This document shows positions 1 through 64,000 of a stretch of DNA of 64,000 nucleotides, one piece after another (position 1 is the stretch's first letter; each line of letters opens with the position of its first letter). The stretch comes from Bacteroidota bacterium. Its GTDB lineage: Bacteria > Bacteroidota > Ignavibacteria > Kryptoniales > JAKASW01. The stretch covers positions 248,001 to 312,000 of the forward strand of contig JAKAGT010000002.1 in NCBI GenBank assembly GCA_021825585.1, given 5' to 3'. The position numbers were made by a program, and so were the translations under genes. The notes beneath the pieces are model-generated. The model was not told where the DNA came from and did no database searches. It saw only the letters and a list, made by a program, of their open reading frames with translations.

Positions 1-663
1 GGCGAGGAGAGCGGAACTTCTGTCCTTGTCTATTACCGCCTCGACTCCTGTGACGTCGCCGTTCTCGAAAACAACGGGTATCCCGCCTCCGCCAGTTGCG
101 ATGACTATTATATTGTCTGCAACACATCTGCGGATTACTTCAATCTCCATTATTTCCACCGGCAACGGCGAAGGGACAACCCTCCGGTAACCGCGGGCAG
201 CGTCTTCAATGATGTCCCATCCCAACTCGCTGCGCTTCTGCTCGGCAGTTTCCTTGTGATAGAATGGCCCTATCGGTTTGCTCGGAGCGGAAAAAGCAGC
301 GTCGCTTCTCTTTACCGCAACCCGCGTAAGCACGACGGCCACGGGTGTATGAATATTGCGCGCTCGCAGCTCGGATTGCAGCGAGTTGAGCAATATGTAA
401 CCGATCTCGCCTTGAGTAGATGCGACACAAACGTCGAGGGGCTGTGAATAGGTCTGATTCGAAGCGGCTTCTGAACGCAGGAGCTGTGAACCGACCTGCG
501 GGCCGTTACCGTGAGTTATGACAATCCTGTAACCAAGCGCGGCTATCTCTGCGATGTTGGATGCTGTCATCCGGGCGTTTTCAAATTGCTCTGAAATCGT
601 CCCCCGCTGTCCGGATCTTATGAGCGAGTTGCCGCCGACAGCTACCAACACCGCACGATGCAT
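1..663 (-). CDS. arcC: Carbamate kinase (3' end cut off by window edge)
   Basis: Carbamate kinase makes ATP from carbamoyl phosphate and ADP, or runs in reverse. I translated 221 codons with no stop before the window edge, so the C-terminus is missing. Family signatures are visible: AVGGNSL at the N-terminus, THGNGPQVGSQ near residue 50, PIGPFY near residue 130, and a C-terminal ATGGGGIPV followed by AVIDKD, which belong to the amino-acid kinase fold. The ATG at 663-661 lies one base beyond the argF stop (TAG 667-665), so the two are almost certainly cotranslated. Adjacent ornithine carbamoyltransferase and carbamate kinase usually indicate energy-yielding citrulline breakdown. No arginine deiminase is in the window, so the direction of flux is open. 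Confidence 0.95.
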   Translation of the reverse strand, partial: MHRAVLVAVGGNSLIRSGQRGTISEQFENARMTASNIAEIAALGYRIVITHGNGPQVGSQLLRSEAASNQTYSQPLDVCVASTQGEIGYILLNSLQSELRARNIHTPVAVVLTRVAVKRSDAAFSAPSKPIGPFYHKETAEQKRSELGWDIIEDAARGYRRVVPSPLPVEIMEIEVIRRCVADNIIVIATGGGGIPVVFENGDVTGVEAVIDKDRSSALLA

Positions 664-664
664 T

Positions 665-1603
665 CTATTTCTCCATGAAATCTTCCTGACCGGCAAAGAG
701 TGCATACATTATCGCCTTCTGCGAATGGAGCCGGTTCTCCGACTCATCCCAGACAACCGACTGTTTCGAGTCGATGACCTCATCCGTGACTTCTTCTCCA
801 CGGTGGGCCGGCAGGCAATGCATGAAAATTGCCGACTTCTTTGCCAGACTCATCAGCTGTTTGTTAACCTGGAAATCGCGGAATACCTTCAGTCTCTCCT
901 CCTTTTCGCTTTCCTGTCCCATGCTGACCCAGACATCGGTATAAACGACATCGGCATCCCGGACGGCTGCCCTGGGGTCGTGTTCAACTCCGATTGTTGC
1001 GCCCGTCTCCTTTGCCGCTTCCCCCGCGAGTTTGAGAACATCCTTGGGCGGTTCATACCCCCCCGGCGTAGCAGCTACGAAGTCCGTCCCCATCTTCGCT
1101 GCCATCAACATCAGGGAATTGCATACGTTATTGCCGTCTCCGACAAACACAAATTTCTTCTTCCTTAAATCGCCGAGATGCTCTTTGACGGTAAGGAAGT
1201 CGCCCACAGCCTGGCAGGGATGCTCGTAATCCGTGAGCGCGTTGATCACGGGGATCTTCATGTTCGCCCCCATGTCGACGCATCCCTGGTGAGCGTAAGT
1301 CCTTAGCACGACGCCGGACATCCATCTCTCCAGGTTCTTCGCCACGTCATGTATGCTTTCCCGCTTCCCGAGACTTATGTCAGACTGGGAGAGGTAAACA
1401 GAATGTCCACCGAGCTGGTAAACCCCAACGTCGAACGTGACGTGGGTTCGCAGGGATTGTTTTTCAAATATCAAAGCTACCGATTTCCCCTTGAGCGAAT
1501 CGCTGTATTTTTCCGGCTGAGCCTTCATTTTCATAGAAAGGTCGATGAACCGCTTCATTTCCCGGGATGACCAATCTGCAATACTGAGAAAGTCTTTCTT
1601 CAT
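665..1603 (-). CDS. argF: Ornithine carbamoyltransferase
   Basis: A 312-residue transcarbamylase that interconverts ornithine plus carbamoyl phosphate with citrulline. The carbamoyl-phosphate loop reads SLRTH instead of the textbook STRTR. The HPCQ motif (residues ~128-131), the ornithine-specific SMG loop (DVWVSMG) and the HCLP catalytic motif are intact, so ornithine is the expected substrate. The start is supported by an AAGGAG site just upstream. It lies between a COG2403-like GTPase and carbamate kinase. The product could serve synthesis (argG and argH lie near 60-63 kb) or catabolism; the arcC pairing favours catabolism or a dual role. The symbol argF covers family identity, not direction. 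Confidence 0.93.
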   Translation of the reverse strand: MKKDFLSIADWSSREMKRFIDLSMKMKAQPEKYSDSLKGKSVALIFEKQSLRTHVTFDVGVYQLGGHSVYLSQSDISLGKRESIHDVAKNLERWMSGVVLRTYAHQGCVDMGANMKIPVINALTDYEHPCQAVGDFLTVKEHLGDLRKKKFVFVGDGNNVCNSLMLMAAKMGTDFVAATPGGYEPPKDVLKLAGEAAKETGATIGVEHDPRAAVRDADVVYTDVWVSMGQESEKEERLKVFRDFQVNKQLMSLAKKSAIFMHCLPAHRGEEVTDEVIDSKQSVVWDESENRLHSQKAIMYALFAGQEDFMEK

Positions 1604-1641
1604 TCAATCTTCTCCTTTATAAGTAAATCGCCATTCAGAAG

Positions 1642-2973
1642 CTACGGTAATTTATGTTCTGTCAAAAAACCTTCCAATATTTCTTTGACGCCCGGCCTGG
1701 TAATCTCGGCGAGCTCGTAACGGACCCTAACCGAAGGCCTTTTTATTTTCACGACGCGCCGCAAATCGATAGGAGTTCCAATTATCACCGTGTCGCAATC
1801 GGACCTGTTAATCGTAGCCTCCAGCTCTTTGACCTGCTTGTCACCATATCCCATCGCGGGAAGCAGAGTCCCGGTCTTCGGATATTTTCTGAAGGTTTCG
1901 GAAATCGAGCCGACCGCCCACTTCCTCGGATCGACCAGTTCGCTTGCGCCGAATTTCTGAGCGGCTATGACGCCGGCTCCGTACGACATACCTCCGTGCG
2001 TCAATGTAGGACCGTCCTCGACAACCAGCACGCGTTTGCCCCGTATTAGCGATTCATCCTCGACTGTCACGGGCGAAGCCGCTTCGATGATCCTGGCCGT
2101 CGGATTGACGGAGAGCACATTGCTCCTGACGGTGTCGACATTCTGGCGCAGAGCCGATTCGACCTTGTTTATCACGACGACATCTGCAAGAAGGATATTG
2201 GCCATGCCGGCATAATAGGAAAGCTCGTCGCCGGGGCGGTGAGGATCGGCCACCGTTATTGTCAAATCCGGCTTGTAGAACGAAGTGTCGTTGTTGCCGC
2301 CGTCCCAGACAATTACATCCGCCTCCTTCTCGGCTTCGCGGAGTATCGCTTCATAGTCGACGCCAGCATAAATTATAGTCCCGTTGGTTATGTGAGGCTC
2401 GTACTCCTCCATCTCTTCGATTGTGCATTCGTTCTTTTTCAGGTCTTCAATGCATGCATAGCGTTGTACCTTCTGCTTGACGAGGTCGCCATAGGGCATC
2501 GGATGCCTGACGGCCACGACCCGCAGTCCTTTTTCTCTGAGTATGTTGCAGACTGCCCTCGATGTCTGGCTCTTGCCGGACCCCGTTCTGACCGCGACTA
2601 CTGCAATAACCGGTACTTTGCTTTTCAGCATTGTCTTGTCGATTCCAAGCAGCTTGAAGTCGGCTCCAAATGACATCGCCTCAGAAGCCTTCTTCATCAC
2701 ATAGTTGAAAGAAACATCTGAATAGGCAAATATCGCCTGTTCGATGCCGTTTTCCTTTATTAGTTGAGGAAGTTGTGATTCGGAGAAGATAGGAATCCCC
2801 TTCGGATAAAGGGCGCCCGCCAACTCTGCGGGATATCTGCGCCCGTCAATATTAGGAATCTGAGTCGCAGTGAATGCGACGACTTCGTATTCTTCGTTGT
2901 TTCTGAATGCAGTGTTGAAATTATGAAAATCTCTGCCGGCAGCGCCGAGAATAACCACTTTTTTCCGTTTCAT
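1642..2973 (-). CDS. COG2403-like predicted GTPase (cyclic 2,3-diphosphoglycerate synthetase-related)
   Basis: A 443-residue protein with an N-terminal Rossmann-like segment (VVILGAAGRDFHNFN), a P-loop near residue 135 (RTGSGKSQTSR), and later VIWDGGNND and VLVVEDGPTLTHGG motifs. This matches the predicted-GTPase family related to archaeal cyclic 2,3-diphosphoglycerate synthetase. In bacteria its reaction is not established, and it often sits beside carbamate kinase and ornithine carbamoyltransferase, as here. The reading frame also offers TTG at 2976, but ATG at 2973 has the better-placed AAAGGGA site. Only 38 bases separate its stop from argF, which suggests one transcript. Function is inferred from family only. 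Confidence 0.75.
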   Translation of the reverse strand: MKRKKVVILGAAGRDFHNFNTAFRNNEEYEVVAFTATQIPNIDGRRYPAELAGALYPKGIPIFSESQLPQLIKENGIEQAIFAYSDVSFNYVMKKASEAMSFGADFKLLGIDKTMLKSKVPVIAVVAVRTGSGKSQTSRAVCNILREKGLRVVAVRHPMPYGDLVKQKVQRYACIEDLKKNECTIEEMEEYEPHITNGTIIYAGVDYEAILREAEKEADVIVWDGGNNDTSFYKPDLTITVADPHRPGDELSYYAGMANILLADVVVINKVESALRQNVDTVRSNVLSVNPTARIIEAASPVTVEDESLIRGKRVLVVEDGPTLTHGGMSYGAGVIAAQKFGASELVDPRKWAVGSISETFRKYPKTGTLLPAMGYGDKQVKELEATINRSDCDTVIIGTPIDLRRVVKIKRPSVRVRYELAEITRPGVKEILEGFLTEHKLP

Positions 2974-3277
2974 CAAGAATCCCTTTCAATGTTTTTGAGA
3001 AGAGATGGAGGTTAAGTGCGTTAAATGATTTTGAGAGCTATGTGTGTGAATGGTTGAAAATGAGGGTTTGGGAAAGCGATAGGGCAGCAGGTTCAGTTAT
3101 TGGCATTATGAAAACCGCCCTTCGTTGCATACCATCAATATGTTATGACTGGGAATCGAGAATTTCAAGGCTGAAAGCCCGAACAGTCAGTGTTGTCACT
3201 AATCTGGCCGAAACAAGGCTGTTGGACTTACGCCGGATTCCCCGTCATCCAAGCCGGTGATCTATCGACGGCAAAGG
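2974..3277. other. Intergenic region with no recognisable gene
   Basis: About 300 bases between the COG2403-like gene and the Nudix gene. A 72-codon plus-strand reading frame is present, but it has no ribosome-binding site and no recognisable composition. I see no tRNA, no clear promoter hexamer pair and no strong terminator. The leader of the argF cluster transcript presumably starts here. Confidence 0.5.
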
Positions 3278-3937
3278 TCATTGATACAAATATTTCAGAA
3301 ATTCCCGGATAATCCTTGCCGTTATTCCCCATATTGTGCCTTCAGGAGTTTGATACACAAAAACCTTGTGCGTGAACCCTCCCCAGGTTTTCCAATATCT
3401 TTCGGGCAATCCCAATTCCTTAGAAGGCAGAAGCACAACATCCTCACCGGTCTTCTTGTCGGTGTATGAAGGATGAACTTCGACCCTCACCTTGTATTCA
3501 GTCGGCTCGTTAACTCTGAAATACGAGACAGGGAGGGCAAACGCCTTCTCAACCTCGTCAGGGTTCGGCTTGAGTTCACTGAGACTTACATCTGAAACGC
3601 CGACGAACACGTCTACCATCGCACCCATGGGAGCGAATATCGAGTCGAGCCGTCCGACGATTTGAATTTTTTCCTTAATTATCCCGAGTTCCTCGACGGT
3701 CTCCCTAATCGCTGTTGCCTCGCCGGACTCGTCCCCGTCGTCATACCGGCCGCCGGGAAGCGAAATCTCTCCCCCCTGCCTGATCCCCGACGCTCTTTTT
3801 TCGAAAATGACATGATACTCGTCGCCAATGGGGACAAGCAGAAGAAGGACGACCGAACGGAAATATTCCTCCCGGCCTTCCAGACAGGGAGCCTTGGGGA
3901 GTCTGCTCCTCAGCGATTCGAATTCCTTTATTCTCAT
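3278..3937 (-). CDS. Nudix hydrolase, CoA-pyrophosphatase (NudL/YeaB) type
   Basis: A 219-residue Nudix enzyme. Residues ~55-85 hold the extended signature: the UPF0035-type lead-in ending in EISLPGG, then the Nudix box with spacing Gx5Ex7REUxEExGU (RETVEELGI). That lead-in is typical of NudL/YeaB enzymes, which cleave CoA and its derivatives to phosphopantetheine and 3',5'-ADP. The next gene on this strand side is panC, for the CoA precursor pantothenate, which fits a CoA theme, although 214 bases separate them. No strong ribosome-binding site is seen before the ATG. Nudix specificity cannot be settled from sequence alone. Confidence 0.85.
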   Translation of the reverse strand: MRIKEFESLRSRLPKAPCLEGREEYFRSVVLLLLVPIGDEYHVIFEKRASGIRQGGEISLPGGRYDDGDESGEATAIRETVEELGIIKEKIQIVGRLDSIFAPMGAMVDVFVGVSDVSLSELKPNPDEVEKAFALPVSYFRVNEPTEYKVRVEVHPSYTDKKTGEDVVLLPSKELGLPERYWKTWGGFTHKVFVYQTPEGTIWGITARIIREFLKYLYQ

Positions 3938-3984
3938 TTTGGGTCAATCAAAATAGTTGTGGTGTACTGACTGTGCAAGCTAAA

Positions 3985-4007
3985 TATTCTACGCCGAAGA
4001 TTCGGCG
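3985..4007 (-). terminator. Possible terminator hairpin after panC
   Basis: A near-perfect palindrome (CGCCGAAGATTCGGCG, 3992-4007) can form a 6-bp GC-rich stem with a 4-base loop. On the minus strand it is followed by a weak T-rich run. It lies between panC and the Nudix gene. The short stem and poor U-tract make this tentative. Confidence 0.35.
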
Positions 4008-4151
4008 CCCGCTGAAGTTACAACGAGAGATGGTGAACAAGGGATGCATCGGGTGGCGGTTCGAACCGTTATGCAAGAGCGGCCCGCTTATCAATGTTCA
4101 ACGGTGGGTAAATCACTGCCTCGCATCCCGGAGATTCCGGAACGGTATCCT

Positions 4152-5018
4152 CTATTGCGTTCTCTGCCGGACTTTCAGGAGCATGTTGTCTATCAGCCTT
4201 GTCTGGCCGAACCTGACGGCCAGCAACGCCAGGATTTCGGCGAGTGAGCCGGCCTCCTCGATTTTGCAGAATGTTGCCGGTTCGACAAAGCTGACGTAGT
4301 CAATCTTCCCTTCGGATTCAGAAGAGATCAGCCTGACCATGGCCGATCGGACTTTTTCGAGCGACGTCTCTCCCTTCGAAAGGTTAGATTCGGCAAGTTT
4401 GAGAGAGCGATACAAAACATTCGCCTGTTTCCGCTGGTACTGAGAAAGGTATACATTCCTGGAGCTCAGCGCCAGGCCGTCCTCTTCCCGAACGATCGGT
4501 GCAACGACAATCTCGACATCGAAATTCAGATCCCTGACCATTTTGCGGATTATGAAAGCCTGCTGTGCATCCTTCTGCCCGAACAGCGCAACGGCTGGCT
4601 TAACGATGTTCAACAGCTTTGCTACAACTGTCGCGACTCCTTTAAAGTGCGTCGGCCTGAATTCGCCCTCCAGGATATGAGACACCTTATTCAGTTCGAT
4701 GAAGGACAGGTGTTCTTCCGGATACATTTCTCTGTCGCTCGGAACGAAGAGATAATTCACACCCCGTTCCGCGGCGTTCTTTTCGTCACGGGAAAGATCC
4801 CTTGGATATTTATCCAGATCCTCGCCTTGAGCGAATTGCGTCGGATTCACATAAACCGACATGACCACAACGTCCGATCTCTTCTTTACCTCGTCTACCA
4901 GGCTGAGGTGTCCTTCATGCAGATAGCCCATCGTAGGGACCAGGCCGATCTTTTTTCCGCTGAGGCGCAGCCCTTCTGCAGCAGTCTGCATTTCTTTGAC
5001 TGTCTCAATTATTTTCAT
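4152..5018 (-). CDS. panC: Pantothenate synthetase (pantoate-beta-alanine ligase)
   Basis: A 288-residue enzyme that joins pantoate and beta-alanine with ATP in coenzyme A biosynthesis. The HIGH-like nucleotide motif appears as TMGYLHEGHLSLV (residues ~29-41), followed by the conserved VYVNPTQFAQGEDLDKYPRD and FGQKDAQQAF segments. Length is normal for the family. The ATG lies three bases after the arginase stop (5022), so the two are probably one transcription unit, an unusual pairing. panB and panD are not in the window. Confidence 0.95.
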   Translation of the reverse strand: MKIIETVKEMQTAAEGLRLSGKKIGLVPTMGYLHEGHLSLVDEVKKRSDVVVMSVYVNPTQFAQGEDLDKYPRDLSRDEKNAAERGVNYLFVPSDREMYPEEHLSFIELNKVSHILEGEFRPTHFKGVATVVAKLLNIVKPAVALFGQKDAQQAFIIRKMVRDLNFDVEIVVAPIVREEDGLALSSRNVYLSQYQRKQANVLYRSLKLAESNLSKGETSLEKVRSAMVRLISSESEGKIDYVSFVEPATFCKIEEAGSLAEILALLAVRFGQTRLIDNMLLKVRQRTQ

Positions 5019-5021
5019 ATC

Positions 5022-5927
5022 TCAGATAATTCTCTTCCCCAGGGCGGATGCCACAACTTCGGCCGCGAATTCTGCAGATTCGTTCTTTATGTCGAATATC
5101 GGATTGACTTCGGTCACTTCCAGTGAACTCATGCATTCGCAGTCCGCGATTGTTTCCATTATCAGATGCGCCTCGCGGTAACTGAGTCCTCCGGGAGAAG
5201 GGGTTCCGACCCCTGCCGCTACCGAAGGATCGACGGAATCGATATCGAAACTGACGTGGAGCAGGTCTACCTTCTCCTTCATCTCTTTAAGCAATCTGCC
5301 GATTATCCGGTGTGCCCCGTACTTGTCTATGTCAGACATCGTGTAGTGGGTGATTCCCGTTCTCTTGACGATTTCTTTTTCAGCCTTATCGATATTGCGG
5401 ACACCGATGAGCGCCGCATTGTGCGGGTCGACCTTCCTGAAGTCTCCACCGATTGTTGTCAATTCTCGCGCGCCCTCTCCCAGGACTGCAGCGAGCGGCA
5501 TGCCATGAATGTTTCCCGAAGGAGTGGTCTCGTAAGTATTCATATCTGCGTGGGCATCGATCCAGATGACCCCCAGCCGCAGACTCTTCTTGCGGGCGTA
5601 ATTTGAGAGACCGGATATTGTTCCCATGGCGATCGAGTGGTCGCCGCCAAGCACCAGAGGAAACTCACCGTTATCCATTATCCCCTCGACTTTGTGCGCC
5701 AGTATCGTGGCAACACGGACTATCTCCGGAAGATACTTCAGTTTCGGGTTGTCTATCTCCTGGCTTTCAGGGACCTTGACGGGAATATCACCATCGTCAT
5801 GGACCGTGTGTCCAATTTCCCTCAGCCGCTCGGCGACCCTGGCAATGCGCAATGCTGACGGGCCCATGTCGACCCCTCGCCTCCCAGCGCCGAGGTCCAT
5901 CGGTACCCCGATCATTCGAATGGTCAT
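5022..5927 (-). CDS. rocF: Arginase
   Basis: Hydrolyses arginine to ornithine and urea. From the chosen start the protein is 301 residues, normal for bacterial arginases, and begins MTIRMIGVPMDLGAGRRG. Manganese ligands are visible in GGDHS (His), DAHADMN (two Asp and His) and SFDIDSVDP (two Asp). The arginase-type GVGTPSPGG loop and EVNP near the end are present. The frame stays open for 33 codons upstream, but that extension is not family-like, and the ATG at 5927 has an AAGGA site. Its ornithine can feed the carbamoyltransferase 3.4 kb downstream. An agmatinase is less likely because the N-terminal and GTPSPGG regions are arginase-like. Confidence 0.92.
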   Translation of the reverse strand: MTIRMIGVPMDLGAGRRGVDMGPSALRIARVAERLREIGHTVHDDGDIPVKVPESQEIDNPKLKYLPEIVRVATILAHKVEGIMDNGEFPLVLGGDHSIAMGTISGLSNYARKKSLRLGVIWIDAHADMNTYETTPSGNIHGMPLAAVLGEGARELTTIGGDFRKVDPHNAALIGVRNIDKAEKEIVKRTGITHYTMSDIDKYGAHRIIGRLLKEMKEKVDLLHVSFDIDSVDPSVAAGVGTPSPGGLSYREAHLIMETIADCECMSSLEVTEVNPIFDIKNESAEFAAEVVASALGKRII

Positions 5928-6079
5928 CGGGGTTCCATCCTTTTCATAAGGACCCGACTTCCGAACGTATATTTCGATTTCCTGTAATCGGGATTTAATT
6001 CCGTCATTGCGACCGGTTCTTTCCAATTAGGATTTGTTCTCGGGGCCTTGAAAGCATTTCTGAGGGCCTGCCGCTGCTC

Positions 6080-6919
6080 CTAGTTCTCCAGCAGCTCGAG
6101 CAGCTGTGTAACTCTTCCCTTCAACTCCTTCCGATGTACAATGAGATCGACGAAACCTTTGTCGAGCACAAACTCCGACCGCTGGAAGCCGTCCGGCAAA
6201 TCCTTTCCGACAGCCTGTTTTATGACGCGGGGTCCGGCAAAGCCGATCAGTGCACCCGGCTCTGCAACGTTGAAGTCACCCAGCATCGCAAAACTCGCGG
6301 TCACGCCGCCTGTAGTCGGATCGGCAAGAATCGAAATATACGGGAGCCCTGCCCTGTGGAGCTTCGTCAGCCATGCGCTCGTCTTTGCAAGCTGCATAAG
6401 GGAGATTGCAGCCTCCATCATCCTTGCGCCTCCGCTCTGAGAAACCACGATGAGAGGCCGTTTGTATCTCACCGCCCGGTCCACCGAACGGGCAAACTTC
6501 TCGCCGACTACGGAGCCCATGCTCCCGCCTATAAACTGGAAATCCATGCAGCCGAAAACAACTTTGTGCCCGTTAATCTCGCCGGTACCCGTTCTAATCG
6601 CGTCCGTGAGCCCCGTCTTCTTCTGTGCCTCCGCAAGCCTCGCCCTGTATGACTTCGTGTCGACGAAGCCCAGGGGATCGTTCGACTTCAGGTTCTTATC
6701 GGTCTCCTTGAACGTCTTCCGGTCAATAATGACCTGGATGTACTCCTTGCTTCCGATGCGAAAATGGAAATTACACTTGTTGCACGTCCAAAGGTTGTCT
6801 TCGAGCTGGGATTTGTGGAGTATTTCTCCGCACTTCTCGCACTTCACCCATGACCCTTCCGGAAGGTCCTTTTTTTCGGCCGAGATTATGTTTTGTTTAG
6901 AACGTTTGAACCAAGACAT
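6080..6919 (-). CDS. accD: Acetyl-CoA carboxylase carboxyltransferase subunit beta
   Basis: The beta subunit of the carboxyltransferase that moves the carboxyl group from biotin to acetyl-CoA in fatty acid synthesis. Residues ~26-50 form the four-cysteine zinc ribbon (CEKCG ... CNKCN). The crotonase-like core follows, with GGSMGSVVGEK and SQSGGARMMEA oxyanion/CoA segments and PTTGGVTASFA. The start ATG (6919-6917) overlaps the tsaB stop by one base (TGATG), a classic coupling arrangement, and gives the family-typical MSWFKR start. A TTG one codon upstream is a less likely start. accA is not in the window. Confidence 0.96.
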   Translation of the reverse strand: MSWFKRSKQNIISAEKKDLPEGSWVKCEKCGEILHKSQLEDNLWTCNKCNFHFRIGSKEYIQVIIDRKTFKETDKNLKSNDPLGFVDTKSYRARLAEAQKKTGLTDAIRTGTGEINGHKVVFGCMDFQFIGGSMGSVVGEKFARSVDRAVRYKRPLIVVSQSGGARMMEAAISLMQLAKTSAWLTKLHRAGLPYISILADPTTGGVTASFAMLGDFNVAEPGALIGFAGPRVIKQAVGKDLPDGFQRSEFVLDKGFVDLIVHRKELKGRVTQLLELLEN

Positions 6920-7629
6920 CAAGCCTTCTCCACAAGTTTGTTGAGGGGATTTCCCTTAATCGCGACGAAGTCTTTTACATATAATGGAACTGCAGATTGC
7001 AGGTCTGCAAAATCGCCTCTTTCATATTTTTCCATCGCCAGGACCGCGACATTTCTTGCCGATGCCTGCAATTCGACGAAGGATTTTTCGCCGAATTTCC
7101 CTTGTACGGATTCGTATGCCTCAAATTTCGGTACCCCTTCACCGACAAAGAGCGTGCCTGGGCCGAATTCTTCGACAATACTGTCCGCCTGGGCCACACG
7201 ACAGTGGCCTGCGACGCACGATTCAGATGTATAAGTGGCATAGTAAAACTCATCGCCCCGTGCGTGAAGAAGAGGGACGACGACCCTGCCATCGGCAAAG
7301 CCTGCGACAGCATAGGCGATCGCGTCGAGAGTCGGGACAGAAATAATCTTCTTGTTCAACGCGAACGCGATCCCTTTCGCCACGCTCAGGCCTATGCGCA
7401 ATCCTGTGAAGCTTCCCGGTCCAATCGAAACACCGATTGCGTCCAGGTCCGCCTGTCTAAGCCTGAGATCCGAAAACATATTATTTATCATGACGACAAG
7501 CCGCTCGACATGCACATGCGGAACATACAGAGAAGATTCTCCAAGGAGCTCATCCCCCTGCATCAAAGCTATTGAGCACGATTTCGTGGCAGTCTCTATC
7601 GCAAGCAGTCTAGTATCCAAATGGCTCAT
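6919..7629 (-). CDS. tsaB: tRNA t6A threonylcarbamoyl transferase complex subunit TsaB
   Basis: An ASKHA-fold partner of TsaD in making N6-threonylcarbamoyladenosine at position 37 of ANN-decoding tRNAs. The N-terminus LLAIETATKSCSIAL and the signature SIGPGSFTGLRIGLSVAKG (around residues 65-83) are diagnostic. The C-terminal part is longer than the minimal family core, as is usual. The start is uncertain: ATG at 7629 is chosen, while a TTG at 7644 would overlap the tsaE stop. Neither has a strong ribosome-binding site, so coupling to tsaE is likely. It is followed immediately by accD. Confidence 0.93.
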   Translation of the reverse strand: MSHLDTRLLAIETATKSCSIALMQGDELLGESSLYVPHVHVERLVVMINNMFSDLRLRQADLDAIGVSIGPGSFTGLRIGLSVAKGIAFALNKKIISVPTLDAIAYAVAGFADGRVVVPLLHARGDEFYYATYTSESCVAGHCRVAQADSIVEEFGPGTLFVGEGVPKFEAYESVQGKFGEKSFVELQASARNVAVLAMEKYERGDFADLQSAVPLYVKDFVAIKGNPLNKLVEKA

Positions 7630-7640
7630 CCAGGATTCGC

Positions 7641-8069
7641 TCAATTCCGGCCGTCAACATACGCGATGGCAATTTCCCGGGTTGAGTCGTCTACTATGCT
7701 CATCTTTACCTCGTAGCGGCTGTCGGGAATAATCCCGTCAAGCTTCTCCGCCCACTCCACCAGGCATATTCCGCCGGCATCCAGGTATTCGTCAAAACCG
7801 ATCCCGAATATTTCATCAAGGTCCTTCATCCTGTACAGATCGATGTGGAAAACCGGGATCTTACCATGGTACTCGTTGACAATTGTGAATGTCGGGCTGT
7901 TGACCGTTTCCCTGACCTCAAAATTCCGGCAGACGCCTTTGACGAACTGCGTCTTGCCGGCGCCGAGGTCGCCATAAAGTGCCACGAAGCTTCCCGGCCT
8001 GAGCTGCTTGGCAAATTCCATTCCCTTTTCGATAGTCTCTGCTTCACTCTTGGAGATAAAGATTTCCAT
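7641..8069 (-). CDS. tsaE: tRNA t6A biosynthesis ATPase TsaE
   Basis: A small P-loop ATPase that energises the TsaB-TsaD complex. The Walker A motif GDLGAGKT lies about 30 residues from the chosen start. The family segment NSPTFTIVNEY, followed by HIDLYR and the LVEWAEKL motif, is complete. ATG at 8069 is preferred because it begins MEIFISKS; a TTG at 8096 inside the end of porX would add nine residues. tsaE and tsaB are adjacent, as in many bacteria, and here they sit between porX and accD. Confidence 0.92.
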   Translation of the reverse strand: MEIFISKSEAETIEKGMEFAKQLRPGSFVALYGDLGAGKTQFVKGVCRNFEVRETVNSPTFTIVNEYHGKIPVFHIDLYRMKDLDEIFGIGFDEYLDAGGICLVEWAEKLDGIIPDSRYEVKMSIVDDSTREIAIAYVDGRN

Positions 8070-8082
8070 GGAGCGACGGGGC

Positions 8083-9654
8083 CTATCTTGGCTCAAGGTA
8101 GACGACCGGCAATATCATCTCTTCGAGCGAAATGCCGCCGTGCTGGAAGCTGTCATGGTACTGTTCAAGGTACTTATGATAATCGGTCGGATATACGAAA
8201 TAGAAGTCTTCTTTCGCAATTATATAGTTTATGGTTACGCCGCGCCTGGGAAGCATGAATTCTTCGGGATTCTTCACGAAGATTGCCTGCCTGTTATCGC
8301 ACTTCAAATTTCTGCCGAATTTATATCGCAGGTTTGTGGAAGCCTCCCTATCTCCGAGGACCTTTGATCCTCTCATACTCCTGACGCTGCCGTGATCGGT
8401 GGTGACCACAACTGTAGCATCCGTCTGAGCGAGAGCAGTGAAGAGGTCCAGGAGATAAGAATGCTGAAACCATGATCTCGTCAACGAGCGATATGCACTT
8501 TCGTCGGGCGCTATTTCTTTCAGGATATCGGAATCCGAGCGGGAGTGCGCGAGAATGTCTACGAAGTTTACGACGATTGCGGTCAGCGGCTGGCGTGCGA
8601 AACTCTGGACGTTTGATACCACGTTCTTTCCAAAATCGGGATCGATGATTTTGATATACTTGGGATCGACCCTGAGTCTCTTCCTCTGCAATAAGTCGGT
8701 CAGGAGCTCCTTTTCGAATCTGTTCCTGCTGGAGTCGTCGTCCGAATTTCCTTTATCCCATATTTCCGGAAATCGTTTTTCCATTTCAAGAGGCATCATC
8801 CCGCTGAAGATTGCGTTCCTCGAATATGGCGTCGCAGTGGGAAGGATTGAATAATAATAGTCCTTGCTGACTGCATAGTAATCCCTGATAAACTCCTCTA
8901 TGATGAGCCACTGATCCAGCCTCATACAATCTATGACTATCAGGACTACCGGCTTCTGGGAGGTCATCCTGGGCATAACGAATGTCTCGAAGACTTCATG
9001 CGACATCTTAGGACGGTCATTCTTGCGGCCAACCCAATCCCTGTATACGCTTTCGATGTACTTGCCGAAGGAGGCATTTGCAGCTCGTCGCTGGTCCATC
9101 AAAGGCTCCTTGAGACCTGTCTCCGGGTGTTCATCGACCTGCAATTCCCAGTAAGTGAGTTTCTGATGTATATCTATCCAGTCGGGGTAATCAAGCTCGC
9201 TATCCAGCCTGGAGGATATTTCGCGAAATTCCGAGACATAATCCCGGGAGACCCTTTCACCCGCGATTCTATGGCCGTCCATGATCTTCTTAGCGGTAAG
9301 GAGTATCTGGCTCGGATTCACGGGTTTCGTCAGGTAATCGCTGATTTTCTGGCCGATTGCCTCCTCCATCAACGATTCCGCCTCGTTCTTGGTTATCATG
9401 ACGACCGGTATTTCGGGGGCAATCCCCTTTATGACCTCTAAAGTGCTGAGCCCCCCCATCCCCGCCATCATCTCGTCAAGGAGTATCAAATCGTAGTTCT
9501 CATCGTGGAAATTCTGCTTGACCAGCTCGATAGCGTCCTGGCCGTTTGTTGCTGTATCGACTTTAAAACCTTTGTCTTCAAGGAAGATAACGTGAGGTTT
9601 CAACAGTTCGATTTCATCATCAACCCATAATATTCTTCGTCTATCCCCGTACAT
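8083..9654 (-). CDS. porX: PorX-type response regulator with PglZ/alkaline-phosphatase-like output domain
   Basis: A 523-residue two-domain regulator. Residues 1-120 are a receiver domain with acidic pocket Asp12/Asp13, phospho-acceptor Asp60 (LILLDEMM), the MITKN stretch and Lys in LTKPVNP. The C-terminal part is a PglZ domain of the alkaline-phosphatase fold: VVLIVIDCMRLDQW with a metal-ligand Asp, SILPTATPYSRNAIFSG with the nucleophile Thr region, and TTDHGSVRS. In Porphyromonas gingivalis PorX works with PorY and SigP to control the type IX secretion system. This gene suggests a related pathway here, but no porY, sigP or secretion gene is in the window. ATG at 9654 has an excellent AGAGGAG site; a 15-codon upstream extension lacks one. 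Confidence 0.9.
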   Translation of the reverse strand: MYGDRRRILWVDDEIELLKPHVIFLEDKGFKVDTATNGQDAIELVKQNFHDENYDLILLDEMMAGMGGLSTLEVIKGIAPEIPVVMITKNEAESLMEEAIGQKISDYLTKPVNPSQILLTAKKIMDGHRIAGERVSRDYVSEFREISSRLDSELDYPDWIDIHQKLTYWELQVDEHPETGLKEPLMDQRRAANASFGKYIESVYRDWVGRKNDRPKMSHEVFETFVMPRMTSQKPVVLIVIDCMRLDQWLIIEEFIRDYYAVSKDYYYSILPTATPYSRNAIFSGMMPLEMEKRFPEIWDKGNSDDDSSRNRFEKELLTDLLQRKRLRVDPKYIKIIDPDFGKNVVSNVQSFARQPLTAIVVNFVDILAHSRSDSDILKEIAPDESAYRSLTRSWFQHSYLLDLFTALAQTDATVVVTTDHGSVRSMRGSKVLGDREASTNLRYKFGRNLKCDNRQAIFVKNPEEFMLPRRGVTINYIIAKEDFYFVYPTDYHKYLEQYHDSFQHGGISLEEMILPVVYLEPR

Positions 9655-9670
9655 AGTTTCTCCTCTTGTA

Positions 9671-9699
9671 TTTGTAGTCCTCAACAAAAAAGTTATCAA
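9671..9699 (-). promoter_or_regulatory. porX: Possible porX promoter
   Basis: On the minus strand TTGATA (9699-9694) and TACAAA (9676-9671) are 17 bases apart, about 17 bases before the porX ATG. The -10 box is weak. An ATGGGC/GCCCAT inverted repeat (9703-9708 with 9731-9736) lies just upstream and could be an operator or chance. Confidence 0.35.
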
Positions 9700-9844
9700 G
9701 GCATGGGCTAAGAAACAAACCGCCCTTTATGCCCATTCACTTTTGGACGCAGGGTAATGAAATCGGTTAAATAACATCTCTCAAATGCCGGAGGGTCTTG
9801 TCGCAAATAATTGAAGTTTTACCAAAATATTTCCGATTAAAGTG

Positions 9845-9873
9845 TTGACAAGTTTGCTCCGGTTTCTTATACT
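9845..9873 (+). promoter_or_regulatory. Strong sigma-70-like promoter of the ilv-leu operon
   Basis: TTGACA (9845-9850) and TATACT (9868-9873) are separated by exactly 17 bases, matching the housekeeping consensus at 11 of 12 positions. Transcription should start near 9880, only a few bases before the leader-peptide ATG at 9888. No other promoter this good is seen before ilvB. Confidence 0.85.
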
Positions 9874-9887
9874 TGAACTAAGAAGAA

Positions 9888-10052
9888 ATGAACGACTCTA
9901 GTACGACATACGATTCAGGACCCGCGTTGACGAGACCTATCTCGCCAGCCGACGTTGTCAGTTCAGATCTTCTTGGCCTCATTTCCCTTATATCCATTCT
10001 TATTCTCCTCCTTCTTAGCGAGGGGAATATCCTCCTCGGCATTATTAGCTAA
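9888..10052 (+). CDS. Leu/Ile-rich leader peptide of the ilv-leu operon
   Basis: A 54-codon open frame (ATG 9888, TAA 10050-10052), too short for most gene callers. The first half is ordinary. The second half contains the run LLGLISLISILILLLL followed by NILLGIIS, giving roughly twelve Leu and eight Ile codons overall plus two adjacent Val codons. It begins a few bases after the expected transcription start, with AAGAAGAA as a weak ribosome-binding site, and lies 230 bases ahead of ilvB. This is what an attenuation leader for branched-chain amino acids looks like (compare enterobacterial ilvL and leuL), but the sequence is new to me. The hydrophobic run could instead be a small membrane protein. 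Confidence 0.75.
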   Translation: MNDSSTTYDSGPALTRPISPADVVSSDLLGLISLISILILLLLSEGNILLGIIS

Positions 10053-10160
10053 ATAGCCGAAGGTTATTCCCCCGAGTCAACGAACCTAACAAACATTCAC
10101 ATCAACTCAGCGGAATAACCCGAAGCGGAAAGCTATAGCCGGGCTTGGCTTCTCGGGGAA
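10020..10160 (+). promoter_or_regulatory. Attenuator-like alternative RNA pairings before ilvB
   Basis: Segment 1 (GGGGAATA, 10022-10029, inside the leader peptide) pairs over 8 bp with segment 2 (TATTCCCC, 10065-10072). Segment 2 (GGTTATTCC, 10062-10070) also pairs perfectly over 9 bp with segment 3 (GGAATAACC, 10112-10120). Segment 3 (CCCGAAGC, 10119-10126) pairs with segment 4 (10148-10157) with a two-base bulge. Pairs 1:2, 2:3 and 3:4 exclude each other as in classical attenuators. No U-run follows segment 4, so the output may be Rho-dependent or translational. Pairings were found by eye and no energies were computed. Confidence 0.6.
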
Positions 10161-10281
10161 TGACCCAGTCGGGAAATGCCGAACATTGATATTTTCTGAC
10201 ATTGTTGAAGAATTCAGTGCAATGACAGCTCCCTGAAGGAGTTGTTGGCTTCAAAAATAAAAAGAAATGGAGACTCGCGTA

Positions 10282-12015
10282 ATGAGTACCAACGAAATAA
10301 CAGGCGCAGAGATCTTTGTGAGATGCCTGATGGAAGAGAACGTGGAGTACATTTTCGGTTACCCGGGAGGTGCGGTAATCGGGGTGTATGACGCTATGCA
10401 CGACATGTCGAACATAAGGCACATCCTGACGCGTCACGAGCAGGGCGCCGTCCACGCTGCGGAGGGATATGCGAAGGCCACTGGAAAGGTCGGAGTCGTC
10501 ATCGTCACTTCAGGTCCCGGAGCGACCAACACGGTCACCGGCATTGCAGATGCCCATATGGATTCCGTTCCACTCGTCGTGTTCACCGGACAGGTTGCGA
10601 CCAACCTGATCGGCAACGATGCATTCCAGGAGGCCGATATCATAGGCATTACCCGCTCCATTACGAAGCACAACTTCCTCGTCACGGACGTACGCGATCT
10701 GGCCTGGACGATAAAGGCGGCTTTCTACATAGCTTCAACCGGCCGTCCCGGCCCCGTTGTTGTCGACATGCCGAAGGACGTAATGGCCTCGACAGCCTCA
10801 TTTTCCTATCCGAAAGAGGTGAAATTGCGGGGTTATCGTCCTTTCTACTTCGGACACATGGGGCAGATTAACAAGGCCGTCGAAATCATAAATTCGTCGA
10901 AGAAACCGGTATTGTACGTCGGCGGCGGCGTCATCAACTCCAACGCCGCGAAGGAGGTCTACAATCTGGCAAAGAAGCTGAACGCGCCCGTAGCGATGAC
11001 GTTGATGGGACTGGGCTCGGTACCTGGCGACGACAGGCTTTCACTCGGCATGCTGGGCATGCATGGGACTTGGTTCTCGAATATGGCTGTGGATCAGTGC
11101 GACTGTCTCATCGCAATCGGTGCCCGGTTCGATGACCGCGTGACCGGCAATCCCCGAATGTTTTCACCGAATTCAAGGAAGGTACATATAGACATTGATC
11201 CCTCTCAGATAAGCAAGAACGTAAAAGTGGACGTGCCGATAGTAGGCGATGTGAGACATGTGTTGGAGAGGCTGACGCCACTGGTTCAGCCGCTGGAAAC
11301 GACACAATGGCTGGCACAGATCGACGAATGGAAGAAAGAGCATCCGCTTCGTTATGAGAACGGGCCGGAAATTCGGGCACAATACATCATCGAGAAGATT
11401 TATGAGCTCACGGACGGTCAGGCCGTAGTAACAGCGGATGTCGGACAGAACCAGATGTGGGCAGCGCAATTCTACGGATTCAAGAATCCGCGCTCGTTTC
11501 TCACTTCCGGCGGGCTCGGGACTATGGGATTCTCCTTCCCTGCCGCGATTGGCGCAGCCTTCGGCGTAACGGACCGCCCGGTATTCTGCATAAACGGAGA
11601 CGGCGGCATCCAAATGAACATCCAGGAACTCACGACTGCAGTCGGAAATAATCTGCCGATCAAGATCATAGTACTTGACAACGGCTACCTTGGAATGGTG
11701 AGGCAGTGGCAGGACCTTTTCTACAAGAAGCGTTACAGCCATGTATCGCTGGGAAGCAATCCGGACTTCGCCAAGATCGCCGATGCGTTCGGCGCGAAGG
11801 GTCTCGTTACCGACAAGACGGACGAAGTCGTCCCAATCCTAAAGGAGGCGTTGAAGATAAATGACCGGCCGGTTCTTATAGACTTCAAGACGACGACCGA
11901 AGACAACGTATTTCCGATGATCCCCAGCGGCAAGACTGTCGCTCAGATGATCGACTATCCCAAATCAGTGGAGGAGTTAAAAATGTCCAAATCCCGCGTG
12001 GAGGCAAGCAAGTGA
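10282..12015 (+). CDS. ilvB: Acetolactate synthase, large (catalytic) subunit
   Basis: The thiamine-diphosphate enzyme that condenses two pyruvates (valine, leucine) or pyruvate and 2-ketobutyrate (isoleucine). From ATG 10282 it has 577 residues. The ThDP-activating Glu53 lies in RHEQGAVHAAEGYA. The central FAD-binding-type domain follows, and the C-terminal ThDP motif begins GDGGIQMN and ends near LDNGYLGMVRQWQ. An ATG five codons earlier (10267) is possible, but the second ATG has GGAG upstream at reasonable spacing. It is the first large gene of the operon, and its stop overlaps the ilvN start. Confidence 0.97.
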   Translation: MSTNEITGAEIFVRCLMEENVEYIFGYPGGAVIGVYDAMHDMSNIRHILTRHEQGAVHAAEGYAKATGKVGVVIVTSGPGATNTVTGIADAHMDSVPLVVFTGQVATNLIGNDAFQEADIIGITRSITKHNFLVTDVRDLAWTIKAAFYIASTGRPGPVVVDMPKDVMASTASFSYPKEVKLRGYRPFYFGHMGQINKAVEIINSSKKPVLYVGGGVINSNAAKEVYNLAKKLNAPVAMTLMGLGSVPGDDRLSLGMLGMHGTWFSNMAVDQCDCLIAIGARFDDRVTGNPRMFSPNSRKVHIDIDPSQISKNVKVDVPIVGDVRHVLERLTPLVQPLETTQWLAQIDEWKKEHPLRYENGPEIRAQYIIEKIYELTDGQAVVTADVGQNQMWAAQFYGFKNPRSFLTSGGLGTMGFSFPAAIGAAFGVTDRPVFCINGDGGIQMNIQELTTAVGNNLPIKIIVLDNGYLGMVRQWQDLFYKKRYSHVSLGSNPDFAKIADAFGAKGLVTDKTDEVVPILKEALKINDRPVLIDFKTTTEDNVFPMIPSGKTVAQMIDYPKSVEELKMSKSRVEASK

Positions 12016-12503
12016 AGAAGCACACAATTTCCATCCTTGTCGAAAACAAATTCGGTGCTTTAAACAGAATCGTAGGCCTTTTCAGCGCCCGTGGTTACAA
12101 CATAGACAGCATTTCGGTCGGGACCAGCGAGGATGACTCCGTCGCCCGCGTCACGATAGTTTCAAAGGGAGACGACGATATCATCGAGCAGATCATTAAA
12201 CAACTCAACAAGCTCGTCGACGTAACAAAGGTAGTCGACCTGACCTATGACAGTTTCGTGGAGAGAGAGCTTGTCCTGGTAAAAGTCTCCGCGAACAGAA
12301 ACACAAGGCCCGAGTTGATGCAGATTTCCGAAATATTCCGATCGAAAATCATCGACATCAGCCCCCGCTCCATTACCGTCGAGGCCACGGGCAGCGAGCA
12401 GAAAGTGGACGCATTGATAAAAATGCTTTCGCCGTTCGGCATCAAGGAAATTGCGCGCACGGGGCGTGTGGCCCTGAAACGCGAGTTTGAAGGAGCGGTC
12501 TAG
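12012..12503 (+). CDS. ilvN: Acetolactate synthase, small (regulatory) subunit
   Basis: A 163-residue regulatory subunit. The N-terminal ACT domain (ISILVENKFGALNRIVGLFSARGYNIDS) binds branched-chain amino acids for feedback inhibition of IlvB. The C-terminal half contains the family ELVLVKV and IDISPRSITVEATG segments. Translation starts at GTG 12012 and overlaps the ilvB TGA by four bases, so the two subunits are likely made in fixed ratio. The length is standard for the IlvH/IlvN type. Confidence 0.96.
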   Translation: MKKHTISILVENKFGALNRIVGLFSARGYNIDSISVGTSEDDSVARVTIVSKGDDDIIEQIIKQLNKLVDVTKVVDLTYDSFVERELVLVKVSANRNTRPELMQISEIFRSKIIDISPRSITVEATGSEQKVDALIKMLSPFGIKEIARTGRVALKREFEGAV

Positions 12504-12509
12504 TTGAGC

Positions 12510-12590
12510 AGGCACAAAGCAGCAAACGTTCAGAAGCCCGAAGGAAGACGCGAAGTCCAGCCTGCCTTCCCGCAATCTGGCTTTGTGCCT
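12510..12590 (+). repeat. Long intergenic inverted repeat between ilvN and ilvC
   Basis: AGGCACAAAGC (12510-12520) is the exact reverse complement of GCTTTGTGCCT (12580-12590), giving an 11-bp stem around about 59 bases. The interior can form a smaller GAAGG/CCTTC stem. No U-run follows. It could be an mRNA processing or stability element that sets ilvC level, a leaky terminator, or a copy of a dispersed palindromic repeat. No other copy is seen in this window. Confidence 0.6.
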
Positions 12591-12656
12591 CAGGGCCCCT
12601 CCCCCTTCGTCACTTTTAACATATCCCTAAAAAATCAGAACTAAAGGAAACAGAAA

Positions 12657-13649
12657 ATGAAAGTTTATTACGAATCCGACGCAGACCTTTCACTCCTGAG
12701 AGATAAGACCGTAGCGATAATCGGCTACGGCAGCCAGGGACACGCACACGCACTGAACCTTCGGGACAGCGGTGTGAGCGTCATAGTGGGCCTTCAGCCG
12801 GGAAGCAAGTCACAGGCTGCGGCGGAAGCGGAAGGACTGAAAGTGTACACCCCGTTCGATGCGTCGGCTCGTGCTGACTTCATCATGATACTGGCTCCGG
12901 ACATGGTGCAAAAAAGGCTCTACGAAGAGGAGATAGCTCCCAACCTGACCGAAGGCAAGATTCTCGCTTTCGCACACGGGTTCAATATACATTACAAACT
13001 TGTCAATCCGCCGAAGAACGTCGACGTCATAATGATCGCGCCAAAAGCCCCGGGCCACCTTGTCAGGAGAGTTTACACTCAGGGCGCGGGAACGCCGTGT
13101 CTCATCGCGGTCCAGCAGGATCACTCTAAAAAAGGTTTGGAATATGCCCTGGCATATGCTAGGGGTATCGGCGGGACAAGGGCAGGAGTAATCAAGACGA
13201 ACTTCAAGGACGAAACTGAGACCGACCTTTTCGGCGAACAGGCAGTCCTCTGCGGCGGATCCGAGGAACTGATAAAGGCGGGATTCGATACCCTCGTCGA
13301 GGGAGGCTACCCTCCTGAACTGGCCTTCTTCGAGTGTATGCATGAGCTGAAGCTGATCGTGGACCTGTACTACGAAGGCGGACTTACCAGGATGAATTTC
13401 TCCGTGAGCGATACGGCAGAATACGGCGGCTACACTAGAGGACCGAGGGTTATTACAAAGCAGACCCGGAAAGAGATGAAGAAGATACTGAGCGAGATTC
13501 AGACCGGAAAGTTTGCGAAAGAGTGGATCAACGAGACATTCACCAACAAGCAAAGAAACTTTTTGAAGATGAGAAAAGAGATGAACACGCACAAACTTGA
13601 AAAGGTCGGCTCGAAGCTGCGAGAGATGATGAGCTGGCTCAAGAAATAA
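12657..13649 (+). CDS. ilvC: Ketol-acid reductoisomerase, class I
   Basis: Converts acetolactate or acetohydroxybutyrate to the dihydroxy acid using NAD(P)H and magnesium. The length of 330 residues is typical of class I. The N-terminal Rossmann motif is [20 protein letters not shown]. The cofactor-specificity loop reads VGLQPGSKS, where most NADPH-dependent relatives have Arg in place of the Gln. APKAPGH and the magnesium-binding [15 protein letters not shown] are present. The ATG follows a GGAAA-type site. The substitution may affect NADPH preference but does not question the assignment. Confidence 0.97.
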
Positions 13650-13674
13650 CCATCACCCGGAAGGACCTTTGCAA

Positions 13675-15315
13675 ATGGAACGCAAGATATACATATACGA
13701 CACCACGCTGCGGGACGGCACACAGGGAGAAGAAATTTCTTTCAGTGTCGAGGACAAGATCAAGATAGCGCATCACCTCGATGATTTCGGCGTCGACTAC
13801 ATCGAAGGCGGATGGCCCGGCTCGAATCCGAAAGATATGGAATTCTTCGAAAGGATGAAGCATGCCGACCTCAAACATGCAAAGCTCGCCGCATTCGGAA
13901 GCACTTGCCGTGCATCATTGAAGCCGCAATCCGACGGCAACATAAGCGAGCTTCTGCGCGCCGAGACTCCCGTCGTGACGATCTTCGGTAAATCGTGGGA
14001 CATGCACGTTACTGAAGCGCTCGCCACTACGCTGGAAAGAAACGTCGAGATCATATTCGAAACCGTGAAGTACCTGAAGGACAACGGCAAGGAAGTCGTC
14101 TACGATGCCGAACATTTCTTCGACGGTTACAAGTCGAATTCCGAATACGCGGTGAAGACGATCCGTGCGGCGGAAGCCGCAGGAGCTGACTTCATAGTGC
14201 TGTGCGATACCAACGGCGGCAGCATGCTGCATGAGGTCGAAGCCCTCACGGAAATCGCGAAGAAGTCGGTGAACACGCGTCTCGGCATTCACGCGCACAA
14301 TGATTCCGAACTGGCGGTTGCCAATTCACTCGCCGCGGTGCGTGCCGGATGCGTTCAGGTCCAGGGCACGGTCAACGGATATGGCGAACGCTGCGGAAAC
14401 GCAAACCTTTGCTCGATCGTCCCGAATCTTCAGCTGAAGATGGGACTCCCGGTTGTCCCTCCCCCGCGGCTGAAGACTCTGACGGAACTGTCCAGATTCG
14501 TGAATGAGGTCGCGAACCTCCAACCGAAGAAGAGCCTGGCCTATGTCGGCCAAAGCGCATTCGCCCACAAGGGAGGAGTGCACGTGAGTGCCGTAATGAA
14601 ATCGGCCCGCACCTACGAACATATTGATCCCGAGCTTGTGGGGAATTCGCGGCGCGTGCTGGTCAGCGACCTGTCGGGAAAGAGCAACGTCCTCTACAAG
14701 GTGGAGGAACTCGGCATACAACTTTCCGGCAACAACGGTCAGGCGACCTCAATCGTGAACAAGCTCAAGTCCCTCGAGAGGGAGGGCTACGTATATGAAG
14801 ATGCCGACGCATCCCTGGAGATTCTGATTCGAAAAGACATCGGCGAAGTGACGATGCCGTTCGAGCTGCAGGCGCTTCGCATAATTAGCGAGAAAAACGA
14901 CAACGACGGCGTTTCTCACACCGAGGCCGTAATCAAGCTGAGGGTGGGCAACCAGATCGAGCATACCGCAGCCGAAGGCAACGGACCAGTGAACGCACTC
15001 GATAACGCGTTGCGCAAGGCGCTCCTGCAGTTCTATCCGCAGCTTGCCGAGTCAAAACTGTCTGACTATAAGGTCAGGGTCGTCGACGCAAGCGACGGGA
15101 CGAGTGCAAAGGTGAGAGTCCTGATAGAGACTACCGATCATGATTCCACCTGGAATACTGTAGGCGTCTCTGAAAACATAATTGAGGCGAGCTGGAAGGC
15201 CCTGGTCGATTCAATAGTATTCAAAATGATGAAAGACAACGATAACCATAACAACAAGAACTCCGCTCTGCGGCGTCCCGCTTCGACTCTGTCAGCACCA
15301 CGACAACATGAATGA
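13675..15315 (+). CDS. cimA: (R)-citramalate synthase
   Basis: Condenses pyruvate with acetyl-CoA to citramalate, the threonine-independent entry to isoleucine. It has 546 residues from ATG 13675, which has an AAGGA site; the frame also opens with TTG two codons earlier. The HMGL-like barrel starts with [17 protein letters not shown], where TQGEE is typical of citramalate synthase (LeuA here has EQSPGCS). [15 protein letters not shown] and [16 protein letters not shown] give the metal and acetyl-CoA site. A C-terminal allosteric LeuA-dimer domain follows, then an Asn-rich tail of about 20 residues. CimA removes the need for ilvA in this operon. Confidence 0.95.
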
Positions 15316-15378
15316 ACCAGCGACGACACATCAGGCGATTGACGATGAACGGGAAAAAAGACATTTGGAGGAAGTAAA

Positions 15379-15609
15379 ATGAAACCCCAGACACGAATCG
15401 AGCTGCTTGAAAGAGCACTGAGCAGCGAAATGGAGACGATCAAGCGGTATAATGATCATGCCGAGACATCAGATGATGCAGAGACGAAGAGACTCTTCCG
15501 CTCTCTGGCAAGTCAGAAGTATGAACACTATCTCCAGATTGAAAAGCATCTCCGCCAGTTGAAAGCGAACAACGATATTACCGACGCAATTAACAGCATG
15601 TTTCAGTAG
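15379..15609 (+). CDS. Small two-helix ferritin/rubrerythrin-like protein
   Basis: A 76-residue, strongly helical protein with a GGAGG ribosome-binding site seven bases before the ATG, so it is very likely translated. Residues ~10-30 contain [15 protein letters not shown] and residues ~45-60 contain [13 protein letters not shown]. These resemble the E-x-x-Y and E-x-x-H iron-binding helices of rubrerythrin/ferritin-like proteins, but only one helix pair is present. It would need to dimerise to form a four-helix bundle, as encapsulated mini-ferritins do. It sits between cimA and leuA in the operon. A role in iron handling for the LeuC Fe-S cluster is speculation. Confidence 0.7.
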
Positions 15610-15635
15610 AACAGAACTCGCGTGAGGAGAGGGAA

Positions 15636-17195
15636 ATGAAGGACAAGATCTATATTTTCGACACGACTCTGCGTGACGGCGAGCAGTCGCCGGGATGCAG
15701 CATGAACACACAGGAAAAGCTGAAGATGGCCAGACAGCTGGAGGCTTTGAATGTGGACGTGATAGAGGCGGGTTTTCCGATGGCCTCGGAGGGAGACTTT
15801 GAGGCCGTGAAGGAGGTGGCAAAAACCATAAAGGGGTGCACTATCGCGGCTCTTTCCAGGGCGACCACGGCGGATATAGACCGCGCCTTCGAAGCTCTTC
15901 AATACGCTGCCAAACCTCGAATCCATGTCTTCATAGCCACGAGCGATATTCATCTCAAGCATAAGCTGAAAAAGACGAGGCAACAGGTTCTCGAACAGTC
16001 AGTGAACACGGTGGCCTATGCGAAGAAGCTCTCCAGTGACGTTGAGTTCAGCTGCGAAGACGCAAGTCGAAGCGACATCGACTACCTCTGCCAGGTCATC
16101 GAGGCGGTCATCAATGCCGGTGCCACGGTGGTGAACCTGCCGGATACTGTTGGATACTCGATACCGCAGGATTACGGCTTCATGATCAAAACGATCCGCG
16201 AGCGGGTGAAGAACATCGATAAAACCATACTGAGTGTGCATTGCCACAACGACCTCGGCCTCGCCGTGGGAAACTCAATAGCCGCGGTTATGAACGGTGC
16301 ACGGCAGGTCGAGTGCACGGTCAACGGCATCGGGGAGCGTGCTGGAAACGCATCGCTGGAAGAGTTTGTAATGGCGCTGAGGACCCGGCCGGATGTTCTT
16401 CCCTACCAGGTGGATGTGAAAACGGAGGAAATATTCAAATCAAGCAGGCTCCTTTCCACAATGACCGGCATGATGGTACAACGCAACAAGGCTATTGTTG
16501 GCGCAAATGCATTCTCGCATGAGGCCGGCATTCACCAGGACGGTATCATAAAGAGCAGGATGACTTACGAGATCATGACTCCGGACTCCGTTGGCATCAA
16601 ACACTCCACCCTCGTTCTGGGCAAACACTCCGGCAGGCATGCCCTCAGGCAGAGATTCGAGGAGCTTGGGTACACGCTGACTCCGGAAGAACTGGACAAC
16701 GTCTACACGGAGTTTACCAGGCTCGCCGACAAGAAGAAGGAAATTCTCGACGAGGACCTGATTGCGATACTGAACAACAAATTTGACAGCGATGAAACGA
16801 AGTATATGCTCTCAAGTCTCCAGGTGATGACGGGCACCGGAGTCAAATCGACCGCCGTCCTGGAACTCAACGACGGGAAAGAGGCATACGTCGACTCGGC
16901 AACCGGCGACGGGCCTGTGGATGCCGCGTATAACGCCATTGAGCGGATAACCAAGTTGAACGGTCAGCTCGTAGACTACACGATAAAATCGGTAACGTGG
17001 GGAGGCGACGCAGTCGGAGAGGTCTTTGTTAAAGTGATCTTCAATAAGGTCGTCTTTACAGGACACGCGGCGAGCACGGACATCGTCACGGGAAGCGTCG
17101 AAGCTTATTTGCAAGCCGTGAACCGGGCGCTTTCAGCGAAAATACCCAGATCTGCCGACGAGAATCTGATTAAGAACCAAGCGAACGCCGTGTAA
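15636..17195 (+). CDS. leuA: 2-isopropylmalate synthase
   Basis: The committed step of leucine synthesis, from 2-ketoisovalerate and acetyl-CoA. It has 519 residues, standard for the long bacterial type. The barrel begins [17 protein letters not shown] and includes [14 protein letters not shown] (metal-binding HxH and Asn) and [17 protein letters not shown]. The C-terminal regulatory domain has the family pattern A[13 protein letters not shown]. A GAGGAGAGGG stretch lies before the ATG. With CimA directly upstream, the operon carries two related acyltransferases, one committing to leucine and one to isoleucine. Confidence 0.97.
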
Positions 17196-17273
17196 TTCAG
17201 AGGATGTTTGATTAACTTCGTACACGTAACTGTTTACACTCAAGAAGCACAAAAGTAGAAAGAGATCTCCAAA

Positions 17274-18572
17274 ATGGGAATGACAATCACCGAGAAGATA
17301 CTCGCGAAACATGCGGGCCGCGACAGGGTTACCCCAGGCGAGAACGTATGGGTCGACGTAGATATTCTTCTGACGCACGATGTTACCGGACCAGGCACTA
17401 TTTCGATTTTCAAGAAGGAATTCGGAGAAAAGGCAAAAATCTGGGATAACGACAAGGTCGTCGTAATTCCGGATCACTATATATTCACCGAGGATCAGCA
17501 CGCAAAACGCAACGTCGAGTTCCTGCGGAGCTTTGCGCATGAACAGGACATAGAGAATTTCTATGACGTCGGGACGCCCCGCTACAAAGGCGTCTGCCAC
17601 GTGGCGCTGCCTGAGGAGGGTTTCGCAAGGCCGGGAGAAGTACTCTTCGGCACGGATTCGCATACCTGCACGGCCGGGGCTTTCGGCGAGTTCGCCACCG
17701 GTATCGGAAACACAGACGCGGCCTTCATTCTCGGAACCGGGAAACTCTGGGTCAAGATTCCCTCGACCGCCCGGTTCGTCTTCGACGGCGAGATGCCGGA
17801 TTACCTCATGGCAAAGGATCTGATACTCAAGATAATCGGAGACATCGGAGTCGACGGCGCATCTTACCAGGCGATGGAATTCGCGGGAGATGCCGTTCAA
17901 AGCCTGAACATCGAAGAGCGTATGACACTTTGTAACATGGTCATCGAGGCAGGCGGAAAGAACGGAGTGATCGCCCCTGACGACAGGACAGTCGAATATG
18001 TAAAGGCGAGAAGCAGGAAGGCGTTTACCCCTGTTCAGAACGACACCGATGCCGTCTTCGCATCGGAGAGAAAATACGACGCCAGTAAGCTTCGTCCGAT
18101 GGTGGCCAAACCGCACTCTCCGGAAAACGCCGAACCGGCAGAGAACCTCTCGGACGTGAAAGTGGACCAGGTCTACATCGGCTCTTGCACCGGTGGGAAG
18201 CTGACCGACTTCATCGCGGCCGCCAGGATCCTCAACGGCAGAAAAACTGCGGTCGACACATTCATCGTTCCTGCTACCACCGACGTTGCGAAGGGACTGT
18301 TGGAAAAGAAGATCGACGGCAAGCCGCTACGCACGATATTTGAGGAGGCAGGCTGCAGAATCGGGAACGCTACTTGTGGCGCGTGCCTCGGCGGCCCGGA
18401 TGACACTTTCGGACGTCTGAACGGCGAAGAGATTTGCGTCTCGACCACGAACCGCAACTTCCCCGGCAGAATGGGTTCAAAGAAATCGCAGGTGTTTCTG
18501 GCTTCACCGCTCACTGCGGCAGCAACCGCGGTTACGGGAAAAATTACGGACCCCAGAAAATATCTGGCATAA
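17274..18572 (+). CDS. leuC: 3-isopropylmalate dehydratase, large subunit
   Basis: The aconitase-family Fe-S subunit that isomerises isopropylmalate together with LeuD. It has 432 residues, the shorter archaeal/HacA-like type, not the ~470-residue enterobacterial type. Cluster ligands are visible as DSHTCT (residue ~130), SCTGGK (~305) and CGACLGG (~365). The related citraconate/methylmalate step after CimA may also be done by this enzyme. ATG 17274 and ATG 17280 are both possible starts. A 183-base gap containing a palindromic element separates it from leuD. Confidence 0.95.
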   Translation: MGMTITEKILAKHAGRDRVTPGENVWVDVDILLTHDVTGPGTISIFKKEFGEKAKIWDNDKVVVIPDHYIFTEDQHAKRNVEFLRSFAHEQDIENFYDVGTPRYKGVCHVALPEEGFARPGEVLFGTDSHTCTAGAFGEFATGIGNTDAAFILGTGKLWVKIPSTARFVFDGEMPDYLMAKDLILKIIGDIGVDGASYQAMEFAGDAVQSLNIEERMTLCNMVIEAGGKNGVIAPDDRTVEYVKARSRKAFTPVQNDTDAVFASERKYDASKLRPMVAKPHSPENAEPAENLSDVKVDQVYIGSCTGGKLTDFIAAARILNGRKTAVDTFIVPATTDVAKGLLEKKIDGKPLRTIFEEAGCRIGNATCGACLGGPDDTFGRLNGEEICVSTTNRNFPGRMGSKKSQVFLASPLTAAATAVTGKITDPRKYLA

Positions 18573-18609
18573 ACAGGAAATTGATTTCACCTGCGATGAA
18601 AAGTTTCAA

Positions 18610-18736
18610 GTTCCAAAGCTCAAGCTCCAAACAACCTCCGAAACGTATTTTCAAAGTCCTGCGACGGGTTTTTTCTTTGTTTTCGTCGCAGAGGAGAAGA
18701 ATTCGTATGGAGGTTGGAGCCTGATGTTTGGAACTC
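18610..18736. repeat. Palindromic element between leuC and leuD
   Basis: A ~127-base imperfect palindrome. The left arm begins AGTTCCAAAGCTCAAGCTCC (18610) and runs to about 18646; the right arm ends GGAGCCTGATGTTTGGAACT (18736). The arms are reverse complements apart from a few substitutions and a short indel. Nested inside, TGCGACG (18661-18667) pairs exactly with CGTCGCA (18685-18691) around a T-rich loop. This looks like a dispersed intergenic repeat or MITE-like insertion, not an operon-specific signal. I found no transposase and no second copy in the window. Confidence 0.75.
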
Positions 18737-18755
18737 ATATCAAATAGGAGATTAA

Positions 18756-19331
18756 ATGACGATAACGGGAAGAGTTTACGTGGTCGGCGACAATGTTGAT
18801 ACCGACCAGATCATTCCTGCCAGACACCTTGTCTACAACACACACTCACCAGAGGAACGGAAACTGTTCGGCAAGTACGCCATGAGCGGTGTACCGGATG
18901 AGGAGTCCGGGCTGCCGAACGGCGGGATAAAGTTCGTCAACGAAGGGAGCTACGAGTCCGAATTTTACATCGTCGTCGGCGGAAAGAATTTCGGATGCGG
19001 TTCATCGAGGGAACATGCGCCGCTCGCGCTTCAGGTTGCAGGAGTCAAAGCGGTGATCGCCCAGAGTTATGCGCGAATTTTCTACAGGAACTCCGTGGAC
19101 GGCGGGTTCCTGATGCCGCTCGAATCGGTGGACAACATTCACAAATCGTTTTCAACCGGTGATCATGCGGTCATAGATCTTGGGAATAACAGCATAACAA
19201 ACTCCACCACCGGCGAATCCTTTAATCTGCGGTCGCTCGGCGACGCGGCGGATATAGTCAATGCAGGCGGGATATTCTCTTACGCTCGCAAGATCGGGAT
19301 GATCAAGGCAGTAGTGAGCGCGAATGTTTAA
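18756..19331 (+). CDS. leuD: 3-isopropylmalate dehydratase, small subunit
   Basis: The swivelling small subunit of the LeuCD dehydratase. It has 191 residues, slightly longer than the ~165-residue archaeal-like type that usually partners a 430-residue Leu[18 protein letters not shown] opens the protein, and [18 protein letters not shown] around residues 75-92 is the conserved substrate loop. An AGGAG site precedes the ATG. The gene overlaps leuB by eight bases at its end, so coupling is expected. Confidence 0.94.
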
Positions 19332-20391
19332 AATAGCGGTAATTCCCGGGGACGGCATAGGTCCAGAAGTCACCTCACAGGCCGTTCGCATACTGAAGAA
19401 GGCTTCACACATCTTAAATGAGAAATTCGAATTCACAGAGTTGAAGGCGGGCGGGATAGCCTTTGAGGCATCTGGCAAACCGCTTCCTGAAGAGACTTTG
19501 AAGGCCGCACTCGCCAGCGATGCAGTTCTGCTCGGCGCGGTCGGCGGCCCTAAGTGGGATTCGCTGCCCTACGAGTCGAAGCCGGAGCAGGCCCTTCTCG
19601 GCTTGCGCAAGTCCCTCGAATTGTACGCGAACATCCGACCAGCGATTCTCTTCGATGCGCTCCTGGATGCATCCTCCGTGAAGGCAGACATCGTAAAAGG
19701 CATAGATATAATCGTCGTTCGCGAATTGACTGGCGGCATTTATTTCGGCCGGCCGGCCGGGATCGTCGAAGAAGCCGGGACACGGCGCGGAATCAATACG
19801 ATGACTTACACAGAGCCGGAAATCGAGCGGATCGCCCACACTGCTTTCAAACTCGCCAAGACAAGGAGTAAGAAGGTAACGTCTGTCGACAAGGCAAACA
19901 TCCTGCACACCTCGATGCTCTGGCGTGAAGTCGTGAACAAGATTCACGAGGCTCAATATCCGGATATTGAACTGGATCACATGTACGTCGACAACGCCTC
20001 GATGCAGCTCATAAGGCGGCCGAAACAATTCGACGTAATTCTCACGGAAAACATGTTCGGCGACATATTAAGCGACGAAGCCTCGATGCTGACCGGATCC
20101 ATCGGGATGCTTCCTTCGGCCAGCATTGGTGAGAAGCATTCGCTTTATGAGCCAATTCACGGGAGCGCTCCTGATATCGCCGGAAAGGGATTGGCTAATC
20201 CGATAGCGAGCATACTATCGGCGGCTATGCTCCTTGAATACTCATTCAAGCAAAAAGAAGTTGCCAGGAAAATCTTCCGCGCCGTCGAGTCCGTACTCAA
20301 TCAGGGTTACAGGACAGCCGATATTTCCTCTTCGAAGGAGAACGTCTTGTCGACAGAGGAGATGGGCGCCAAGATCGAAAACGCAATTTAG
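19324..20391 (+). CDS. leuB: 3-isopropylmalate dehydrogenase
   Basis: Oxidatively decarboxylates 3-isopropylmalate with NAD+ in leucine synthesis. Its 355 residues are normal. [13 protein letters not shown] opens the protein. Substrate/metal motifs include [10 protein letters not shown], the DKANIL segment, DNASMQL and [25 protein letters not shown], with the nucleotide site [10 protein letters not shown]. The ATG lies within the leuD end (eight-base overlap). It is the last gene of the branched-chain operon; a large hairpin follows 50 bases downstream. The same enzyme may also serve the citramalate branch. Confidence 0.97.
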
Positions 20392-20440
20392 AGCGCTCTA
20401 CCCGGCCTCACGTCTGTGGCTCTCCCCAGCAAATTAATTT

Positions 20441-20493
20441 TCCGCATAGACATTCACCGACTCAAAGAAATTTGAGCCGGTGATGCTTGCGGA
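20441..20493 (+). terminator. Large hairpin after leuB
   Basis: A 53-base interrupted palindrome: outer TCCGCA/TGCGGA, middle CACCG/CGGTG, inner CTCAAA/TTTGAG around a four-base loop. It begins 49 bases after the leuB stop and lies before the amidase promoter. No T-run follows on either strand, so it may end transcription with a factor or protect the mRNA 3' end. The position suits an operon end. Confidence 0.5.
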
Positions 20494-20631
20494 TGAATCA
20501 CATTGATAATTCTCCGGTCTCACCGCGATATGCTCAACACAGCCGCTCAATGATCGCCCGCCCAGCGGTTCTTGACGCAGTCAGACAAGCATAATTCTCC
20601 CCCGTAATTTCCCCAAAATCCTTCAAAAAGG

Positions 20632-20661
20632 TTGAAAAGCACCGCTTCAAGCCTTTATATT
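20632..20661 (+). promoter_or_regulatory. Probable promoter of the amidase-spm block
   Basis: TTGAAA (20632-20637) and TATATT (20656-20661) are separated by 18 bases, about 24 bases before the amidase ATG at 20686. It follows the leuB hairpin, supporting a new transcription unit. Confidence 0.55.
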
Positions 20662-20685
20662 TAACCTAATCAACTTGGCCTGCTG

Positions 20686-22917
20686 ATGAGAAAGCTCTTT
20701 GCAAAAGTATTACTCCAACTGACTTTGTTGTCAGTTGCTTCCCTAACCCTCTGGAGATGCGCGCCGTCGATTTATTACGTGAAGCCGACCGACTGGGAAA
20801 AGCCGCAAAGGCAGGACTCAACTATCGCGTACTACTCCCAATATATCAAGGGTTGGAAAATATTCGTCGACCCGGGACACGGCGGTGCGGACCGATTCGG
20901 TCACGGTCCAACGGGTGAGACCGAGGCAGACATCAATCTTCGCGTCGGACTCGCATTGCGGGATTACCTGACACGTGCGGGGGCGATCGTCTTCATGTCG
21001 CGCACGAAAGATACAACTGTGAGCCTCCTCGACAGGCCGAAGATGGCGGCGGAAGACGGCGCGGACATTTTTATTTCAATTCATCACAATGCCACAGGCG
21101 GGCCCGAAAGATATCCGCCGCTCAACTATACCTCTACATGGTACCACGCGGTCAAAGGCGACAGCGCTTACACGCCCGCTGACCACGACCTCGCAAGATA
21201 TGTCGAGAGAGATCTGGCCTACGCGATGGGAAATCCCGAGCCGAACTTCTTTTCGTTCGACGGGACATTGTCCGACTACCTCGTTTATCCGCTTGCGGGC
21301 TTTGCAGTGCTGAGACATTCCAAGATCCCAGCCATACTGACCGAATGTTCATTTTTCTCCAGCCCGTATGAGGAGCAGCGTTTAAAGCACGACACGTTCA
21401 ACGAAATAGAAGCATGGGGAATTTTCAAAGGGCTTGGGAAATACCTGAAAGCAGGAATACCTCGGCTTACCTACTCCGGCGACACGTTGTTCAATAAGAT
21501 ACCGGTCAGTTTCAACATAGGCTATTCCGAGGGTGAGTTCTTCGGCGGGAAGTACGCAATTGATAAAAAGTATCTGAAAGCGGAGATAGACGGCAAACCT
21601 GTGAACGCAGTCTTCGACAGCGACTCGGACAGAATTTCCCTAACGTCGACGACCCTCCTTCCCGGAAGACACTACCTCAGCGTCGTCATAAAAAACGAAG
21701 AAGGCAACCACTCGTTCCCCTTCCTTAGACATTTCTACTATGTTCCCCCGCCCGCAGAGATCAGCGCGTTAGTGAACCCCGATACACTTTCCGTGAAACC
21801 CACGCGTTTTTTCACGCGCGTCGTCGTGAGATCCGCTGATAATTACAACATTTCTGATTTTGTCAACCCGGCAGCAGCCGTAACGAATGCGACAGCAGAC
21901 ACGACCTTCCACAGCGACGGAGCTATCTACACAATTTTCAGCAAGTCCGATTCCAGCACGCCCGTAATAAGGTTTACGCTGGACACTCTGGATACAATCA
22001 TCAGTCCTGCCGTCGGAAAGTACATCTCTGTCGGAACAATTTCGGTGAGATCATTGAGCGGAGACCCGATCGGCGGTGCCGTGATATGTACGGGAAGTAA
22101 GGTGATCGCCACCTCCCTTGCGAATGGGTTTGCATCTTTTAAATATGACGGAGTGCCATTGAGCGTGAGCCTTCCTGGCTATTATATACAGACATGCAAC
22201 ACAATTCCCGAAGCGCCGATCAAATTGACTCCCATTGCCGACAGTCTGCTGATTGGGAAGACGATCCTTATCGATCCCGCCTTCGGAGGAGAAGACAGCG
22301 GGCCGTCCTCAGGTTCACTTACCGCCGCCAGTATCGATTTGTCGGTCGCGAGAGATCTGAACGACTTGCTCCGAAGCTTCGGCGCGAACTCCCATCTTGT
22401 TCGGAGCACGGACACGACATTGACAATCGAACAGCGTGCAGATCTCTCCAGGGGCTATTCCAGAGGATTTTACATCTCAATCTCTGCTGTGAACCCCGTC
22501 CCGAAATTTTCCGTGACAATTTATCCAAGCATCGCCAACCGCAGATTAGCCTCAACGCTTCAGGCATCTCTCAGCGTGGAATTCGACACGACCGGCACGG
22601 CTATTTCCCGCAACGGCATCTTCGAACTGGCAGCCCTCAGCACTGTCGGGGTCGAACTCCCGTCGCCTATCACAACCTTCTACTCAGAAGAGGAACTGGA
22701 CCGGCAAAGCACCGAAATTGCGTGGAGAATTCTCGACGGTATGCTCGGTTATTATGGTTATTTCAAATCATTCAGCAAGAGCGATTACACAAGATTGGAT
22801 GAGGTTCTAAACCTTCCGATGTCCGGCGGCAAAGTCTTTTCCGTTAATCCGTATCAACTAAGACTGATAAATACACATCTTCTCCAGGAATATAAAAAAG
22901 GAAATGAGGACAAATGA
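20686..22917 (+). CDS. Probable lipoprotein N-acetylmuramoyl-L-alanine amidase with a second, inactive amidase-like domain
   Basis: A 743-residue envelope protein. The N-terminus has a hydrophobic stretch ending LTLWRC, a plausible lipobox at Cys25. The first Amidase_3 domain (residues ~57-255) has the full zinc set: His65 in DPGHGG, Glu80, His133 in SIHHNA and catalytic Glu220 in ILTECSFF. A beta-rich middle follows (~260-510). Residues ~525-735 repeat the amidase fold pattern, but DPGHGG has become DPAFGG (Phe533 for His), SIHHNA has become SISAVN, and the Glu is lost, so this copy cannot bind zinc. It should cleave the peptide from muramic acid; the second copy may bind glycan. Its stop is one base from the spmA start. 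Confidence 0.88.
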   Translation: MRKLFAKVLLQLTLLSVASLTLWRCAPSIYYVKPTDWEKPQRQDSTIAYYSQYIKGWKIFVDPGHGGADRFGHGPTGETEADINLRVGLALRDYLTRAGAIVFMSRTKDTTVSLLDRPKMAAEDGADIFISIHHNATGGPERYPPLNYTSTWYHAVKGDSAYTPADHDLARYVERDLAYAMGNPEPNFFSFDGTLSDYLVYPLAGFAVLRHSKIPAILTECSFFSSPYEEQRLKHDTFNEIEAWGIFKGLGKYLKAGIPRLTYSGDTLFNKIPVSFNIGYSEGEFFGGKYAIDKKYLKAEIDGKPVNAVFDSDSDRISLTSTTLLPGRHYLSVVIKNEEGNHSFPFLRHFYYVPPPAEISALVNPDTLSVKPTRFFTRVVVRSADNYNISDFVNPAAAVTNATADTTFHSDGAIYTIFSKSDSSTPVIRFTLDTLDTIISPAVGKYISVGTISVRSLSGDPIGGAVICTGSKVIATSLANGFASFKYDGVPLSVSLPGYYIQTCNTIPEAPIKLTPIADSLLIGKTILIDPAFGGEDSGPSSGSLTAASIDLSVARDLNDLLRSFGANSHLVRSTDTTLTIEQRADLSRGYSRGFYISISAVNPVPKFSVTIYPSIANRRLASTLQASLSVEFDTTGTAISRNGIFELAALSTVGVELPSPITTFYSEEELDRQSTEIAWRILDGMLGYYGYFKSFSKSDYTRLDEVLNLPMSGGKVFSVNPYQLRLINTHLLQEYKKGNEDK

Positions 22918-22918
22918 G

Positions 22919-23869
22919 ATGCTGAATTACGTTTGGCTCGGATTAATAGTAATTGGAGTTCTCGCGGCAGCAGGCAGCGACATTTATGACGCATCGACCA
23001 ATCGGTACCGCAATGGAGAGCAGTTCGAACTTCAGTACGACAGCACCTCCGCAAACGCGGCGGTCGTGAGCTACAGCAGGCAATACTTCGATAAGTTCTA
23101 CGGGGTACAAATAGAGGCAACCGATACACTCAGCTTCCCTGCCGCAATCACAAACAACTCGATGCAAATAAAGCTGGGCGATAAAACGCCGGAACTATGG
23201 CAGACCGTCGCTAAGACTGCGGACAATCCAAAGGAGATTACGGCGACTATAGTGAAAAGGAGCGGGAAAAGCTTATTTATCCTTCTTCCTGTCACAAATC
23301 TCGTCCGAACGAAGGCCGTCCTCGATGCGGTGATAAGCTACAGTTCGCTGGCAGTTGAGATTGCCATCGGACTTATCGGCGTCATGGCATTCTGGCTCGG
23401 GATAATGAAGCTTGCCGAAGACAGCGGTCTCATAAAAATCATAGCCCGGATGATGAGGCCGATAATGACGCGGATCTTTCCCGAAATACCGCCCGACCAC
23501 CCGGCAATCGGAGCGATGATAATGAACATTGCGGCAAACATGCTGGGGCTCAGCAACGCCGCAACTCCGTTCGGCCTGAGAGCCATGGAAGAGCTCGACA
23601 GCCTGAACCCGCAAAAAGGAACGGCGACTAACGCTATGGTCACTTTCCTCGCCATAAACACTGCGGGCCTGACACTCATTCCGGCAACGGCCATAGCGGT
23701 ACGGGCGGCCATCGGTTCGAAGGATCCGACCATCATCTTATTAACGTCGTTCTTCGGAGCCGGTCTTGCAACCATCGCCGGAATAGCCGCCGCGAAGATA
23801 TTGCAGAGGCTGAAAGTGTACCGATTCGACAAGACGACTCCTGAGAGTCCGGAAGTGAGGGGAAAATGA
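22919..23869 (+). CDS. spmA: SpmA-like nucleoside-recognition (gate) domain membrane protein
   Basis: Homologous to Bacillus spore maturation protein A, despite no sign of sporulation here. It has 316 residues from ATG 22919. One N-terminal membrane helix (YVWLGLIVIGVLAAAG) is followed by ~100 polar residues that are probably periplasmic and are absent from the ~196-residue Bacillus protein. Then come several helices with the family motifs MGxxxLAED-like GIMKLAEDSGL, AANMLGLSNAATPFGLRAMEEL and FLAINTAGLTLIP. An earlier ATG (22904) overlaps the amidase end. Its partner spmB overlaps by four bases. Coupling to an amidase suggests a cell-wall role. Confidence 0.88.
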   Translation: MLNYVWLGLIVIGVLAAAGSDIYDASTNRYRNGEQFELQYDSTSANAAVVSYSRQYFDKFYGVQIEATDTLSFPAAITNNSMQIKLGDKTPELWQTVAKTADNPKEITATIVKRSGKSLFILLPVTNLVRTKAVLDAVISYSSLAVEIAIGLIGVMAFWLGIMKLAEDSGLIKIIARMMRPIMTRIFPEIPPDHPAIGAMIMNIAANMLGLSNAATPFGLRAMEELDSLNPQKGTATNAMVTFLAINTAGLTLIPATAIAVRAAIGSKDPTIILLTSFFGAGLATIAGIAAAKILQRLKVYRFDKTTPESPEVRGK

Positions 23870-24405
23870 TTAAGGACATCCTGCAAGCTCTTTCGATCAT
23901 CGCAATACCTCTGATCATAGCTGTCTTTGTAATCTATGCGGCAAGAAAGAAGGTACCCGTCTACGAGAGCTTCGTCAGCGGTGCAAAAGGCGGATTTGAA
24001 GTCGCAATAAAGATCATCCCATACCTCGTTGCGATGCTCGTGGCGATCGGAATCTTCCGTGCGAGCGGAGCGATGAGTATTTTTGTTGGCGCACTTTCAC
24101 CGTTGGCGCACCTGATAGGGATGCCGCCCGAAGCCCTGCCCATGGCTCTATTAAGGCCCCTGAGCGGCAGCGGATCGCTCGGTCTCATGACCGACATAAT
24201 GAAGAGATACGGACCGGACTCGTTTATCGGCGTGCTTGTTTCGACAATGTACGGAAGCAGTGAAACTACTTTCTATGTCATTGCTGTTTATTTTGGTGCG
24301 GTAAACATCTATCGCACCCGTCACGCGGTGGCTGCGGGGCTCATAGCAGATGCCGTCGGTATGTTGGGTGCGTTACTGATTTGCAGGATATTGTTCGGAA
24401 GTTGA
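23866..24405 (+). CDS. spmB: SpmB-like nucleoside-recognition (gate) domain membrane protein
   Basis: A 179-residue integral membrane protein homologous to spore maturation protein B. The family segments VPVYESFVSGAKGGFEVAIKI, IFRASGAM and ALMRPLSGSGSLG-like ALLRPLSGSGSLG are present, followed by STMYGSSETTFYVIAVYFG. Start ATG 23866 overlaps the spmA stop as ATGA. SpmA and SpmB probably form one complex; in Bacillus they affect spore core dehydration, but in non-spore-formers the transported substrate is unknown. Length and helix pattern are normal. Confidence 0.9.
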   Translation: MIKDILQALSIIAIPLIIAVFVIYAARKKVPVYESFVSGAKGGFEVAIKIIPYLVAMLVAIGIFRASGAMSIFVGALSPLAHLIGMPPEALPMALLRPLSGSGSLGLMTDIMKRYGPDSFIGVLVSTMYGSSETTFYVIAVYFGAVNIYRTRHAVAAGLIADAVGMLGALLICRILFGS

Positions 24406-24427
24406 TAATTAAGTCATTGGGAAATTA

Positions 24428-25759
24428 ATGAGACTCGTTTTTGCAATAGCTATAACTATAGTTGTACTCGGATCCTCCGCATGCGCACAGAATTACAGTC
24501 AGCCCGTTTTTCCACCGGACCAGAATCAAATATCGGGAGGTCTCGGAATAACATGGATTACCGACAACGGAGGAGAACCTATTCCCTATTATTCGATAGG
24601 AGTCCTTCCCGACTTGTCGTTCGGGAAATTAGGAGTCGGACTCAATTTCACCCTCCTGATTTCCAGCAATGACGGGACAATCCGCAAGGTCGACTGGTCG
24701 GATGGCGCTTACCGGAGAATAATCCGGTACGTCAGGTGGGGTCAAAAGCACGACCCGGTGTATGCCATGGCAGGCCAACTATACTCAGCGACGATCGGCT
24801 ACGGCCTCATCGTGGACAATTACGACAACAGCCCGAGTTACGACTACAGAAGAGTCGGCGCTGAGTTCGACGTTGACCTGAAGAAATTCGGCTTCGAGAC
24901 ACTGTACGGAGACTTCCAGCGTCCGGGTGTGATGGGTGGGAGAGTCTATGTGCGTCCGCTGAAGTTCTCCAGCCTGGCGGACGCTCCGGTAATCGGCGGT
25001 ATGGAACTCGGCGCGACGTTCGCCACCGATCAGAACCCCAACTCGGGTGTGATCGAGGCGGCTTACAACCAGACGACACAGCGCGACAGCGTCATCAAGG
25101 ACAAAGGCAGGATTGAAGAGTTCGGGCTCGACGCGGGATTCCCGATTCTGCGGTCCGAGTATGTCGACCTCGATGCATACTACGCCTTTGCGCAATTCAC
25201 CCACTTCGGTCACGGGACAGCGGTTGGTTTAATGGGGAATTTCCGCGGGCTCGGGCTTGCGACCGCGTCGGTCAAGATCGAACGTCAATTCATCGGCAAC
25301 CAATTCATACCGGAATACTTCGATCAGTTTTATGAGCTTGCACGATTCACGCCGAACGGCAGCATAGTCAGCAAGGCTTCTCAACTTCAGAACATGCGAA
25401 GATCGGCCGGGTGGTACGGTCAAGTCATCGTGTCCCTGATGCATAATTTCAAAATACTCGGAGGGTACCGGGGCATTGACAACGACCCTAACGGAGGACT
25501 TCTCAACCTGGAAACAAATTTCCCGAACGTGATTCCGATGATAGCCTTCCATGCGGGGTACGACAGATGGGGTGTAAGGGGATTCAGCAATCTGTTCAAG
25601 CTCGACTCGCGATCCCTCCTGTACGCTTTCGTGGGTTACAATCCTTATCCCTTCATGACGGTAGGCTTGAATTACTATTGGACGTTCATTCCGCAGAACG
25701 GGACTTATGTGGTTCAAAGATGGGTGTCGCCGGGCATCATGCTCAACTTTACCTTCTGA
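24428..25759 (+). CDS. Predicted outer-membrane beta-barrel protein of unknown function
   Basis: I do not recognise the family. The 443-residue protein begins with a signal peptide (MRLVFAIAITIVVL, cleavage likely after CAQ). It continues with alternating aromatic and polar strands rich in Gly, Tyr, Asp and Asn, and ends in GIMLNFTF with a terminal Phe, as outer-membrane barrels do. It lies 22 bases after spmB and 55 bases before a two-heme cytochrome, all in one direction. A role as a porin or receptor in the same envelope/electron-transfer set is inference from position. Confidence 0.7.
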   Translation: MRLVFAIAITIVVLGSSACAQNYSQPVFPPDQNQISGGLGITWITDNGGEPIPYYSIGVLPDLSFGKLGVGLNFTLLISSNDGTIRKVDWSDGAYRRIIRYVRWGQKHDPVYAMAGQLYSATIGYGLIVDNYDNSPSYDYRRVGAEFDVDLKKFGFETLYGDFQRPGVMGGRVYVRPLKFSSLADAPVIGGMELGATFATDQNPNSGVIEAAYNQTTQRDSVIKDKGRIEEFGLDAGFPILRSEYVDLDAYYAFAQFTHFGHGTAVGLMGNFRGLGLATASVKIERQFIGNQFIPEYFDQFYELARFTPNGSIVSKASQLQNMRRSAGWYGQVIVSLMHNFKILGGYRGIDNDPNGGLLNLETNFPNVIPMIAFHAGYDRWGVRGFSNLFKLDSRSLLYAFVGYNPYPFMTVGLNYYWTFIPQNGTYVVQRWVSPGIMLNFTF

Positions 25760-25814
25760 TCTGGAACCTTTCCGGTTCCCTTCTCTGTTGAAAAAATTAA
25801 ATGGAGAAGCACCT

Positions 25815-26222
25815 GTGAAAAGAACGTGGATTATTGTCACTGCCCTGATTCTGATCGGACTTGTCAGCCTGTTTTCGCATAATATTGTCTTTGCCAAACA
25901 GAAGCCCGAACCATCCTTTGCAAAGAACCTGCAGGTGCTGACCTTCCTGAAATCGAAGAAGGAATTGAAGAGCTGGATGGACATGATCAAGCAGAGCCTC
26001 GGCGTCAATTGCAGCTACTGCCACAACACTCAAAACTTCGCCAGTGACGCCAAGGTACCGAAGCGCCGGGCGCGAATGATGCTCAAAATGCTCGTCCAGA
26101 TCAGGCAAGAGTATTTCTCATTCCCCGACGCAAAGAAACCGACTTGCTATACGTGCCATCAGGGACATAAGGTTCCTGTAAACATGCCCCCGGGCGGCTT
26201 CAAGAATTTCAGCGACAACTGA
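25815..26222 (+). CDS. Exported two-heme c-type cytochrome (reaction-centre cytochrome-like family)
   Basis: A 135-residue periplasmic protein starting at GTG 25815, with GGAGAAG upstream. Residues 1-28 are a signal peptide or anchor (IIVTALILIGLVSLFSHNIVFA). Two heme attachment motifs, CSYCH (~71) and CYTCH (~118), are present. The preceding MDMIKQSLGVNC and the following NFASDAKVPKRRARMMLKM match the CytoC_RC-type family, in which a Met upstream of CxxCH is an axial ligand. No other photosynthesis genes are visible, so it is likely a general electron carrier. Its stop is six bases from the heme-porin gene. Confidence 0.88.
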   Translation: MKRTWIIVTALILIGLVSLFSHNIVFAKQKPEPSFAKNLQVLTFLKSKKELKSWMDMIKQSLGVNCSYCHNTQNFASDAKVPKRRARMMLKMLVQIRQEYFSFPDAKKPTCYTCHQGHKVPVNMPPGGFKNFSDN

Positions 26223-26228
26223 TAATTC

Positions 26229-27362
26229 GTGAAAGGCCAAAGGTGTTACGGCTTGCAAAATTGTAACCGTGGAACGACACTGCTGGCTCTGTTCCTCTTC
26301 CTGGCAACTGCCAATTCCGTTTTCGCACTCCCGCGTTTTGCGATCCTGGAGGGAGAACAGTGTATCAACTGCCACATTAACCCGACTGGCGGTGAGCTCC
26401 GGAGTCCGGAAGAGGCGTCCGACTTCATGAACAGCCATCTCAGTTTTGTGCAGGACCACGGTGGTGGATTCAATTTTGACCCACACCTCGGAGAGGATAT
26501 TCTCATAGGCGGGGATGTAAGGTTCCAATATCTCTACGACGGCCAGATGAAGAAGACTACTTTCCAATCTATGGAAGGCGCCATCTATTCTGCAATCCAC
26601 CTGTACACATCGACGAGGTTATACGTCAAATATGATTTTGTGAATTCGGCTTACGAAGCGTACGGGCTGTACAATTTCAATCAGGATAACTCATACGTGA
26701 AAGTCGGCGCCTTTTCGCCTTCCTACGGGATCAGGCTCGACGACCACACCGCTTACACGCGCGGCGGCAACTTCGGTCTTCTGCAGGGAATTCCTCTTCT
26801 GGGATTAATCTTCTCTCCTGATTACCGCGACCTCGGCGTGGAACTCGGCTCGAAGTTCGGCAGGCTCTTCGTCACGGCCGACCTGACGAACGGGAACGGT
26901 CTTGCCAACTACGATTTCAACTCCCGGAAGGCGCTCATCGGCAGGGCGGAGTACATGACCCATGGTTTTTTGAATCTGGTGATCGGAGCTTCAGGATATT
27001 TCAGCGGCGGCACCAAGATGTGGGGTGCTCACGCGGGAATCGGTATAGGAAAGCGGCTTTCCATCCTGGGGGAATTTGACTGGGCAAGGTCGCTTCCTAC
27101 GGTCCTTCCCGTTAATTCGTTGTCGAATGCGTCTTTTGTCGAGCTGAGCTACTATTTTGCTAGGGGCCTGTTCGGAGTCGCAAGATTCGATTACTTCAAA
27201 CAATACCCCGGCGGACCGACTTACTACAGGTACATCCTGGGAGCGGATGTCTACCCGATCCCCCACATCGACTTAATACCGCAAGTCCGTTTCAACACCA
27301 CTAACGTGGTCGGCGCCCCGCAGCCCGTGGAGGCGCTGATACAGTCGCACGTGTATTTCTGA
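26229..27362 (+). CDS. Outer-membrane porin-like protein with one N-terminal heme c motif
   Basis: A 377-residue predicted barrel. A hydrophobic signal (TLLALFLFLATANSVFA) is followed at once by FAILEGEQCINCHINPTGG, a CxxCH heme-binding site, and then ~300 residues of porin-like strands (for example LYVKYDFVNSAYEAYGLYNF) ending in HVYF. A heme inside a single-chain barrel suggests electron transfer or redox sensing at the outer membrane. GTG 26229 is the furthest in-frame start and has no clear ribosome-binding site; a TTG eight codons in (26253) is an alternative. The adjacent two-heme cytochrome is the natural partner. Family not named; function inferred. Confidence 0.8.
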   Translation: MKGQRCYGLQNCNRGTTLLALFLFLATANSVFALPRFAILEGEQCINCHINPTGGELRSPEEASDFMNSHLSFVQDHGGGFNFDPHLGEDILIGGDVRFQYLYDGQMKKTTFQSMEGAIYSAIHLYTSTRLYVKYDFVNSAYEAYGLYNFNQDNSYVKVGAFSPSYGIRLDDHTAYTRGGNFGLLQGIPLLGLIFSPDYRDLGVELGSKFGRLFVTADLTNGNGLANYDFNSRKALIGRAEYMTHGFLNLVIGASGYFSGGTKMWGAHAGIGIGKRLSILGEFDWARSLPTVLPVNSLSNASFVELSYYFARGLFGVARFDYFKQYPGGPTYYRYILGADVYPIPHIDLIPQVRFNTTNVVGAPQPVEALIQSHVYF

Positions 27363-27364
27363 AT

Positions 27365-27401
27365 AAAAAATGTGACCGCCACTTTCGTAATGACGGCCAC
27401 A
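27365..27401 (-). terminator. Terminator of the C1 peptidase gene
   Basis: On the minus strand, a 10-bp stem with two mismatches (27401-27371) is followed by TTTTTTATTC (27370-27361). This is a typical intrinsic terminator, lying about 65 bases after the peptidase stop. It also separates the convergent heme-porin gene but has no U-run on the plus strand. Confidence 0.7.
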
Positions 27402-27467
27402 TCAGACTGAATGGGTCCGCCCCCGCTCTTTCATGTGATGAGCAATTGCGAGCAGGCCGACCTGAAA

Positions 27468-28703
27468 TCACATCCCCATCTTCTTTGCGATCTCAGGTAT
27501 TGCACTCTTGGGAAGCATTATGCCCAACATTTTCAGCTTGACGTAATCCTCGCTGTAGAAGAAATACCCGGGATGCGTCTTGTTGTTTCGAATCCCCGAT
27601 GCTGAATCCTTAATCAGATACCAGTCTTTGCCGTCCTTATGGGTGTATCCAATAAGGTGAATCCCGTGATCGTCGCCTGTAGTCCCGTTGTAAAACCGGA
27701 AGATGCGTGCGCTGGCATTGATGTATTGAGATGGAATGTCGTAGCTGGGAATCACGGCAATTCCAGCCTGCCCGTTAATGCCGGGCTCAGAGACATCGCC
27801 CCAGATCGCCATAGTGTAACCGGACCGGATAGCGTGTTTGATCGTGTCCATGAAGACATGAAGCGGGACGTTGATATACGCCTTGCTATGCCACCAGTTG
27901 TCGGCAACGTTGTACTCAGTCCACGTGTAATACGGGCGGTCGGAAAAAGAGACGATCGAAACGTAGTCATCAAGGTTTAATTTGACCACGTTGTCGAGAT
28001 ACTGCTTCGGAGTCATCATCTGTCCATCTACTTTGATCTCGGCAGGCGGTGTGCCGAGGTAGTGGTCGAGAATCGACTTTATAGTATTCACGACAGTGGC
28101 TTCATCCCACGCATTTTCTTCCTTCACGGACTGAAGATATGAGCGCATTTCGGCAATGAGCTTCGAGTGATCATGGAACGGCTGGCCGTTCAGGAGACCG
28201 GTGTAGTCGTTCTCCGGGACGACGCCGTGTTCTTTCCACACCCGCAGCACAGCGTTCGCTTCCGAGCCTTCGGCGAATCTCGAAGTCCCTCTCGACTCCA
28301 CGAACCCACGGGCCTTATCGACATATTCCCAGTAGACTGTGTACATCTCGGAGAATTTCATTTTCCTGTGTGTCAGGCGGTAGACTTCGGATTCGAGGAA
28401 TGAGGTCGTCGAGAAACACCAGCACGTGCCGGTATTTCCCTGTGATATGGATGGATTGGCCCAGTACCGCGTGAAGTCACTGATAGACTCTGGTGCATCG
28501 AATTTGCTGAAATCGACACTGATCGCCTTTCTGACGACGGTATCGTTCCGGTGATAGAAAGCGTGGAGTGATGTTTCAACAGAGTCAAAGAACTCGTTCT
28601 TTTGCTGAATGAATATTGCCGAGTCGCGTTGTGTGACTTGAGAAAAAGATGTTCCGCACAATGAAGCCAGAAACAGTGCTGAGACGAGAATCAATTTCTT
28701 CAT
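27468..28703 (-). CDS. Exported C1B-type (bleomycin hydrolase-like) cysteine peptidase
   Basis: A 411-residue papain-fold peptidase with a signal peptide (MKKLILVSALFLASLCG, cleavage near FSQ). Active-site Gln88 and Cys94 are in SQGNTGTCWCFSTTSFLESE. The active His is in DDHGIHLIGY. The position of the usual catalytic Asn (NSWG) reads KDSASG, with Asp instead. Cytosolic bleomycin hydrolases act as aminopeptidases; this exported relative probably trims peptides in the periplasm or outside. A GAGGA site precedes the ATG. A minus-strand terminator follows, so it is probably monocistronic. Confidence 0.86.
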   Translation of the reverse strand: MKKLILVSALFLASLCGTSFSQVTQRDSAIFIQQKNEFFDSVETSLHAFYHRNDTVVRKAISVDFSKFDAPESISDFTRYWANPSISQGNTGTCWCFSTTSFLESEVYRLTHRKMKFSEMYTVYWEYVDKARGFVESRGTSRFAEGSEANAVLRVWKEHGVVPENDYTGLLNGQPFHDHSKLIAEMRSYLQSVKEENAWDEATVVNTIKSILDHYLGTPPAEIKVDGQMMTPKQYLDNVVKLNLDDYVSIVSFSDRPYYTWTEYNVADNWWHSKAYINVPLHVFMDTIKHAIRSGYTMAIWGDVSEPGINGQAGIAVIPSYDIPSQYINASARIFRFYNGTTGDDHGIHLIGYTHKDGKDWYLIKDSASGIRNNKTHPGYFFYSEDYVKLKMLGIMLPKSAIPEIAKKMGM

Positions 28704-28848
28704 AGTTTGTCCTCAGATAATTGATTGAGTTTGAGTTCGACGATGGTATTTAATCTATAGAGCAAAACGAATTACAATCATGGAGAGACAGTTTCACTGC
28801 CGGCCCGAGGCAGGTGGTAGGTAAGGCGCCCACAGTGTGACAAAATCT

Positions 28849-30273
28849 CTATAAGATCCTCTCTATTCTAAGAGTGTTCGTCGTCCCACGTGCGAGGAGC
28901 GGCGTCCCGGCGGTCAGGACGTACGTGTCTCCAGGCGATGCGAGCAGCTTGGCCTTCAGGATCGAGCTCACTTGCGCCAGCATAGCATCGGTATCCGAGA
29001 GCGATGACACCTCCACGGGGACGACACCCCAGATTAAGAGAAGCTTCCTCACTACGTCTACACTTTCAGTCAGTGCGAAGATGGGTACCTGCGGCCTGTA
29101 CTTCGACAGGGCACGTGCCGTCGTCCCGGTGTTGGTGATCGGGATGATGAAGGCGGCATCGACGAAGTTTGCGAGCGAGCATGCTACTTCGGCAATTGCA
29201 TCGGTGAAATCATCACGCACAGCCTTGTAATTCAGTTTTCTCTCGTTCAGGTTCAGCTGCGACTCGGCCATTTTGACGATTGAAACCATCGTCTTGACAG
29301 CTTCGACGGGGAAACTGCCGGCTGAAGTCTCGCCGCTCAGCATCACAGCGTCTGTCCCGTCGAACACCGCATTAGCCACATCTGTGGCCTCGGCTCTCGT
29401 CGGACGCGGTTCACGGATCATAGAATCCAGCATCTGCGTGGCCGTGATTACCGGCTTCCCGTACTCGTTGCACTTCCGTATGATGGTCTTCTGCAGAATC
29501 GGGACTTTTTCAATGGGCACCTCGACACCAAGATCGCCGCGCGCAACCATTATGCCGTCACTGGCCTCTATGATGGAATCGATCTCGTCAACCGCTTCCG
29601 GCTTCTCGATCTTGGATATTATTCCCTGATCGCCGCCTAAATGCTCAAGCAACGCTCTCAATTCAAGGACATCCGCAGTATGCCTGACAAATGAAAGAGC
29701 GATGAAATCGACCGAGTTCGCTATTCCAAACCGCAGGTCGTCTTTGTCCTTCTCGGTCAACGACGGGATGCTCACATTGACGCCGGGAAGGTTTATCCCC
29801 TTGTGAGAACTCAGAGGGCCACCGTTTACTACCACACATTCCACTGAATCGGCGGACACGGTCTTTGCCTTCAGTTCGAGAAGGCCGTCATCCATCAGTA
29901 TCCTGTCACCGGGAACTACATCCCTTACGAGTCCTTCATAGGTCACCGGAATCACTCCGGACCCGTTCGCGGTATCGCCGACCGCCAGTGTAACTGTCGA
30001 CCCGTTCTTGAGCTCTATTACCTTGTCCAGGATCCCGACTCTTATCTTTGGCCCCTGTAAATCCTGTATTATCGCGAATCGTTGCCCGGTTTCGACTTCC
30101 AGCCGGCGGATGATGTCAATGTGTCTCCCATGCTCTTCATGTGTCCCGTGAGAGAAATTCAGCCGGAACACATCTGCTCCGGCATCTACAAGCTCTCTGA
30201 TTTTTTCCACCGAATCTGAAGAGGGCCCCAGCGTACATATTATCTTGGCTTTTCTATGTTCAATTCTCTGCAT
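28849..30273 (-). CDS. pyk: Pyruvate kinase
   Basis: Transfers phosphate from phosphoenolpyruvate to ADP, the last step of glycolysis. It has 474 residues from ATG 30273. KIICTLGPSS, NFSHGTHEEH, the active-site ISKIEKPEAVDEIDSIIEA (catalytic Lys and metal-binding Glu), MVARGDLGVE and TATQMLDSM are all present, with a C-terminal allosteric domain. An upstream ATG (30297) would overlap the sirtuin gene by 38 bases and lacks a ribosome-binding site; the chosen ATG has AAGGAG about 11 bases away. It is coupled to the sirtuin by a short overlap. Confidence 0.97.
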   Translation of the reverse strand: MQRIEHRKAKIICTLGPSSDSVEKIRELVDAGADVFRLNFSHGTHEEHGRHIDIIRRLEVETGQRFAIIQDLQGPKIRVGILDKVIELKNGSTVTLAVGDTANGSGVIPVTYEGLVRDVVPGDRILMDDGLLELKAKTVSADSVECVVVNGGPLSSHKGINLPGVNVSIPSLTEKDKDDLRFGIANSVDFIALSFVRHTADVLELRALLEHLGGDQGIISKIEKPEAVDEIDSIIEASDGIMVARGDLGVEVPIEKVPILQKTIIRKCNEYGKPVITATQMLDSMIREPRPTRAEATDVANAVFDGTDAVMLSGETSAGSFPVEAVKTMVSIVKMAESQLNLNERKLNYKAVRDDFTDAIAEVACSLANFVDAAFIIPITNTGTTARALSKYRPQVPIFALTESVDVVRKLLLIWGVVPVEVSSLSDTDAMLAQVSSILKAKLLASPGDTYVLTAGTPLLARGTTNTLRIERIL

Positions 30274-31012
30274 CTCTTCGGAGCTCCTTGATTCCATTTA
30301 CAATTTCTGACAGTACTTCCGATGCCGGACCTTGAATCGAAACATCGGCAAATTCTGACAGCGGCGTTTCTTCCGTATTTATCTCGACAATCTTGCCGCC
30401 GTTTCTCTTGGCGGTGATCGGCAGCTCAGCTGCAGGGTAAACAACCGCCGAAGTACCGACCACGAACATGATGTCCGCCCCGGCTGCCGCGGCCTCTGCG
30501 GCGTTCCACTGATCGGTAGGCAGTATCTCGCCGAACCATACGATATCGGGCCTTATCAATCCGCCGCACTCGCTGCACTTGAAGGAACCGTTCTTGTCGA
30601 ACTCTTCCCCGTCGTATCTTCTACCGCAGCCCAGACAATAATTTCTCTCAATATTTCCGTGGAGCTCGATAACGTTCCCTGACCCTGCACGCCTGTGCAG
30701 GTTATCGATATTCTGGGTTACGACAGAAAATCGCTGAAACATGTTCTCCATCTCAACCAGTGCCAGATGCGCGCCGTTTGGCTTCGCAACTCGCGTCACC
30801 TGCCTGCGATGCTTGTACCATTCCGATACGAGTTCAGGATTCCTGAGAAATGCACCAAAGTCCGCAAGTTCCTCCGGCTTCAGTTTGTTCCAGATACCAT
30901 CCTCACCTCTGAATGTCGGTATTCCGCTCTCCGCAGAGATCCCCGCTCCGGTCAGCGCCACCACGTGCTTCGCCGCCGAAATCTCGGGCAGCATTTCAAT
31001 CGGTACTTTCAA
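30260..31012 (-). CDS. cobB: SIR2-family NAD-dependent protein deacylase (CobB-like)
   Basis: A 250-residue sirtuin that removes lysine acyl groups using NAD+. It shows GAGISAESGIPTFRG (NAD site), TQNIDNLHRRAG, the catalytic His in IELHGN, and a zinc ribbon CLGC ... CSEC. Tyr66 and Arg69 (WYKHR) match the Y-x-x-R acyl pocket of class III enzymes such as SIRT5 and E. coli CobB, so desuccinylase as well as deacetylase activity is likely. It ends inside the start region of pyk, which hints at co-expression with central metabolism. The upstream acylase gene ends six bases before its ATG. Confidence 0.93.
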   Translation of the reverse strand: MKVPIEMLPEISAAKHVVALTGAGISAESGIPTFRGEDGIWNKLKPEELADFGAFLRNPELVSEWYKHRRQVTRVAKPNGAHLALVEMENMFQRFSVVTQNIDNLHRRAGSGNVIELHGNIERNYCLGCGRRYDGEEFDKNGSFKCSECGGLIRPDIVWFGEILPTDQWNAAEAAAAGADIMFVVGTSAVVYPAAELPITAKRNGGKIVEINTEETPLSEFADVSIQGPASEVLSEIVNGIKELRRDAEN

Positions 31013-31018
31013 ATCAAA

Positions 31019-33448
31019 TCACTCTTCTGGAGTCAACTTTAGTTCGTGTGCGGCCTGCTTCGCGGGCAGGTCCATCGGGAAAAACTGTTCGCGCCCTTGC
31101 AGATAATTCGGCAGAAAATCGGAGTAATGCGGGCTCAGAAGCTGGCCGCATTCGCCTCCTGGAAGGCTGAAGTACATCCCATCCTTCCCCATGTCCACGA
31201 TCATCCTCATCGAGGGACCGATGAGCATGCTGAAAGGATTATTGAGAGAATACTCGCCGTTGTTCACAGTCGTGTTATTGCCGCCTCGCTCGTACGGTCC
31301 CAGGTCATATAACCTTCGCAGGAGAGGATTTGCACTCAGAGGATGTTTCAACTCAAGCTCATGGAGTCTTCCCCACATCCAGTTGATCGGCCTGGGTCCG
31401 AATTTTCCTCTCAAGAAATGCAGCGACTCCTTAAGACTCTCGACGAGCTTGACGTTAAGAAGACTGTCGCCGTTTGCGACTCCGTAGAGCCGTGCGACGT
31501 CAGTCGGATCCTTAAGCACGCTGCCGACGATTCTCGTCGGTACATTGCTGATCACAATGTATCTTTTGAACAGCGACGAGCCAAGCACCGGCTCAAACAA
31601 ATTTTCCACAAGTCGAACAAACGCCACATTCAATATCGCCGCAGCCGTGCTCTTCTCCCCGATTATCCCGTTGAAATTAACCAGGTAAACGAGTTCCCTC
31701 GGGGCGTAGTTCTCGCTGTCACACGCAGCTACCAGCCTATTATTAAAGGTCTTCATATATTCGGAATAGTAATCGAGCTGGAGCTGTTTGCACAATTCAA
31801 CGCTCATCGTATCGTGAGCGGAAATATAAGAATCGATTCTGTTTATCCGAGAGGAGGGCTCGTAAAGATTCGTAATATAGTAAGGATAATTTGCCGGCGC
31901 CGTCCTGTTGTTTGCGGTGGCCAGAAACTCCGAAGGCGGATTGTAGCTTTGGGGGAGTGCATCGAACGGGATGAAGCTTTGCCACACATACTTACTGGAA
32001 TTCCCGTATTGCGGGAGGAAAGGCATGGGATAATTGCGCAGCGGAAGATTCCCGGCCGCTTTATATCCAATGTTTCCCCTTTTATCGGCGTACACGAAAT
32101 TCTGCGCCGGGCTTCCAAAATATTTCAAGGCGTTAATGAACTCGTCAAAACTGCGGGCGGTGTTCAGCAGAAATATCGATTTGGTCTCGTCGCTCGGCCA
32201 GTACGCAGCCCATCGGAGCGCAATTACTCCCTGATGGCCGATTTGAGCCGACTTCAACTGACTCAGGGCATATGATTTCGCCAAAACATCGCTGACCACG
32301 GGACCCTGAACCGTCATGCGTCTTGTGAACACGAATGGAGAGCTTCCCTTTACCTCGATTGTATCCATAGTGGTTTGATACGGGACCAGCTTCCCGTCAT
32401 ACCAATACATGCTTGAATCGGAAGAATCCGGTACCATTATATAGAAATCCGAATCATCGCTCATCACGTTCGTCATCCCCCAGGCGATGTTCCTGTTCCT
32501 TCCTATCACAATTCCGGGAGTACCGGGAAGAGTCACTCCCATCACATTCAATGACGGTGAGTTTATTGAAACGAAATACCATTTTGCCGGTTCGCTGAAC
32601 GCAAGATGCGGATCATTGCAGAGTATCGCCGAGCCGCTGCTCGTTCTCGATGGAGCGATAGTCCAGTTGTTGCTCCCATAGCAATCCGGAGAACCTACGC
32701 CATCTATCAGTTCCATGGCCTCTGAGTTCGCCCCCATGAAGGTGCTGGCAAAAGTTTCCATTGAGCGGGAATAGGTACTCGATACTTTTGCGCCTGGAGG
32801 ACCCGAAAACAATGGTATCAGAAGCGCGGCCTTTGCGGGCCCGAGCTTGTCATACAACTCTCCAAATACAGGCTTTGTCCACCACGAGATGTTCAACTCC
32901 CACGACATAAGCCTGGCTACGATTAAGCAATCTCTTGGGGTCCACGGATCAGGCTGAATTTTCAGCATGGAGAATTCCGCGGGAAGCATCTTCGCACCGG
33001 AGATATAAGCGTTTACCCCCCTCGAATACCATCTCAAGATCCTCTTCGTCGTCATCGAAGAATGGTCATACAGCGAGTCGGCCATTTCAGTAAACCGCAG
33101 GGTCCTGAACAACTCGTCAATCTGAAGCGTCTTCTCACCGAATACCTCGCTAAGTTTCCCCTCGCCGAGTCGCCTGTACATTTCCATCTGGAAGAGCCTG
33201 TCCTGGGCATGAACAAATCCAAGAGCAAAATATGCGTCGGAATCGGAACGGGCTTCGATGTAAGGTACTCCCAGGCTGTCCCTCAGTATTTTTGTTTCAG
33301 CCCCTAACCCGGAAACCGCAAGTGTCCCTTCCTGGTCAGGAAGAGACTCCGTTCCTATCCTTCTCAGGAAAATGACTACACTTACTAGAACAATAATGAG
33401 GGTAAGAGAGACAATAGCGAGTACAAGTTTAAACCGCTTCACTTGCAC
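31019..33448 (-). CDS. Penicillin acylase family (Ntn) amidohydrolase, membrane-anchored
   Basis: An 809-residue precursor of the peptidase S45 family. Residues 8-29 are one hydrophobic signal anchor. RDSLGVPYIEA (~57) and GFVHAQDRLFQMEMYRR (~78) belong to the A chain. The autocleavage and nucleophile site is YGSNNW, with Ser259 expected to become the N-terminus of the B chain. GIVIGRNRNIAWGMTNV follows. The substrate cannot be deduced: relatives cleave penicillins, acyl-homoserine lactones or other amides. No close promoter was seen. It precedes the sirtuin gene by six bases, so the acylase, sirtuin and pyk genes form one line of transcription. Confidence 0.9.
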   Translation of the reverse strand: MQVKRFKLVLAIVSLTLIIVLVSVVIFLRRIGTESLPDQEGTLAVSGLGAETKILRDSLGVPYIEARSDSDAYFALGFVHAQDRLFQMEMYRRLGEGKLSEVFGEKTLQIDELFRTLRFTEMADSLYDHSSMTTKRILRWYSRGVNAYISGAKMLPAEFSMLKIQPDPWTPRDCLIVARLMSWELNISWWTKPVFGELYDKLGPAKAALLIPLFSGPPGAKVSSTYSRSMETFASTFMGANSEAMELIDGVGSPDCYGSNNWTIAPSRTSSGSAILCNDPHLAFSEPAKWYFVSINSPSLNVMGVTLPGTPGIVIGRNRNIAWGMTNVMSDDSDFYIMVPDSSDSSMYWYDGKLVPYQTTMDTIEVKGSSPFVFTRRMTVQGPVVSDVLAKSYALSQLKSAQIGHQGVIALRWAAYWPSDETKSIFLLNTARSFDEFINALKYFGSPAQNFVYADKRGNIGYKAAGNLPLRNYPMPFLPQYGNSSKYVWQSFIPFDALPQSYNPPSEFLATANNRTAPANYPYYITNLYEPSSRINRIDSYISAHDTMSVELCKQLQLDYYSEYMKTFNNRLVAACDSENYAPRELVYLVNFNGIIGEKSTAAAILNVAFVRLVENLFEPVLGSSLFKRYIVISNVPTRIVGSVLKDPTDVARLYGVANGDSLLNVKLVESLKESLHFLRGKFGPRPINWMWGRLHELELKHPLSANPLLRRLYDLGPYERGGNNTTVNNGEYSLNNPFSMLIGPSMRMIVDMGKDGMYFSLPGGECGQLLSPHYSDFLPNYLQGREQFFPMDLPAKQAAHELKLTPEE

Positions 33449-33513
33449 AATTTAGTGAAGAGACGTCAAATTTGGCAATCGAAAGCTCGTTTTGCGGAAA
33501 ACGCCCTTTCGGA

Positions 33514-34215
33514 CTACGGCGCAAGACTGAAGTAGAATCCAGCCGCCACGGACGGTACAAGATAATTCGTCTGTGGCATTATTGACGACGAGAAGAAATC
33601 ATAATAGCCTAACCCGCCATTCAGATAGAGTCCCACGTACTTGTCCACACGAATAGAATTACCTATCCCCAGATACGCGGCCGCTCCGCTCGAGAACCTG
33701 GAATTGGGAAGCGAGTAGCTCATGAAAGACCCGTCTGTCGGAAATGCCCACCCGAAAAGGAGGCCTGCGGACGATTCGCCGTACAGTGTGTATCCGAGAG
33801 TACCGAGTTCTGATTTCAGAAAAGGAACCCTGACTCCAACCTCGACGGGCATCAACATGCCTTGTGAACCGTACACGGCTGCGCCGTTAGCCGTACTCAG
33901 GGGGTTGTACAGATTTATGATCGAGATGCGGAGAAACAAGTCGCCCTCTAACGGAAAGCTTCCCACCGCACCTGCCCCCAGACTCGTAGCATCTATCAAG
34001 ACAGGCGAATACTCGGGGATGGCAAAGGCACCCTGTCGCGAGAGGAATGATGAAGGGGCAGCGTCCGGCATGAGACTGCCCCGGGGACCAACGTTTCTAA
34101 GACTGCTGTTCACATTGTCGGGACAGAGATTCCCCGTGAAAACCTGTGCTTGAGCGGAAATTGCCGCGAGCAGTATGAACGAAATCGATAAGCCAATATT
34201 CATCATCCGTTTCAT
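33514..34215 (-). CDS. Predicted small outer-membrane beta-barrel protein
   Basis: Family not recognised. A 233-residue protein with a signal peptide (cleavage near ISAQAQ), Gly/Ser/Tyr-rich strands and a C-terminal AGFYFSLAP. A clear GAGGTGAG ribosome-binding site stands before the ATG, the same type of leader as the Tyr-rich lipoprotein gene upstream in the cluster. It lies eight bases after the OMPP1-like gene stop, so the two are likely cotranscribed. Text such as LGTLGYTLYGESSAGLLFGWAFP suggests a barrel with short loops. Confidence 0.65.
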   Translation of the reverse strand: MKRMMNIGLSISFILLAAISAQAQVFTGNLCPDNVNSSLRNVGPRGSLMPDAAPSSFLSRQGAFAIPEYSPVLIDATSLGAGAVGSFPLEGDLFLRISIINLYNPLSTANGAAVYGSQGMLMPVEVGVRVPFLKSELGTLGYTLYGESSAGLLFGWAFPTDGSFMSYSLPNSRFSSGAAAYLGIGNSIRVDKYVGLYLNGGLGYYDFFSSSIMPQTNYLVPSVAAGFYFSLAP

Positions 34216-34223
34216 AACTCACC

Positions 34224-35714
34224 TCAGAAATTATATGCGAACGTGAAAATGAAATTCGTGTTCGAAATCTTCTCGTTACTCGTGCCCTGGCCCGGATATG
34301 TCTGATTGTTTATTACTGTAGACGGGTATACCAGAGTGTTGGAGTCCCACCACCCGTATTGGTAGGCAAAATCAATATTGATGGTGTTCTGGATTCTCGC
34401 TCCAATTCCACCGCTCACGTACTTCTGAGCCTGCGAAGGGCCGTCACTTGAATATGGAGAAGGCAATAATCCTCCGCCCGCTCTTACATACGGTACGAAC
34501 AATGAGTATTTCGGGTCGGTCAACGCCAATTCAACTCCTATCCTTGTATTGAGGGTAGGTTTGTACTCCTGTTTGATCTGAGAATTCAGGTCATTTATCG
34601 TACTTGCGCCCAGATTCGAGTTGCTGAAACTCAACTGTGTCCAATCGACGTACTGGATGTCGGCCGCGACTGTCAACTGCGAGGTTCCGCCCGAAGCACC
34701 GATTGAGAATTTGAACGGTGTTGTAACGTCATACTGCACTGCCGGGCCGGCTCCCTCATCCTGACCATAACCATTGCTGGTAGAATAGTTGTATGGGCCG
34801 ACGGGAGGAGTAGTGAAGTACGCAGAACCCTGGGAGGCATAATTATCGGTGACCGTCAGGAATGATGGGAAGTTAATAGCTGCACCGAATCTTGCATACG
34901 TCGCTCCGTTCATATCCTGCCACTTGTATAGAAACCCTGCCTTCGCGTTCCAACCGTTTATGGTCTGGTTGTCCTGACTATTCAGGAGAAAGGACCCGAA
35001 GTCGGAGTTGTTGTATGTGTATCCCTGGACTCCCGATTCGGCGAACGTGCGCGTGTACTTGTAGGACCCGTTGACGAGATTGATTGTTAGCCCGATCGAG
35101 AAATTCTGTGCGATGTCCATTCCTGCGGAAGCCAGCCAGTTGTTGATTCCGCCGGACGTATAAACCTTCCCGCTTTGATTGACATCCTTAGAGACCAACG
35201 GATTTTGATTAACGTCCTCGAGGAATACCATATACGGGATATCGGCAAGAGTATCGCCGGGATAATAAAGAGACGGTATTATCGAGCTGTTCGGGTTGAA
35301 TCCGCTCACAGAAAGCGCGGAATTAAAATCGGGACCGCGGTTATAACCGAACGCTATGACGAATCCTCCCCTCGTTGTGGGGAAAGGGTAGACAAGACCG
35401 ATATTAGACACATCAGTTTGCGAACTGGAGAGAGACCCCTGATTTCCCAGGTACGAAGCATCGTTGTTGTAGCCGAGAAAGTTCAGTCCGAAAGAAACTT
35501 CCGATTGTCTTGACTGCGTTAATCCCGCAGGATTGAAGCTTGTGGCGTCGTAACCCTGAGCCAACCCCGTCATCGCGTTTCCCATGGCAACTGATCTTGC
35601 GCTGGTTCCGTAACCGCTCTCTGCTAATCGAAGGGCATCTTCGGGAGTCTGAGCGTAAGCACTAAACGATAGAAACATTCCGACGACTGACAAGAACAAG
35701 AATCTGGTTTTCAT
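34224..35714 (-). CDS. OMPP1/FadL/TodX-like outer-membrane transport protein
   Basis: A 496-residue predicted barrel. After a signal peptide (FLSFSAYAQ), the mature N-terminus ALRLAESGYGTSARSVAMGN and then ATSFNPAGL are the hallmark of the OMPP1/FadL group, which moves hydrophobic compounds across the outer membrane. The C-terminus FIFTFAYNF ends in Phe. The frame opens 21 codons earlier, but the signal peptide starts at ATG 35714, which has a weak GGA site. No substrate can be named. It is the second gene of an outer-membrane cluster running from 38.3 to 33.5 kb. Confidence 0.82.
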   Translation of the reverse strand: MKTRFLFLSVVGMFLSFSAYAQTPEDALRLAESGYGTSARSVAMGNAMTGLAQGYDATSFNPAGLTQSRQSEVSFGLNFLGYNNDASYLGNQGSLSSSQTDVSNIGLVYPFPTTRGGFVIAFGYNRGPDFNSALSVSGFNPNSSIIPSLYYPGDTLADIPYMVFLEDVNQNPLVSKDVNQSGKVYTSGGINNWLASAGMDIAQNFSIGLTINLVNGSYKYTRTFAESGVQGYTYNNSDFGSFLLNSQDNQTINGWNAKAGFLYKWQDMNGATYARFGAAINFPSFLTVTDNYASQGSAYFTTPPVGPYNYSTSNGYGQDEGAGPAVQYDVTTPFKFSIGASGGTSQLTVAADIQYVDWTQLSFSNSNLGASTINDLNSQIKQEYKPTLNTRIGVELALTDPKYSLFVPYVRAGGGLLPSPYSSDGPSQAQKYVSGGIGARIQNTINIDFAYQYGWWDSNTLVYPSTVINNQTYPGQGTSNEKISNTNFIFTFAYNF

Positions 35715-35812
35715 ACTTTTTCCGTTTCTGCTAAAGAATAGAAATTCCGTTGATGTTTTTAGCTCCACTCGACCCAAAGTTAACCGAACGACGAAGGTGC
35801 TACGATGGCGCC

Positions 35813-37141
35813 TCAGTGTCTTGCTCTTGCTCCTCCTCCCTCACCACTACTGTGAGCATTAGAAACTTCGTGCCCTCCCCTTGCTCCAGATTGAGAGGAG
35901 GAAAAAACTCTTTCATTCGTAAGGTATCCGCTGCGAACCGGGGTTCCGCCTCCGAACTCCCGCGCTGCCGGTTCAGAATAATTCATCACTGCTCCAGTTA
36001 TGGCCCGAGCGAAATTCGCCAGGCTGCTTCCAAATCGAGTGGCCCTCGGAACGGCCGGGTTCACCGGGACACGGTTGTAATAGGACAGTCGTCCCGGGCC
36101 GCCCCCTCTTGGGCGCGGTGCCGGCATTGAAGATGGTCCCATAGGAGGTTGATAGCTCGGCGGCTGATAACTAGGCGCAGGGTTGGACGGAGGGGGGGGA
36201 GGCGGATTGTATTGCGGCGCCCTCTGCCTGGGCTGGGGTTGCGGATTATTTTCAGGTGGCTGTTGCGGCTGAGGATTGCTTGGAGGACGCTGCTCAGGCG
36301 GCGGATTCTGCTGGCGCACCCGTGTAGGCGGTTGCGGAGTGGATTGAGGCGTCTGTGGCTGACTGCCGGAGTTGACAGTACCGGAAGTCGGTGCCGATGA
36401 GCCACGGGACCTCACTCCTGTCTGCGTCGTAGAATTGACAGGTGTAGCAGAACCGCTGCTTGCGCGTGCCCTGCTCGTAGACACTGCGCCGGGCGATTCA
36501 ACCGATGATCTGGCCCCTGCATTGCCGCCCGACAGGGTTGAACCTGCACCCGACATTCCATAAGATGAACTTCCTCCGCCGAATTCCTGCCGGCCGTTAC
36601 GCGTATTTCCGAAATTCCTCGCACGTGCGGGCACCTGTGTCCCTGCCGTTTGATAGTAATAGTACGGCGAATAATAACCGTAGTACCCATACGGGCTGTA
36701 GCCGAACGGGGAATAGTAAGGCGAATAGTAAGAGTAGTACGGTGAATAGAAATTATTGTACCAACCGAATCCTAACCCGCCGTACATTGAATAAGGGCCG
36801 TTTCCCCACGAGTTCCAGCCGAATCCCAGCCATAGATTGTCAGAGTTCCACCATGCTGAGCTTGGAGTGAACCAGTTGTTATAGTACCACATATCGGTAC
36901 CATAAGGGGAACCGTAATAGTTGTAGCTGTTGTAGTTGTTGTAGGAATATGGACTGCTCACACCGGTTGTGTCATAGGAATAACCACTATTGGTGCTGTC
37001 ATTGTAATAGTACTGATTGTTATTCCCCGACTGCCCGTAACCGCCATAAGTATCGCCTGTGGTCGCAAACTCGGTGTAGCAACCAGACAAACCTGCTGCA
37101 ACCAACAACGATAATGCTAATGCCGCCAGTTTAGTTTTCAT
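35813..37141 (-). CDS. Low-complexity Tyr/Asn- then Pro/Gln-rich lipoprotein
   Basis: A 442-residue lipoprotein with lipobox LSGC (Cys near residue 21) and no recognised domain. Residues ~25-165 are extremely Tyr/Asn/Gly/Ser-rich, with SPYYSYYSPYYSPFGYSPYG-like repeats. Residues ~170-265 are Gly/Ser/Arg-rich. Residues ~265-350 are Pro/Gln-rich (PQPQQPPENNPQPQ). The C-terminus is basic and Gly-rich, ending RARH. It is probably disordered and cell-surface or periplasm-facing. A strong GAGGTGAG site supports ATG 37141, three codons inside the longest frame. It starts ten bases after a small gene. Function unknown. Confidence 0.75.
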   Translation of the reverse strand: MKTKLAALALSLLVAAGLSGCYTEFATTGDTYGGYGQSGNNNQYYYNDSTNSGYSYDTTGVSSPYSYNNYNSYNYYGSPYGTDMWYYNNWFTPSSAWWNSDNLWLGFGWNSWGNGPYSMYGGLGFGWYNNFYSPYYSYYSPYYSPFGYSPYGYYGYYSPYYYYQTAGTQVPARARNFGNTRNGRQEFGGGSSSYGMSGAGSTLSGGNAGARSSVESPGAVSTSRARASSGSATPVNSTTQTGVRSRGSSAPTSGTVNSGSQPQTPQSTPQPPTRVRQQNPPPEQRPPSNPQPQQPPENNPQPQPRQRAPQYNPPPPPPSNPAPSYQPPSYQPPMGPSSMPAPRPRGGGPGRLSYYNRVPVNPAVPRATRFGSSLANFARAITGAVMNYSEPAAREFGGGTPVRSGYLTNERVFSSSQSGARGGHEVSNAHSSGEGGGARARH

Positions 37142-37151
37142 AACACTCACC

Positions 37152-37430
37152 TCATTTTTTTTGACGCGGCCTGTCGCGCAAACGCTTAACGCTTGCCGAC
37201 GAGTCTTTCATACCGGTCGCAGGTATATTCCCATTGTTTCTCCATCTGTCCACGCCATTCAGAAGGAGCGGCACCGGTATGAATTCCGGGATCTGATCTC
37301 TTTGCGGTGATATCAGCACAGCCGGCGGATCATAGAATATTTTATAGTTTTCCGCCAACTTCTTCGTGCTCAGGGTGTCCGATCCCGCCTTCCCGTTCAT
37401 AATAAATGCCGCCAGAACTACCGCTATCAT
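37152..37430 (-). CDS. Small hypothetical protein upstream of the Tyr-rich lipoprotein
   Basis: A 92-residue frame starting MIAVVLAAFIMNGKAG, with AGGAAGTGAG just before ATG 37430 and ending 10 bases before the lipoprotein ATG. No family is recognised. The short hydrophobic start could be a weak signal sequence; the C-terminus is basic (RLRDRPRQKK). Position and ribosome-binding site support a real gene, but codon content alone does not prove it. Confidence 0.45.
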   Translation of the reverse strand: MIAVVLAAFIMNGKAGSDTLSTKKLAENYKIFYDPPAVLISPQRDQIPEFIPVPLLLNGVDRWRNNGNIPATGMKDSSASVKRLRDRPRQKK

Positions 37431-37538
37431 CTCACTTCCTCTTTCAAATTTCAATAACAAAATAGTGCGAAACAAGGTGCCTCTGGAGCCTTAAAATAAA
37501 TTAATATCAATTTCATTGACGGACGCATATCATTTCGG

Positions 37539-38321
37539 TTACATAGACTGCACGTATTCGATTCGAATTGTACGTAAACTCCCCGTTTTCTTGAGGTCGA
37601 GAAGGTTCTTATAATCAAACTCGACCGTAAATCCGTTTCCAACGCTCCACCTGACCCCCGCGTTCAGGAAACCCGGCCCGGAGCTCGCCAATGCGTCCGG
37701 ATATCCGCTGGGATAATTGTCATTCAATCCGAAATTGTATTCCGCAACCACCGAGATATCGCTTCCGACCGTCTTGTCGGCGCCCACATAGAAGTTCACG
37801 TTCTTGTTCCCATCTCCGTTTTCGAGGGAGTAGTTCACTCCACCATGTATTCCCAGATAGCCCAGCATTGAAAAGTACTTGGATGCGGCGGCAAAAAATC
37901 CGGGAGATTTATACTCGTACCTGTTGTACTGTGATATGTAGGCATCCTTTCCCTGAGAATCGAATCCAACCGTGACGGCAGGTGTAGCATCGGTCTCATC
38001 GAGAATTCTGAAACGGATATTCACTCCAGGGAGCTTATTCCAATCGACAGCACCCGAGCCAATCACATTTGTTCCGCCGAAGCTCAGGCCGAACGTTAGC
38101 CGGTTGAAGGCGCCTGCCTCCAATCCAACCAGTACTCCACTGTTCTCGTAGAAGTGCACGTTCATCGCTATCATCCCGTTGTGCAGGATCCCGGCGGTTG
38201 GCATATCTATCAGATACCGCGGCTCTACCTGAGCGGCGCTGCCGGCGCTGCCGTTCAGTTCACCCGCCATCGCTGCCGTCGACATTACAAAAGCAATGAG
38301 AAGGAAAAACGCACGCTTCAT
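37539..38321 (-). CDS. Predicted outer-membrane beta-barrel protein
   Basis: A 260-residue protein with a signal peptide (FFLLIAFVMSTAAMAG) and an AAGGAG ribosome-binding site. The mature part reads EPRYLIDMPTAGILHNG, then GLEAGAFNRLTFGLSFGGTNVIGSG, with amphipathic strands to the end (TIRIEYVQSM). The pattern resembles conserved hypothetical barrels of FCB-group bacteria, but I cannot name a family or function. It is the first gene of the minus-strand outer-membrane cluster, about 110 bases before the small hypothetical gene. Confidence 0.7.
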   Translation of the reverse strand: MKRAFFLLIAFVMSTAAMAGELNGSAGSAAQVEPRYLIDMPTAGILHNGMIAMNVHFYENSGVLVGLEAGAFNRLTFGLSFGGTNVIGSGAVDWNKLPGVNIRFRILDETDATPAVTVGFDSQGKDAYISQYNRYEYKSPGFFAAASKYFSMLGYLGIHGGVNYSLENGDGNKNVNFYVGADKTVGSDISVVAEYNFGLNDNYPSGYPDALASSGPGFLNAGVRWSVGNGFTVEFDYKNLLDLKKTGSLRTIRIEYVQSM

Positions 38322-38505
38322 CTCTTTCTCCTTTCAGATTTCAACTTATTCAAAACCGGCCCGATATTTCTTCTCTTTGCCGGCGCCGCTTGCCTGATCA
38401 TCACATGTTCCATGACCCGCCGACCAGCTTGCCTCATAATTACGAGCAATCAGCCTCTCCGCCCGTCAGGATCGTCTCCTGCATCCGGAGCGGCCTCTCG
38501 TCCTC

Positions 38506-39975
38506 TCATCGGACTATTCTATATGCGGTTCCGTCCTTGTTGTCTTCAATGATAACGCCGATCTTCTGAAGTTCGGAACGGATATCGTCGGCAAGTTTGA
38601 AATTTTTATTCCGGCGGGCATCAGCTCGGAGCTGGATAAGAAGGTTAACCAGGTCAGGCTCAATGCTCTCACGATTCCCTGCCTGATCTTCGGAAGGAAT
38701 AATTCCGAGTACCTCTCCCGCAAGTTTGTTTATGAACGAAATAATCGTGCAGGCAGTTTCCTTGCTCATGGGATTAGGAGAGCTCAGCAAGGAGTTGACA
38801 TCCTTGAGCATTTCAAACAGCGCCGCGATTGCAGAAGGACTATTAAAATCGTCCGACATAGCCGTCAGCCACTCGCTGAAGTAACGGCGAAGATTAACCG
38901 GCTCTTCGGGGAGATTATCGAAATCGATTTCGGTACCCGATTTGTCGACGATGCTTCGCAACTGGCGAAGGACATTCTTCAGCCGCTCGAGACCTTTTCC
39001 AGCGCCTTCGACCGACTGATCGGAATAATCCAACGGACTCCTGTAGTGGCTTTGCAGAATGAAAAATCTCAGCGTGATGGGGTCATGCTTTTTAAACGCG
39101 TCCTTCAGCGTCACGAAATTTCCCAGCGATTTACTCATCTTCAAACCGTTGGAAGTCACCATATTGTTGTGGAGCCAATACCGGACGAACGACTTTCCCG
39201 AAGCGGCCTCACTCTGGGCTATTTCGCATTCGTGATGGGGGAACTGGTTGTCGATTCCTCCCCCGTGTATGTCGAAAGTATCGCCAAGATATTTCATGCT
39301 CATGGCAGAGCATTCCAGATGCCAGCCGGGGAAACCATCGCCCCAGGGCGAGGGCCAACGCATAATGTGTCCAGCCTCCGCCTTCTTCCAAATAGCGAAA
39401 TCGCCCGGGTTCTTTTTTTCGCTTCTTATATCGACCCTCGCACCCGCCATAAGGTCTTCAGGCTTCCTCCCGGAAAGTTTTCCGTATTCGGGAAATTTGG
39501 CAATGTTGAAATAGACATTGCCGTCTGCCACATAAGCATAACCTTTCTCTACCAGCCGTTTCGCCAGCTCGATCTGTTCCATTATGTGACCCGTTGCTCT
39601 CGGAGAAATATCGGGACGCCGGATCCCAAGCCTGTCCATATCATCAAAGTAGCTGCGCATGAAGGTCTCGACGACCTCCATCGGGTTTATCTTTTCTTTT
39701 TTTGCTTCATTCTCTATCTTGTCGTCACCTTCGTCGGCGTTGTCGGTAAGGTGTCCGACGTCGGTAATATTCTGGACATAGAGGACCTTATACCCGACAA
39801 ACCTCAGGAACCTGACAATTACATCGAACGATACGTAACTTTTTCCGTGGCCTATGTGAGAATGATTGTACACCGTAGGTCCGCATACGTAAATACCGAC
39901 TCTGTCCGGCTGGATGGGGGTGAACTTTTCCTTCCGTCTCGTGAGCGAGTTGTAGAGAAATATTTCAGTATTCAT
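38506..39975 (-). CDS. cysS: Cysteinyl-tRNA synthetase
   Basis: Charges tRNA-Cys. Its 489 residues are normal. The HIGH motif region reads CGPTVYNHSHIGHGKSYV, with Asn and Gly-Lys variants where most relatives have YDxxHIGHAR. The zinc site uses the first Cys with WHLECSAM and HHECEIAQSE. The ATP-binding loop is GLKMSKSLGN. A DALR anticodon-recognition helical domain completes the C-terminus. The ATG overlaps the recN TGA as ATGA, so translation is coupled to recN, an unusual operon partner. Confidence 0.96.
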   Translation of the reverse strand: MNTEIFLYNSLTRRKEKFTPIQPDRVGIYVCGPTVYNHSHIGHGKSYVSFDVIVRFLRFVGYKVLYVQNITDVGHLTDNADEGDDKIENEAKKEKINPMEVVETFMRSYFDDMDRLGIRRPDISPRATGHIMEQIELAKRLVEKGYAYVADGNVYFNIAKFPEYGKLSGRKPEDLMAGARVDIRSEKKNPGDFAIWKKAEAGHIMRWPSPWGDGFPGWHLECSAMSMKYLGDTFDIHGGGIDNQFPHHECEIAQSEAASGKSFVRYWLHNNMVTSNGLKMSKSLGNFVTLKDAFKKHDPITLRFFILQSHYRSPLDYSDQSVEGAGKGLERLKNVLRQLRSIVDKSGTEIDFDNLPEEPVNLRRYFSEWLTAMSDDFNSPSAIAALFEMLKDVNSLLSSPNPMSKETACTIISFINKLAGEVLGIIPSEDQAGNRESIEPDLVNLLIQLRADARRNKNFKLADDIRSELQKIGVIIEDNKDGTAYRIVR

Positions 39976-41687
39976 TTTAGTCCGATCAGTTCTTTTGCGC
40001 CCGATATGCTCGCCTGGGTAACGTCTTCACCGCTCAGCAGTTTTGCAACTTCGAGAACACGTTCATCCTCGGAAAGTCTGCTGGCCCTGGTGACTGCACG
40101 CTTTCCCTTCACGATTTTCTCGACCCTGAAATGATAGTCGGCATTACCGGCGATTTGTGGTAAATGTGTAATCGCAATTATTTGATGAAATCCTGAAAGA
40201 TTCTTCAGGCTCCGCCCGACCTTAGCCGCTACCCTCCCGCTGATTCCAGTGTCGATCTCATCGAACACGAGGAGCGGAAGCCTGTCGCTTTTTGCCAATA
40301 TGGTCTTCAACGCAAGCATTATCCTGGATATTTCACCTCCTGAGGCAACCCTTGCCAATGGCCTTGGTTCTTCTCCAACGTTCGTCGAAACATAGAATTC
40401 TACAAAATCAAACCCGTCTCCCGTGGTCTCGAAGAAATCGTTTCCGAGCCGCACCAGCGGTTTCAATCCCGCATCTGCGGCCCCGTACTGCCGGTTGCCG
40501 ATGTTGATTTCGAACCTGGCTCTCTCAATTCCTATCTCCGCCAGGACGTTCACAATACTCCTGGTGATTCGCTCGGCCACTTCCCTCCGCTTTGAAGAGA
40601 GGCGCTCCGCGATATCGGAAAGTCCGGACCTGGCCTTTTCGACATTGCCCTCCAGCCTGTGGATCTCATCGTCGAAGTTCTCCGCCAGCGAGTATTCCTT
40701 TCCGATCTTCTCCCTGTATTCGAGCACCGCTTCCAGGGAACCCCCGTATTTCTTCCTCAGCATGACCAGCACGCCCAGACGCTCCCGAATTTCTTCCAGC
40801 TGCTGAGGATCGAAATTGAGCCTGCTGCTGTAACTCTGGACGAATCTTGTTATCTCGTCGACAATAGCCTTCGCACTTTCGCATTCTTCCTTTTGTTTGC
40901 CAAACGCCTCGTCGATGTCCGCAAGGTCCTCCAGCTGATTGCGCACCACCACGAGTTGGTCGTGAATCGAGCTTTCGCTGTCGTATAGGATCTCGTATAG
41001 CTTTGTCGTAGCCTCATAGAGCTTTTCGGAGTTCTCGAGTATTCGGAGTTCCGATTCGAGCTCGCCTATCTCTCCGGGCTGAGGATTCACAAGATCGATT
41101 TCCTTGATCTGGAACGAGTACAGTTCGCTCTTCTCCTTCAAGGCATCCCGTCTTGAAATAATTTCAGCAAGTTCCTTCAGCATCCGGGCCAGCTCGTTGT
41201 AAGAGACCCGGAAATTGTCCTTGAGTGTATCAAGCCCTCCGAAATCGTCGAGAAGATCTATATGAGTCTCAGGTCTGAGAAGAGACTGGTGCTCGTGTTG
41301 CCCGTGAAGGTCAACGAGAAGGTCGCCCAGAGACTTCAGCTGGGAAATGGGGATAGGAGTATCGTTCACAAATGCGCGGCTCTGACCCTTCTGGTTTACT
41401 TCCCTTCGCACGATTATCTCGTCGCCGAATTCTATTTCCGAACTATCCAGGAGGCGCTGCACCTTCTTATTGCCGGAAATCGTGAACAAACCCTCGACTA
41501 TCGACTTTTCCGTTCCGCTGCGGACTTCCTCCACAGTGGAGCGCTCCCCCAGGATCAGGCTCAGGGCATCAACTATAATAGATTTGCCCGCTCCGGTCTC
41601 TCCCGTAATGATATTCAGGCCGGGACCGAATTCCAGCTCGACCTCGTCTATGAGGGCATAATTCTTTATTGAAAGACTCTTCAGCAT
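39972..41687 (-). CDS. recN: DNA repair protein RecN
   Basis: An SMC-like ATPase that holds DNA ends during double-strand break repair. It has 571 residues. Walker A GETGAGKSIIVDALSLILG is at ~30, coiled-coil segments fill ~150-370, and the ABC signature region RVASGGEISRIMLALK with the Walker B LLVFDEIDTGISG is at ~430-480. A C-terminal ITHLPQIA switch follows. Start context GGAGAATG is tight. It has a four-base overlap with cysS downstream. No LexA-like box was searched for beyond inspection. Confidence 0.96.
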   Translation of the reverse strand: MLKSLSIKNYALIDEVELEFGPGLNIITGETGAGKSIIVDALSLILGERSTVEEVRSGTEKSIVEGLFTISGNKKVQRLLDSSEIEFGDEIIVRREVNQKGQSRAFVNDTPIPISQLKSLGDLLVDLHGQHEHQSLLRPETHIDLLDDFGGLDTLKDNFRVSYNELARMLKELAEIISRRDALKEKSELYSFQIKEIDLVNPQPGEIGELESELRILENSEKLYEATTKLYEILYDSESSIHDQLVVVRNQLEDLADIDEAFGKQKEECESAKAIVDEITRFVQSYSSRLNFDPQQLEEIRERLGVLVMLRKKYGGSLEAVLEYREKIGKEYSLAENFDDEIHRLEGNVEKARSGLSDIAERLSSKRREVAERITRSIVNVLAEIGIERARFEINIGNRQYGAADAGLKPLVRLGNDFFETTGDGFDFVEFYVSTNVGEEPRPLARVASGGEISRIMLALKTILAKSDRLPLLVFDEIDTGISGRVAAKVGRSLKNLSGFHQIIAITHLPQIAGNADYHFRVEKIVKGKRAVTRASRLSEDERVLEVAKLLSGEDVTQASISGAKELIGLK

Positions 41688-41814
41688 TCTCCAACGCTCG
41701 ATGAAAAGACCAACCGGACAGTCTTTGCTGACAAATATAACATCGCAGGGTCCGTCGGCACTTTCTGTCGCCTTTCTCTACAACCGGTTTTCGGCATCGC
41801 TTTCTTCCAGAAGA

Positions 41815-43572
41815 CTATTTGATATTAAAATACTTAGCTTCCGGATGATGGACAACTACGCTGGTCGTACTCTGTTCCGGGACCAGTTGAAACTCTTCTG
41901 TCAGTGAAATGCCGATTCGTTCGGGACGCAGAATCTCAAATAATTTCACCTGATCTTCCAGGTTCGGGCAGGCCGGGTAGCCGAATGAAAACCTGGCACC
42001 CTGATATTTCTGTGAAAACAGTCTCCTTACCTCTTTCGCATCGCTCCCGTCGATTCCAAGCTCGGTTCTTACGATCTTGTGCCAGTACTCGGCCAGCGCC
42101 TCGGCGCTCTCGACACTCAGACCATGCAGAAAAAGATAGTCCCTATAATTCGCATCTTCAAACAGCCGCTTGGTGTATTCACTGATCTTGGACCCGATGG
42201 TCACGGCCTGCATTTCGATTACGTCGTATAATCCGGAGTCTTTCGATTTGAAGAAGTCTGAAATGCACAGGAACCTGTCATCTGTCTGGCGCGGGAATGT
42301 AAATCTTACCCATTCCTTCAACCGGCCATCGAGCGGCTGGCCGGGCTTCAATGTTTCCCACTTCGATTGCAGATCAGGCTCCCCGACGGGACTATAAACG
42401 ATGAGGTCTTCTCCATCGGACTGACACGGATAATATCCGTAGATGACCCTCGGCGCGAGAAGCGCTTCTCTCTTCACCCTCAGTTTTACCTCGTCGAGAA
42501 TAGGGTAAACGTCTTTCTCCAGCATCCGGTTGTACTCCTCGTCGTCCCATCCCCTCTTAGAAAACTGCCATTGCCCGCGGATGAGAGCAACCTCGTTGAG
42601 ATACTCCCATATTTTTTCGACCTTCATATCGGAGACCATGGTACTCCCGTAGAACGGAACCCGCGGTACCGCTATCTCCTCGGACACTTTGCTGCGGAGA
42701 TGAAAGCCAGCATTGGCATGACCCGCCGGTTTGCCGGAAGGGGATAATTTATTCTCTCGTTCGCCTGTTTCTTCGATTGAAGCAGAAGCCATTGCTACCT
42801 CTTTTGTGGTTTGAGTATTGATCTTTCCGGACTTTATGTCCTCCATAAAATGCAGACCGTCAAATGCGTCGTTGGCGTAGGACAAATAGCCGGAGTAGAC
42901 CTTCCTCAAATCTTGCTCTACATACCTGCGTGTCAACGCGGCGCCTCCAAGAACGACCGGGATCCTCAATCCCCGCTGGTTCATCTGTTCGAGATTCTCC
43001 ATCATTACAACGGTGGATTTAACCAGCAAACCGCTCATCCCGACCGCATCAGCTTTGTTCGTTTCTGAAGCCTCAATTATCCGCTCTAACGGTACTTTGA
43101 TACCGAGGTTAACGACCTTGTAACCGTTGTTCGTGAGTATAATATCGACGAGATTCTTCCCGATATCATGCACGTCGCCCTTCACGGTCGCGAGTACGAT
43201 CAGACCTTTCTCCATCCCTTCTATGCGTTCCATGAAAGGCTCGAGGAACCTGACGGCAGCCTTCATCGTCTCTGCCGACTGCAGGACGAAGGGAAGCTGC
43301 ATCTGTCCGCTGCCGAAGAGGTCGCCGACGACCTTCATCCCTTCCAGCAAAATCTCATTTATAATCCGGAGTGGAGAGTATTTCTCCATCGCTTTCTTGA
43401 GGTCATCGTCAATTCCGATCTTGTCTCCGTCGACTATGCGCCTCTTGAGCTTTTCCTCGAGGCTCAACGTCTCGTCGCTTCGTCGTTCTTTCGTCTCCAC
43501 TCCGGCAGAAGTATAGTACTTCATCAACTCAACAAGCGGGTCATATGTGCACTTGGATTCCGACATATTCAT
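41815..43572 (-). CDS. metH: Methionine synthase, C-terminal half: cobalamin-binding and AdoMet activation modules
   Basis: The second part of a split MetH. Residues ~37-120 are the helical cap domain. The cobalamin domain carries GDVHDIGKN (Asp133, His135 as lower cobalt ligand, Gly138) and GMSGLLVKST. After a linker (~265-310), residues ~310-580 are the AdoMet-dependent reactivation domain, with YGYYPCQSDG and the SAM-binding FSFGYPACPNLEDQ. The protein has 585 residues. It follows the other half after 134 non-coding bases in a different frame, so the break is a true gene split, not a single sequencing error. Start ATG 43572 has GGAAGAAATGAG upstream. Confidence 0.92.
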   Translation of the reverse strand: MNMSESKCTYDPLVELMKYYTSAGVETKERRSDETLSLEEKLKRRIVDGDKIGIDDDLKKAMEKYSPLRIINEILLEGMKVVGDLFGSGQMQLPFVLQSAETMKAAVRFLEPFMERIEGMEKGLIVLATVKGDVHDIGKNLVDIILTNNGYKVVNLGIKVPLERIIEASETNKADAVGMSGLLVKSTVVMMENLEQMNQRGLRIPVVLGGAALTRRYVEQDLRKVYSGYLSYANDAFDGLHFMEDIKSGKINTQTTKEVAMASASIEETGERENKLSPSGKPAGHANAGFHLRSKVSEEIAVPRVPFYGSTMVSDMKVEKIWEYLNEVALIRGQWQFSKRGWDDEEYNRMLEKDVYPILDEVKLRVKREALLAPRVIYGYYPCQSDGEDLIVYSPVGEPDLQSKWETLKPGQPLDGRLKEWVRFTFPRQTDDRFLCISDFFKSKDSGLYDVIEMQAVTIGSKISEYTKRLFEDANYRDYLFLHGLSVESAEALAEYWHKIVRTELGIDGSDAKEVRRLFSQKYQGARFSFGYPACPNLEDQVKLFEILRPERIGISLTEEFQLVPEQSTTSVVVHHPEAKYFNIK

Positions 43573-43706
43573 CTCATTTCTTCCGTATCCTGCAAATAAT
43601 CCTCTTTTGATTCCGGAGTTGGCGATTCACCACACCATGCCTTTACCGGCAGAATGATATCGACTGACATGGCGGGAAGAACTCGTTTAGAAGAAGTTTC
43701 GCTCCC

Positions 43707-45545
43707 TCAGCCTGCCTGCGCCTGTGCACTCTCGAACTTTCTCTCGTCGAATATCACTTCCCTGCAGAGCTCCCTGCCACGTGCATCTACCTTGTAAAGC
43801 GGCATGATTCTCTGAGCGTTCACAATAGCCAAGTCGAGACCGTCCTGCATCGCGTAATGCAAAAACACGGAATTCAGGACGTGCCTTGCATGCACGTTAA
43901 GACCGAAAGATATGTTCGAAACGCCGAGCAGCGTGTAGGATTTCGGGAATTCTCTCTTTATCATCTTGATCGCCTCAATAGTCTCGATTCCCGCCTTGCG
44001 GAATTCTTCATCCCCCGACCCGAGAGTGAAGGTGAGCGTATCGAATATCAGATCCTCCTCCCTCATACCGTACTTGTCTATCGCGAGATCATGAATCCTT
44101 TTGGCAACTTCAAACTTCTTGTCGCGCGTCTTTGCCATGCCGGACTCATCTATCGTCAGTGCGATTACCGCAGCTCCGTATTTCTTGCACAACGGCAGGG
44201 CTCTGCGCATCCTTTCCTCGCCGTCCTCAAGGTTGATGGAATTTATGATCGCCCTGCCGGCATACATCTTCAATGCCTCTTCGATGACCTTGTATTCCGT
44301 GGAGTCGATCATGAGCGGAAGCGCCACCTGTGTGTTGAAGCGCTTCATGACTTCCCGCATGTCGCGAACCTCATCGCGGCCGACATAAGCGACGCACAAG
44401 TCGAGTATGTGGGCACCCTCCTTCATCTGTTCCTTTGCCAGCTGGACCATCCCGTCATATTCTTCTGCCAGGAGAAGCTCCTTGAATTTCTTGGAGCCGT
44501 TCGCATTGCATCTTTCACCGACGATGACCGGCGGCGGATCGACATGGAGGGCGACGTTCGAGTAAATCGATGAAACGGATGGAGTGTACGAAACATCCCG
44601 CTCCTTCGGCTTTATTTGGGCGGATATTTTCACGAGCCTTGAGATATGGTCCGGTGTTGTTCCGCAGCAGCCGCCGATTATGCTGACTCCGAACTCTCTC
44701 ACAAATCTGGTCATCCAGAATTCCAGTTCGTCCGGGCTGAGATGATAACATGCCTGCCCGCCGATATTTTCCGGCAACCCCGCATTCGGCATTACGAAAA
44801 CCGGCTTCGGAGAGTTCTCACAGAGATACCTGATGTTCTCCTCCATCTCCTTCGGTCCCGTAGCGCAGTTCATTCCGAAGACGGTGACGATATCGTACGG
44901 CTCAATCGTAGTGAGAGCTGCTGCTATCTCGGTGCCCATCAGCATCGTCCCCATGGTCTCAATTGTTATCGATACGATAACCGCGATCCCTTTCCCCGTC
45001 TCCTCGATAAACTCGTGTATTGCCACCAATGCGGCTTTCATCTGCAGAAGATCCTGACACGTCTCGACAATGAGCAGGTCTGCACCGCCGTCGACCAGTC
45101 CCTTCACCTGCACTTTGTAGGAATCCTTCATGTCGTCAAACCCGATGTGACCCAGAGAAGGAAGTTTCGTGGTCGGCCCCATTGAACCGGCAACATATCT
45201 CGTCCGATCGGGAGACGCGTATTCATCTGCCGTTTTACGGGCAATCTCTGCTGCACGCCTGTTGATTTCGTACGACCTCTCCGCCAGACCATATTCGGCA
45301 AGGACGATGGATGCACCGCCGAACGAATTAGTCTCGATTACATCGACCCCGACGTCGAGAAAACCGCGATGCACTTTTTCGGGAGCTTCCGGTTTGGAGA
45401 TATTGAGATATTCGTTGCAGCCTGCGAGGTGTTCGCCTCCAAAATCCGCCGCACTGAGATTTTGTGTTTGGAGACTCGTTCCCGTCGCACCGTCGAACAC
45501 AAGGACCCTATTCCTGAGAATCTCGAGAAGTTCTTTACCTGTCAT
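43707..45545 (-). CDS. metH: Methionine synthase, N-terminal half: homocysteine- and methyltetrahydrofolate-binding modules
   Basis: A 612-residue protein with the homocysteine S-methyltransferase barrel: LVFDGATGTSLQ, VIETNSFGG, the zinc cysteines in FGMNCATGP and GGCCGTTP. The pterin-binding barrel follows (IVGERCNANGSKKF, LMIDSTEYKVIEEA, GVSNISFGLN). It ends AQAQAG where a full MetH continues into the cap domain; that part is encoded by the next gene. The two products must associate to pass the methyl group. GTG 45548 is possible, but ATG 45545 is better placed after AGAGAG. I see no B12 riboswitch upstream. Confidence 0.93.
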   Translation of the reverse strand: MTGKELLEILRNRVLVFDGATGTSLQTQNLSAADFGGEHLAGCNEYLNISKPEAPEKVHRGFLDVGVDVIETNSFGGASIVLAEYGLAERSYEINRRAAEIARKTADEYASPDRTRYVAGSMGPTTKLPSLGHIGFDDMKDSYKVQVKGLVDGGADLLIVETCQDLLQMKAALVAIHEFIEETGKGIAVIVSITIETMGTMLMGTEIAAALTTIEPYDIVTVFGMNCATGPKEMEENIRYLCENSPKPVFVMPNAGLPENIGGQACYHLSPDELEFWMTRFVREFGVSIIGGCCGTTPDHISRLVKISAQIKPKERDVSYTPSVSSIYSNVALHVDPPPVIVGERCNANGSKKFKELLLAEEYDGMVQLAKEQMKEGAHILDLCVAYVGRDEVRDMREVMKRFNTQVALPLMIDSTEYKVIEEALKMYAGRAIINSINLEDGEERMRRALPLCKKYGAAVIALTIDESGMAKTRDKKFEVAKRIHDLAIDKYGMREEDLIFDTLTFTLGSGDEEFRKAGIETIEAIKMIKREFPKSYTLLGVSNISFGLNVHARHVLNSVFLHYAMQDGLDLAIVNAQRIMPLYKVDARGRELCREVIFDERKFESAQAQAG

Positions 45546-45563
45546 CACTCTCTGTTTTAGAAT

Positions 45564-45640
45564 AATTTAGCTGTGATGACGGCTAAATTCAACCGAATGC
45601 GGCGAATTCGGGCGCCTGCCCGGAGAACTGCTCAGTTCTC
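45564..45640 (-). repeat. Three consecutive perfect inverted repeats before metH
   Basis: Reading on the minus strand: GAGAACTG/CAGTTCTC around two bases (45640-45623, spanning the hydrolase stop), CCGAAT/ATTCGG (45611-45593) and AATTTAGC/GCTAAATT (45589-45564), the last followed by ATTATTCT. They may be a compound terminator for the hydrolase gene, or operators and leader structure for metH. I cannot tell which. Confidence 0.5.
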
Positions 45641-46573
45641 TGCGGACAACACTCTCATCTCCACGAGTTCTTGTTTTAGCGTAGAAACGATCCGTTTTGT
45701 CAGCTCAACATTACGCGGATTAACGTGGCGCGCGTCCAGCCATATCAGCTTCTTGGGCTGCCTAGCTTTCTCAAACAGCCTTCTTGTGTATTCTCCCGGT
45801 ATTTGTTCATCCTCTGTTCCGTTGATCATGACAAGAGGGATCGGATGGATCCTGTCCACATACCGAAGCGGCTCGAGAGGCTGCAGAAGTATGCCTCCCA
45901 GGATGCCCACGAGTTCACTTGTCACGGGCCCTTTATAACGGCGGACGTTGTGCCTGATCAGGCCATGCAGGTCGCCTCCTCCAAATACCATCGCCACCAC
46001 GGATGCCCGCCCGTCATACGCGGCTACACACGAAACAAACGGAGCCCCAAAGCTATAGCCGAGGAGCACCAGTTTTGTAGTGTCTACATCGGGACGCTGC
46101 CAGAGATAATCCGTAACGAGCATGACGGACGGCACCATACTCAATGCCGCCCGTCGCATTTCGGGTATGTCTCTCAAGAACTCCCACATCGAATAAGATT
46201 CCCGCGGGGCATATGGGTAATCCGGTGCGACGATGATTACGTTGCGGATGTCCAGTGCGTAATCGATGGCGTGCTTTCCTGTGGCCTTCCCTCCCAGGAG
46301 AATCACGACAGGATAACGATCCGTTTTCGTCTGTCCGGCTGGAATAAGCAATCCACATTCGACTTTCAGACCGCGATCAGATTCAAGAGACAGCCACTCG
46401 TGTCTGAAAACGCTGTCGGCACGAACAGGCGCAATCTTTGACTCCACGAGGCGCCCCTTAGCGCCTGCAAAATAGCTGCCGTAGTCACGCTCAGCAAGAT
46501 AAACACCGCACAGAATTACAATCAGCCCGATTGCTGCTATCGCCCAGACGAGCCATTTTATGATCTTCAACAT
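45632..46573 (-). CDS. Membrane-anchored alpha/beta hydrolase
   Basis: A 313-residue protein. One N-terminal helix (WLVWAIAAIGLIVILCGVYL) likely anchors it in the membrane or acts as a signal. The hydrolase fold shows YPVVILLGG (oxyanion strand), the nucleophile elbow GYSFGAP (Ser), GTEDEQIP (Asp) and DARHVNP (His), a complete triad. It resembles dienelactone-hydrolase/acyl-esterase-like proteins, but no substrate is evident. GAGGGTGAGGGC before ATG 46573 decides the start; the frame opens 20 codons earlier. Three hairpins separate it from metH. Confidence 0.8.
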   Translation of the reverse strand: MLKIIKWLVWAIAAIGLIVILCGVYLAERDYGSYFAGAKGRLVESKIAPVRADSVFRHEWLSLESDRGLKVECGLLIPAGQTKTDRYPVVILLGGKATGKHAIDYALDIRNVIIVAPDYPYAPRESYSMWEFLRDIPEMRRAALSMVPSVMLVTDYLWQRPDVDTTKLVLLGYSFGAPFVSCVAAYDGRASVVAMVFGGGDLHGLIRHNVRRYKGPVTSELVGILGGILLQPLEPLRYVDRIHPIPLVMINGTEDEQIPGEYTRRLFEKARQPKKLIWLDARHVNPRNVELTKRIVSTLKQELVEMRVLSAEN

Positions 46574-46725
46574 GCCCTCACCCTCGCTCTTCATCGAAAT
46601 ATCGGAAGCATGCTCCGACCGATCAATATACACTAAGCTCGGCTCTTCCCCCGATTCAGTCTCACGAAATCCGTCCGTGTGTTGTTCGCGTTTGCAACAC
46701 CTGCCCGATTAAATCGATTCAGGAA

Positions 46726-47382
46726 TCAGACTTCGTATCGAGTAGGGTCCGCGATCCCCGCCAGCCGAAACGCTTCCCTCCGTTCGACGCACGTCCCGCA
46801 TTTCCCGCAGTGACGCTCGCCGCCTTTGTAACATGAATAGGTGACGCCGAATGGAACTTTCAACTCGTCGCCGAGGAGCACGATATCCTTCTTGTGCATC
46901 CCGATGAAGGGATCTTTGATTTGTACGTTCATGTACGTGCCTGCCCGAGCGGCAGCCGACATTGCTTTCAGGAAATCCGGACGACAATCCGGGTAAACCG
47001 CATGGTCACCCGCGTGAGCAGCGTACAGGACAGTTCCGGCCCCGACAGACTCGGCGAGGCCTACCGCAATCGACAGCATAATTCCATTCCGGAATGGTAC
47101 GACGGTGCTTCTCATCGACTCGTCTTCATAGTGTCCTTCCGGAATGCTGCCACCGCTTCTAAGCAGGTCGGATTTGAAAAGGTCGTTGATGAAAGGGAGC
47201 TTAATGAAGGTATGTCTGACATTCGTGAGTCCTGCGAGTTCAGTAGCGGCAGCTTGTTCTTTCTCGTTATGTTTCGAGCCATAGTCAAACGTGATTGCAC
47301 TTACATCGTAGCGCTTCACCGCCCAGAATAAGAGTGTTGCCGAGTCCAACCCGCCGGATAATGTGACAACTGCCCGTTCCAT
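46726..47382 (-). CDS. queC: 7-cyano-7-deazaguanine (preQ0) synthase
   Basis: An ATP-dependent ligase converting carboxy-deazaguanine to preQ0 in queuosine biosynthesis. Its 218 residues are normal. The PP-loop VTLSGGLDSATLL opens the protein, and zinc cysteines CYKGGERHCGKCGTC are near the C-terminus. An AGGAG site precedes the ATG. queD, queE and queF are not in the window. The 163-base leader contains a large inverted repeat but no preQ1-riboswitch pattern that I can recognise. Confidence 0.96.
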   Translation of the reverse strand: MERAVVTLSGGLDSATLLFWAVKRYDVSAITFDYGSKHNEKEQAAATELAGLTNVRHTFIKLPFINDLFKSDLLRSGGSIPEGHYEDESMRSTVVPFRNGIMLSIAVGLAESVGAGTVLYAAHAGDHAVYPDCRPDFLKAMSAAARAGTYMNVQIKDPFIGMHKKDIVLLGDELKVPFGVTYSCYKGGERHCGKCGTCVERREAFRLAGIADPTRYEV

Positions 47383-47447
47383 GACTCCTCTTATTAGTTA
47401 TACCTGGAAAAGTTAGTGAAGAAGGATCAGAGAGACAACCGCTCCGG

Positions 47448-47509
47448 CCGAACGGCCTTCCGTGTACCACACCCCATTCTGACGGAGAGCCAATTTTAAT
47501 GCCGTTCGG
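47448..47509 (-). promoter_or_regulatory. Inverted repeat in the queC leader
   Basis: CCGAACGGC (47448-47456) is the exact reverse complement of GCCGTTCGG (47501-47509). Inside it TCCGT (47459-47463) pairs with ACGGA (47482-47486). A two-level stem-loop of ~62 bases would form in the RNA ahead of queC. It may instead terminate the upstream hemerythrin gene, which ends at 47546 on the same strand. No U-run follows. Confidence 0.45.
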
Positions 47510-47545
47510 AGAAATCATTCACCGGCAAGTGCCCGACTTCTGACG

Positions 47546-47953
47546 TCAGTGAACTCCCTTGCCGTTAAGGTAGGGACCATAATTCTTGTCGGTGCCGATG
47601 ATGTGTTCACTGAGCCAGTTCTTGAGAAACTGCATAACTTCAATCGTCAGACCGGCGGCACCGGAAGAGTACCTTGATCTCAGGATCTCCACTTCTTTGA
47701 CCATATCTTCATGCAGTTTCTTGTGACCCGCGAATAACGGATATCCGTTCGACTTCATCAGCTTCTCTTCCGAAGCGAAGTGCACCTTTGTATATTCGAC
47801 AAGTTCGTCGAGAACGTTGCCGACGGCATCCCTCCCCTTGCCCGCCTTCATGGCACCATGAAGTTCGTTGAGTATGTTTATCCATTTCTTGTGCTGATCG
47901 TCGATCGCCCGGATATTGACGCTGAGTTTTTCGTTCCACTCAATCAATGGCAT
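47546..47953 (-). CDS. Bacteriohemerythrin
   Basis: A 135-residue single-domain hemerythrin with a diiron site for oxygen binding. Ligands are visible: His in DDQHKKW, His and Glu in KVHFASEEKLM, two His in FAGHKKLHEDM, and the final His and Asp in SEHIIGTDKNYGPYL. No sensor or membrane domain is attached. It is probably cytoplasmic oxygen storage, delivery or sensing in a microaerobic organism. It stands divergent from the rubrerythrin operon, with about 280 bases between their starts, which fits an oxygen/peroxide theme. Confidence 0.95.
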   Translation of the reverse strand: MPLIEWNEKLSVNIRAIDDQHKKWINILNELHGAMKAGKGRDAVGNVLDELVEYTKVHFASEEKLMKSNGYPLFAGHKKLHEDMVKEVEILRSRYSSGAAGLTIEVMQFLKNWLSEHIIGTDKNYGPYLNGKGVH

Positions 47954-48159
47954 AATTGCACTCCTTGTTCTGGAAAGACCCGCATTGAAGCCATGTCTTC
48001 AATTGATTTCACAAAGATAAGCAATGCCAATTGTAAATTCCCAACGGTTTTCGTCGGAAAGGCCTATCCGCGATCCGGATTGTTCTCGGAAAATCCATGG
48101 CAGCCCGGAGCGATTTCCCAGACACCAGTGGCTCTTTTTGTTCCGGCTTTCTTTTATCC

Positions 48160-48188
48160 TTGACATTCCATTCTCCATGCCTTATCAT
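48160..48188 (+). promoter_or_regulatory. Promoter of the rubrerythrin operon
   Basis: TTGACA (48160-48165) and TATCAT (48183-48188) are separated by exactly 17 bases, 46 bases before the rubrerythrin ATG. The start site should fall near 48195, inside a small inverted repeat that could be an operator. Confidence 0.75.
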
Positions 48189-48195
48189 TAATAGA

Positions 48196-48208
48196 AATAG
48201 TTCCTATT
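48196..48208 (+). promoter_or_regulatory. Possible operator (Fur/PerR-type) at the rubrerythrin start site
   Basis: AATAG-TTC-CTATT, an AT-rich inverted repeat extended by further TAAT/ATTA matches on each side, lies at the expected transcription start. Rubrerythrins are often PerR targets, and a Fur-family regulator is encoded at the end of this operon. It does not match the Bacillus PerR consensus closely, so the assignment rests on position and symmetry. Confidence 0.4.
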
Positions 48209-48234
48209 ATTACAACAAAAAGGAGGAAGATAAA

Positions 48235-48660
48235 ATGGCAAAACCACTCAAAGAGTCAAAGACCTACAGCAATCTGAAAGAGGGTTTCGCGGGAGAGTCC
48301 CAGGCTAATCGGCGTTATCTGTATTTCGCCCGCCATGCTGACATCGAGGGATATCCGGATGTCGCGGGTGTTTTCCGCGATACCGCCGAAGGCGAGACCG
48401 GTCATGCGTTCGGACATTTCGACTTCCTGAAAGAGGTCGGAGACCCCGTTACCAATGTTCCGGTCGGCGACACGAAGATGAATCTCAATTCCGCGGTCAC
48501 AGGCGAAACGTACGAGTACACGGAAATGTACCCCGGCTTCGCAAAGACCGCCAGGGAAGAAGGCTTCGAGGAGATCGCGACCTGGTTCGAAACTCTCGCC
48601 CGCGCCGAAAAATCACACGCAGGCAGATTTCAAAAGGCTCTCGACACTCTCGGAAAGTAA
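48235..48660 (+). CDS. Rubrerythrin (ferritin-like domain only)
   Basis: A 141-residue diiron peroxidase lacking the C-terminal rubredoxin domain, as in sulerythrin-like proteins. Helix ligands are seen in [45 protein letters not shown] and [12 protein letters not shown]. The frame runs 46 codons further upstream, but AAAGGAGGAAGATAAA before ATG 48235 decides the start. It is first in a four-gene unit with an Fe-S protein, DUF3501 and a Fur-family regulator. It likely reduces hydrogen peroxide; its electron donor may be the adjacent Fe-S protein. Confidence 0.95.
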
Positions 48661-48728
48661 ACAAGGCGGCTGGAACTGCGACCCACCATAGAAGTGAGTC
48701 GCAGTTCCCCGCTCAATGGAGAAACGAA

Positions 48729-50033
48729 ATGGCATTCGATTTCAACGCTGCAGATTTCTACGACACTCAATCGTACGCAAAAGAGACGGCCCGCATATTC
48801 GACATTTGCAACGGCTGCAGGCTTTGCTTCAACCTGTGTCCCTCTTTCGATGTCCTGTTCAAACGCATCGACGAACTCGATGGAGATATGGACAAGTTGA
48901 CGGACAAAGACACGAAGAAGGTCGTCGATCTCTGCTACGACTGCAAGCTCTGCTTCCCGAAATGCCCGTACACGCCTCCTCATCAATATATGCTCGACTT
49001 CCCTCGCCACATGCTGCGGGGAAAAGCCATCGAGGCAAAGAAGCACGGCGTAACTCTTCAGGATAAGATGCTCAGCAATACGGATTTGCTCGGCACAGTC
49101 TCCACGAAAGCGGCCCCGATTGTAAACTGGTCGATGGAGATTAAGCCGTTCAGGATTCTGATGGAGAAGACGATCGGAATACACAGGGAACGGAACCTCC
49201 CGAAGTACTCAAGTCAGACGTTCCACGCGTGGTATGAGAAGCATAAGAGGTCGGATGCGAGGATCAGCCCGCCGGATGTCGAGAGGACCGGACATTCGAC
49301 AGATGAGAAGCCGAAGGTCGTCTTTTTCCACACCTGCTCCGTCAACTACAACGATGTGGATACAGGCAAGGCGGCAATCCAGGTTCTCGAGAAGAACGGC
49401 GTGCACGTCGAGGTACCTCCGCAGAAATGCTGCGGCATGCCCTATCTTGACGGAGGAGATGTCGACAACGCGAAGAAGCACGCGGCGTACAACCTCAGCC
49501 AGCTTGCGGAGTACGTTAAGAAGGGGTACGATGTCGTGTCGCCGGGACCCAGCTGCAGTTACCTCATGAAACAGGAATATCCGATGCTGTCGAAGGATCC
49601 TGACGCAAAGCTGGTGGCGTCTCATACTTTCGACCTGATGGAATACCTTGCGAAGCTGAACAAAGAGAGAAAATTGTCCACGGACTTCAAAGAATCGCAG
49701 GGTAATATCACGTACCACCTGCCGTGCCACCTGAAGGCGCAGAACATAGGTTTCAAGTCACGGGACGTGCTGCAATTAATACCGGAGACCAATGTGGAAG
49801 TCGTCGCAAAGTGTTCCGGGCATGACGGCACATGGAGTCTCAAGAAGGAGAACTTCAAGATGTCGCTCGAGGTCGGTAAACCGTTATTCGACAAGTTCAC
49901 GGACGGCGCGGCGGCGGCAAGCGATTGCCCGCTGGCACAGCTCCAGATCGAGAAGGGATCCGGCACAAAGCCCAGGCACCCAATCCAGATTCTTCGGGAT
50001 GCATACGGCCTGGAACAAGACCCGAAGGAATAA
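48729..50033 (+). CDS. Fe-S oxidoreductase (HdrD/GlpC-like, heterodisulfide reductase-related)
   Basis: A 434-residue iron-sulfur protein. Two [4Fe-4S] ferredoxin motifs (CNGCRLCFNLCP at ~28 and CYDCKLCFPKCP at ~69) are followed by two CCG-type domains: CCGMPYLDGG with HTCSVNYND before it, and a second with LPCHLKAQ and a shortened KCSGHDGTW. This architecture resembles GlpC and HdrD. Similar genes are often beside rubrerythrin and DUF3501, and electron supply to rubrerythrin is a reasonable guess. It is probably cytoplasmic with no membrane helix. A GGAG site precedes the ATG. Confidence 0.88.
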   Translation: MAFDFNAADFYDTQSYAKETARIFDICNGCRLCFNLCPSFDVLFKRIDELDGDMDKLTDKDTKKVVDLCYDCKLCFPKCPYTPPHQYMLDFPRHMLRGKAIEAKKHGVTLQDKMLSNTDLLGTVSTKAAPIVNWSMEIKPFRILMEKTIGIHRERNLPKYSSQTFHAWYEKHKRSDARISPPDVERTGHSTDEKPKVVFFHTCSVNYNDVDTGKAAIQVLEKNGVHVEVPPQKCCGMPYLDGGDVDNAKKHAAYNLSQLAEYVKKGYDVVSPGPSCSYLMKQEYPMLSKDPDAKLVASHTFDLMEYLAKLNKERKLSTDFKESQGNITYHLPCHLKAQNIGFKSRDVLQLIPETNVEVVAKCSGHDGTWSLKKENFKMSLEVGKPLFDKFTDGAAAASDCPLAQLQIEKGSGTKPRHPIQILRDAYGLEQDPKE

Positions 50034-50055
50034 TTGGAAGGAGAAACGATAAAAA

Positions 50056-50661
50056 GTGAAACAAATAGAATTCGGCGAACTATGGAATATCATAGATTAC
50101 GAAAAGATCAGGAACGATTTCAGGAAGAAGATCATCCGGATGAAGAACAGCCGACGGCTGAAAGTCGGGGAGCTGGTCACGCTGACGTTTGAGAACAGAT
50201 ATACCGTGACGTTCCAGATTGAAGAGATGATGCGCGCCGAGCGGATCGTCGACGATGAGAAGATAAAGGCCGAAGTTGAGACCTATAATGAGCTGATTCC
50301 GGGAGATAACGAGCTCAGCGCGACCCTTTTCGTCGAGGTTGACGAACAGACTAAGATCAGGCCTGTCCTCGATTCACTCGTCGGCATGAACAAGGATTCA
50401 GTTTACATGAAAATCGGCGACAGAATGATACCGGCCGTTTTCGAGGAAGGTCACGCCACCGATGAAAGGATCAGCGCAGTCCAATATGTCAGGTTCAAGT
50501 TTGGCTCGGACGAGACGAAAGCGTTCGCGGATCCTTCCGTGCCTATTCAAATAGAGATCAGGCACAGGAATTACAACGCCGCGGCTGCCATGCCGGAGGA
50601 AATGAGAAGCGCTTTATACTTCGACCTGACTCAGGGCAACTCGGCAAACGTATGGGATTGA
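50056..50661 (+). CDS. DUF3501 family protein
   Basis: A 201-residue cytoplasmic protein with no known function. The family features are clear: IRMKNSRRLKVGELVTLTFE and TVTFQIEEMMRAERI near residues 28-70, then a beta-rich C-terminal half ending FDLTQGNSANVWD. Start GTG 50056 follows GGAAGGAG at a slightly long spacing. It lies 22 bases after the Fe-S oxidoreductase gene and 30 bases before the Fur-family regulator. The same trio recurs in other bacteria (my recollection), which makes a shared peroxide-defence function plausible. Confidence 0.85.
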   Translation: MKQIEFGELWNIIDYEKIRNDFRKKIIRMKNSRRLKVGELVTLTFENRYTVTFQIEEMMRAERIVDDEKIKAEVETYNELIPGDNELSATLFVEVDEQTKIRPVLDSLVGMNKDSVYMKIGDRMIPAVFEEGHATDERISAVQYVRFKFGSDETKAFADPSVPIQIEIRHRNYNAAAAMPEEMRSALYFDLTQGNSANVWD

Positions 50662-50691
50662 GTCCGATTTTTCAAATAGAGGTTAACTGAC

Positions 50692-51084
50692 ATGCTCAAC
50701 GACACACACCAAAGGAAGCGAAGCAAGCAGCGCGATAAGGTGCTTGGCGTAGTCCGCTCGACTAAATCGCATCCGACTGCAGACTGGGTATTTCACGAGG
50801 TCCGAAAAGAGATGCCGAACATCAGCCTCGCGACCGTATACAGAAACCTCAACCTTCTCGCAGAATCAGGCGAGATAAACGAAGTGCTCTGCGACGGCCA
50901 GTTGAGGTTCGACGCGAACAAGGACGAGCATTTTCATTTTATCTGCAGATCGTGCAAAGGAATTTTCGATATAGATGAAACTCGCGTAGCGTCGCCCGAC
51001 TTCAAACTCCCGCGCGGATACGTCGTCCAGGATGTGCGGATGGACTTCTACGGCATTTGCCCGTCCTGTCAGACGAAACAATAG
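50692..51084 (+). CDS. Fur-family regulator, PerR-like
   Basis: A 130-residue winged-helix metalloregulator. The DNA-recognition region ISLATVYRNLNLLAESGEI is typical. The dimerisation part has HFHFICRSCKG and GICPSC, giving the two CxxC pairs of the structural zinc site. The His-rich stretch DEHFHF fits PerR or Fur sensing sites; position at the end of a rubrerythrin operon favours PerR. GAGG precedes the ATG at moderate spacing. The last 16 bases overlap a decayed outer-membrane gene on the other strand. Confidence 0.88.
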   Translation: MLNDTHQRKRSKQRDKVLGVVRSTKSHPTADWVFHEVRKEMPNISLATVYRNLNLLAESGEINEVLCDGQLRFDANKDEHFHFICRSCKGIFDIDETRVASPDFKLPRGYVVQDVRMDFYGICPSCQTKQ

Positions 51085-51395
51085 CGCGTCCTCATCCCGG
51101 CAACCCTGCTTAGCTGGATTTCATAATTGATGTTCAGGCTGTGGTTCCAATTATCCTGCGATGGGTACTCATTGTAACTGGATACGCCTCCATAGTACGA
51201 CATGTCGAGCGATGAGTAATCCCAGCCGATGTAATTGTCGATCCCGAGACTGGCTTCAAGATAGTCGCCGGGTACTTCAGAATAATTCCCGAACACGTTC
51301 GAATCATGGAAGTAACCCAGTTGCAGCTACGAAGTAAACTGTCCCATCGAAGATGAGGCGGAGAGAAGGATTATCGCCGCAATTGCCCTATTTAT
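51069..51395 (-). pseudogene. Decayed outer-membrane protein gene after the glycosyltransferase
   Basis: Reading on from the glycosyltransferase stop in the overlapping frame gives NRAIAAIILLSASSSMGQFTS, a clean signal peptide, then a TAG (51329-51327), then 85 more codons of barrel-like sequence (LQLGYFHDSNVFGNYSEVPG ... HSLNINYEIQLSR). The codon where ATG is expected is ATA (51395-51393). One G-to-A change there would alter an original overlapping ATGA, converting the upstream TGA stop to the present TAA as well. The 3' end runs into the Fur-family gene, so the rest of the barrel is missing. Start loss, nonsense and truncation together mean a pseudogene. A 75-codon frame from GTG 51296 survives by chance. 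Confidence 0.75.
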
Positions 51396-52681
51396 CGGGG
51401 CGTGTCCCCCGTTGAATCTTCCAATTTGAACCGTACAGTCTTTGCCCATGTGCGTTTCTCCCGCTTGATATAATCAAGGTATATTGCCCTCCCGACAACG
51501 TATATCCAAAACTGGCAGTACGTGAAGTACATCAGGAACACGAGCAGGAAGTTCCTGAATGTATCCATCCCCTCGTATGACAGGACCAGTATGATCTCGA
51601 AAATAAATAGCACGACCGCGAGTATCCACACCGTAGTATACGGACCGGGAAGCGGGATTGCCACGAGATGGGTCACACTCAGTATGAAGATCAGATCGCT
51701 GACTCCGATGGCAAAGAGGAAGATATAATACAACAGAAGGAGGTACAGGACTTCGAACGCGAGAAATTTGTTCTGGAACTGAGGAATCTCTTTAAAGAAT
51801 TTGCCCACGACATAGTTGTTGCCCCGCACCCACCTCGTCCTCTGCTTGGCCCAGACGGAAATTGTCTCCGGCTCCTGTTCCAGCGTCACGGCGAACGGGA
51901 TATACTTGATCTTATAGCCCCTCATGTAAACTCTAATGCTCAGCTCCGAGTCCTCGGTTATCGCATCTTCGTCCCATCCGTTCAAATCATCGAGCAGATG
52001 CTTCCAGATGACGAAGTTCGTTCCCGGCAGAGTGGCCACTTTGAACATCGCCCACCTTCCCGCCTGAAGTATGGCCTGGAAACTCATCGTCTCGATGCTG
52101 ACGAAACGAGTGAGCCATGTCCGGTCTTTGTTTATGGTCCTGAAATTTCCGAGGACTGCTCCGAGATCCGGATGCAGGAGAAGTTCGGCCACCAGATATT
52201 TCAACGCGTCGGGAAGAGGCTGATTGTCGGCATCGTAGACCGCGATTACTTCGGCGTCTGTCTGCTTCAATCCGAGGTTCAGCGCGCGCGACTTCCCTCT
52301 TCCTCCTTCGCCCTTCGGCACGTTGTAACACCGGACTCTCGAATCACGCTCCGATATGCTCTCGACAATTTCCCCTGTCTTATCCGACGAGCCGTCGTTT
52401 ATCACGAGTATCTCGAGCTTATCATGTGGGTACTCAAGCTTGACCATGGCTTCGAGCGTTCTCTGTATTACCGTCTCCTCGTTGTGAGCCGGAATCAGAA
52501 TGCAGACGCGTGGACTTTCAAAATGCGTCATATTGTCTATGGTCTTCTTCTCTTTCGCGGAGTTCCAGTTATGGAAGAATCCTGCCGTGGTGAGGACAAG
52601 CTGGTACGCAATCATGAACCATATGAAAATCACAGAAAGGACGAACAGTCCACCCAGGAGGGTCGTGAAGAAATCATACAT
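51392..52681 (-). CDS. Processive family 2 glycosyltransferase (PgaC/BcsA-like polysaccharide synthase)
   Basis: A 429-residue membrane enzyme. One or two N-terminal helices (residues ~5-35) precede a GT-A domain with PRVCILIPAHNEE, INDGSSD, VYDADNQ and ITEDSELS, and the processive-synthase motif QRTRWVRGN. Several C-terminal helices (~310-400) follow. The order matches PgaC-type synthases that extrude polymer as they make it. The sugar cannot be deduced; the neighbouring deacetylase-like domain suggests an N-acetylated polymer. It overlaps the upstream 1320-residue gene by eight bases and was once overlapped by the decayed outer-membrane gene. Confidence 0.9.
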   Translation of the reverse strand: MYDFFTTLLGGLFVLSVIFIWFMIAYQLVLTTAGFFHNWNSAKEKKTIDNMTHFESPRVCILIPAHNEETVIQRTLEAMVKLEYPHDKLEILVINDGSSDKTGEIVESISERDSRVRCYNVPKGEGGRGKSRALNLGLKQTDAEVIAVYDADNQPLPDALKYLVAELLLHPDLGAVLGNFRTINKDRTWLTRFVSIETMSFQAILQAGRWAMFKVATLPGTNFVIWKHLLDDLNGWDEDAITEDSELSIRVYMRGYKIKYIPFAVTLEQEPETISVWAKQRTRWVRGNNYVVGKFFKEIPQFQNKFLAFEVLYLLLLYYIFLFAIGVSDLIFILSVTHLVAIPLPGPYTTVWILAVVLFIFEIILVLSYEGMDTFRNFLLVFLMYFTYCQFWIYVVGRAIYLDYIKREKRTWAKTVRFKLEDSTGDTPR

Positions 52682-55600
52682 GTGCGACGGCCCTTCTTCT
52701 CAACTTGACTACGAAATACAGAATGATGAGCAAACCGCCGGCAATCGAGCCGAATATCGCAATGACCGCAGATGACCATAAGCTTGTCATATCGATTCCG
52801 TAAGAGACTGTGCTCTCCAGGATGACGAGCGCCTTGTGCTGGCCCGGTGGCAATACGATGCCGTAATGCTGCTCTTCCCGTGCAACAGAGAAGCTAATCT
52901 CGTGATCGTCGATGAAGACAGCGTATGGAGGCTTTCCGAATGACACGACGCAACGAGTCGGAGAATCGTAAGTGAACTCCACTCCCCGTTGAAATGTGCG
53001 CTGGTTGAGGATGTTGCAGGAGGCTGCCTCGATATGCGCCTCCATCATTCCACTCTGAAATGGATTCACGTCTGTTTTCACGATCTTGACGAGGTGTTCC
53101 CCCGCAGAGACGGCAAATGAACCGGGCCTGAACGGGTAAACGATTCTGTTGTCTACCGATATTTCCTTAATATCGTTACCGAACTTCAACGCGGTCGAAT
53201 AAGGAGCGTTCACCCTGTATCCACCCTCTACGACTTCAAAATCCGCCTGCGGTGTCATAGCGTAAGGAAATTCCGCAATATCCTGCGGCAACGCCGTTGC
53301 TTCAGAATAGATTGTCATTCGGGGTGCCGCTTGAGCCGCGGAGTTGACCATCAGATAACTTTCTATGCCGGTCGGAATCAGCGTCGGGAAGATACCGCCA
53401 TAGTTCGGCTGACGGAAGGAAAGAATGTTCAAATCGATCATGAGGTCGGAAGAGTCAGGTCCCAACAGGGTCCTGTAGGTCCTTCCTATTGCGAGGTACC
53501 TTCTAGGGTCGGTATTCCAACTCGCTTCCGGATCTTCCACTTGAAGTGCAAAGTCATACTTGCTCCGCAACCTGACGATCTGGTCGATATCGACTCCGAT
53601 CGACGCCCGCAGACCCGGATTCGTTTTCTGGTCAAGAACTGTCAGTATAATTTGCGCACCGGGTTTGCTTTCAAAAGCGTCGGTCGCCAACGACAGGAAA
53701 TGCGCGGTCAGGTTCGTAATGAGGGACACGCGGAAGTCTACAAAATCCTTCCAACTCTGCGGCGAGTTTTTAAAGTAATACTGGGAATTCTGTTGAAACA
53801 GATGAACGGGATCGAACCCGTATTTCTTTCGGAAGAGGATTCGCGCGCTTTTATCGAACGGCGTCAGGGCAGTAGGGTCGGCGGGCGCTCCCTCGCCGCC
53901 GAAATAGATTTCGGCAATGTCCGCTCCGTCCCAGTCATGCGATGTCAGGAATTTATGTGTCCAGTCCGAAGCCGCGTTCAGACAAGCCGTGTCGGTCAGG
54001 GCAACCGGATATCGCCAGTCTTCCCGAACATCCTCGCCCTTGTAGTTTTTCTCATGCCATTGCGGATGATCGTCATAGAATTTCTTACTGATCTGCGGCG
54101 GTTCGAGCCAGGCGTAGACCATAATCCCGTACGCGTGACAGAGTCTTATCAGTCTATCATAGTCGTATGTGTAGTTCTTATATTCGTGCCAGCCCGCAAC
54201 ATGGATCACACGGATTCCCTTGTCTGCCCATTCCTTCACAAGGGCCTCGATGCTGGTGTTTCTGTGAAGTCCGGGATCGAAATACATTTCCAGATTGTCC
54301 CGCCGCAGAGTCGGATACAGCTCCAGATAGGCTTTTATCCATTCAATCAAGTAAGGGAAACGAGTGTAACCACCGTCACTGACCGGGTCGAACCTGGCAC
54401 TTATGCAAATGAATCTCCCCTTACCGTATTTTCTTGCAATGGCTACAGGGGCGTCGTTCACATCGTTCCTGCAGATGATTTTGTCATCTTCGTTCACATC
54501 GATTCTGTGAACCGTCTCGAACGAGCTCCAGATCAACAGTTCTTCCGGAAAGAGCCTGTCTCTTACCTTCTCGACTCTCATGACATTCGGGCTGAACTTG
54601 ACGCCCAGGTCTTCGGCAACCGGATTCTTGGAGTCCGTAATCAGCCTTCCTCCGTCGGATACGAACTCCTGAAGGACTTCGTATAACGAGTCAGGCAGGT
54701 TTTGTGCACTGCTGTATGGCACGACGATGAGATTGTACTTGTTCAGCGAGCTGAGACTGTCAACCGAAAGAATGTCCGTAGGAATTCCAACGCTTCTCAG
54801 TGCCGTATAAAAAGATTCCTCGTCCGACTTCGCGCCTCCCGTCGCGGTCGAATCCCACAAAACGGCCGCTACGGCAGGCGTTACGGTCTCTTTCTTTGGG
54901 AACAGCCCGTTCCAGAAATTCCTCATGCTGATCCCGACTTTATCTAAAAAAGTCAACTCTTTCTCGTGGTATTCAATCGGCTCAGCCGCATAAATCCATC
55001 CGGGCTTGAGATCCAGGTTTCGGGAAACCACGGCGGTTATTCGATGCGGCGTAATATCTTTCTTGACCCGTTCGGTCTTCTGGTTTAAATAGACCTCTTT
55101 CAGGTACTGGTCCTCTATCGAGACCTTAACTGATCCTTTGCCGGTCACAATCGCCCTGTCGGGAAGCGTAACGGAGTTGTTTCCGTCACGAAGGTTGATG
55201 TAAGTATATCCGAGTGACTTGACACCTTCGACAATTTCCTTCAGCAAATCTATAGGCATAAACGGATGGAAAAATGCAGTCGCATAGCCGTCACGCACGT
55301 ATAGATTCGCCTTTGCCGCTTCCAGTATATCACGTACGGCTTGCTCTTCTTCCTGTCGGGAGCCGAGCGGGACATAGCCGAGATTCTCAGGAATGATCTT
55401 CTGGCCGTAGATATCGTGCCTGATGACATAAGGAAAGAACTGGCTGTAATTCAGATCGTTCAACATGATCCTCTGCTCAACGGCGGTCGAGAAGACCTTG
55501 GATATTGCGGCGTAATCCAATTCAGAAGCGCCGTAATGCGGAGTCTCCCACGCCACCGGGTATACACCGTTTCGCATGAGCTCCTCGACCCCGGTCTCGA

Positions 55601-56636
55601 GCTTCTGCTGGACATAAGCGGCGTTGTCGTTGGCTATAGGTTTGTTTGCAGCTCCGTCCCAGAACTCGTAATCATTATCCGTCACACCATGATACTGGTG
55701 TGTCACCCCGTGCATGACGATTGTAGCGCCATGCTCTTCCGCGTACCGGAGCGCATCCACCATGTCAGGCTTGTCGGAGAGCGAGATGCGGACGTTGTTC
55801 GACGGGTCGACGTAAAACGGGACCACTGCAATAAGGAATGGAACATGCTCGCCGTAGAGCAGGTCTGTTATCTTCCTGATGCTGTTTGGGTCTTCCGTAG
55901 GATCGACGTCCTCTATGCGAATAAGCGCGGCATGGAATTCCTTATGAGGTTGATTCAGAATCTCGTGCAGCTTCTCAGCGAAGAAGAGGTACCTGTCGGT
56001 TGGACCGACATAAGAAAAGGGAGAATCGCCAAACAGATAAAGATTTCCCGAATGAATGGCATACGGGGAAACGATATGATGAGGCGCTATGGCATCAGCC
56101 AGAACCTGTACTTTGCTTCGGTTGGTAATCGAAAGTATAGTCAGGTACTCATCGCCCTTCGTGAACCTGACATTCTTGTCCAGCGCGAGAACGGCATCAT
56201 AGCCGGCGGTGGAGTCGTACCCTTCCGGCACGAACCCATACTTCTGTTCGAGGTTGTGCCTGGCGTTCAATGCGATGATGCCGGTGTTAAGCCAGACGAG
56301 TGTCCCCTTGAAATCGTACGCGTCATCTAGAAACCGTGCAGGCGGCTGACAGCTATTCGTAAAGCCGGTGAAGAAGATATAGTCATATTTACTGCATTCG
56401 CCTGCCCTGTAGTTATCCGCGGCTATCAGCGTCTTTTGCAGGTCGAAATGGCCGAGGAGTTCGTCCAACTGGAGTGCATCGCCTTTTGCAGGATTGAGCT
56501 CGCTGTCGGTCCCTTCATAGACGATCAGCACACGGGTGCCCTGCCCCTGCGCCGCGGCATTAGGGCCGGCGAGTACCTCACCGGCAGTTAGCACGGATAT
56601 CACCAACAACAATTTTCTTATCATCGTAATGGCCAT
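52674..56636 (-). CDS. Giant exported polysaccharide-modifying protein: DUF2334 deacetylase-like, Rossmann/GATase-like and TIM-barrel hydrolase-like domains
   Basis: 1320 residues. Residues 1-30 are a signal peptide. Residues ~235-485 form a polysaccharide-deacetylase-like (DUF2334) domain: RIEDVDP with Asp243/Asp245, MHGVTH with His309 and His313, and His457 in FFHPF are candidate metal ligands. Residues ~585-775 look like a Rossmann/GATase-type domain (VVPYSSAQNLPDSLYEVL, FVSDGGRLI). Residues ~790-1090 resemble a TIM-barrel glycoside-hydrolase-like domain (IRVIHVAGWHEY, YAWLEPPQ). A beta-sandwich follows, then a C-terminal helix (VIAIFGSIAGGLLIILYFVV) and basic tail. It overlaps the GT2 synthase start. 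PgaB and PelA combine similar activities in other orders. Catalysis is inferred, not shown. Confidence 0.78.
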   Translation of the reverse strand: MAITMIRKLLLVISVLTAGEVLAGPNAAAQGQGTRVLIVYEGTDSELNPAKGDALQLDELLGHFDLQKTLIAADNYRAGECSKYDYIFFTGFTNSCQPPARFLDDAYDFKGTLVWLNTGIIALNARHNLEQKYGFVPEGYDSTAGYDAVLALDKNVRFTKGDEYLTILSITNRSKVQVLADAIAPHHIVSPYAIHSGNLYLFGDSPFSYVGPTDRYLFFAEKLHEILNQPHKEFHAALIRIEDVDPTEDPNSIRKITDLLYGEHVPFLIAVVPFYVDPSNNVRISLSDKPDMVDALRYAEEHGATIVMHGVTHQYHGVTDNDYEFWDGAANKPIANDNAAYVQQKLETGVEELMRNGVYPVAWETPHYGASELDYAAISKVFSTAVEQRIMLNDLNYSQFFPYVIRHDIYGQKIIPENLGYVPLGSRQEEEQAVRDILEAAKANLYVRDGYATAFFHPFMPIDLLKEIVEGVKSLGYTYINLRDGNNSVTLPDRAIVTGKGSVKVSIEDQYLKEVYLNQKTERVKKDITPHRITAVVSRNLDLKPGWIYAAEPIEYHEKELTFLDKVGISMRNFWNGLFPKKETVTPAVAAVLWDSTATGGAKSDEESFYTALRSVGIPTDILSVDSLSSLNKYNLIVVPYSSAQNLPDSLYEVLQEFVSDGGRLITDSKNPVAEDLGVKFSPNVMRVEKVRDRLFPEELLIWSSFETVHRIDVNEDDKIICRNDVNDAPVAIARKYGKGRFICISARFDPVSDGGYTRFPYLIEWIKAYLELYPTLRRDNLEMYFDPGLHRNTSIEALVKEWADKGIRVIHVAGWHEYKNYTYDYDRLIRLCHAYGIMVYAWLEPPQISKKFYDDHPQWHEKNYKGEDVREDWRYPVALTDTACLNAASDWTHKFLTSHDWDGADIAEIYFGGEGAPADPTALTPFDKSARILFRKKYGFDPVHLFQQNSQYYFKNSPQSWKDFVDFRVSLITNLTAHFLSLATDAFESKPGAQIILTVLDQKTNPGLRASIGVDIDQIVRLRSKYDFALQVEDPEASWNTDPRRYLAIGRTYRTLLGPDSSDLMIDLNILSFRQPNYGGIFPTLIPTGIESYLMVNSAAQAAPRMTIYSEATALPQDIAEFPYAMTPQADFEVVEGGYRVNAPYSTALKFGNDIKEISVDNRIVYPFRPGSFAVSAGEHLVKIVKTDVNPFQSGMMEAHIEAASCNILNQRTFQRGVEFTYDSPTRCVVSFGKPPYAVFIDDHEISFSVAREEQHYGIVLPPGQHKALVILESTVSYGIDMTSLWSSAVIAIFGSIAGGLLIILYFVVKLRRRAVAHV

Positions 56637-56653
56637 GTTAAGTAGTTAATCTA

Positions 56654-57067
56654 TTAATTGAAGTGAGAAGAGCGTTCCGGGAAAGTGTAGCCGGACCCGT
56701 GATGCAGGATCATTTGCCAGCGGGCGCCTTTCTGTTCAAACACGTTGGAAGCGACAACCTTGAATTTCTGTGTGCCCTCTGTACTGACTGAAGTTATCTC
56801 TTCGATCAGAGATACTAATGCAATTGTATTGACGATATCTATCTGGACATTGTGGAGTTCAAACTTCATCATAGTGGGGTTGGAGAAGATTCCCTCCCAG
56901 CTCTGCCTGACTTCGCTCCACCCAATCAGCGTCTTCCAGCCGGGATGCGTGCAGCGCACGTAATCACCATTCGACCAGACTTCCTGCATCGAGCTGATGT
57001 CATAATCCTCAAAAGCCCTGTAAAAAGACCGATTTGCCCGCAATACCTCCTCCCGATCGCTTTCCAT
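56654..57067 (-). CDS. SnoaL/NTF2-like domain protein
   Basis: A 137-residue single-domain protein with the NTF2-like cone fold pattern: N-terminal helix (LRANRSFYRAFEDYDISSM), then VWSNGDYVRCTHPGW and GWSEVRQSWEGIF, and a final strand WQMILHHGSGY. Such proteins can be small enzymes or binding domains, often annotated as nuclear transport factor 2 family; specificity is unknown. It starts seven bases after the PhoH stop and ends 18 bases before the 1320-residue gene, so it may be transcribed with either. Confidence 0.8.
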   Translation of the reverse strand: MESDREEVLRANRSFYRAFEDYDISSMQEVWSNGDYVRCTHPGWKTLIGWSEVRQSWEGIFSNPTMMKFELHNVQIDIVNTIALVSLIEEITSVSTEGTQKFKVVASNVFEQKGARWQMILHHGSGYTFPERSSHFN

Positions 57068-57073
57068 ACAATC

Positions 57074-58042
57074 TTATCCTTTACCGTCCCAATTGTTATA
57101 CTTCTCGTATGCATCGATGATGTCTTTTACAAGCTTGTGTCTGACGACATCGGTCTTTTCCAAATAGATGAAGCTGACACCGTCTACGCCATTAAGGACT
57201 TTTTGAATTTCCACCAGCCCGCTCAGACTCTTCTGCGGGAGATCTATCTGAGTTATGTCTCCCGTTATGATTGCTTTCGAGTTAACGCCGAGCCGTGTTA
57301 AGAACATTTTCATTTGCATCGCCGATGCATTCTGTGCCTCATCGAGGATTACAAAAGAATTGCTGAGAGTCCGGCCTCTCATGTATGCGAGCGGTGCAAT
57401 CTCTATCATGTTCTTTTCGACATAGAGTTTGAGCTTGTCCTGGGGAAGCATGTCATCGAGTGCATCATAAAGAGGGCGAAGGTAGGGTATAACCTTTTCC
57501 TTCAAATCGCCGGGCAAGAAGCCGAGGCTCTCACCGGCTTCTACTGCCGGACGCGTAAGCACGATCTTCTGAACTTCCCGGTTTCTGAGAGCTGCAACTG
57601 CCATCGCAACAGCAAGGTACGTTTTTCCCGTTCCGGCGGGGCCGACGGCAAAGACAACGTCATTCTTTTCGACAGCTCTGACGAATTGGTGCTGCCCCGG
57701 TGTCTTAGGTTTTATAAGATCGTTCTTCGCGGAAAGCACGACCACGTCTTTTGAATCCGGGGCACCCGACTTGGAGCTTTCACCAGAGACTAACTCGACT
57801 ACGGTAAGCACGTCATCGGTGTTCAACACTCCGGTCTTATCCAGGACGTACATCAGCTCCTTGAATACCTTCTCGACCCGCCTGGTCTCCTCCTCTTCCC
57901 CCTTGATGAGAATGCTGTCGCCGCGGACGACAATATTTGCATCAAACCTGTCTGAGATAATTTGGAGGTTTGAATCGTTGAGACCGAGCAGTGAGAGAGC
58001 ATCGACGCCGGATATTCTTATGCGCTTTTCTACAACTTCCAT
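57074..58042 (-). CDS. PhoH-like ATPase (YbeZ type)
   Basis: A 322-residue cytoplasmic ATPase linked to RNA metabolism and ribosome maturation in relatives. An N-terminal KH-like segment (residues ~1-75) precedes the P-loop domain: Walker A GPAGTGKTYLAVAMAV, LTRPAVEAGESLGFLPGD, Walker B FVILDEAQN and TGDITQIDLP. ybeY, its usual neighbour, is not adjacent. A strong minus-strand terminator lies just upstream, so it has its own promoter. No clear ribosome-binding site is seen. Confidence 0.93.
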   Translation of the reverse strand: MEVVEKRIRISGVDALSLLGLNDSNLQIISDRFDANIVVRGDSILIKGEEEETRRVEKVFKELMYVLDKTGVLNTDDVLTVVELVSGESSKSGAPDSKDVVVLSAKNDLIKPKTPGQHQFVRAVEKNDVVFAVGPAGTGKTYLAVAMAVAALRNREVQKIVLTRPAVEAGESLGFLPGDLKEKVIPYLRPLYDALDDMLPQDKLKLYVEKNMIEIAPLAYMRGRTLSNSFVILDEAQNASAMQMKMFLTRLGVNSKAIITGDITQIDLPQKSLSGLVEIQKVLNGVDGVSFIYLEKTDVVRHKLVKDIIDAYEKYNNWDGKG

Positions 58043-58069
58043 GCTCTCAGGGAGGAATTTCGTTGGGGG

Positions 58070-58118
58070 GAAAACAAAAAGCGCTCCTTCCCGATTAAAA
58101 CAGAGTTAGGAGCGCTTT
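58070..58118 (-). terminator. Intrinsic terminator after the LysM gene
   Basis: AAAGCGCTCCT (58078-58088) and AGGAGCGCTTT (58108-58118) are perfect 11-bp inverted repeats. On the minus strand the stem is followed by TTTTTGTTTTCC. It ends the Lpp-like/LysM transcript 31 bases after the LysM gene stop. Confidence 0.85.
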
Positions 58119-58148
58119 CAAAAACTGACAGACTCTTCGTGTAGATCC

Positions 58149-58934
58149 TTACTTAGAAGGCTTAACTGTACCGGACGCAGCTGCACCCTGGCCCATCATG
58201 CGCGCCTTCCTTGCATAATAAGCTCTCGCTGCCGCCTTCTCTTCCCGATTAAGAGGTGCGTTCTCCGGTATCTTCAAAACTTCCTTCGGAAAGATTAAAT
58301 CAGGATTCTTGATCTTGTCGCGATTTGCAACGTAGATCTTCGGCCATCTCCATGGATTGTCATAAATGGTCTTCTTCTTTGCGATGTTCCAGAGACAATC
58401 CCTATTTCTAGCCCAAGTACCTACGGTATACGTCATAGCCGATGAACACTTGGCAATTCTAGCCTTGAGCTGTGCATAATTGTTTTCCAGCGACTGCACC
58501 CTGTCATAAAATTCTGCCGCAAGGGCAAGCCTGCTCGCCTTGACGGAATCTATCTGCGGGCCAAGTGCTTCGACATCAGCACGGTGCGCACACAGATCCT
58601 GATCCGACATCTTCATATAATTGTCGACTTCATCGGACAAAGTCTTAAGTGTCTGATCAAATGCCTGCATACCGGCTTCGGTCGTCTGAAGCATATTCAG
58701 ATAATTCTGCATTTCGGACTGATATTGCTGATCGAGACTGGCCAACTCGCTCTTCAGATTTGCAATATCCGTGTTGAGTTGATTCAAGACGTTCTTCAAT
58801 GAATCGCGCTGAGCAGTATACATCGTAATCTGCTGCTGCCATTCATCGTATTTCATCTTTTCCTCTTGTGCAGAAGCCACAGAGGAAACCGCGAATACCA
58901 TCGCGATCACTAGCAGTAGGGATAACTTCTTCAT
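58149..58934 (-). CDS. Exported coiled-coil protein with LysM domain
   Basis: A 261-residue periplasmic protein. The signal peptide (LLLVIAMVFAVSSVASAQ) is followed by about 120 residues of heptad-rich coiled coil (residues ~30-165), then a LysM-like peptidoglycan-binding domain: YTVGTWARNRDCLWNIAKK ... NPWRWPKIYVANRDKIKNPD ... VLKIP. The C-terminus is Ala/Lys-rich. The extra residues inside the LysM domain (TIYDNPWRW) match the variant seen in FCB-group envelope proteins. It is co-transcribed with the small Lpp-like lipoprotein 13 bases upstream and should help tie the envelope to the cell wall. Confidence 0.88.
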   Translation of the reverse strand: MKKLSLLLVIAMVFAVSSVASAQEEKMKYDEWQQQITMYTAQRDSLKNVLNQLNTDIANLKSELASLDQQYQSEMQNYLNMLQTTEAGMQAFDQTLKTLSDEVDNYMKMSDQDLCAHRADVEALGPQIDSVKASRLALAAEFYDRVQSLENNYAQLKARIAKCSSAMTYTVGTWARNRDCLWNIAKKKTIYDNPWRWPKIYVANRDKIKNPDLIFPKEVLKIPENAPLNREEKAAARAYYARKARMMGQGAAASGTVKPSK

Positions 58935-58947
58935 CTATGGCTCCTTC

Positions 58948-59229
58948 TCAGTTTGAAGTAGGACTGGCTTGGTTGTTTTCCTGCAATTTCTGCTGCAAGA
59001 ACTGCTCATTACTCTTCAACTTATTGATTTGATCTTTCTTTTCTGCAACTTGCTTCTGCAGATCAGCCTTCTGTTGTTCGGCTGTCTTGATTTGTTGCTG
59101 GAGTGTTGCTACTTCGTTCTTTAGGTCAGCTAACTGCTGCATCTGACTTTTATTCGCATACTTAGTACATCCAGCAAGCAAGATTGACGCAACTATGAGG
59201 CTCAGGATTGCACCCGGCAATTTTCTCAT
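58948..59229 (-). CDS. Small coiled-coil lipoprotein (Lpp/OmpH-like in size)
   Basis: A 93-residue lipoprotein. The signal peptide ends in LLAGC (lipidated Cys21). The rest is one uninterrupted Gln/Lys/Glu-rich coiled coil (LADLKNEVATLQQQIKTAEQ and onward) to residue ~85. It resembles Braun-type lipoproteins in form but has no clear C-terminal Lys for peptidoglycan linkage. An AAAGGAGG ribosome-binding site and strong promoter precede it, suggesting abundant expression. It is followed by the LysM protein. Confidence 0.85.
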   Translation of the reverse strand: MRKLPGAILSLIVASILLAGCTKYANKSQMQQLADLKNEVATLQQQIKTAEQQKADLQKQVAEKKDQINKLKSNEQFLQQKLQENNQASPTSN

Positions 59230-59262
59230 TTTCTACCTCCTTTGCATATTTTCATCGGTTTA

Positions 59263-59291
59263 AGTTTAATGGAATCCGGCGTTTTTGTCAA
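59263..59291 (-). promoter_or_regulatory. Promoter of the Lpp-like/LysM operon
   Basis: On the minus strand TTGACA (59291-59286) and TAAACT (59268-59263) are separated by exactly 17 bases, about 34 bases before the lipoprotein start. It is a strong match to the housekeeping consensus. Confidence 0.75.
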
Positions 59292-59387
59292 GCATTTGCC
59301 ATTAAAATTGTCTTAAAATTTTTTCACTTACGGTACGAATTCATCCTCCCATTTAGTAAATTTCATTCCTAAAACAGGAGAAGTGAA

Positions 59388-60602
59388 TTGTCAAAAGTAA
59401 AAAAGGTGGTGCTCGCCTATTCTGGCGGATTGGACACCTCAATTATCATTCCATACCTTAAAGAGACTTATGATTGCCAGGTTATAGCTTTTGCCGCTAA
59501 CATCGGACAAGGAAATGATGAGCTTGCCGGATTGGCACAAAAAGCGAAAAAGACCGGCGCCGATAAATTTTACCTGCTGGACCTCAGAAAAGAATTTGTT
59601 GAAGGTTTTCTGTTCAAAATCATAAAGGCCAATGCCGTATATGAGAGAAAATATCTTCTCGGTACATCCATCGCGAGACCGCTGATTGCAAAATATCAGG
59701 CTAAGATCGCAAAAGATGAAGGCGCGGACTCAGTTGCACATGGCTGCACCGGAAAGGGAAACGATCAGGTCAGGTTTGAGCTCACGTACAAAGTCTTTGC
59801 CCCGAATTTGAATGTCATAGCTCCGTGGAGAGAATGGACAATCCGCTCTCGCGAGGATGCAATCAGGTATGCCGAAGAACACAATGTTCCAATTAAGGCG
59901 ACACTGAAGAAGATTTACAGCAGGGACGGAAACCTGTGGCACTTGAGTCACGAGGGAGGCGACCTCGAAGATCCATGGAACGAGCCGAAGGCGGACATGT
60001 TCATTAGAACGAAATCTCCCGAAAGCGCCCCAAACAGACCGACTTATGTGGAGATTGAATTTCAAAAAGGAATCCCCGTGGCCTTGAATGGCAAGAAGAT
60101 GGATGGCCTCAGGCTTCTGGAAAGGCTCAACGAAATTGGGGCGTCAAACGCAATTGGAAGGACTGACCTTGTCGAGAACAGGCTCGTCGGGATGAAATCC
60201 AGAGGTGTGTATGAAACGCCGGGCGGTGAGATTCTATATGCTGCTCATAACGAGCTTGAACAAATTGTGCTGGACAAGGACACGCTTCATTATAAGGACA
60301 TCGTCGCCCAAAGATATGCGGAGCTGGTTTACAATGGCCAATGGTATACGCCGCTGCGCGAAGCGATTGATGCGTTTATGGACACTACCCAGCGCTACGT
60401 TACCGGAACCGTGCGCCTCAAGCTATACAAGGGCAATGTAATTTCCGCCGGCAGGAAGAGTCCTCACTCGCTTTATCAGGAGAAGCTGGCCACTTTCTCG
60501 CAGGACGAAGTGTACGATCAGCGAAAAGCCGAGGGGTTCATAGATCTCTTTGGTCTTTCAATGAAAGTAAATTCTGAGGTTCATGGAAAGCCAAAAGAAT
60601 GA
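59388..60602 (+). CDS. argG: Argininosuccinate synthase
   Basis: Joins citrulline and aspartate with ATP in arginine biosynthesis. It has 404 residues. [18 protein letters not shown] is the PP-loop, and [14 protein letters not shown] and the later [12 protein letters not shown] segment are typical. It begins at TTG 59388, supported by ACAGGAG seven bases before and by family alignment of [13 protein letters not shown]. The stop overlaps the next ATG as ATGA. argH follows after one inserted gene. Confidence 0.97.
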
Positions 60603-61588
60603 ATTTCGAAATCCGTGAGATAGGTCTCCCGGGAGCGCAAGAAAAGGCCGCGCGCGGGAAGGAGTTTCATCTATTCTATTCCACGTATCTCGGTGGTTTC
60701 ACACGTGATCGTCTATTGATGAACGTCCCGATAGACGATCATATATTTCACCGGGGCGATGGAGTGTTCGACGATGCGCTATGCATCGGAGAAAATTACT
60801 ATCTGCTGAACGAGCACATAGACCGCTTCTTCTTCTCGGCGAAAGCCATCAGGCTGACAATACCTTTTTCGAAAATCGAGTTCAAACGGCTTCTGACAAG
60901 ACTCGGGATTCTTTCGGGCCAGAAGGATTTCCTGGCGAGATTCTTTCTCTCCAGGGGACACGGCAGCATGAGCGTTTTCCCCCACGAAGTCAATTCGCCG
61001 AACCTTTACGTCCTCATCGATACAATACCTCCGTTACCGGACCGTTACTATAAAGTCGGGATGACTGCCGTCACCAGCCCTTCGCCGCTGCGTCCACCTG
61101 TATCCCCGCAAGTGAAGACGGTAGATTACCTTTCCAACGCCCTTATGGAACTCTCGGCCCGCAGCAGCGGCGCCGATGCCGCAATAGGCGTCGACTCCAA
61201 TGGCAACATCACAGAGGGTTCGAATAAGAACGTTGCAATCGTCGACAAAGACGGCGTTTTTCGATTCCCTTCGCTGGATAAAATCCTGCGCGGGACCACT
61301 CTCATGCGGGGAGTTGAACATGTGAAGGCGCTTGAGAAGAAAAAACTCGTCACCGGCGTACAAAGCGGAGATATTCCGGTCACTGAAGCGTATAATGCGA
61401 GGGAGATACTTCTTTTCAGCACTTCCCTCTTCGTCGCTCCTGTAGTTAAATATGACGGACAAGCTGTAGGCGACGGAAAGCCGGGAGTCATCTGGGAAAG
61501 CCTTTACCGGTTCTTCGAAAAGGATGTTAAACCAACCAGGAAGTCTTCTGTTCGTAGAGACAGAGGAGTCCTGACACCGCTGAGGTAA
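60599..61588 (+). CDS. Fold-type IV aminotransferase (branched-chain/D-amino-acid aminotransferase family)
   Basis: A 329-residue PLP enzyme. The catalytic lysine is Lys173 in [12 protein letters not shown]; Glu206 in ITEGSNKNV contacts the cofactor. The N-terminal [12 protein letters not shown] is the family entry motif. Branched-chain aminotransferase, D-amino-acid transaminase and aminodeoxychorismate lyase share this fold, and the sequence does not decide between them by eye. It could supply the ilvE activity missing from the branched-chain operon. It is inserted between argG (four-base overlap) and argH (seven-base gap), an unusual place. Confidence 0.85.
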
Positions 61589-61595
61589 TTCAAGC

Positions 61596-62969
61596 ATGCC
61601 GAAACTCTGGGGAGGAAGATTCGCTAAGAATGCGTCGAAGCTGATGGAAGAGTTCAATGACTCCCTTCCCTTCGATAAGAGGCTGTGGAAAGAGGAGCTG
61701 CTGGCGAGCGACGCTTACTCGGTCGCACTCGGCAAAGCCGGAATCTTCTCGAGGACTGAACTGGCAAGAGTACGCAGGGCATTCAAGGAGATCGACAAGG
61801 AATTCAGCCAGGGCAAATTCAGATTCAAGCCTGCCGACGAGGACATACATACCGCAATCGAGCGCAGACTTGTGGAGAAGGTCGGCGAAACCGGCAAGAG
61901 GATTCATACCGGGAGGAGCCGCAACGAACAGGTGGCCACAGACGAACGGCTGTATCTTAAGAATGTAAATCAGGAAATCATGCTGCTTATTCGCGAATTG
62001 CAGAAATCAGTGGTTGATCTGGCCGCGAATACATCAGACGATATAATTCCCTCTTACACCCACATGCAGCAGGCCCAGCTCGTGAGGCTTGGCCACTACT
62101 TCATGTCGCTTTTCTTCATGCTCGAGACGGACCATAGCCGGCTCGACGATCTGTCGAAAAGGGTCGACATTCTTCCGCTCGGGTCGGGGGCTGTTGCAGG
62201 CTCGACCCTGCGGCTCGACCGGGACGTCCTCAAACGGGAGCTGGGATTTGCGGAGCTGTCGGCAAACAGTATCGCCGCCGTGAGCGACAGAGACTTCATG
62301 AATGAGTTTCTGTTTGCCGCCGCACAGACCCTCATCCATCTGAGCAGGTTTGCCGAGGACCTGATAGTCTGGAGCTCCACGGAATTCTCTTTCGTCGAGT
62401 TGGATGACATGTACTCGACGGGAAGCAGCATGATGCCGCAGAAGAAGAATCCGGATTCGCTCGAGCTCGTGAGAGGTAAAGTGTCGCGAACCATCGCGAA
62501 CCTGACGGCACTCCTGACATTACAGAAAGGATTGCCGCTCACTTACTCAAAAGATCTTCAAGAAGACAAGGAACCGCTGTTCGATTCCGTCGACACTCTC
62601 TTTTCTACCTTGAGGGTTTTCACGGGAGTCATTTCGACACTCAAAATAAACCGGAAGAATCTTCTGCGAAATACGGATGATTCAATTTACGCGACAGATA
62701 TCGCCGATTATCTGGTTGAGCAAGGAGTGCCATTTCGCGATGCGCACGGCATCGTGGGCAGGCTCGTCCTGACCGGGATCAAACAGGGGAGGCGGCTGAG
62801 GGATTTTGGCACTGATGAGCTGAAGGAAATATCACCGATTTTCAACGAAGGATACTACACGATTTTCGAGCCGGTCAGGTCGGTCGAGAGACACGACAAC
62901 TACGGCGGAACGAGCCGCAAAGGCTTAAAGAAGCAGATAGAGCTTGCCGGAAAAATTCTTTCAAGATAA
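61596..62969 (+). CDS. argH: Argininosuccinate lyase
   Basis: Cleaves argininosuccinate to arginine and fumarate. Its 457 residues are normal. KLWGGRFAKNASKLMEEFND opens the protein, followed by HTGRSRNEQVATD, SYTHMQQAQLVRLGHY and the fumarase/aspartase signature GSSMMPQKKNPDSLE with the catalytic Ser loop. The ATG lies seven bases after the aminotransferase stop. With argG it completes citrulline-to-arginine synthesis. Its product is also the substrate of the arginase at 5-6 kb. Confidence 0.97.
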   Translation: MPKLWGGRFAKNASKLMEEFNDSLPFDKRLWKEELLASDAYSVALGKAGIFSRTELARVRRAFKEIDKEFSQGKFRFKPADEDIHTAIERRLVEKVGETGKRIHTGRSRNEQVATDERLYLKNVNQEIMLLIRELQKSVVDLAANTSDDIIPSYTHMQQAQLVRLGHYFMSLFFMLETDHSRLDDLSKRVDILPLGSGAVAGSTLRLDRDVLKRELGFAELSANSIAAVSDRDFMNEFLFAAAQTLIHLSRFAEDLIVWSSTEFSFVELDDMYSTGSSMMPQKKNPDSLELVRGKVSRTIANLTALLTLQKGLPLTYSKDLQEDKEPLFDSVDTLFSTLRVFTGVISTLKINRKNLLRNTDDSIYATDIADYLVEQGVPFRDAHGIVGRLVLTGIKQGRRLRDFGTDELKEISPIFNEGYYTIFEPVRSVERHDNYGGTSRKGLKKQIELAGKILSR

Positions 62970-63008
62970 AATCAGGTCCCGGGCCCGCTCTGGACTATTG
63001 GAACGGAA

Positions 63009-64000
63009 ATGAACACAGATTTTCTTAGAGACCTTAATCCGGCACAGCTCGAAGCCGTGAGAACAGTGGAAGGACCCGAGCTCGTCCTTGCGGGCGCAGG
63101 GAGCGGGAAAACTAAAGTCCTTACTTACCGGGTAGCTTATCTTGTATCGATAGGCGTACCCTTCAGCAATATTCTCTGTCTGACTTTCACGAACAAAGCC
63201 GCAAGTGAAATGCGGACGAGAATCAACAAGATGCTCGGCATCGAAGAGGACCCGCAGAAAAAATCCTACGGCTGGATAGGCACGTTCCACTCCCTCTTCG
63301 GGAGAATCCTGCGAATGGATGGCGGGAAGCTGGGCTACACCTCCAACTTCACAATTTATGACGAAGAGGATTCCCTCAAGGCCGTGAAATTGATCCTGCG
63401 GGAGCAGAATCTGTCCGAAGAAGTCTTTCCCCCGGCCGGAATCCGATGGCAGATCAGCAAGTTGAAAAACACCCTAGTGCTTCCGTCGCAGGCTGAACAA
63501 TCCGCAAAGAGCCGGCTGGAACAGGTTACAGCACAGGCGTATGCTAAGTATGAGGAACGTCTCAAAATGAGCAATGCGATGGACTTCGACGACCTCCTCA
63601 TCAAGCCGATCATGCTTCTGAATCGCGACCATTCAGTACTTGAGAAATACCAGAACAAGTTCCGATTCATACTTGTCGATGAATACCAGGATACCAACCG
63701 TGCACAGTACATGCTGCTCAAGCTTCTGGCAGAGCGACACAAGAACCTCTGCGTGGTGGGCGACGATGCACAAAGCATTTACTCGTGGCGGGGTGCCGAG
63801 TTGCAGAACATACTCGACTTTCAGAGCGATTACCCGAACTGCAAGGTCTACAGACTGGAGCAGAACTATCGGTCAACGGGAAAGATACTCCAGGCCGCAA
63901 ACTCCGTCATAGTGCACAACAAACGGAAGCTTGACAAGGAGCTCTGGACGGAGAACCATGAAGGCGACATGCTGACCGTGCTTGAATGCGAAAGCGACAG
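63009..64000 (+). CDS. UvrD/PcrA-type DNA helicase (3' end beyond window)
   Basis: 330 codons from ATG 63009 are visible and the frame is open to the window edge. Superfamily 1A helicase motifs appear in order: LNPAQLEAV (Q motif), Walker A AGAGSGKTKVLTYR, LTFTNKAASEMR (Ia), GTFHSLFGRILR, VDEYQDTNRAQY (II) and VVGDDAQSIYSWRGAE (III), then LEQNYRST (IV). The spacing fits PcrA/UvrD rather than RecB or AddA. C-terminal motifs V and VI are not seen because the gene is cut. GGAACGGAA precedes the start. It lies 39 bases after argH. Confidence 0.93.
   Translation, partial: MNTDFLRDLNPAQLEAVRTVEGPELVLAGAGSGKTKVLTYRVAYLVSIGVPFSNILCLTFTNKAASEMRTRINKMLGIEEDPQKKSYGWIGTFHSLFGRILRMDGGKLGYTSNFTIYDEEDSLKAVKLILREQNLSEEVFPPAGIRWQISKLKNTLVLPSQAEQSAKSRLEQVTAQAYAKYEERLKMSNAMDFDDLLIKPIMLLNRDHSVLEKYQNKFRFILVDEYQDTNRAQYMLLKLLAERHKNLCVVGDDAQSIYSWRGAELQNILDFQSDYPNCKVYRLEQNYRSTGKILQAANSVIVHNKRKLDKELWTENHEGDMLTVLECESD

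Follow-up and report, generated by a model that had tools for sequence, protein, structure and literature searches.

Cyc2 joins a one-heme cytochrome to a porin for which 16 strands are predicted, and experiments have shown that it binds heme and oxidises Fe(II) (Keffer et al., PMC8406198, here and below as excerpted). Its CXXCH is flanked by two motifs, AXPXFAR[Q/K][T/Y] five residues upstream and PXL about four residues downstream, and the published model requires its substrate to come into the pore; the excerpted text treats Fe(II) oxidation as unverified across a large part of the Cyc2 tree (PMC8406198). Cyc2 homologues have been reported in Ignavibacteriaceae and Bacteroidetes, in the excerpted text without motif detail (PMC6344600). 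A sequence-only reading of the DNA analysed here had described known porin-cytochrome conduits as separate multiheme proteins threaded through a porin. As a generalisation this is not supported, since Cyc2 is an experimentally studied fusion of a one-heme cytochrome and a porin (PMC8406198), and this very genome also encodes a Cyc2.

Here we describe a gene from the window, the whole 64-kb stretch of DNA that was analysed. On balance, its product is probably a single-chain, one-heme outer-membrane electron-transfer barrel that is related to Cyc2, belongs to a separate family and is paired with a periplasmic two-heme cytochrome. No description of this barrel family was found in the open-licence PMC text searched, which included parts of PMC10654088, PMC7399161, PMC6344600, PMC12442345 and PMC5492636.

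A predicted heme-bearing barrel gene adjoins a two-heme cytochrome gene

CxxCH occurs in only two of the 54 non-overlapping open reading frames of at least 90 aa in the window, and these two are adjacent. Because the two are neighbours and the motif recurs in 89/89 homologues of the barrel protein, the pairing of heme motifs appears to be more than chance. The features of the locus are as follows.

24428–25759, + strand: barrel-like protein without a heme motif, upstream in 4/4 genus loci examined (52–82% identity)
25815–26222, + strand: partner two-heme c-type cytochrome of the non-photosynthetic CytoC_RC kind, with an N-terminal signal or anchor (PF02276, 57.1 bits; NF033196, 78.7 bits)
26010–26024, + strand: CSYCH, partner heme site 1 (residue 66), by motif reading
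26145–26159, + strand: CYTCH, partner heme site 2 (residue 111), by motif reading
26229–27362, + strand: predicted heme-bearing outer-membrane barrel gene, by open reading frame (GTG start, TGA stop, 377 aa)
26229–26327, + strand: signal peptide of the barrel protein, residues 1–33, with cleavage at about A33/L34, by eye from the alignment
26361–26375, + strand: CINCH, predicted heme c attachment motif, residues 45–49, within the plug segment LPRFAILEGEQCINCHINPTGGELR

As the sequence-only reading had noted, the barrel protein carries one CxxCH right after its signal peptide; CINCH starts 11 residues past the likely cleavage site and is the single such motif in the 377 aa. Homologues support no part of the first ~15 residues, so TTG at 26253 is a possible alternative start. 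The 377-aa protein matches no Pfam family, and its barrel part alone has no match among solved structures in the PDB. With its signal peptide, the protein is long enough for the FeGenie Cyc2 rule of at least 365 aa.

The partner cytochrome likely starts at GTG 25815 (135 aa) rather than at 25707, the start of the longest open reading frame, and its TGA stop (26220–26222) is separated from the barrel gene by the six bases TAATTC, the spacing given in the sequence-only reading. Its NF033196 score of 78.7 bits stands against a curated cut-off of 70, and PF02276 (CytoC_RC) is also above its cut-off. Nearly all PDB relatives of the partner are photosynthetic reaction-centre cytochrome subunits. A two-heme gene lies upstream of the barrel gene in 13/13 genomes of the window's genus, and all ten further partners submitted, from the other 12 genomes, exceed the NF033196 cut-off, as does the window's own. 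A second two-heme cytochrome copy is present elsewhere in 12/13 genus genomes, including the window's own, and a sister family encodes a 38–43% identical two-heme cytochrome in 6/7 genomes and the barrel in 0/7. These second copies and the barrel-less sister family count against an obligate pairing of barrel and two-heme cytochrome. Among the homologues analysed, a two-heme partner adjoins the barrel in the window's genus alone.

The upstream barrel-like protein (24428–25759) gives a partial match (NF047543; Leptospira ImpL63 model). Two consecutive Gate-domain genes, which we take to be SpmA/SpmB-like, precede the cytochrome genes at 22904–24405 and are kept in the genus loci examined. We considered the 24428–25759 barrel, the SpmA/SpmB-like genes and an amidase as parts of the system and rejected them; they are genus neighbours that nothing ties to electron transfer.

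The heme motif is invariant and three residues are candidate distal ligands

Family counts are based on 89 of 90 distinct homologues extracted from the fetched loci; one (L027) was left out, as its locus is largely masked. The second CxxCH of L027 is also a normal plug. Exactly one CxxCH, just past the signal peptide, is present in 89/89 usable homologues, and judging from this conservation the heme site of the family is no accident. The sequence-only reading had staked its proposal on conservation of CINCH and on the presence of cytochrome c maturation genes. Both are found, with CxxCH kept throughout the family and, in the genome, four matches to PF01578 and one to PF03918 above cut-off.

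Beyond the heme motif, all 89/89 homologues share only five glycines and Met115; Arg98 is found in 88/89 and Arg354 in 84/89. Three positions are candidates for the distal heme ligand.

26571–26573, + strand: Met115, the only non-glycine invariant residue outside the heme motif (89/89)
26739–26747, + strand: Asp171-Asp172-His173, in a loop that is probably extracellular, candidate for a heme ligand or a metal site (D171 80/89, D172 86/89, H173 86/89, with Met in 2)
27348–27350, + strand: His374, third candidate, of inward parity in the last strand (His 85/89, Lys 3, Tyr 1)

The strand parity of Met115 reads outward, which counts against a ligand role. Any of Met115, His173 and His374 could be the distal ligand, and no single one stands out.

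The family has a beta-barrel signal and is remotely homologous to Cyc2

In the family alignment, hydrophobic alternation exceeds the threshold at 79 positions, against a mean of 19.7 and a maximum of 46 in 200 shuffles. The C-terminal residue is F/W/Y in 77/89 homologues and F/W/Y/L/I in all 89, and the conserved charged residues Asp96, Arg98, Glu205, Glu282, Arg354 and His374 fall on the inward parity. The script finds 12 strand segments; loops and turns read by eye suggest 16. The two readings also differ at Asp-Asp-His 171–173, which by eye lies in a long third outer loop, whereas the script reads 164–172 as alternating. An AlphaFold model made from two sequences, those of the window and L033, reached a pLDDT of 28.7 and was discarded; L033 is apparently the same contig as G006:C28 and thus no independent relative. 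Against the PDB, the family profile matches other cytochromes weakly and at the N terminus only (E 0.027, 0.79), and the Cyc2 profile also gives only weak matches, the best to OmpK36 and OmpC (E 0.014, 0.16). We assign the protein to the beta barrels because the beta-type alternation, the terminal residue and the profile similarity to Cyc2 barrels all point that way.

That similarity was measured against 17 Cyc2-type proteins; many of the weak N-terminal matches in our phylum search are of this type. The set was picked by eye for FAR[Q/K][T/Y], and the presence of the strict motif in 17/17 is therefore circular and is not used as evidence. In profile–profile comparison with this set, the family's plug alone reaches 97.1% probability; its barrel alone, aligned over 235 columns, reaches 90.5% (E 1.4e-6, single comparison). 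The controls were the reversed alignment, five column-shuffled alignments of the plug and five of the barrel, and a barrel of unrelated kind taken from these genomes; each gave at most 1.4%. By this profile evidence, the barrel family is remotely homologous to Cyc2 over both plug and barrel.

One might then count the barrel as a true member of the published Cyc2 family, given the same layout, a P-x9-CxxCH spacing in 80/89 members and the profile homology. We regard this as quite improbable. AXPXFAR[Q/K][T/Y] is found in 0/89 homologues, the window protein reading ALPRFAILE there, and PXL follows CxxCH in 0/89 homologues as against 11/17 of the Cyc2 set. Moreover, a tree separates the 89 family members from the 17 Cyc2-type proteins with 100% SH-aLRT, by a quick method with midpoint rooting and some long branches.

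The genome also encodes a motif-bearing Cyc2 on the same contig, ~185 kb away (G000:C39 ~88123–89592; L083:4123–5592, minus strand), with SYARQTG before its CxxCH and PQLTPFGRLFK after it. Because of this gene, the barrel family is not the organism's sole one-heme barrel. The Cyc2 gene adjoins genes for a cytochrome c and a five-heme cytochrome and individual molybdopterin, FeS (Fer4), NrfD and four-heme genes; the latter set is presumably Qrc- or ACIII-like. We consider the region a candidate electron-uptake locus. A histidine kinase and a sigma-54 regulator are encoded on its other side.

Strong matches to the barrel family fall in one class of the phylum

A protein search of 61 relatives recovered the barrel in 40, including 13/13 genomes of the genus and 0/7 of the sister family. 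A family profile built from 30 homologues and run over 395 genomes of the phylum matched 109, N-terminal-only and C-terminal-only matches included. The 67 genomes with matches at E 1e-20 or better, counted from the listing, all belong to the window's own class; outside it, we found one further barrel member (L091), interrupted by a contig end. A single-protein scan of genome contigs returned at least one barrel locus, and a search of plasmids and viral contigs yielded no relative.

Cytochrome neighbours are non-random and vary by lineage

A same-strand CxxCH gene lies within 600 bases of the barrel gene in 38/89 members, compared with 2/44 background genes of 300–560 aa (Fisher p 2e-6), and in 25/76 members once the window's genus is removed (p 2e-4), both tests counting related loci as independent. 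Barrels and cytochrome genes are thus associated beyond chance. The two-heme partner to which the sequence-only reading gave weight is constant within the genus (13/13) but is not general, as 51/89 homologues have no same-strand CxxCH gene within 600 bases; the cytochromes of these 51 may be encoded elsewhere, or the association may be lineage-specific.

The 38 partners comprise 13 two-heme CytoC_RC proteins, nine Temptin_C, six PSCyt1-like, six with 5–6 hemes, two other one-heme proteins and two unclassified (L118 and L126), which may be chance. Partner kind tracks the tree: it changes 13 times, whereas shuffled labels change 49.9 times on average. Taken by itself, the PSCyt1 group shows no clear clustering (52/500 shuffles as low). 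The nine Temptin_C loci have a one-heme Temptin_C-like protein upstream of the barrel, with a type IX secretion tail in the one run through Pfam; in the f10 lineage, the Temptin_C neighbour with this tail is probably on the cell surface. The six PSCyt1-like loci have a small one-heme cytochrome directly downstream, and 5/5 tested match PSCyt1 above cut-off, the sixth (L106) being assigned by sequence.

Two Temptin_C proteins with type IX tails (L039:8155–8820 and L092:4627–6276) carry CxxCHxxPxGGGxRNxFG; should such proteins bind heme, they would be one-heme proteins secreted to the surface. In families f10 and f12 (L041–L043, L039–L040), a gene for a small membrane protein of ~160 aa recurs next to the barrel gene on the opposite strand.

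In family f18, six loci encode a 5–6-heme protein upstream of the barrel and, one gene further down from the barrel, a one-heme cytochrome. A one-heme gene lies upstream in another two loci of this family. In L151 (L151:6897–13945), from which alone the Pfam domains of this operon come, the order is a five-heme MtrC/MtrF-domain protein, the heme barrel, a Rieske protein, a cytochrome c, a 13-heme cytochrome and a b561-NapC protein. Five of the six loci were extended: heme counts and protein lengths give this order in L154 too, L153 shares it but for a shorter last protein, and in L150 and L152 the final two genes are missing beside the operon. The last protein of L151 and L154 is a 735-aa six-heme b561-type protein, and the f18 MtrC/MtrF-domain cytochrome has a lipobox-like N terminus and collagen-like GPAGKDG repeats. 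From its gene content, this is apparently an electron-export or import operon with an MtrC-like surface cytochrome.

The neighbours also bear on whether CxxCH holds heme at all. The motif could instead serve an ordinary nutrient porin as a stabilising or gating site, by way of a disulphide or a bound metal, the two-heme gene being a chance neighbour. The NPTGGxxR part of the plug, just past CxxCH, resembles Temptin_C proteins, which counts against our preferred reading, and over half of the members have no neighbouring cytochrome gene. We nevertheless judge this alternative improbable, as the neighbouring cytochromes are of several unrelated kinds, the His of CxxCH is invariant in 89/89 members although a plain disulphide would not need it, and the homologous Cyc2 plug binds heme by experiment (PMC8406198).

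Proposed mechanism and direction of electron flow

One heme alone cannot span the outer membrane. If the protein is a one-heme electron-transfer barrel, as we favour, heme c would be attached after export at C45 and C48, with H49 as the proximal ligand, and the N-terminal plug would probably sit at the barrel's periplasmic mouth, as modelled for Cyc2. A dissolved metal ion or small redox compound would enter the barrel from outside and reach the heme; in lineages that have a surface cytochrome, this protein might dock on the barrel instead. The single heme would then relay electrons to or from the periplasmic two-heme cytochrome. The word conduit, used in the sequence-only reading, is too strong for one heme, since the Cyc2 model as excerpted requires the substrate inside the pore (PMC8406198). 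The core of that reading, a heme-bearing barrel linked to a periplasmic cytochrome as a plausible outer-membrane electron-transfer device, holds up.

The relationship to Cyc2 speaks for an inward path, in which a donor, Fe(II) for instance, is oxidised; export fits equally well, because of the f18 operon and the probably surface-located partners. In the first case, the barrel would be an oxidase equivalent to Cyc2, in which Fe(II) or another reduced small compound enters and reduces the heme, and electrons pass inward to the two-heme cytochrome. The remote homology over plug and barrel, a conserved D-D-H loop that could bind metal and a chain layout like that of Cyc2 (PMC8406198) are consistent with this. 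We hold it only tentatively, however, because the Cyc2-defining motifs are missing in 89/89 members, the genome already has a motif-bearing Cyc2 beside cytochromes and a molybdopterin/FeS/NrfD set, and Fe(II) oxidation itself is, in the excerpted text, unverified across much of the Cyc2 tree (PMC8406198).

Alternatively, electrons could flow outward, the barrel heme taking them from the periplasmic cytochrome and delivering them to an acceptor outside the cell or on its surface. The f18 operon, which runs from b561-NapC via the 13-heme cytochrome and Rieske protein to the MtrC-like 5–6-heme protein, probably at the surface, argues for this direction, as does the probably cell-surface Temptin_C neighbour in f10. 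In the window's genus, by contrast, the barrel has only the two-heme partner beside it and the window holds no other CxxCH gene; gene order, moreover, does not reveal direction. Outward flow strikes us as somewhat unlikely.

A broader version of the one-heme barrel reading is possible, though we would not yet bet on it. A second one-heme barrel family beside Cyc2 may be an outer-membrane electron-transfer step across a whole class of Bacteroidota relatives, with cytochromes that vary by lineage and a distal ligand derived from the barrel. The partner would be the two-heme cytochrome here; in other lineages it would be a small one-heme cytochrome or a heme protein secreted by the type IX system. 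In one lineage, the one-heme barrel would occupy the place expected of MtrAB in a complete chain with an MtrC-like surface cytochrome. Met115, His173 or His374 would be supplied as distal ligand by the barrel itself.

Should these proposals prove true, the class of one-heme barrels that transfer electrons at the outer membrane extends beyond Cyc2, and current Cyc2 searches, which require FAR[Q/K][T/Y], would miss this family. The family would also offer many uncultured Bacteroidota relatives a candidate route of electron exchange without multiheme conduits, and a mature protein of ~345 residues would be available for studying how a single heme serves membrane crossing. In the f18 operon, most of the other steps of the chain are encoded beside the barrel, which makes the question directly testable.

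Comparison with known systems

MtrAB, MtoAB and PioAB likewise combine an outer-membrane barrel with periplasmic c-type cytochromes, and f18 also has an MtrC/MtrF-domain protein. Here, however, the heme is predicted to lie within the barrel chain itself and there is no decaheme partner; where MtrAB and PioAB have a periplasmic partner with 8–10 hemes, the partner in the window has two CxxCH. The model PF11854, for 26-strand porins of the MtrB/PioB type, scores 18.9 bits in this genome, below its cut-off of 23. The partner belongs to the PufC-like non-photosynthetic c-type cytochromes (NF033196, PF02276), from which it differs in having only two hemes.

Temptin_C proteins (PF24784) share by eye a CxxCHxNPxGGGxRNxFG-like signature with the barrel plug, and differ in having no barrel and in carrying type IX secretion tails. 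The family also occurs in eukaryotes, and we know of no demonstration that its CxxCH holds heme.

The most informative comparison is with Cyc2, known holders of which include A. ferrooxidans, M. ferrooxydans PV-1 and Chlorobium. The barrel family shares with it a signal peptide (by eye here), a single N-terminal CxxCH, a predicted C-terminal barrel and, in 80/89 members, the P-x9-CxxCH spacing. It differs in having NPTGGxxRN after CxxCH and neither AXPXFAR[Q/K][T/Y] nor PXL, and in keeping Met115, Asp172-His173, Arg98 and Arg354 family-wide, whereas among the 17 Cyc2-type proteins no Met is invariant, nor any His other than that of CxxCH. We conclude from these alignments that the barrel family probably works like Cyc2 and is related to it, yet is not Cyc2 as defined.

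Follow-up and report, generated by a model that had tools for sequence, protein, structure and literature searches.

The studied operons that parallel the unit described herein are ydaJKLMN of Bacillus subtilis and pssA-E of Listeria (PMC5422440, PMC4125290), and in both, as here, a GT2 polymerase is the key enzyme. Listeria Pss is a beta-1,4-ManNAc chain with galactose (PMC5422440), and Listeria PssC is ~30% like IcaA (PMC4125290), a value to be compared with the 28% identity between our GT2 and Escherichia coli PgaC. In E. coli, the Pga system combines a deacetylase and then a hydrolase in one exported lipoprotein, PgaB, as is also the order here, while the NfrBA-YbcH proteins and WecB, which together account for the N4 glycan receptor (NGR), bring together a GT2, WecB, and an outer-membrane barrel, again as here; the Nfr polymer has been proposed to be ManNAc-based (PMC8669469, PMC8669472). 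PelA, too, is an exported protein that unites hydrolase and deacetylase. Finally, Aspergillus Agd3 (CE18/CBM87), a fungal polysaccharide deacetylase, contains GATase-like, deacetylase, and beta-rich domains in that order, as do bacterial homologues in uncharacterised exopolysaccharide operons (PMC7229062); the protein studied here would share this arrangement. The unit that we describe works like Pga, Yda/Pss, and Nfr, yet lacks defining features that we tested for each of them.

The unit lies in a window of 64,000 nucleotides (the whole stretch of DNA that was analysed) from a Bacteroidota genome, where a 1320-aa and a 429-aa reading frame, both open on the minus strand, overlap by eight bases, ATGTATGA (52674-52681), with the longer gene upstream. 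This overlap, like the coordinates of the two frames, agrees with a preliminary description of the same DNA. The features are as follows.

51099-51389, minus strand: pseudogene that keeps the 5' part of a gene for a 16-strand outer-membrane barrel and is broken by a TAG (7.8e-29 against the barrel profile, covering positions 3-99 of 411, with 1 TAG).
51392-52681, minus strand: 429-aa processive GT2 synthase whose GT domain is flanked on both sides by hydrophobic membrane stretches (PF13641, 2.9e-31).
52674-56636, minus strand: exported, inner-membrane-anchored modifying protein, 1320 aa, with DUF2334, GATase/GH42M-like, and PgaB-type TIM-barrel domains (ORF, Pfam, and homologues).
52713-52781, minus strand: predicted C-terminal membrane anchor, residues 1286-1308, then KLRRR (sequence and conservation of the stretch).
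52797-53294, minus strand: C-terminal beta-rich region, residues 1115-1280 (model to residue 1190, the remainder by sequence only).
53307-54299, minus strand: TIM-barrel glycoside-hydrolase-type domain, residues 780-1110 (model, Foldseek, and invariant columns).
54312-54869, minus strand: GATase/GH42 trimerisation-like Rossmann domain, residues 590-775 (PF08532 and model).
54957-55184, minus strand: beta-rich region, residues 485-560 (secondary structure of the AlphaFold2 model).
55224-55928, minus strand: DUF2334 (PF10096) polysaccharide-deacetylase-type domain, residues 237-471 (Pfam, E 8.6e-52).
55932-56540, minus strand: putative N-terminal domain, residues 33-235 (aligned with three plasmid-borne DUF2334 proteins).
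56547-56636, minus strand: predicted signal peptide, residues 1-30, with the ATG at 1 or 5 (basic MIRK, then a hydrophobic stretch and small residues).

The flanking reading frames are, by eye, PhoH-like, NTF2-like, and Fur-like. The small NTF2-like gene (window 56654-57067), between phoH and the DUF2334 gene, was also called in one relative (L033) and not in most members of the genus.

The larger protein scored 176.1 bits against PF10096 (Pfam cut-off, 26), and 27 of 27 family members matched. Specifically, E242, D243, H309, H313, P366-H367-Y368, and H457 were invariant in the family and in DUF2334 proteins from Burkholderia, Comamonadaceae, and Streptomyces. With roles assigned by analogy, D243, H309-x3-H313, and H457 fit the Asp-His-His metal site and the further catalytic His of NodB-type deacetylases, and Glu242 occupies the place of their usual first Asp; the invariant set is what a metal-dependent deacetylase would need. 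The N-terminal domain, which alignment finds in common with the same three groups of DUF2334 proteins, is possibly GATase1/CBM87-like, as in Agd3, judging by the domain arrangement; since Agd3 has this domain order, the N-terminal domain may bind sugar. At the other end, the predicted hydrophobic stretch is followed by KLRRR, and the body of the protein should therefore face the periplasm.

Downstream of the DUF2334 domain, residues 604-667 matched PF08532 (GH42M) with 30.1 bits against a cut-off of 25.8, a match found in 25 of 27 members, and residues 827-888 matched GHL6 below its Pfam cut-off. An AlphaFold2 model of residues 485-1190, built from 27 sequences (pLDDT 89), consists of a beta region, a Rossmann/GATase-like domain, a TIM barrel, and another beta region. 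The top Foldseek match of this model in the PDB was the C-terminal domain of E. coli PgaB (4p7q; E 2.5e-11, TM 0.66 by target, 5.1 A), and next in rank came GH42, GH36, GH20, and further sugar hydrolases; carbohydrate enzymes were thus retrieved, not unrelated folds. In the TIM barrel, the alignment columns of D903-G904 and E909 are invariant, and E909 lies six residues past D903 in DWDGVNIAE, with the same spacing as the catalytic Asp of PgaB (PMC5933820) in FDGILFHD, a likeness of motif spacing and not of superposition. The resemblance to the GH153 hydrolase domain of PgaB is at the fold level only, because hhalign of the TIM region and of the N half against PgaB detected no sequence similarity. 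A PDB profile search with the whole 1320-aa protein or its halves returned no convincing sequence relative, and Agd3 was not matched. The preliminary description had named a signal peptide, DUF2334, Rossmann/GATase-like, and TIM-barrel domains (the last now placed at ~780-1110), and a C-terminal anchor. The three domains were recovered, and the predicted signal peptide and anchor remain consistent with the sequence and with conservation of the anchor stretch, but the proposed four-part architecture was too simple: there are more parts, including the conserved N-terminal region (~30-235) and the beta-rich regions (~485-560 and ~1115-1280). In three Bacteroidales loci (L112:5923-8118, L113, and L125:12279-14474), a stand-alone paralogue of the C-terminal half (GATase-like and TIM barrel, ~730 aa), without DUF2334, adjoins the operon, so the hydrolase half can exist alone.

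The gene pair is widespread. Of 119 related genomes, 32 encode a full-length homologue of the 1320-aa protein, and the GTDB genome collection has such homologues at 353 places; the match still covers nearly the whole protein where identity drops to ~30%. The best 80 of these 353 places, retrieved for comparison, fall in Bacteroidota (Ignavibacteria, Kapabacteria, Kryptonia, and Bacteroidales) and Acidobacteria, with few or single genomes labelled Spirochaetes, Desulfobacteraceae, KSB1, Aminicenantes, and Verrucomicrobia; the single-genome phylum labels may be wrong, because most source genomes are MAGs. Of the 71 loci with room for a downstream neighbour, 69 have a GT2 gene no more than 300 bp downstream of the DUF2334 gene and on its strand, and the remaining two have one within 3 kb; outside the window's genus, the count is 61 of 63. 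These counts (32/119, 353, and 69/71) rule out a local oddity, and the pairing is not unique to this genome, which removes an objection that the preliminary description had raised against itself. Further, the tree of one protein reflects that of the other (r 0.95, with 0 of 1000 permutations as high), part of which shared descent alone would give, and dN/dS (0.054 for the 1320-aa protein against its closest relative, 0.021 for the GT2) indicates strong purifying selection on both genes. In the open-access literature, we found no relevant paper on DUF2334 in a polysaccharide role and no demonstrated activity for any DUF2334 protein.

Outside the genus, the only other widely recurrent neighbours are wecB, the barrel gene, and a propeller-like family. 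The last comprises one or two repeat proteins of 700-860 aa with TTDGGxSW motifs (BNR/Ycf48-like propellers by eye), encoded directly upstream in 16 loci (L050:11321-15974 and related loci), and in loci of this type the repeat gene sometimes overlaps the DUF2334 gene by 4 bases. Some loci also encode a GH42-like exported protein immediately upstream of the DUF2334 gene; its gene is on the opposite strand in two Acidobacteria (L073 and L089), but shares the strand in a Desulfobacteraceae locus (L131:5231-6877).

In 24 of 63 loci, the gene immediately upstream, on the same strand, is wecB, which encodes UDP-GlcNAc 2-epimerase and has 62-83% identity to the L042 copy; in L134 and L140, wecB lies downstream. 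The adjacency has few independent origins, as the tree shows mainly one clade with losses. In the window's genus, wecB is not adjacent to the pair; it lies elsewhere in this genome, with no other obvious polysaccharide genes around by eye. The same genome holds a second, distant wecB-like frame with one TAA inside (G000:C86:61717-62847). Outside the family, a Comamonadaceae plasmid (L152; CP099603.1 265252-274198) carries an Nfr-type operon with the order wecB, NfrB-like GT2, small gene, DUF2334, NfrA-like TPR/barrel, and DUF4434, the family of YbcH in the E. coli nfr operon. The Streptomyces plasmid hit has wecB and a GT2 beside DUF2334, and the Burkholderia plasmid gene has no neighbours of the wecB or GT2 type. 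Two of the three plasmid hits hence add independent evidence for the wecB/ManNAc link. The Comamonadaceae and Streptomyces neighbourhoods, taken with the Nfr and Pss literature, place DUF2334 repeatedly beside ManNAc-type systems whose GT2s belong to different lineages. ManNAc is the likeliest sugar, and we ourselves assign it roughly an even chance; judged by its sequence, a GT2 that resembles PgaC (28%) more than NfrB would equally allow GlcNAc.

What is established here is the gene pairing, its conservation, the folds, the conserved catalytic residues, and the wecB association. In our view, the pair probably forms a synthase-dependent unit for an exopolysaccharide (or an envelope polysaccharide), in which the GT2 makes a polymer, most likely of ManNAc, the DUF2334 domain de-N-acetylates it, and the PgaB-like domain cuts or holds it. 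The direction of transport, the deacetylase and hydrolase activities, and the sugar are what we infer in the following scheme. The GT2 would polymerise an activated N-acetyl-sugar at the inner membrane, pushing the chain to the periplasmic side. There, the body of the large protein, whose anchor would sit next to the GT2, would de-N-acetylate the chain through the DUF2334 domain and cut or hold it through the TIM barrel. In lineages that keep the third gene, the 16-strand barrel would pass the product through the outer membrane; otherwise, a barrel encoded elsewhere may do so. UDP-ManNAc would be supplied by WecB, whose gene is upstream in many relatives and elsewhere in this genome.

In the B. 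subtilis system, YdaL is, we presume, a DUF2334 protein with a C-terminal anchor, and the B. subtilis genome does hold PF10096. The Yda/Pss operons differ from this unit in carrying a BcsB-like protein (YdaN/PssD) and a degenerate GGDEF receptor (YdaK/PssE), and no BcsB-sized or GGDEF-like reading frame is present in the unit. Their hydrolase, YdaJ, is encoded by a separate gene, whereas here it is fused, and their hosts are Gram-positive and without an outer membrane. The preliminary description had proposed an exopolysaccharide system with PgaB and PelA as parallels and without accessory genes. Its reading of a synthase-dependent unit with an exported deacetylase-hydrolase is supported, and PgaB has the same domain order and gives the top fold match, but the description missed the studied Yda/Pss operons, wecB, and the Nfr-type ManNAc link. 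The PelA parallel is weak: the domain order is the reverse, the Pel synthase is a different one, PelF, and with none of PelF, PelG, PelB, and PelC in the operon, Pel membership was rejected. Agd3, in turn, acts on an alpha-1,4-GalNAc polymer. The absence of accessory genes is true of the window, but relatives have wecB and an intact barrel as neighbours.

One alternative is a divergent Pga-type system making poly-beta-1,6-GlcNAc, in which the fusion protein would deacetylate and trim as a PgaB analogue and the neighbouring wecB would serve another pathway. Of the two E. coli synthases compared, PgaC is nearer than NfrB to our GT2, PgaC_IcaA is its best NCBIfam model, and PgaB offers both the same succession of deacetylase and hydrolase and the top fold match. 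The PgaC_IcaA score, however, is 175.8 bits, far under the cut-off of 422.3, and DUF2334 replaces the PgaB deacetylase family in a protein with extra domains and an inner-membrane anchor in place of the PgaB lipoprotein. A PgaD-type small membrane gene adjoins the GT2 neither at this locus nor in the relatives' loci examined, and the Pga exporter combines TPR with a 16-strand barrel, whereas the barrel of the relatives is without TPR and is a pseudogene in this genome. Low PgaC score, missing PgaD, and missing TPR-barrel PgaA led us to reject Pga membership. The association with wecB in 24 of 63 loci also speaks against this alternative, as does the fact that Listeria makes a ManNAc polymer despite the comparable likeness of PssC to IcaA (PMC4125290, PMC5422440). 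We therefore regard a Pga-type GlcNAc system as unlikely.

The barrel bears on a second alternative, namely that the product is a periplasmic or cell-envelope glycan, with the chain kept between the membranes or attached to the envelope and the barrel a lineage-specific extra. The preliminary description had placed a former barrel gene after the GT2, and the remnant at 51099-51389 indeed matches the first 99 positions of an intact family, with one TAG, and shows 69% identity, across 96 aa, with its intact counterpart in L034. The intact barrel, found in relatives as that description had anticipated, has a signal peptide and 16 long strands (model, pLDDT 80), the strand number of the PgaA barrel. 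In structure it matched OprD-type porins, OmpG, and the alginate exporter AlgE, at a modest TM of ~0.34-0.47 by query; some family members match the SlipAM barrel family, and no TPR or NfrA_C region was found in the family. Within the window's genus, four genomes have the barrel gene intact, two (the present one and its nearest relative) have it in decayed form, and in five it was not found; across the wider set, only 18 of the 58 loci with room have it directly after the GT2. Even with the barrel decayed or absent, dN/dS of both pair genes is 0.02-0.054, a sign of strong purifying selection, which rules out that barrel loss marks a dead operon here; the unit looks alive and the cis barrel dispensable in the genus. 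Because most species of the genus have lost it or hold it decayed, export through the cis barrel is not essential there, and this favours the envelope reading. Against that reading, different small outer-membrane barrel-like genes follow the GT2 in L130, L134, and L138, and wecB in L140, another barrel in the genome could perform export, and the parallel systems all secrete. Retention of the product in the envelope hence has, in our view, only a modest chance. Between the barrel-like gene and wecB, L130:13993-15924 and L134:11706-13574 encode an FG-GAP propeller protein whose C-terminal tail is of the secretion type (Pfam assignment from the L130 copy).

GT2 enzymes of similar size also include lipid glycosyltransferases, and the GT2 could instead glycosylate lipid or protein, the large protein recycling or remodelling the glycoconjugate, and no polymer being made. 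We find this quite improbable: D96, DAD (150-152), TED (242-244), and QRxRW (280-284) are invariant in 17 homologues and correspond to the motifs of processive synthases (QxxRW and TED among them), and coupling with a deacetylase and hydrolase protein is typical of polymer systems. Solved relatives of the GT2 include cellulose and hyaluronan synthases. That the unit is an Nfr/NGR ManNAc system with its usual parts lost or replaced is the least credible reading, for although wecB is linked to both (in this genome by presence only, and adjacent in 24 of 63 related loci, as a source of UDP-ManNAc) and the Comamonadaceae Nfr-type operon carries a DUF2334 gene, the GT2 has no significant similarity to E. 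coli NfrB (E 0.12) and no MshEN domain by Pfam, the two findings on which Nfr membership was rejected, the barrel is without the TPR region of NfrA or an NfrA_C region, and the unit has no DUF4434 gene such as that for YbcH.

A synthase-dependent polysaccharide unit thus being our preferred reading, a broader proposal can be put forward tentatively. DUF2334 might be a de-N-acetylase family of ManNAc polymers across bacteria, associated with at least two GT2 lineages (PgaC/PssC-like and NfrB-like), of which the present unit would be a so far undescribed, multi-phylum version that fuses deacetylase, PgaB-like hydrolase, and anchor. The finding connects the Yda/Pss, Nfr, and Pga systems and offers a candidate function, poly-ManNAc deacetylase, for a Pfam family still listed as unknown. 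Of the two ManNAc surface polymers that have been studied, that of Nfr is a phage receptor and that of Pss gives protection from drying and disinfectants. For the little-studied phyla concerned (Ignavibacteria, Kapabacteria, Kryptonia, Bacteroidales, Acidobacteria, and others), it would mean a synthase-dependent polysaccharide system in hundreds of genomes.
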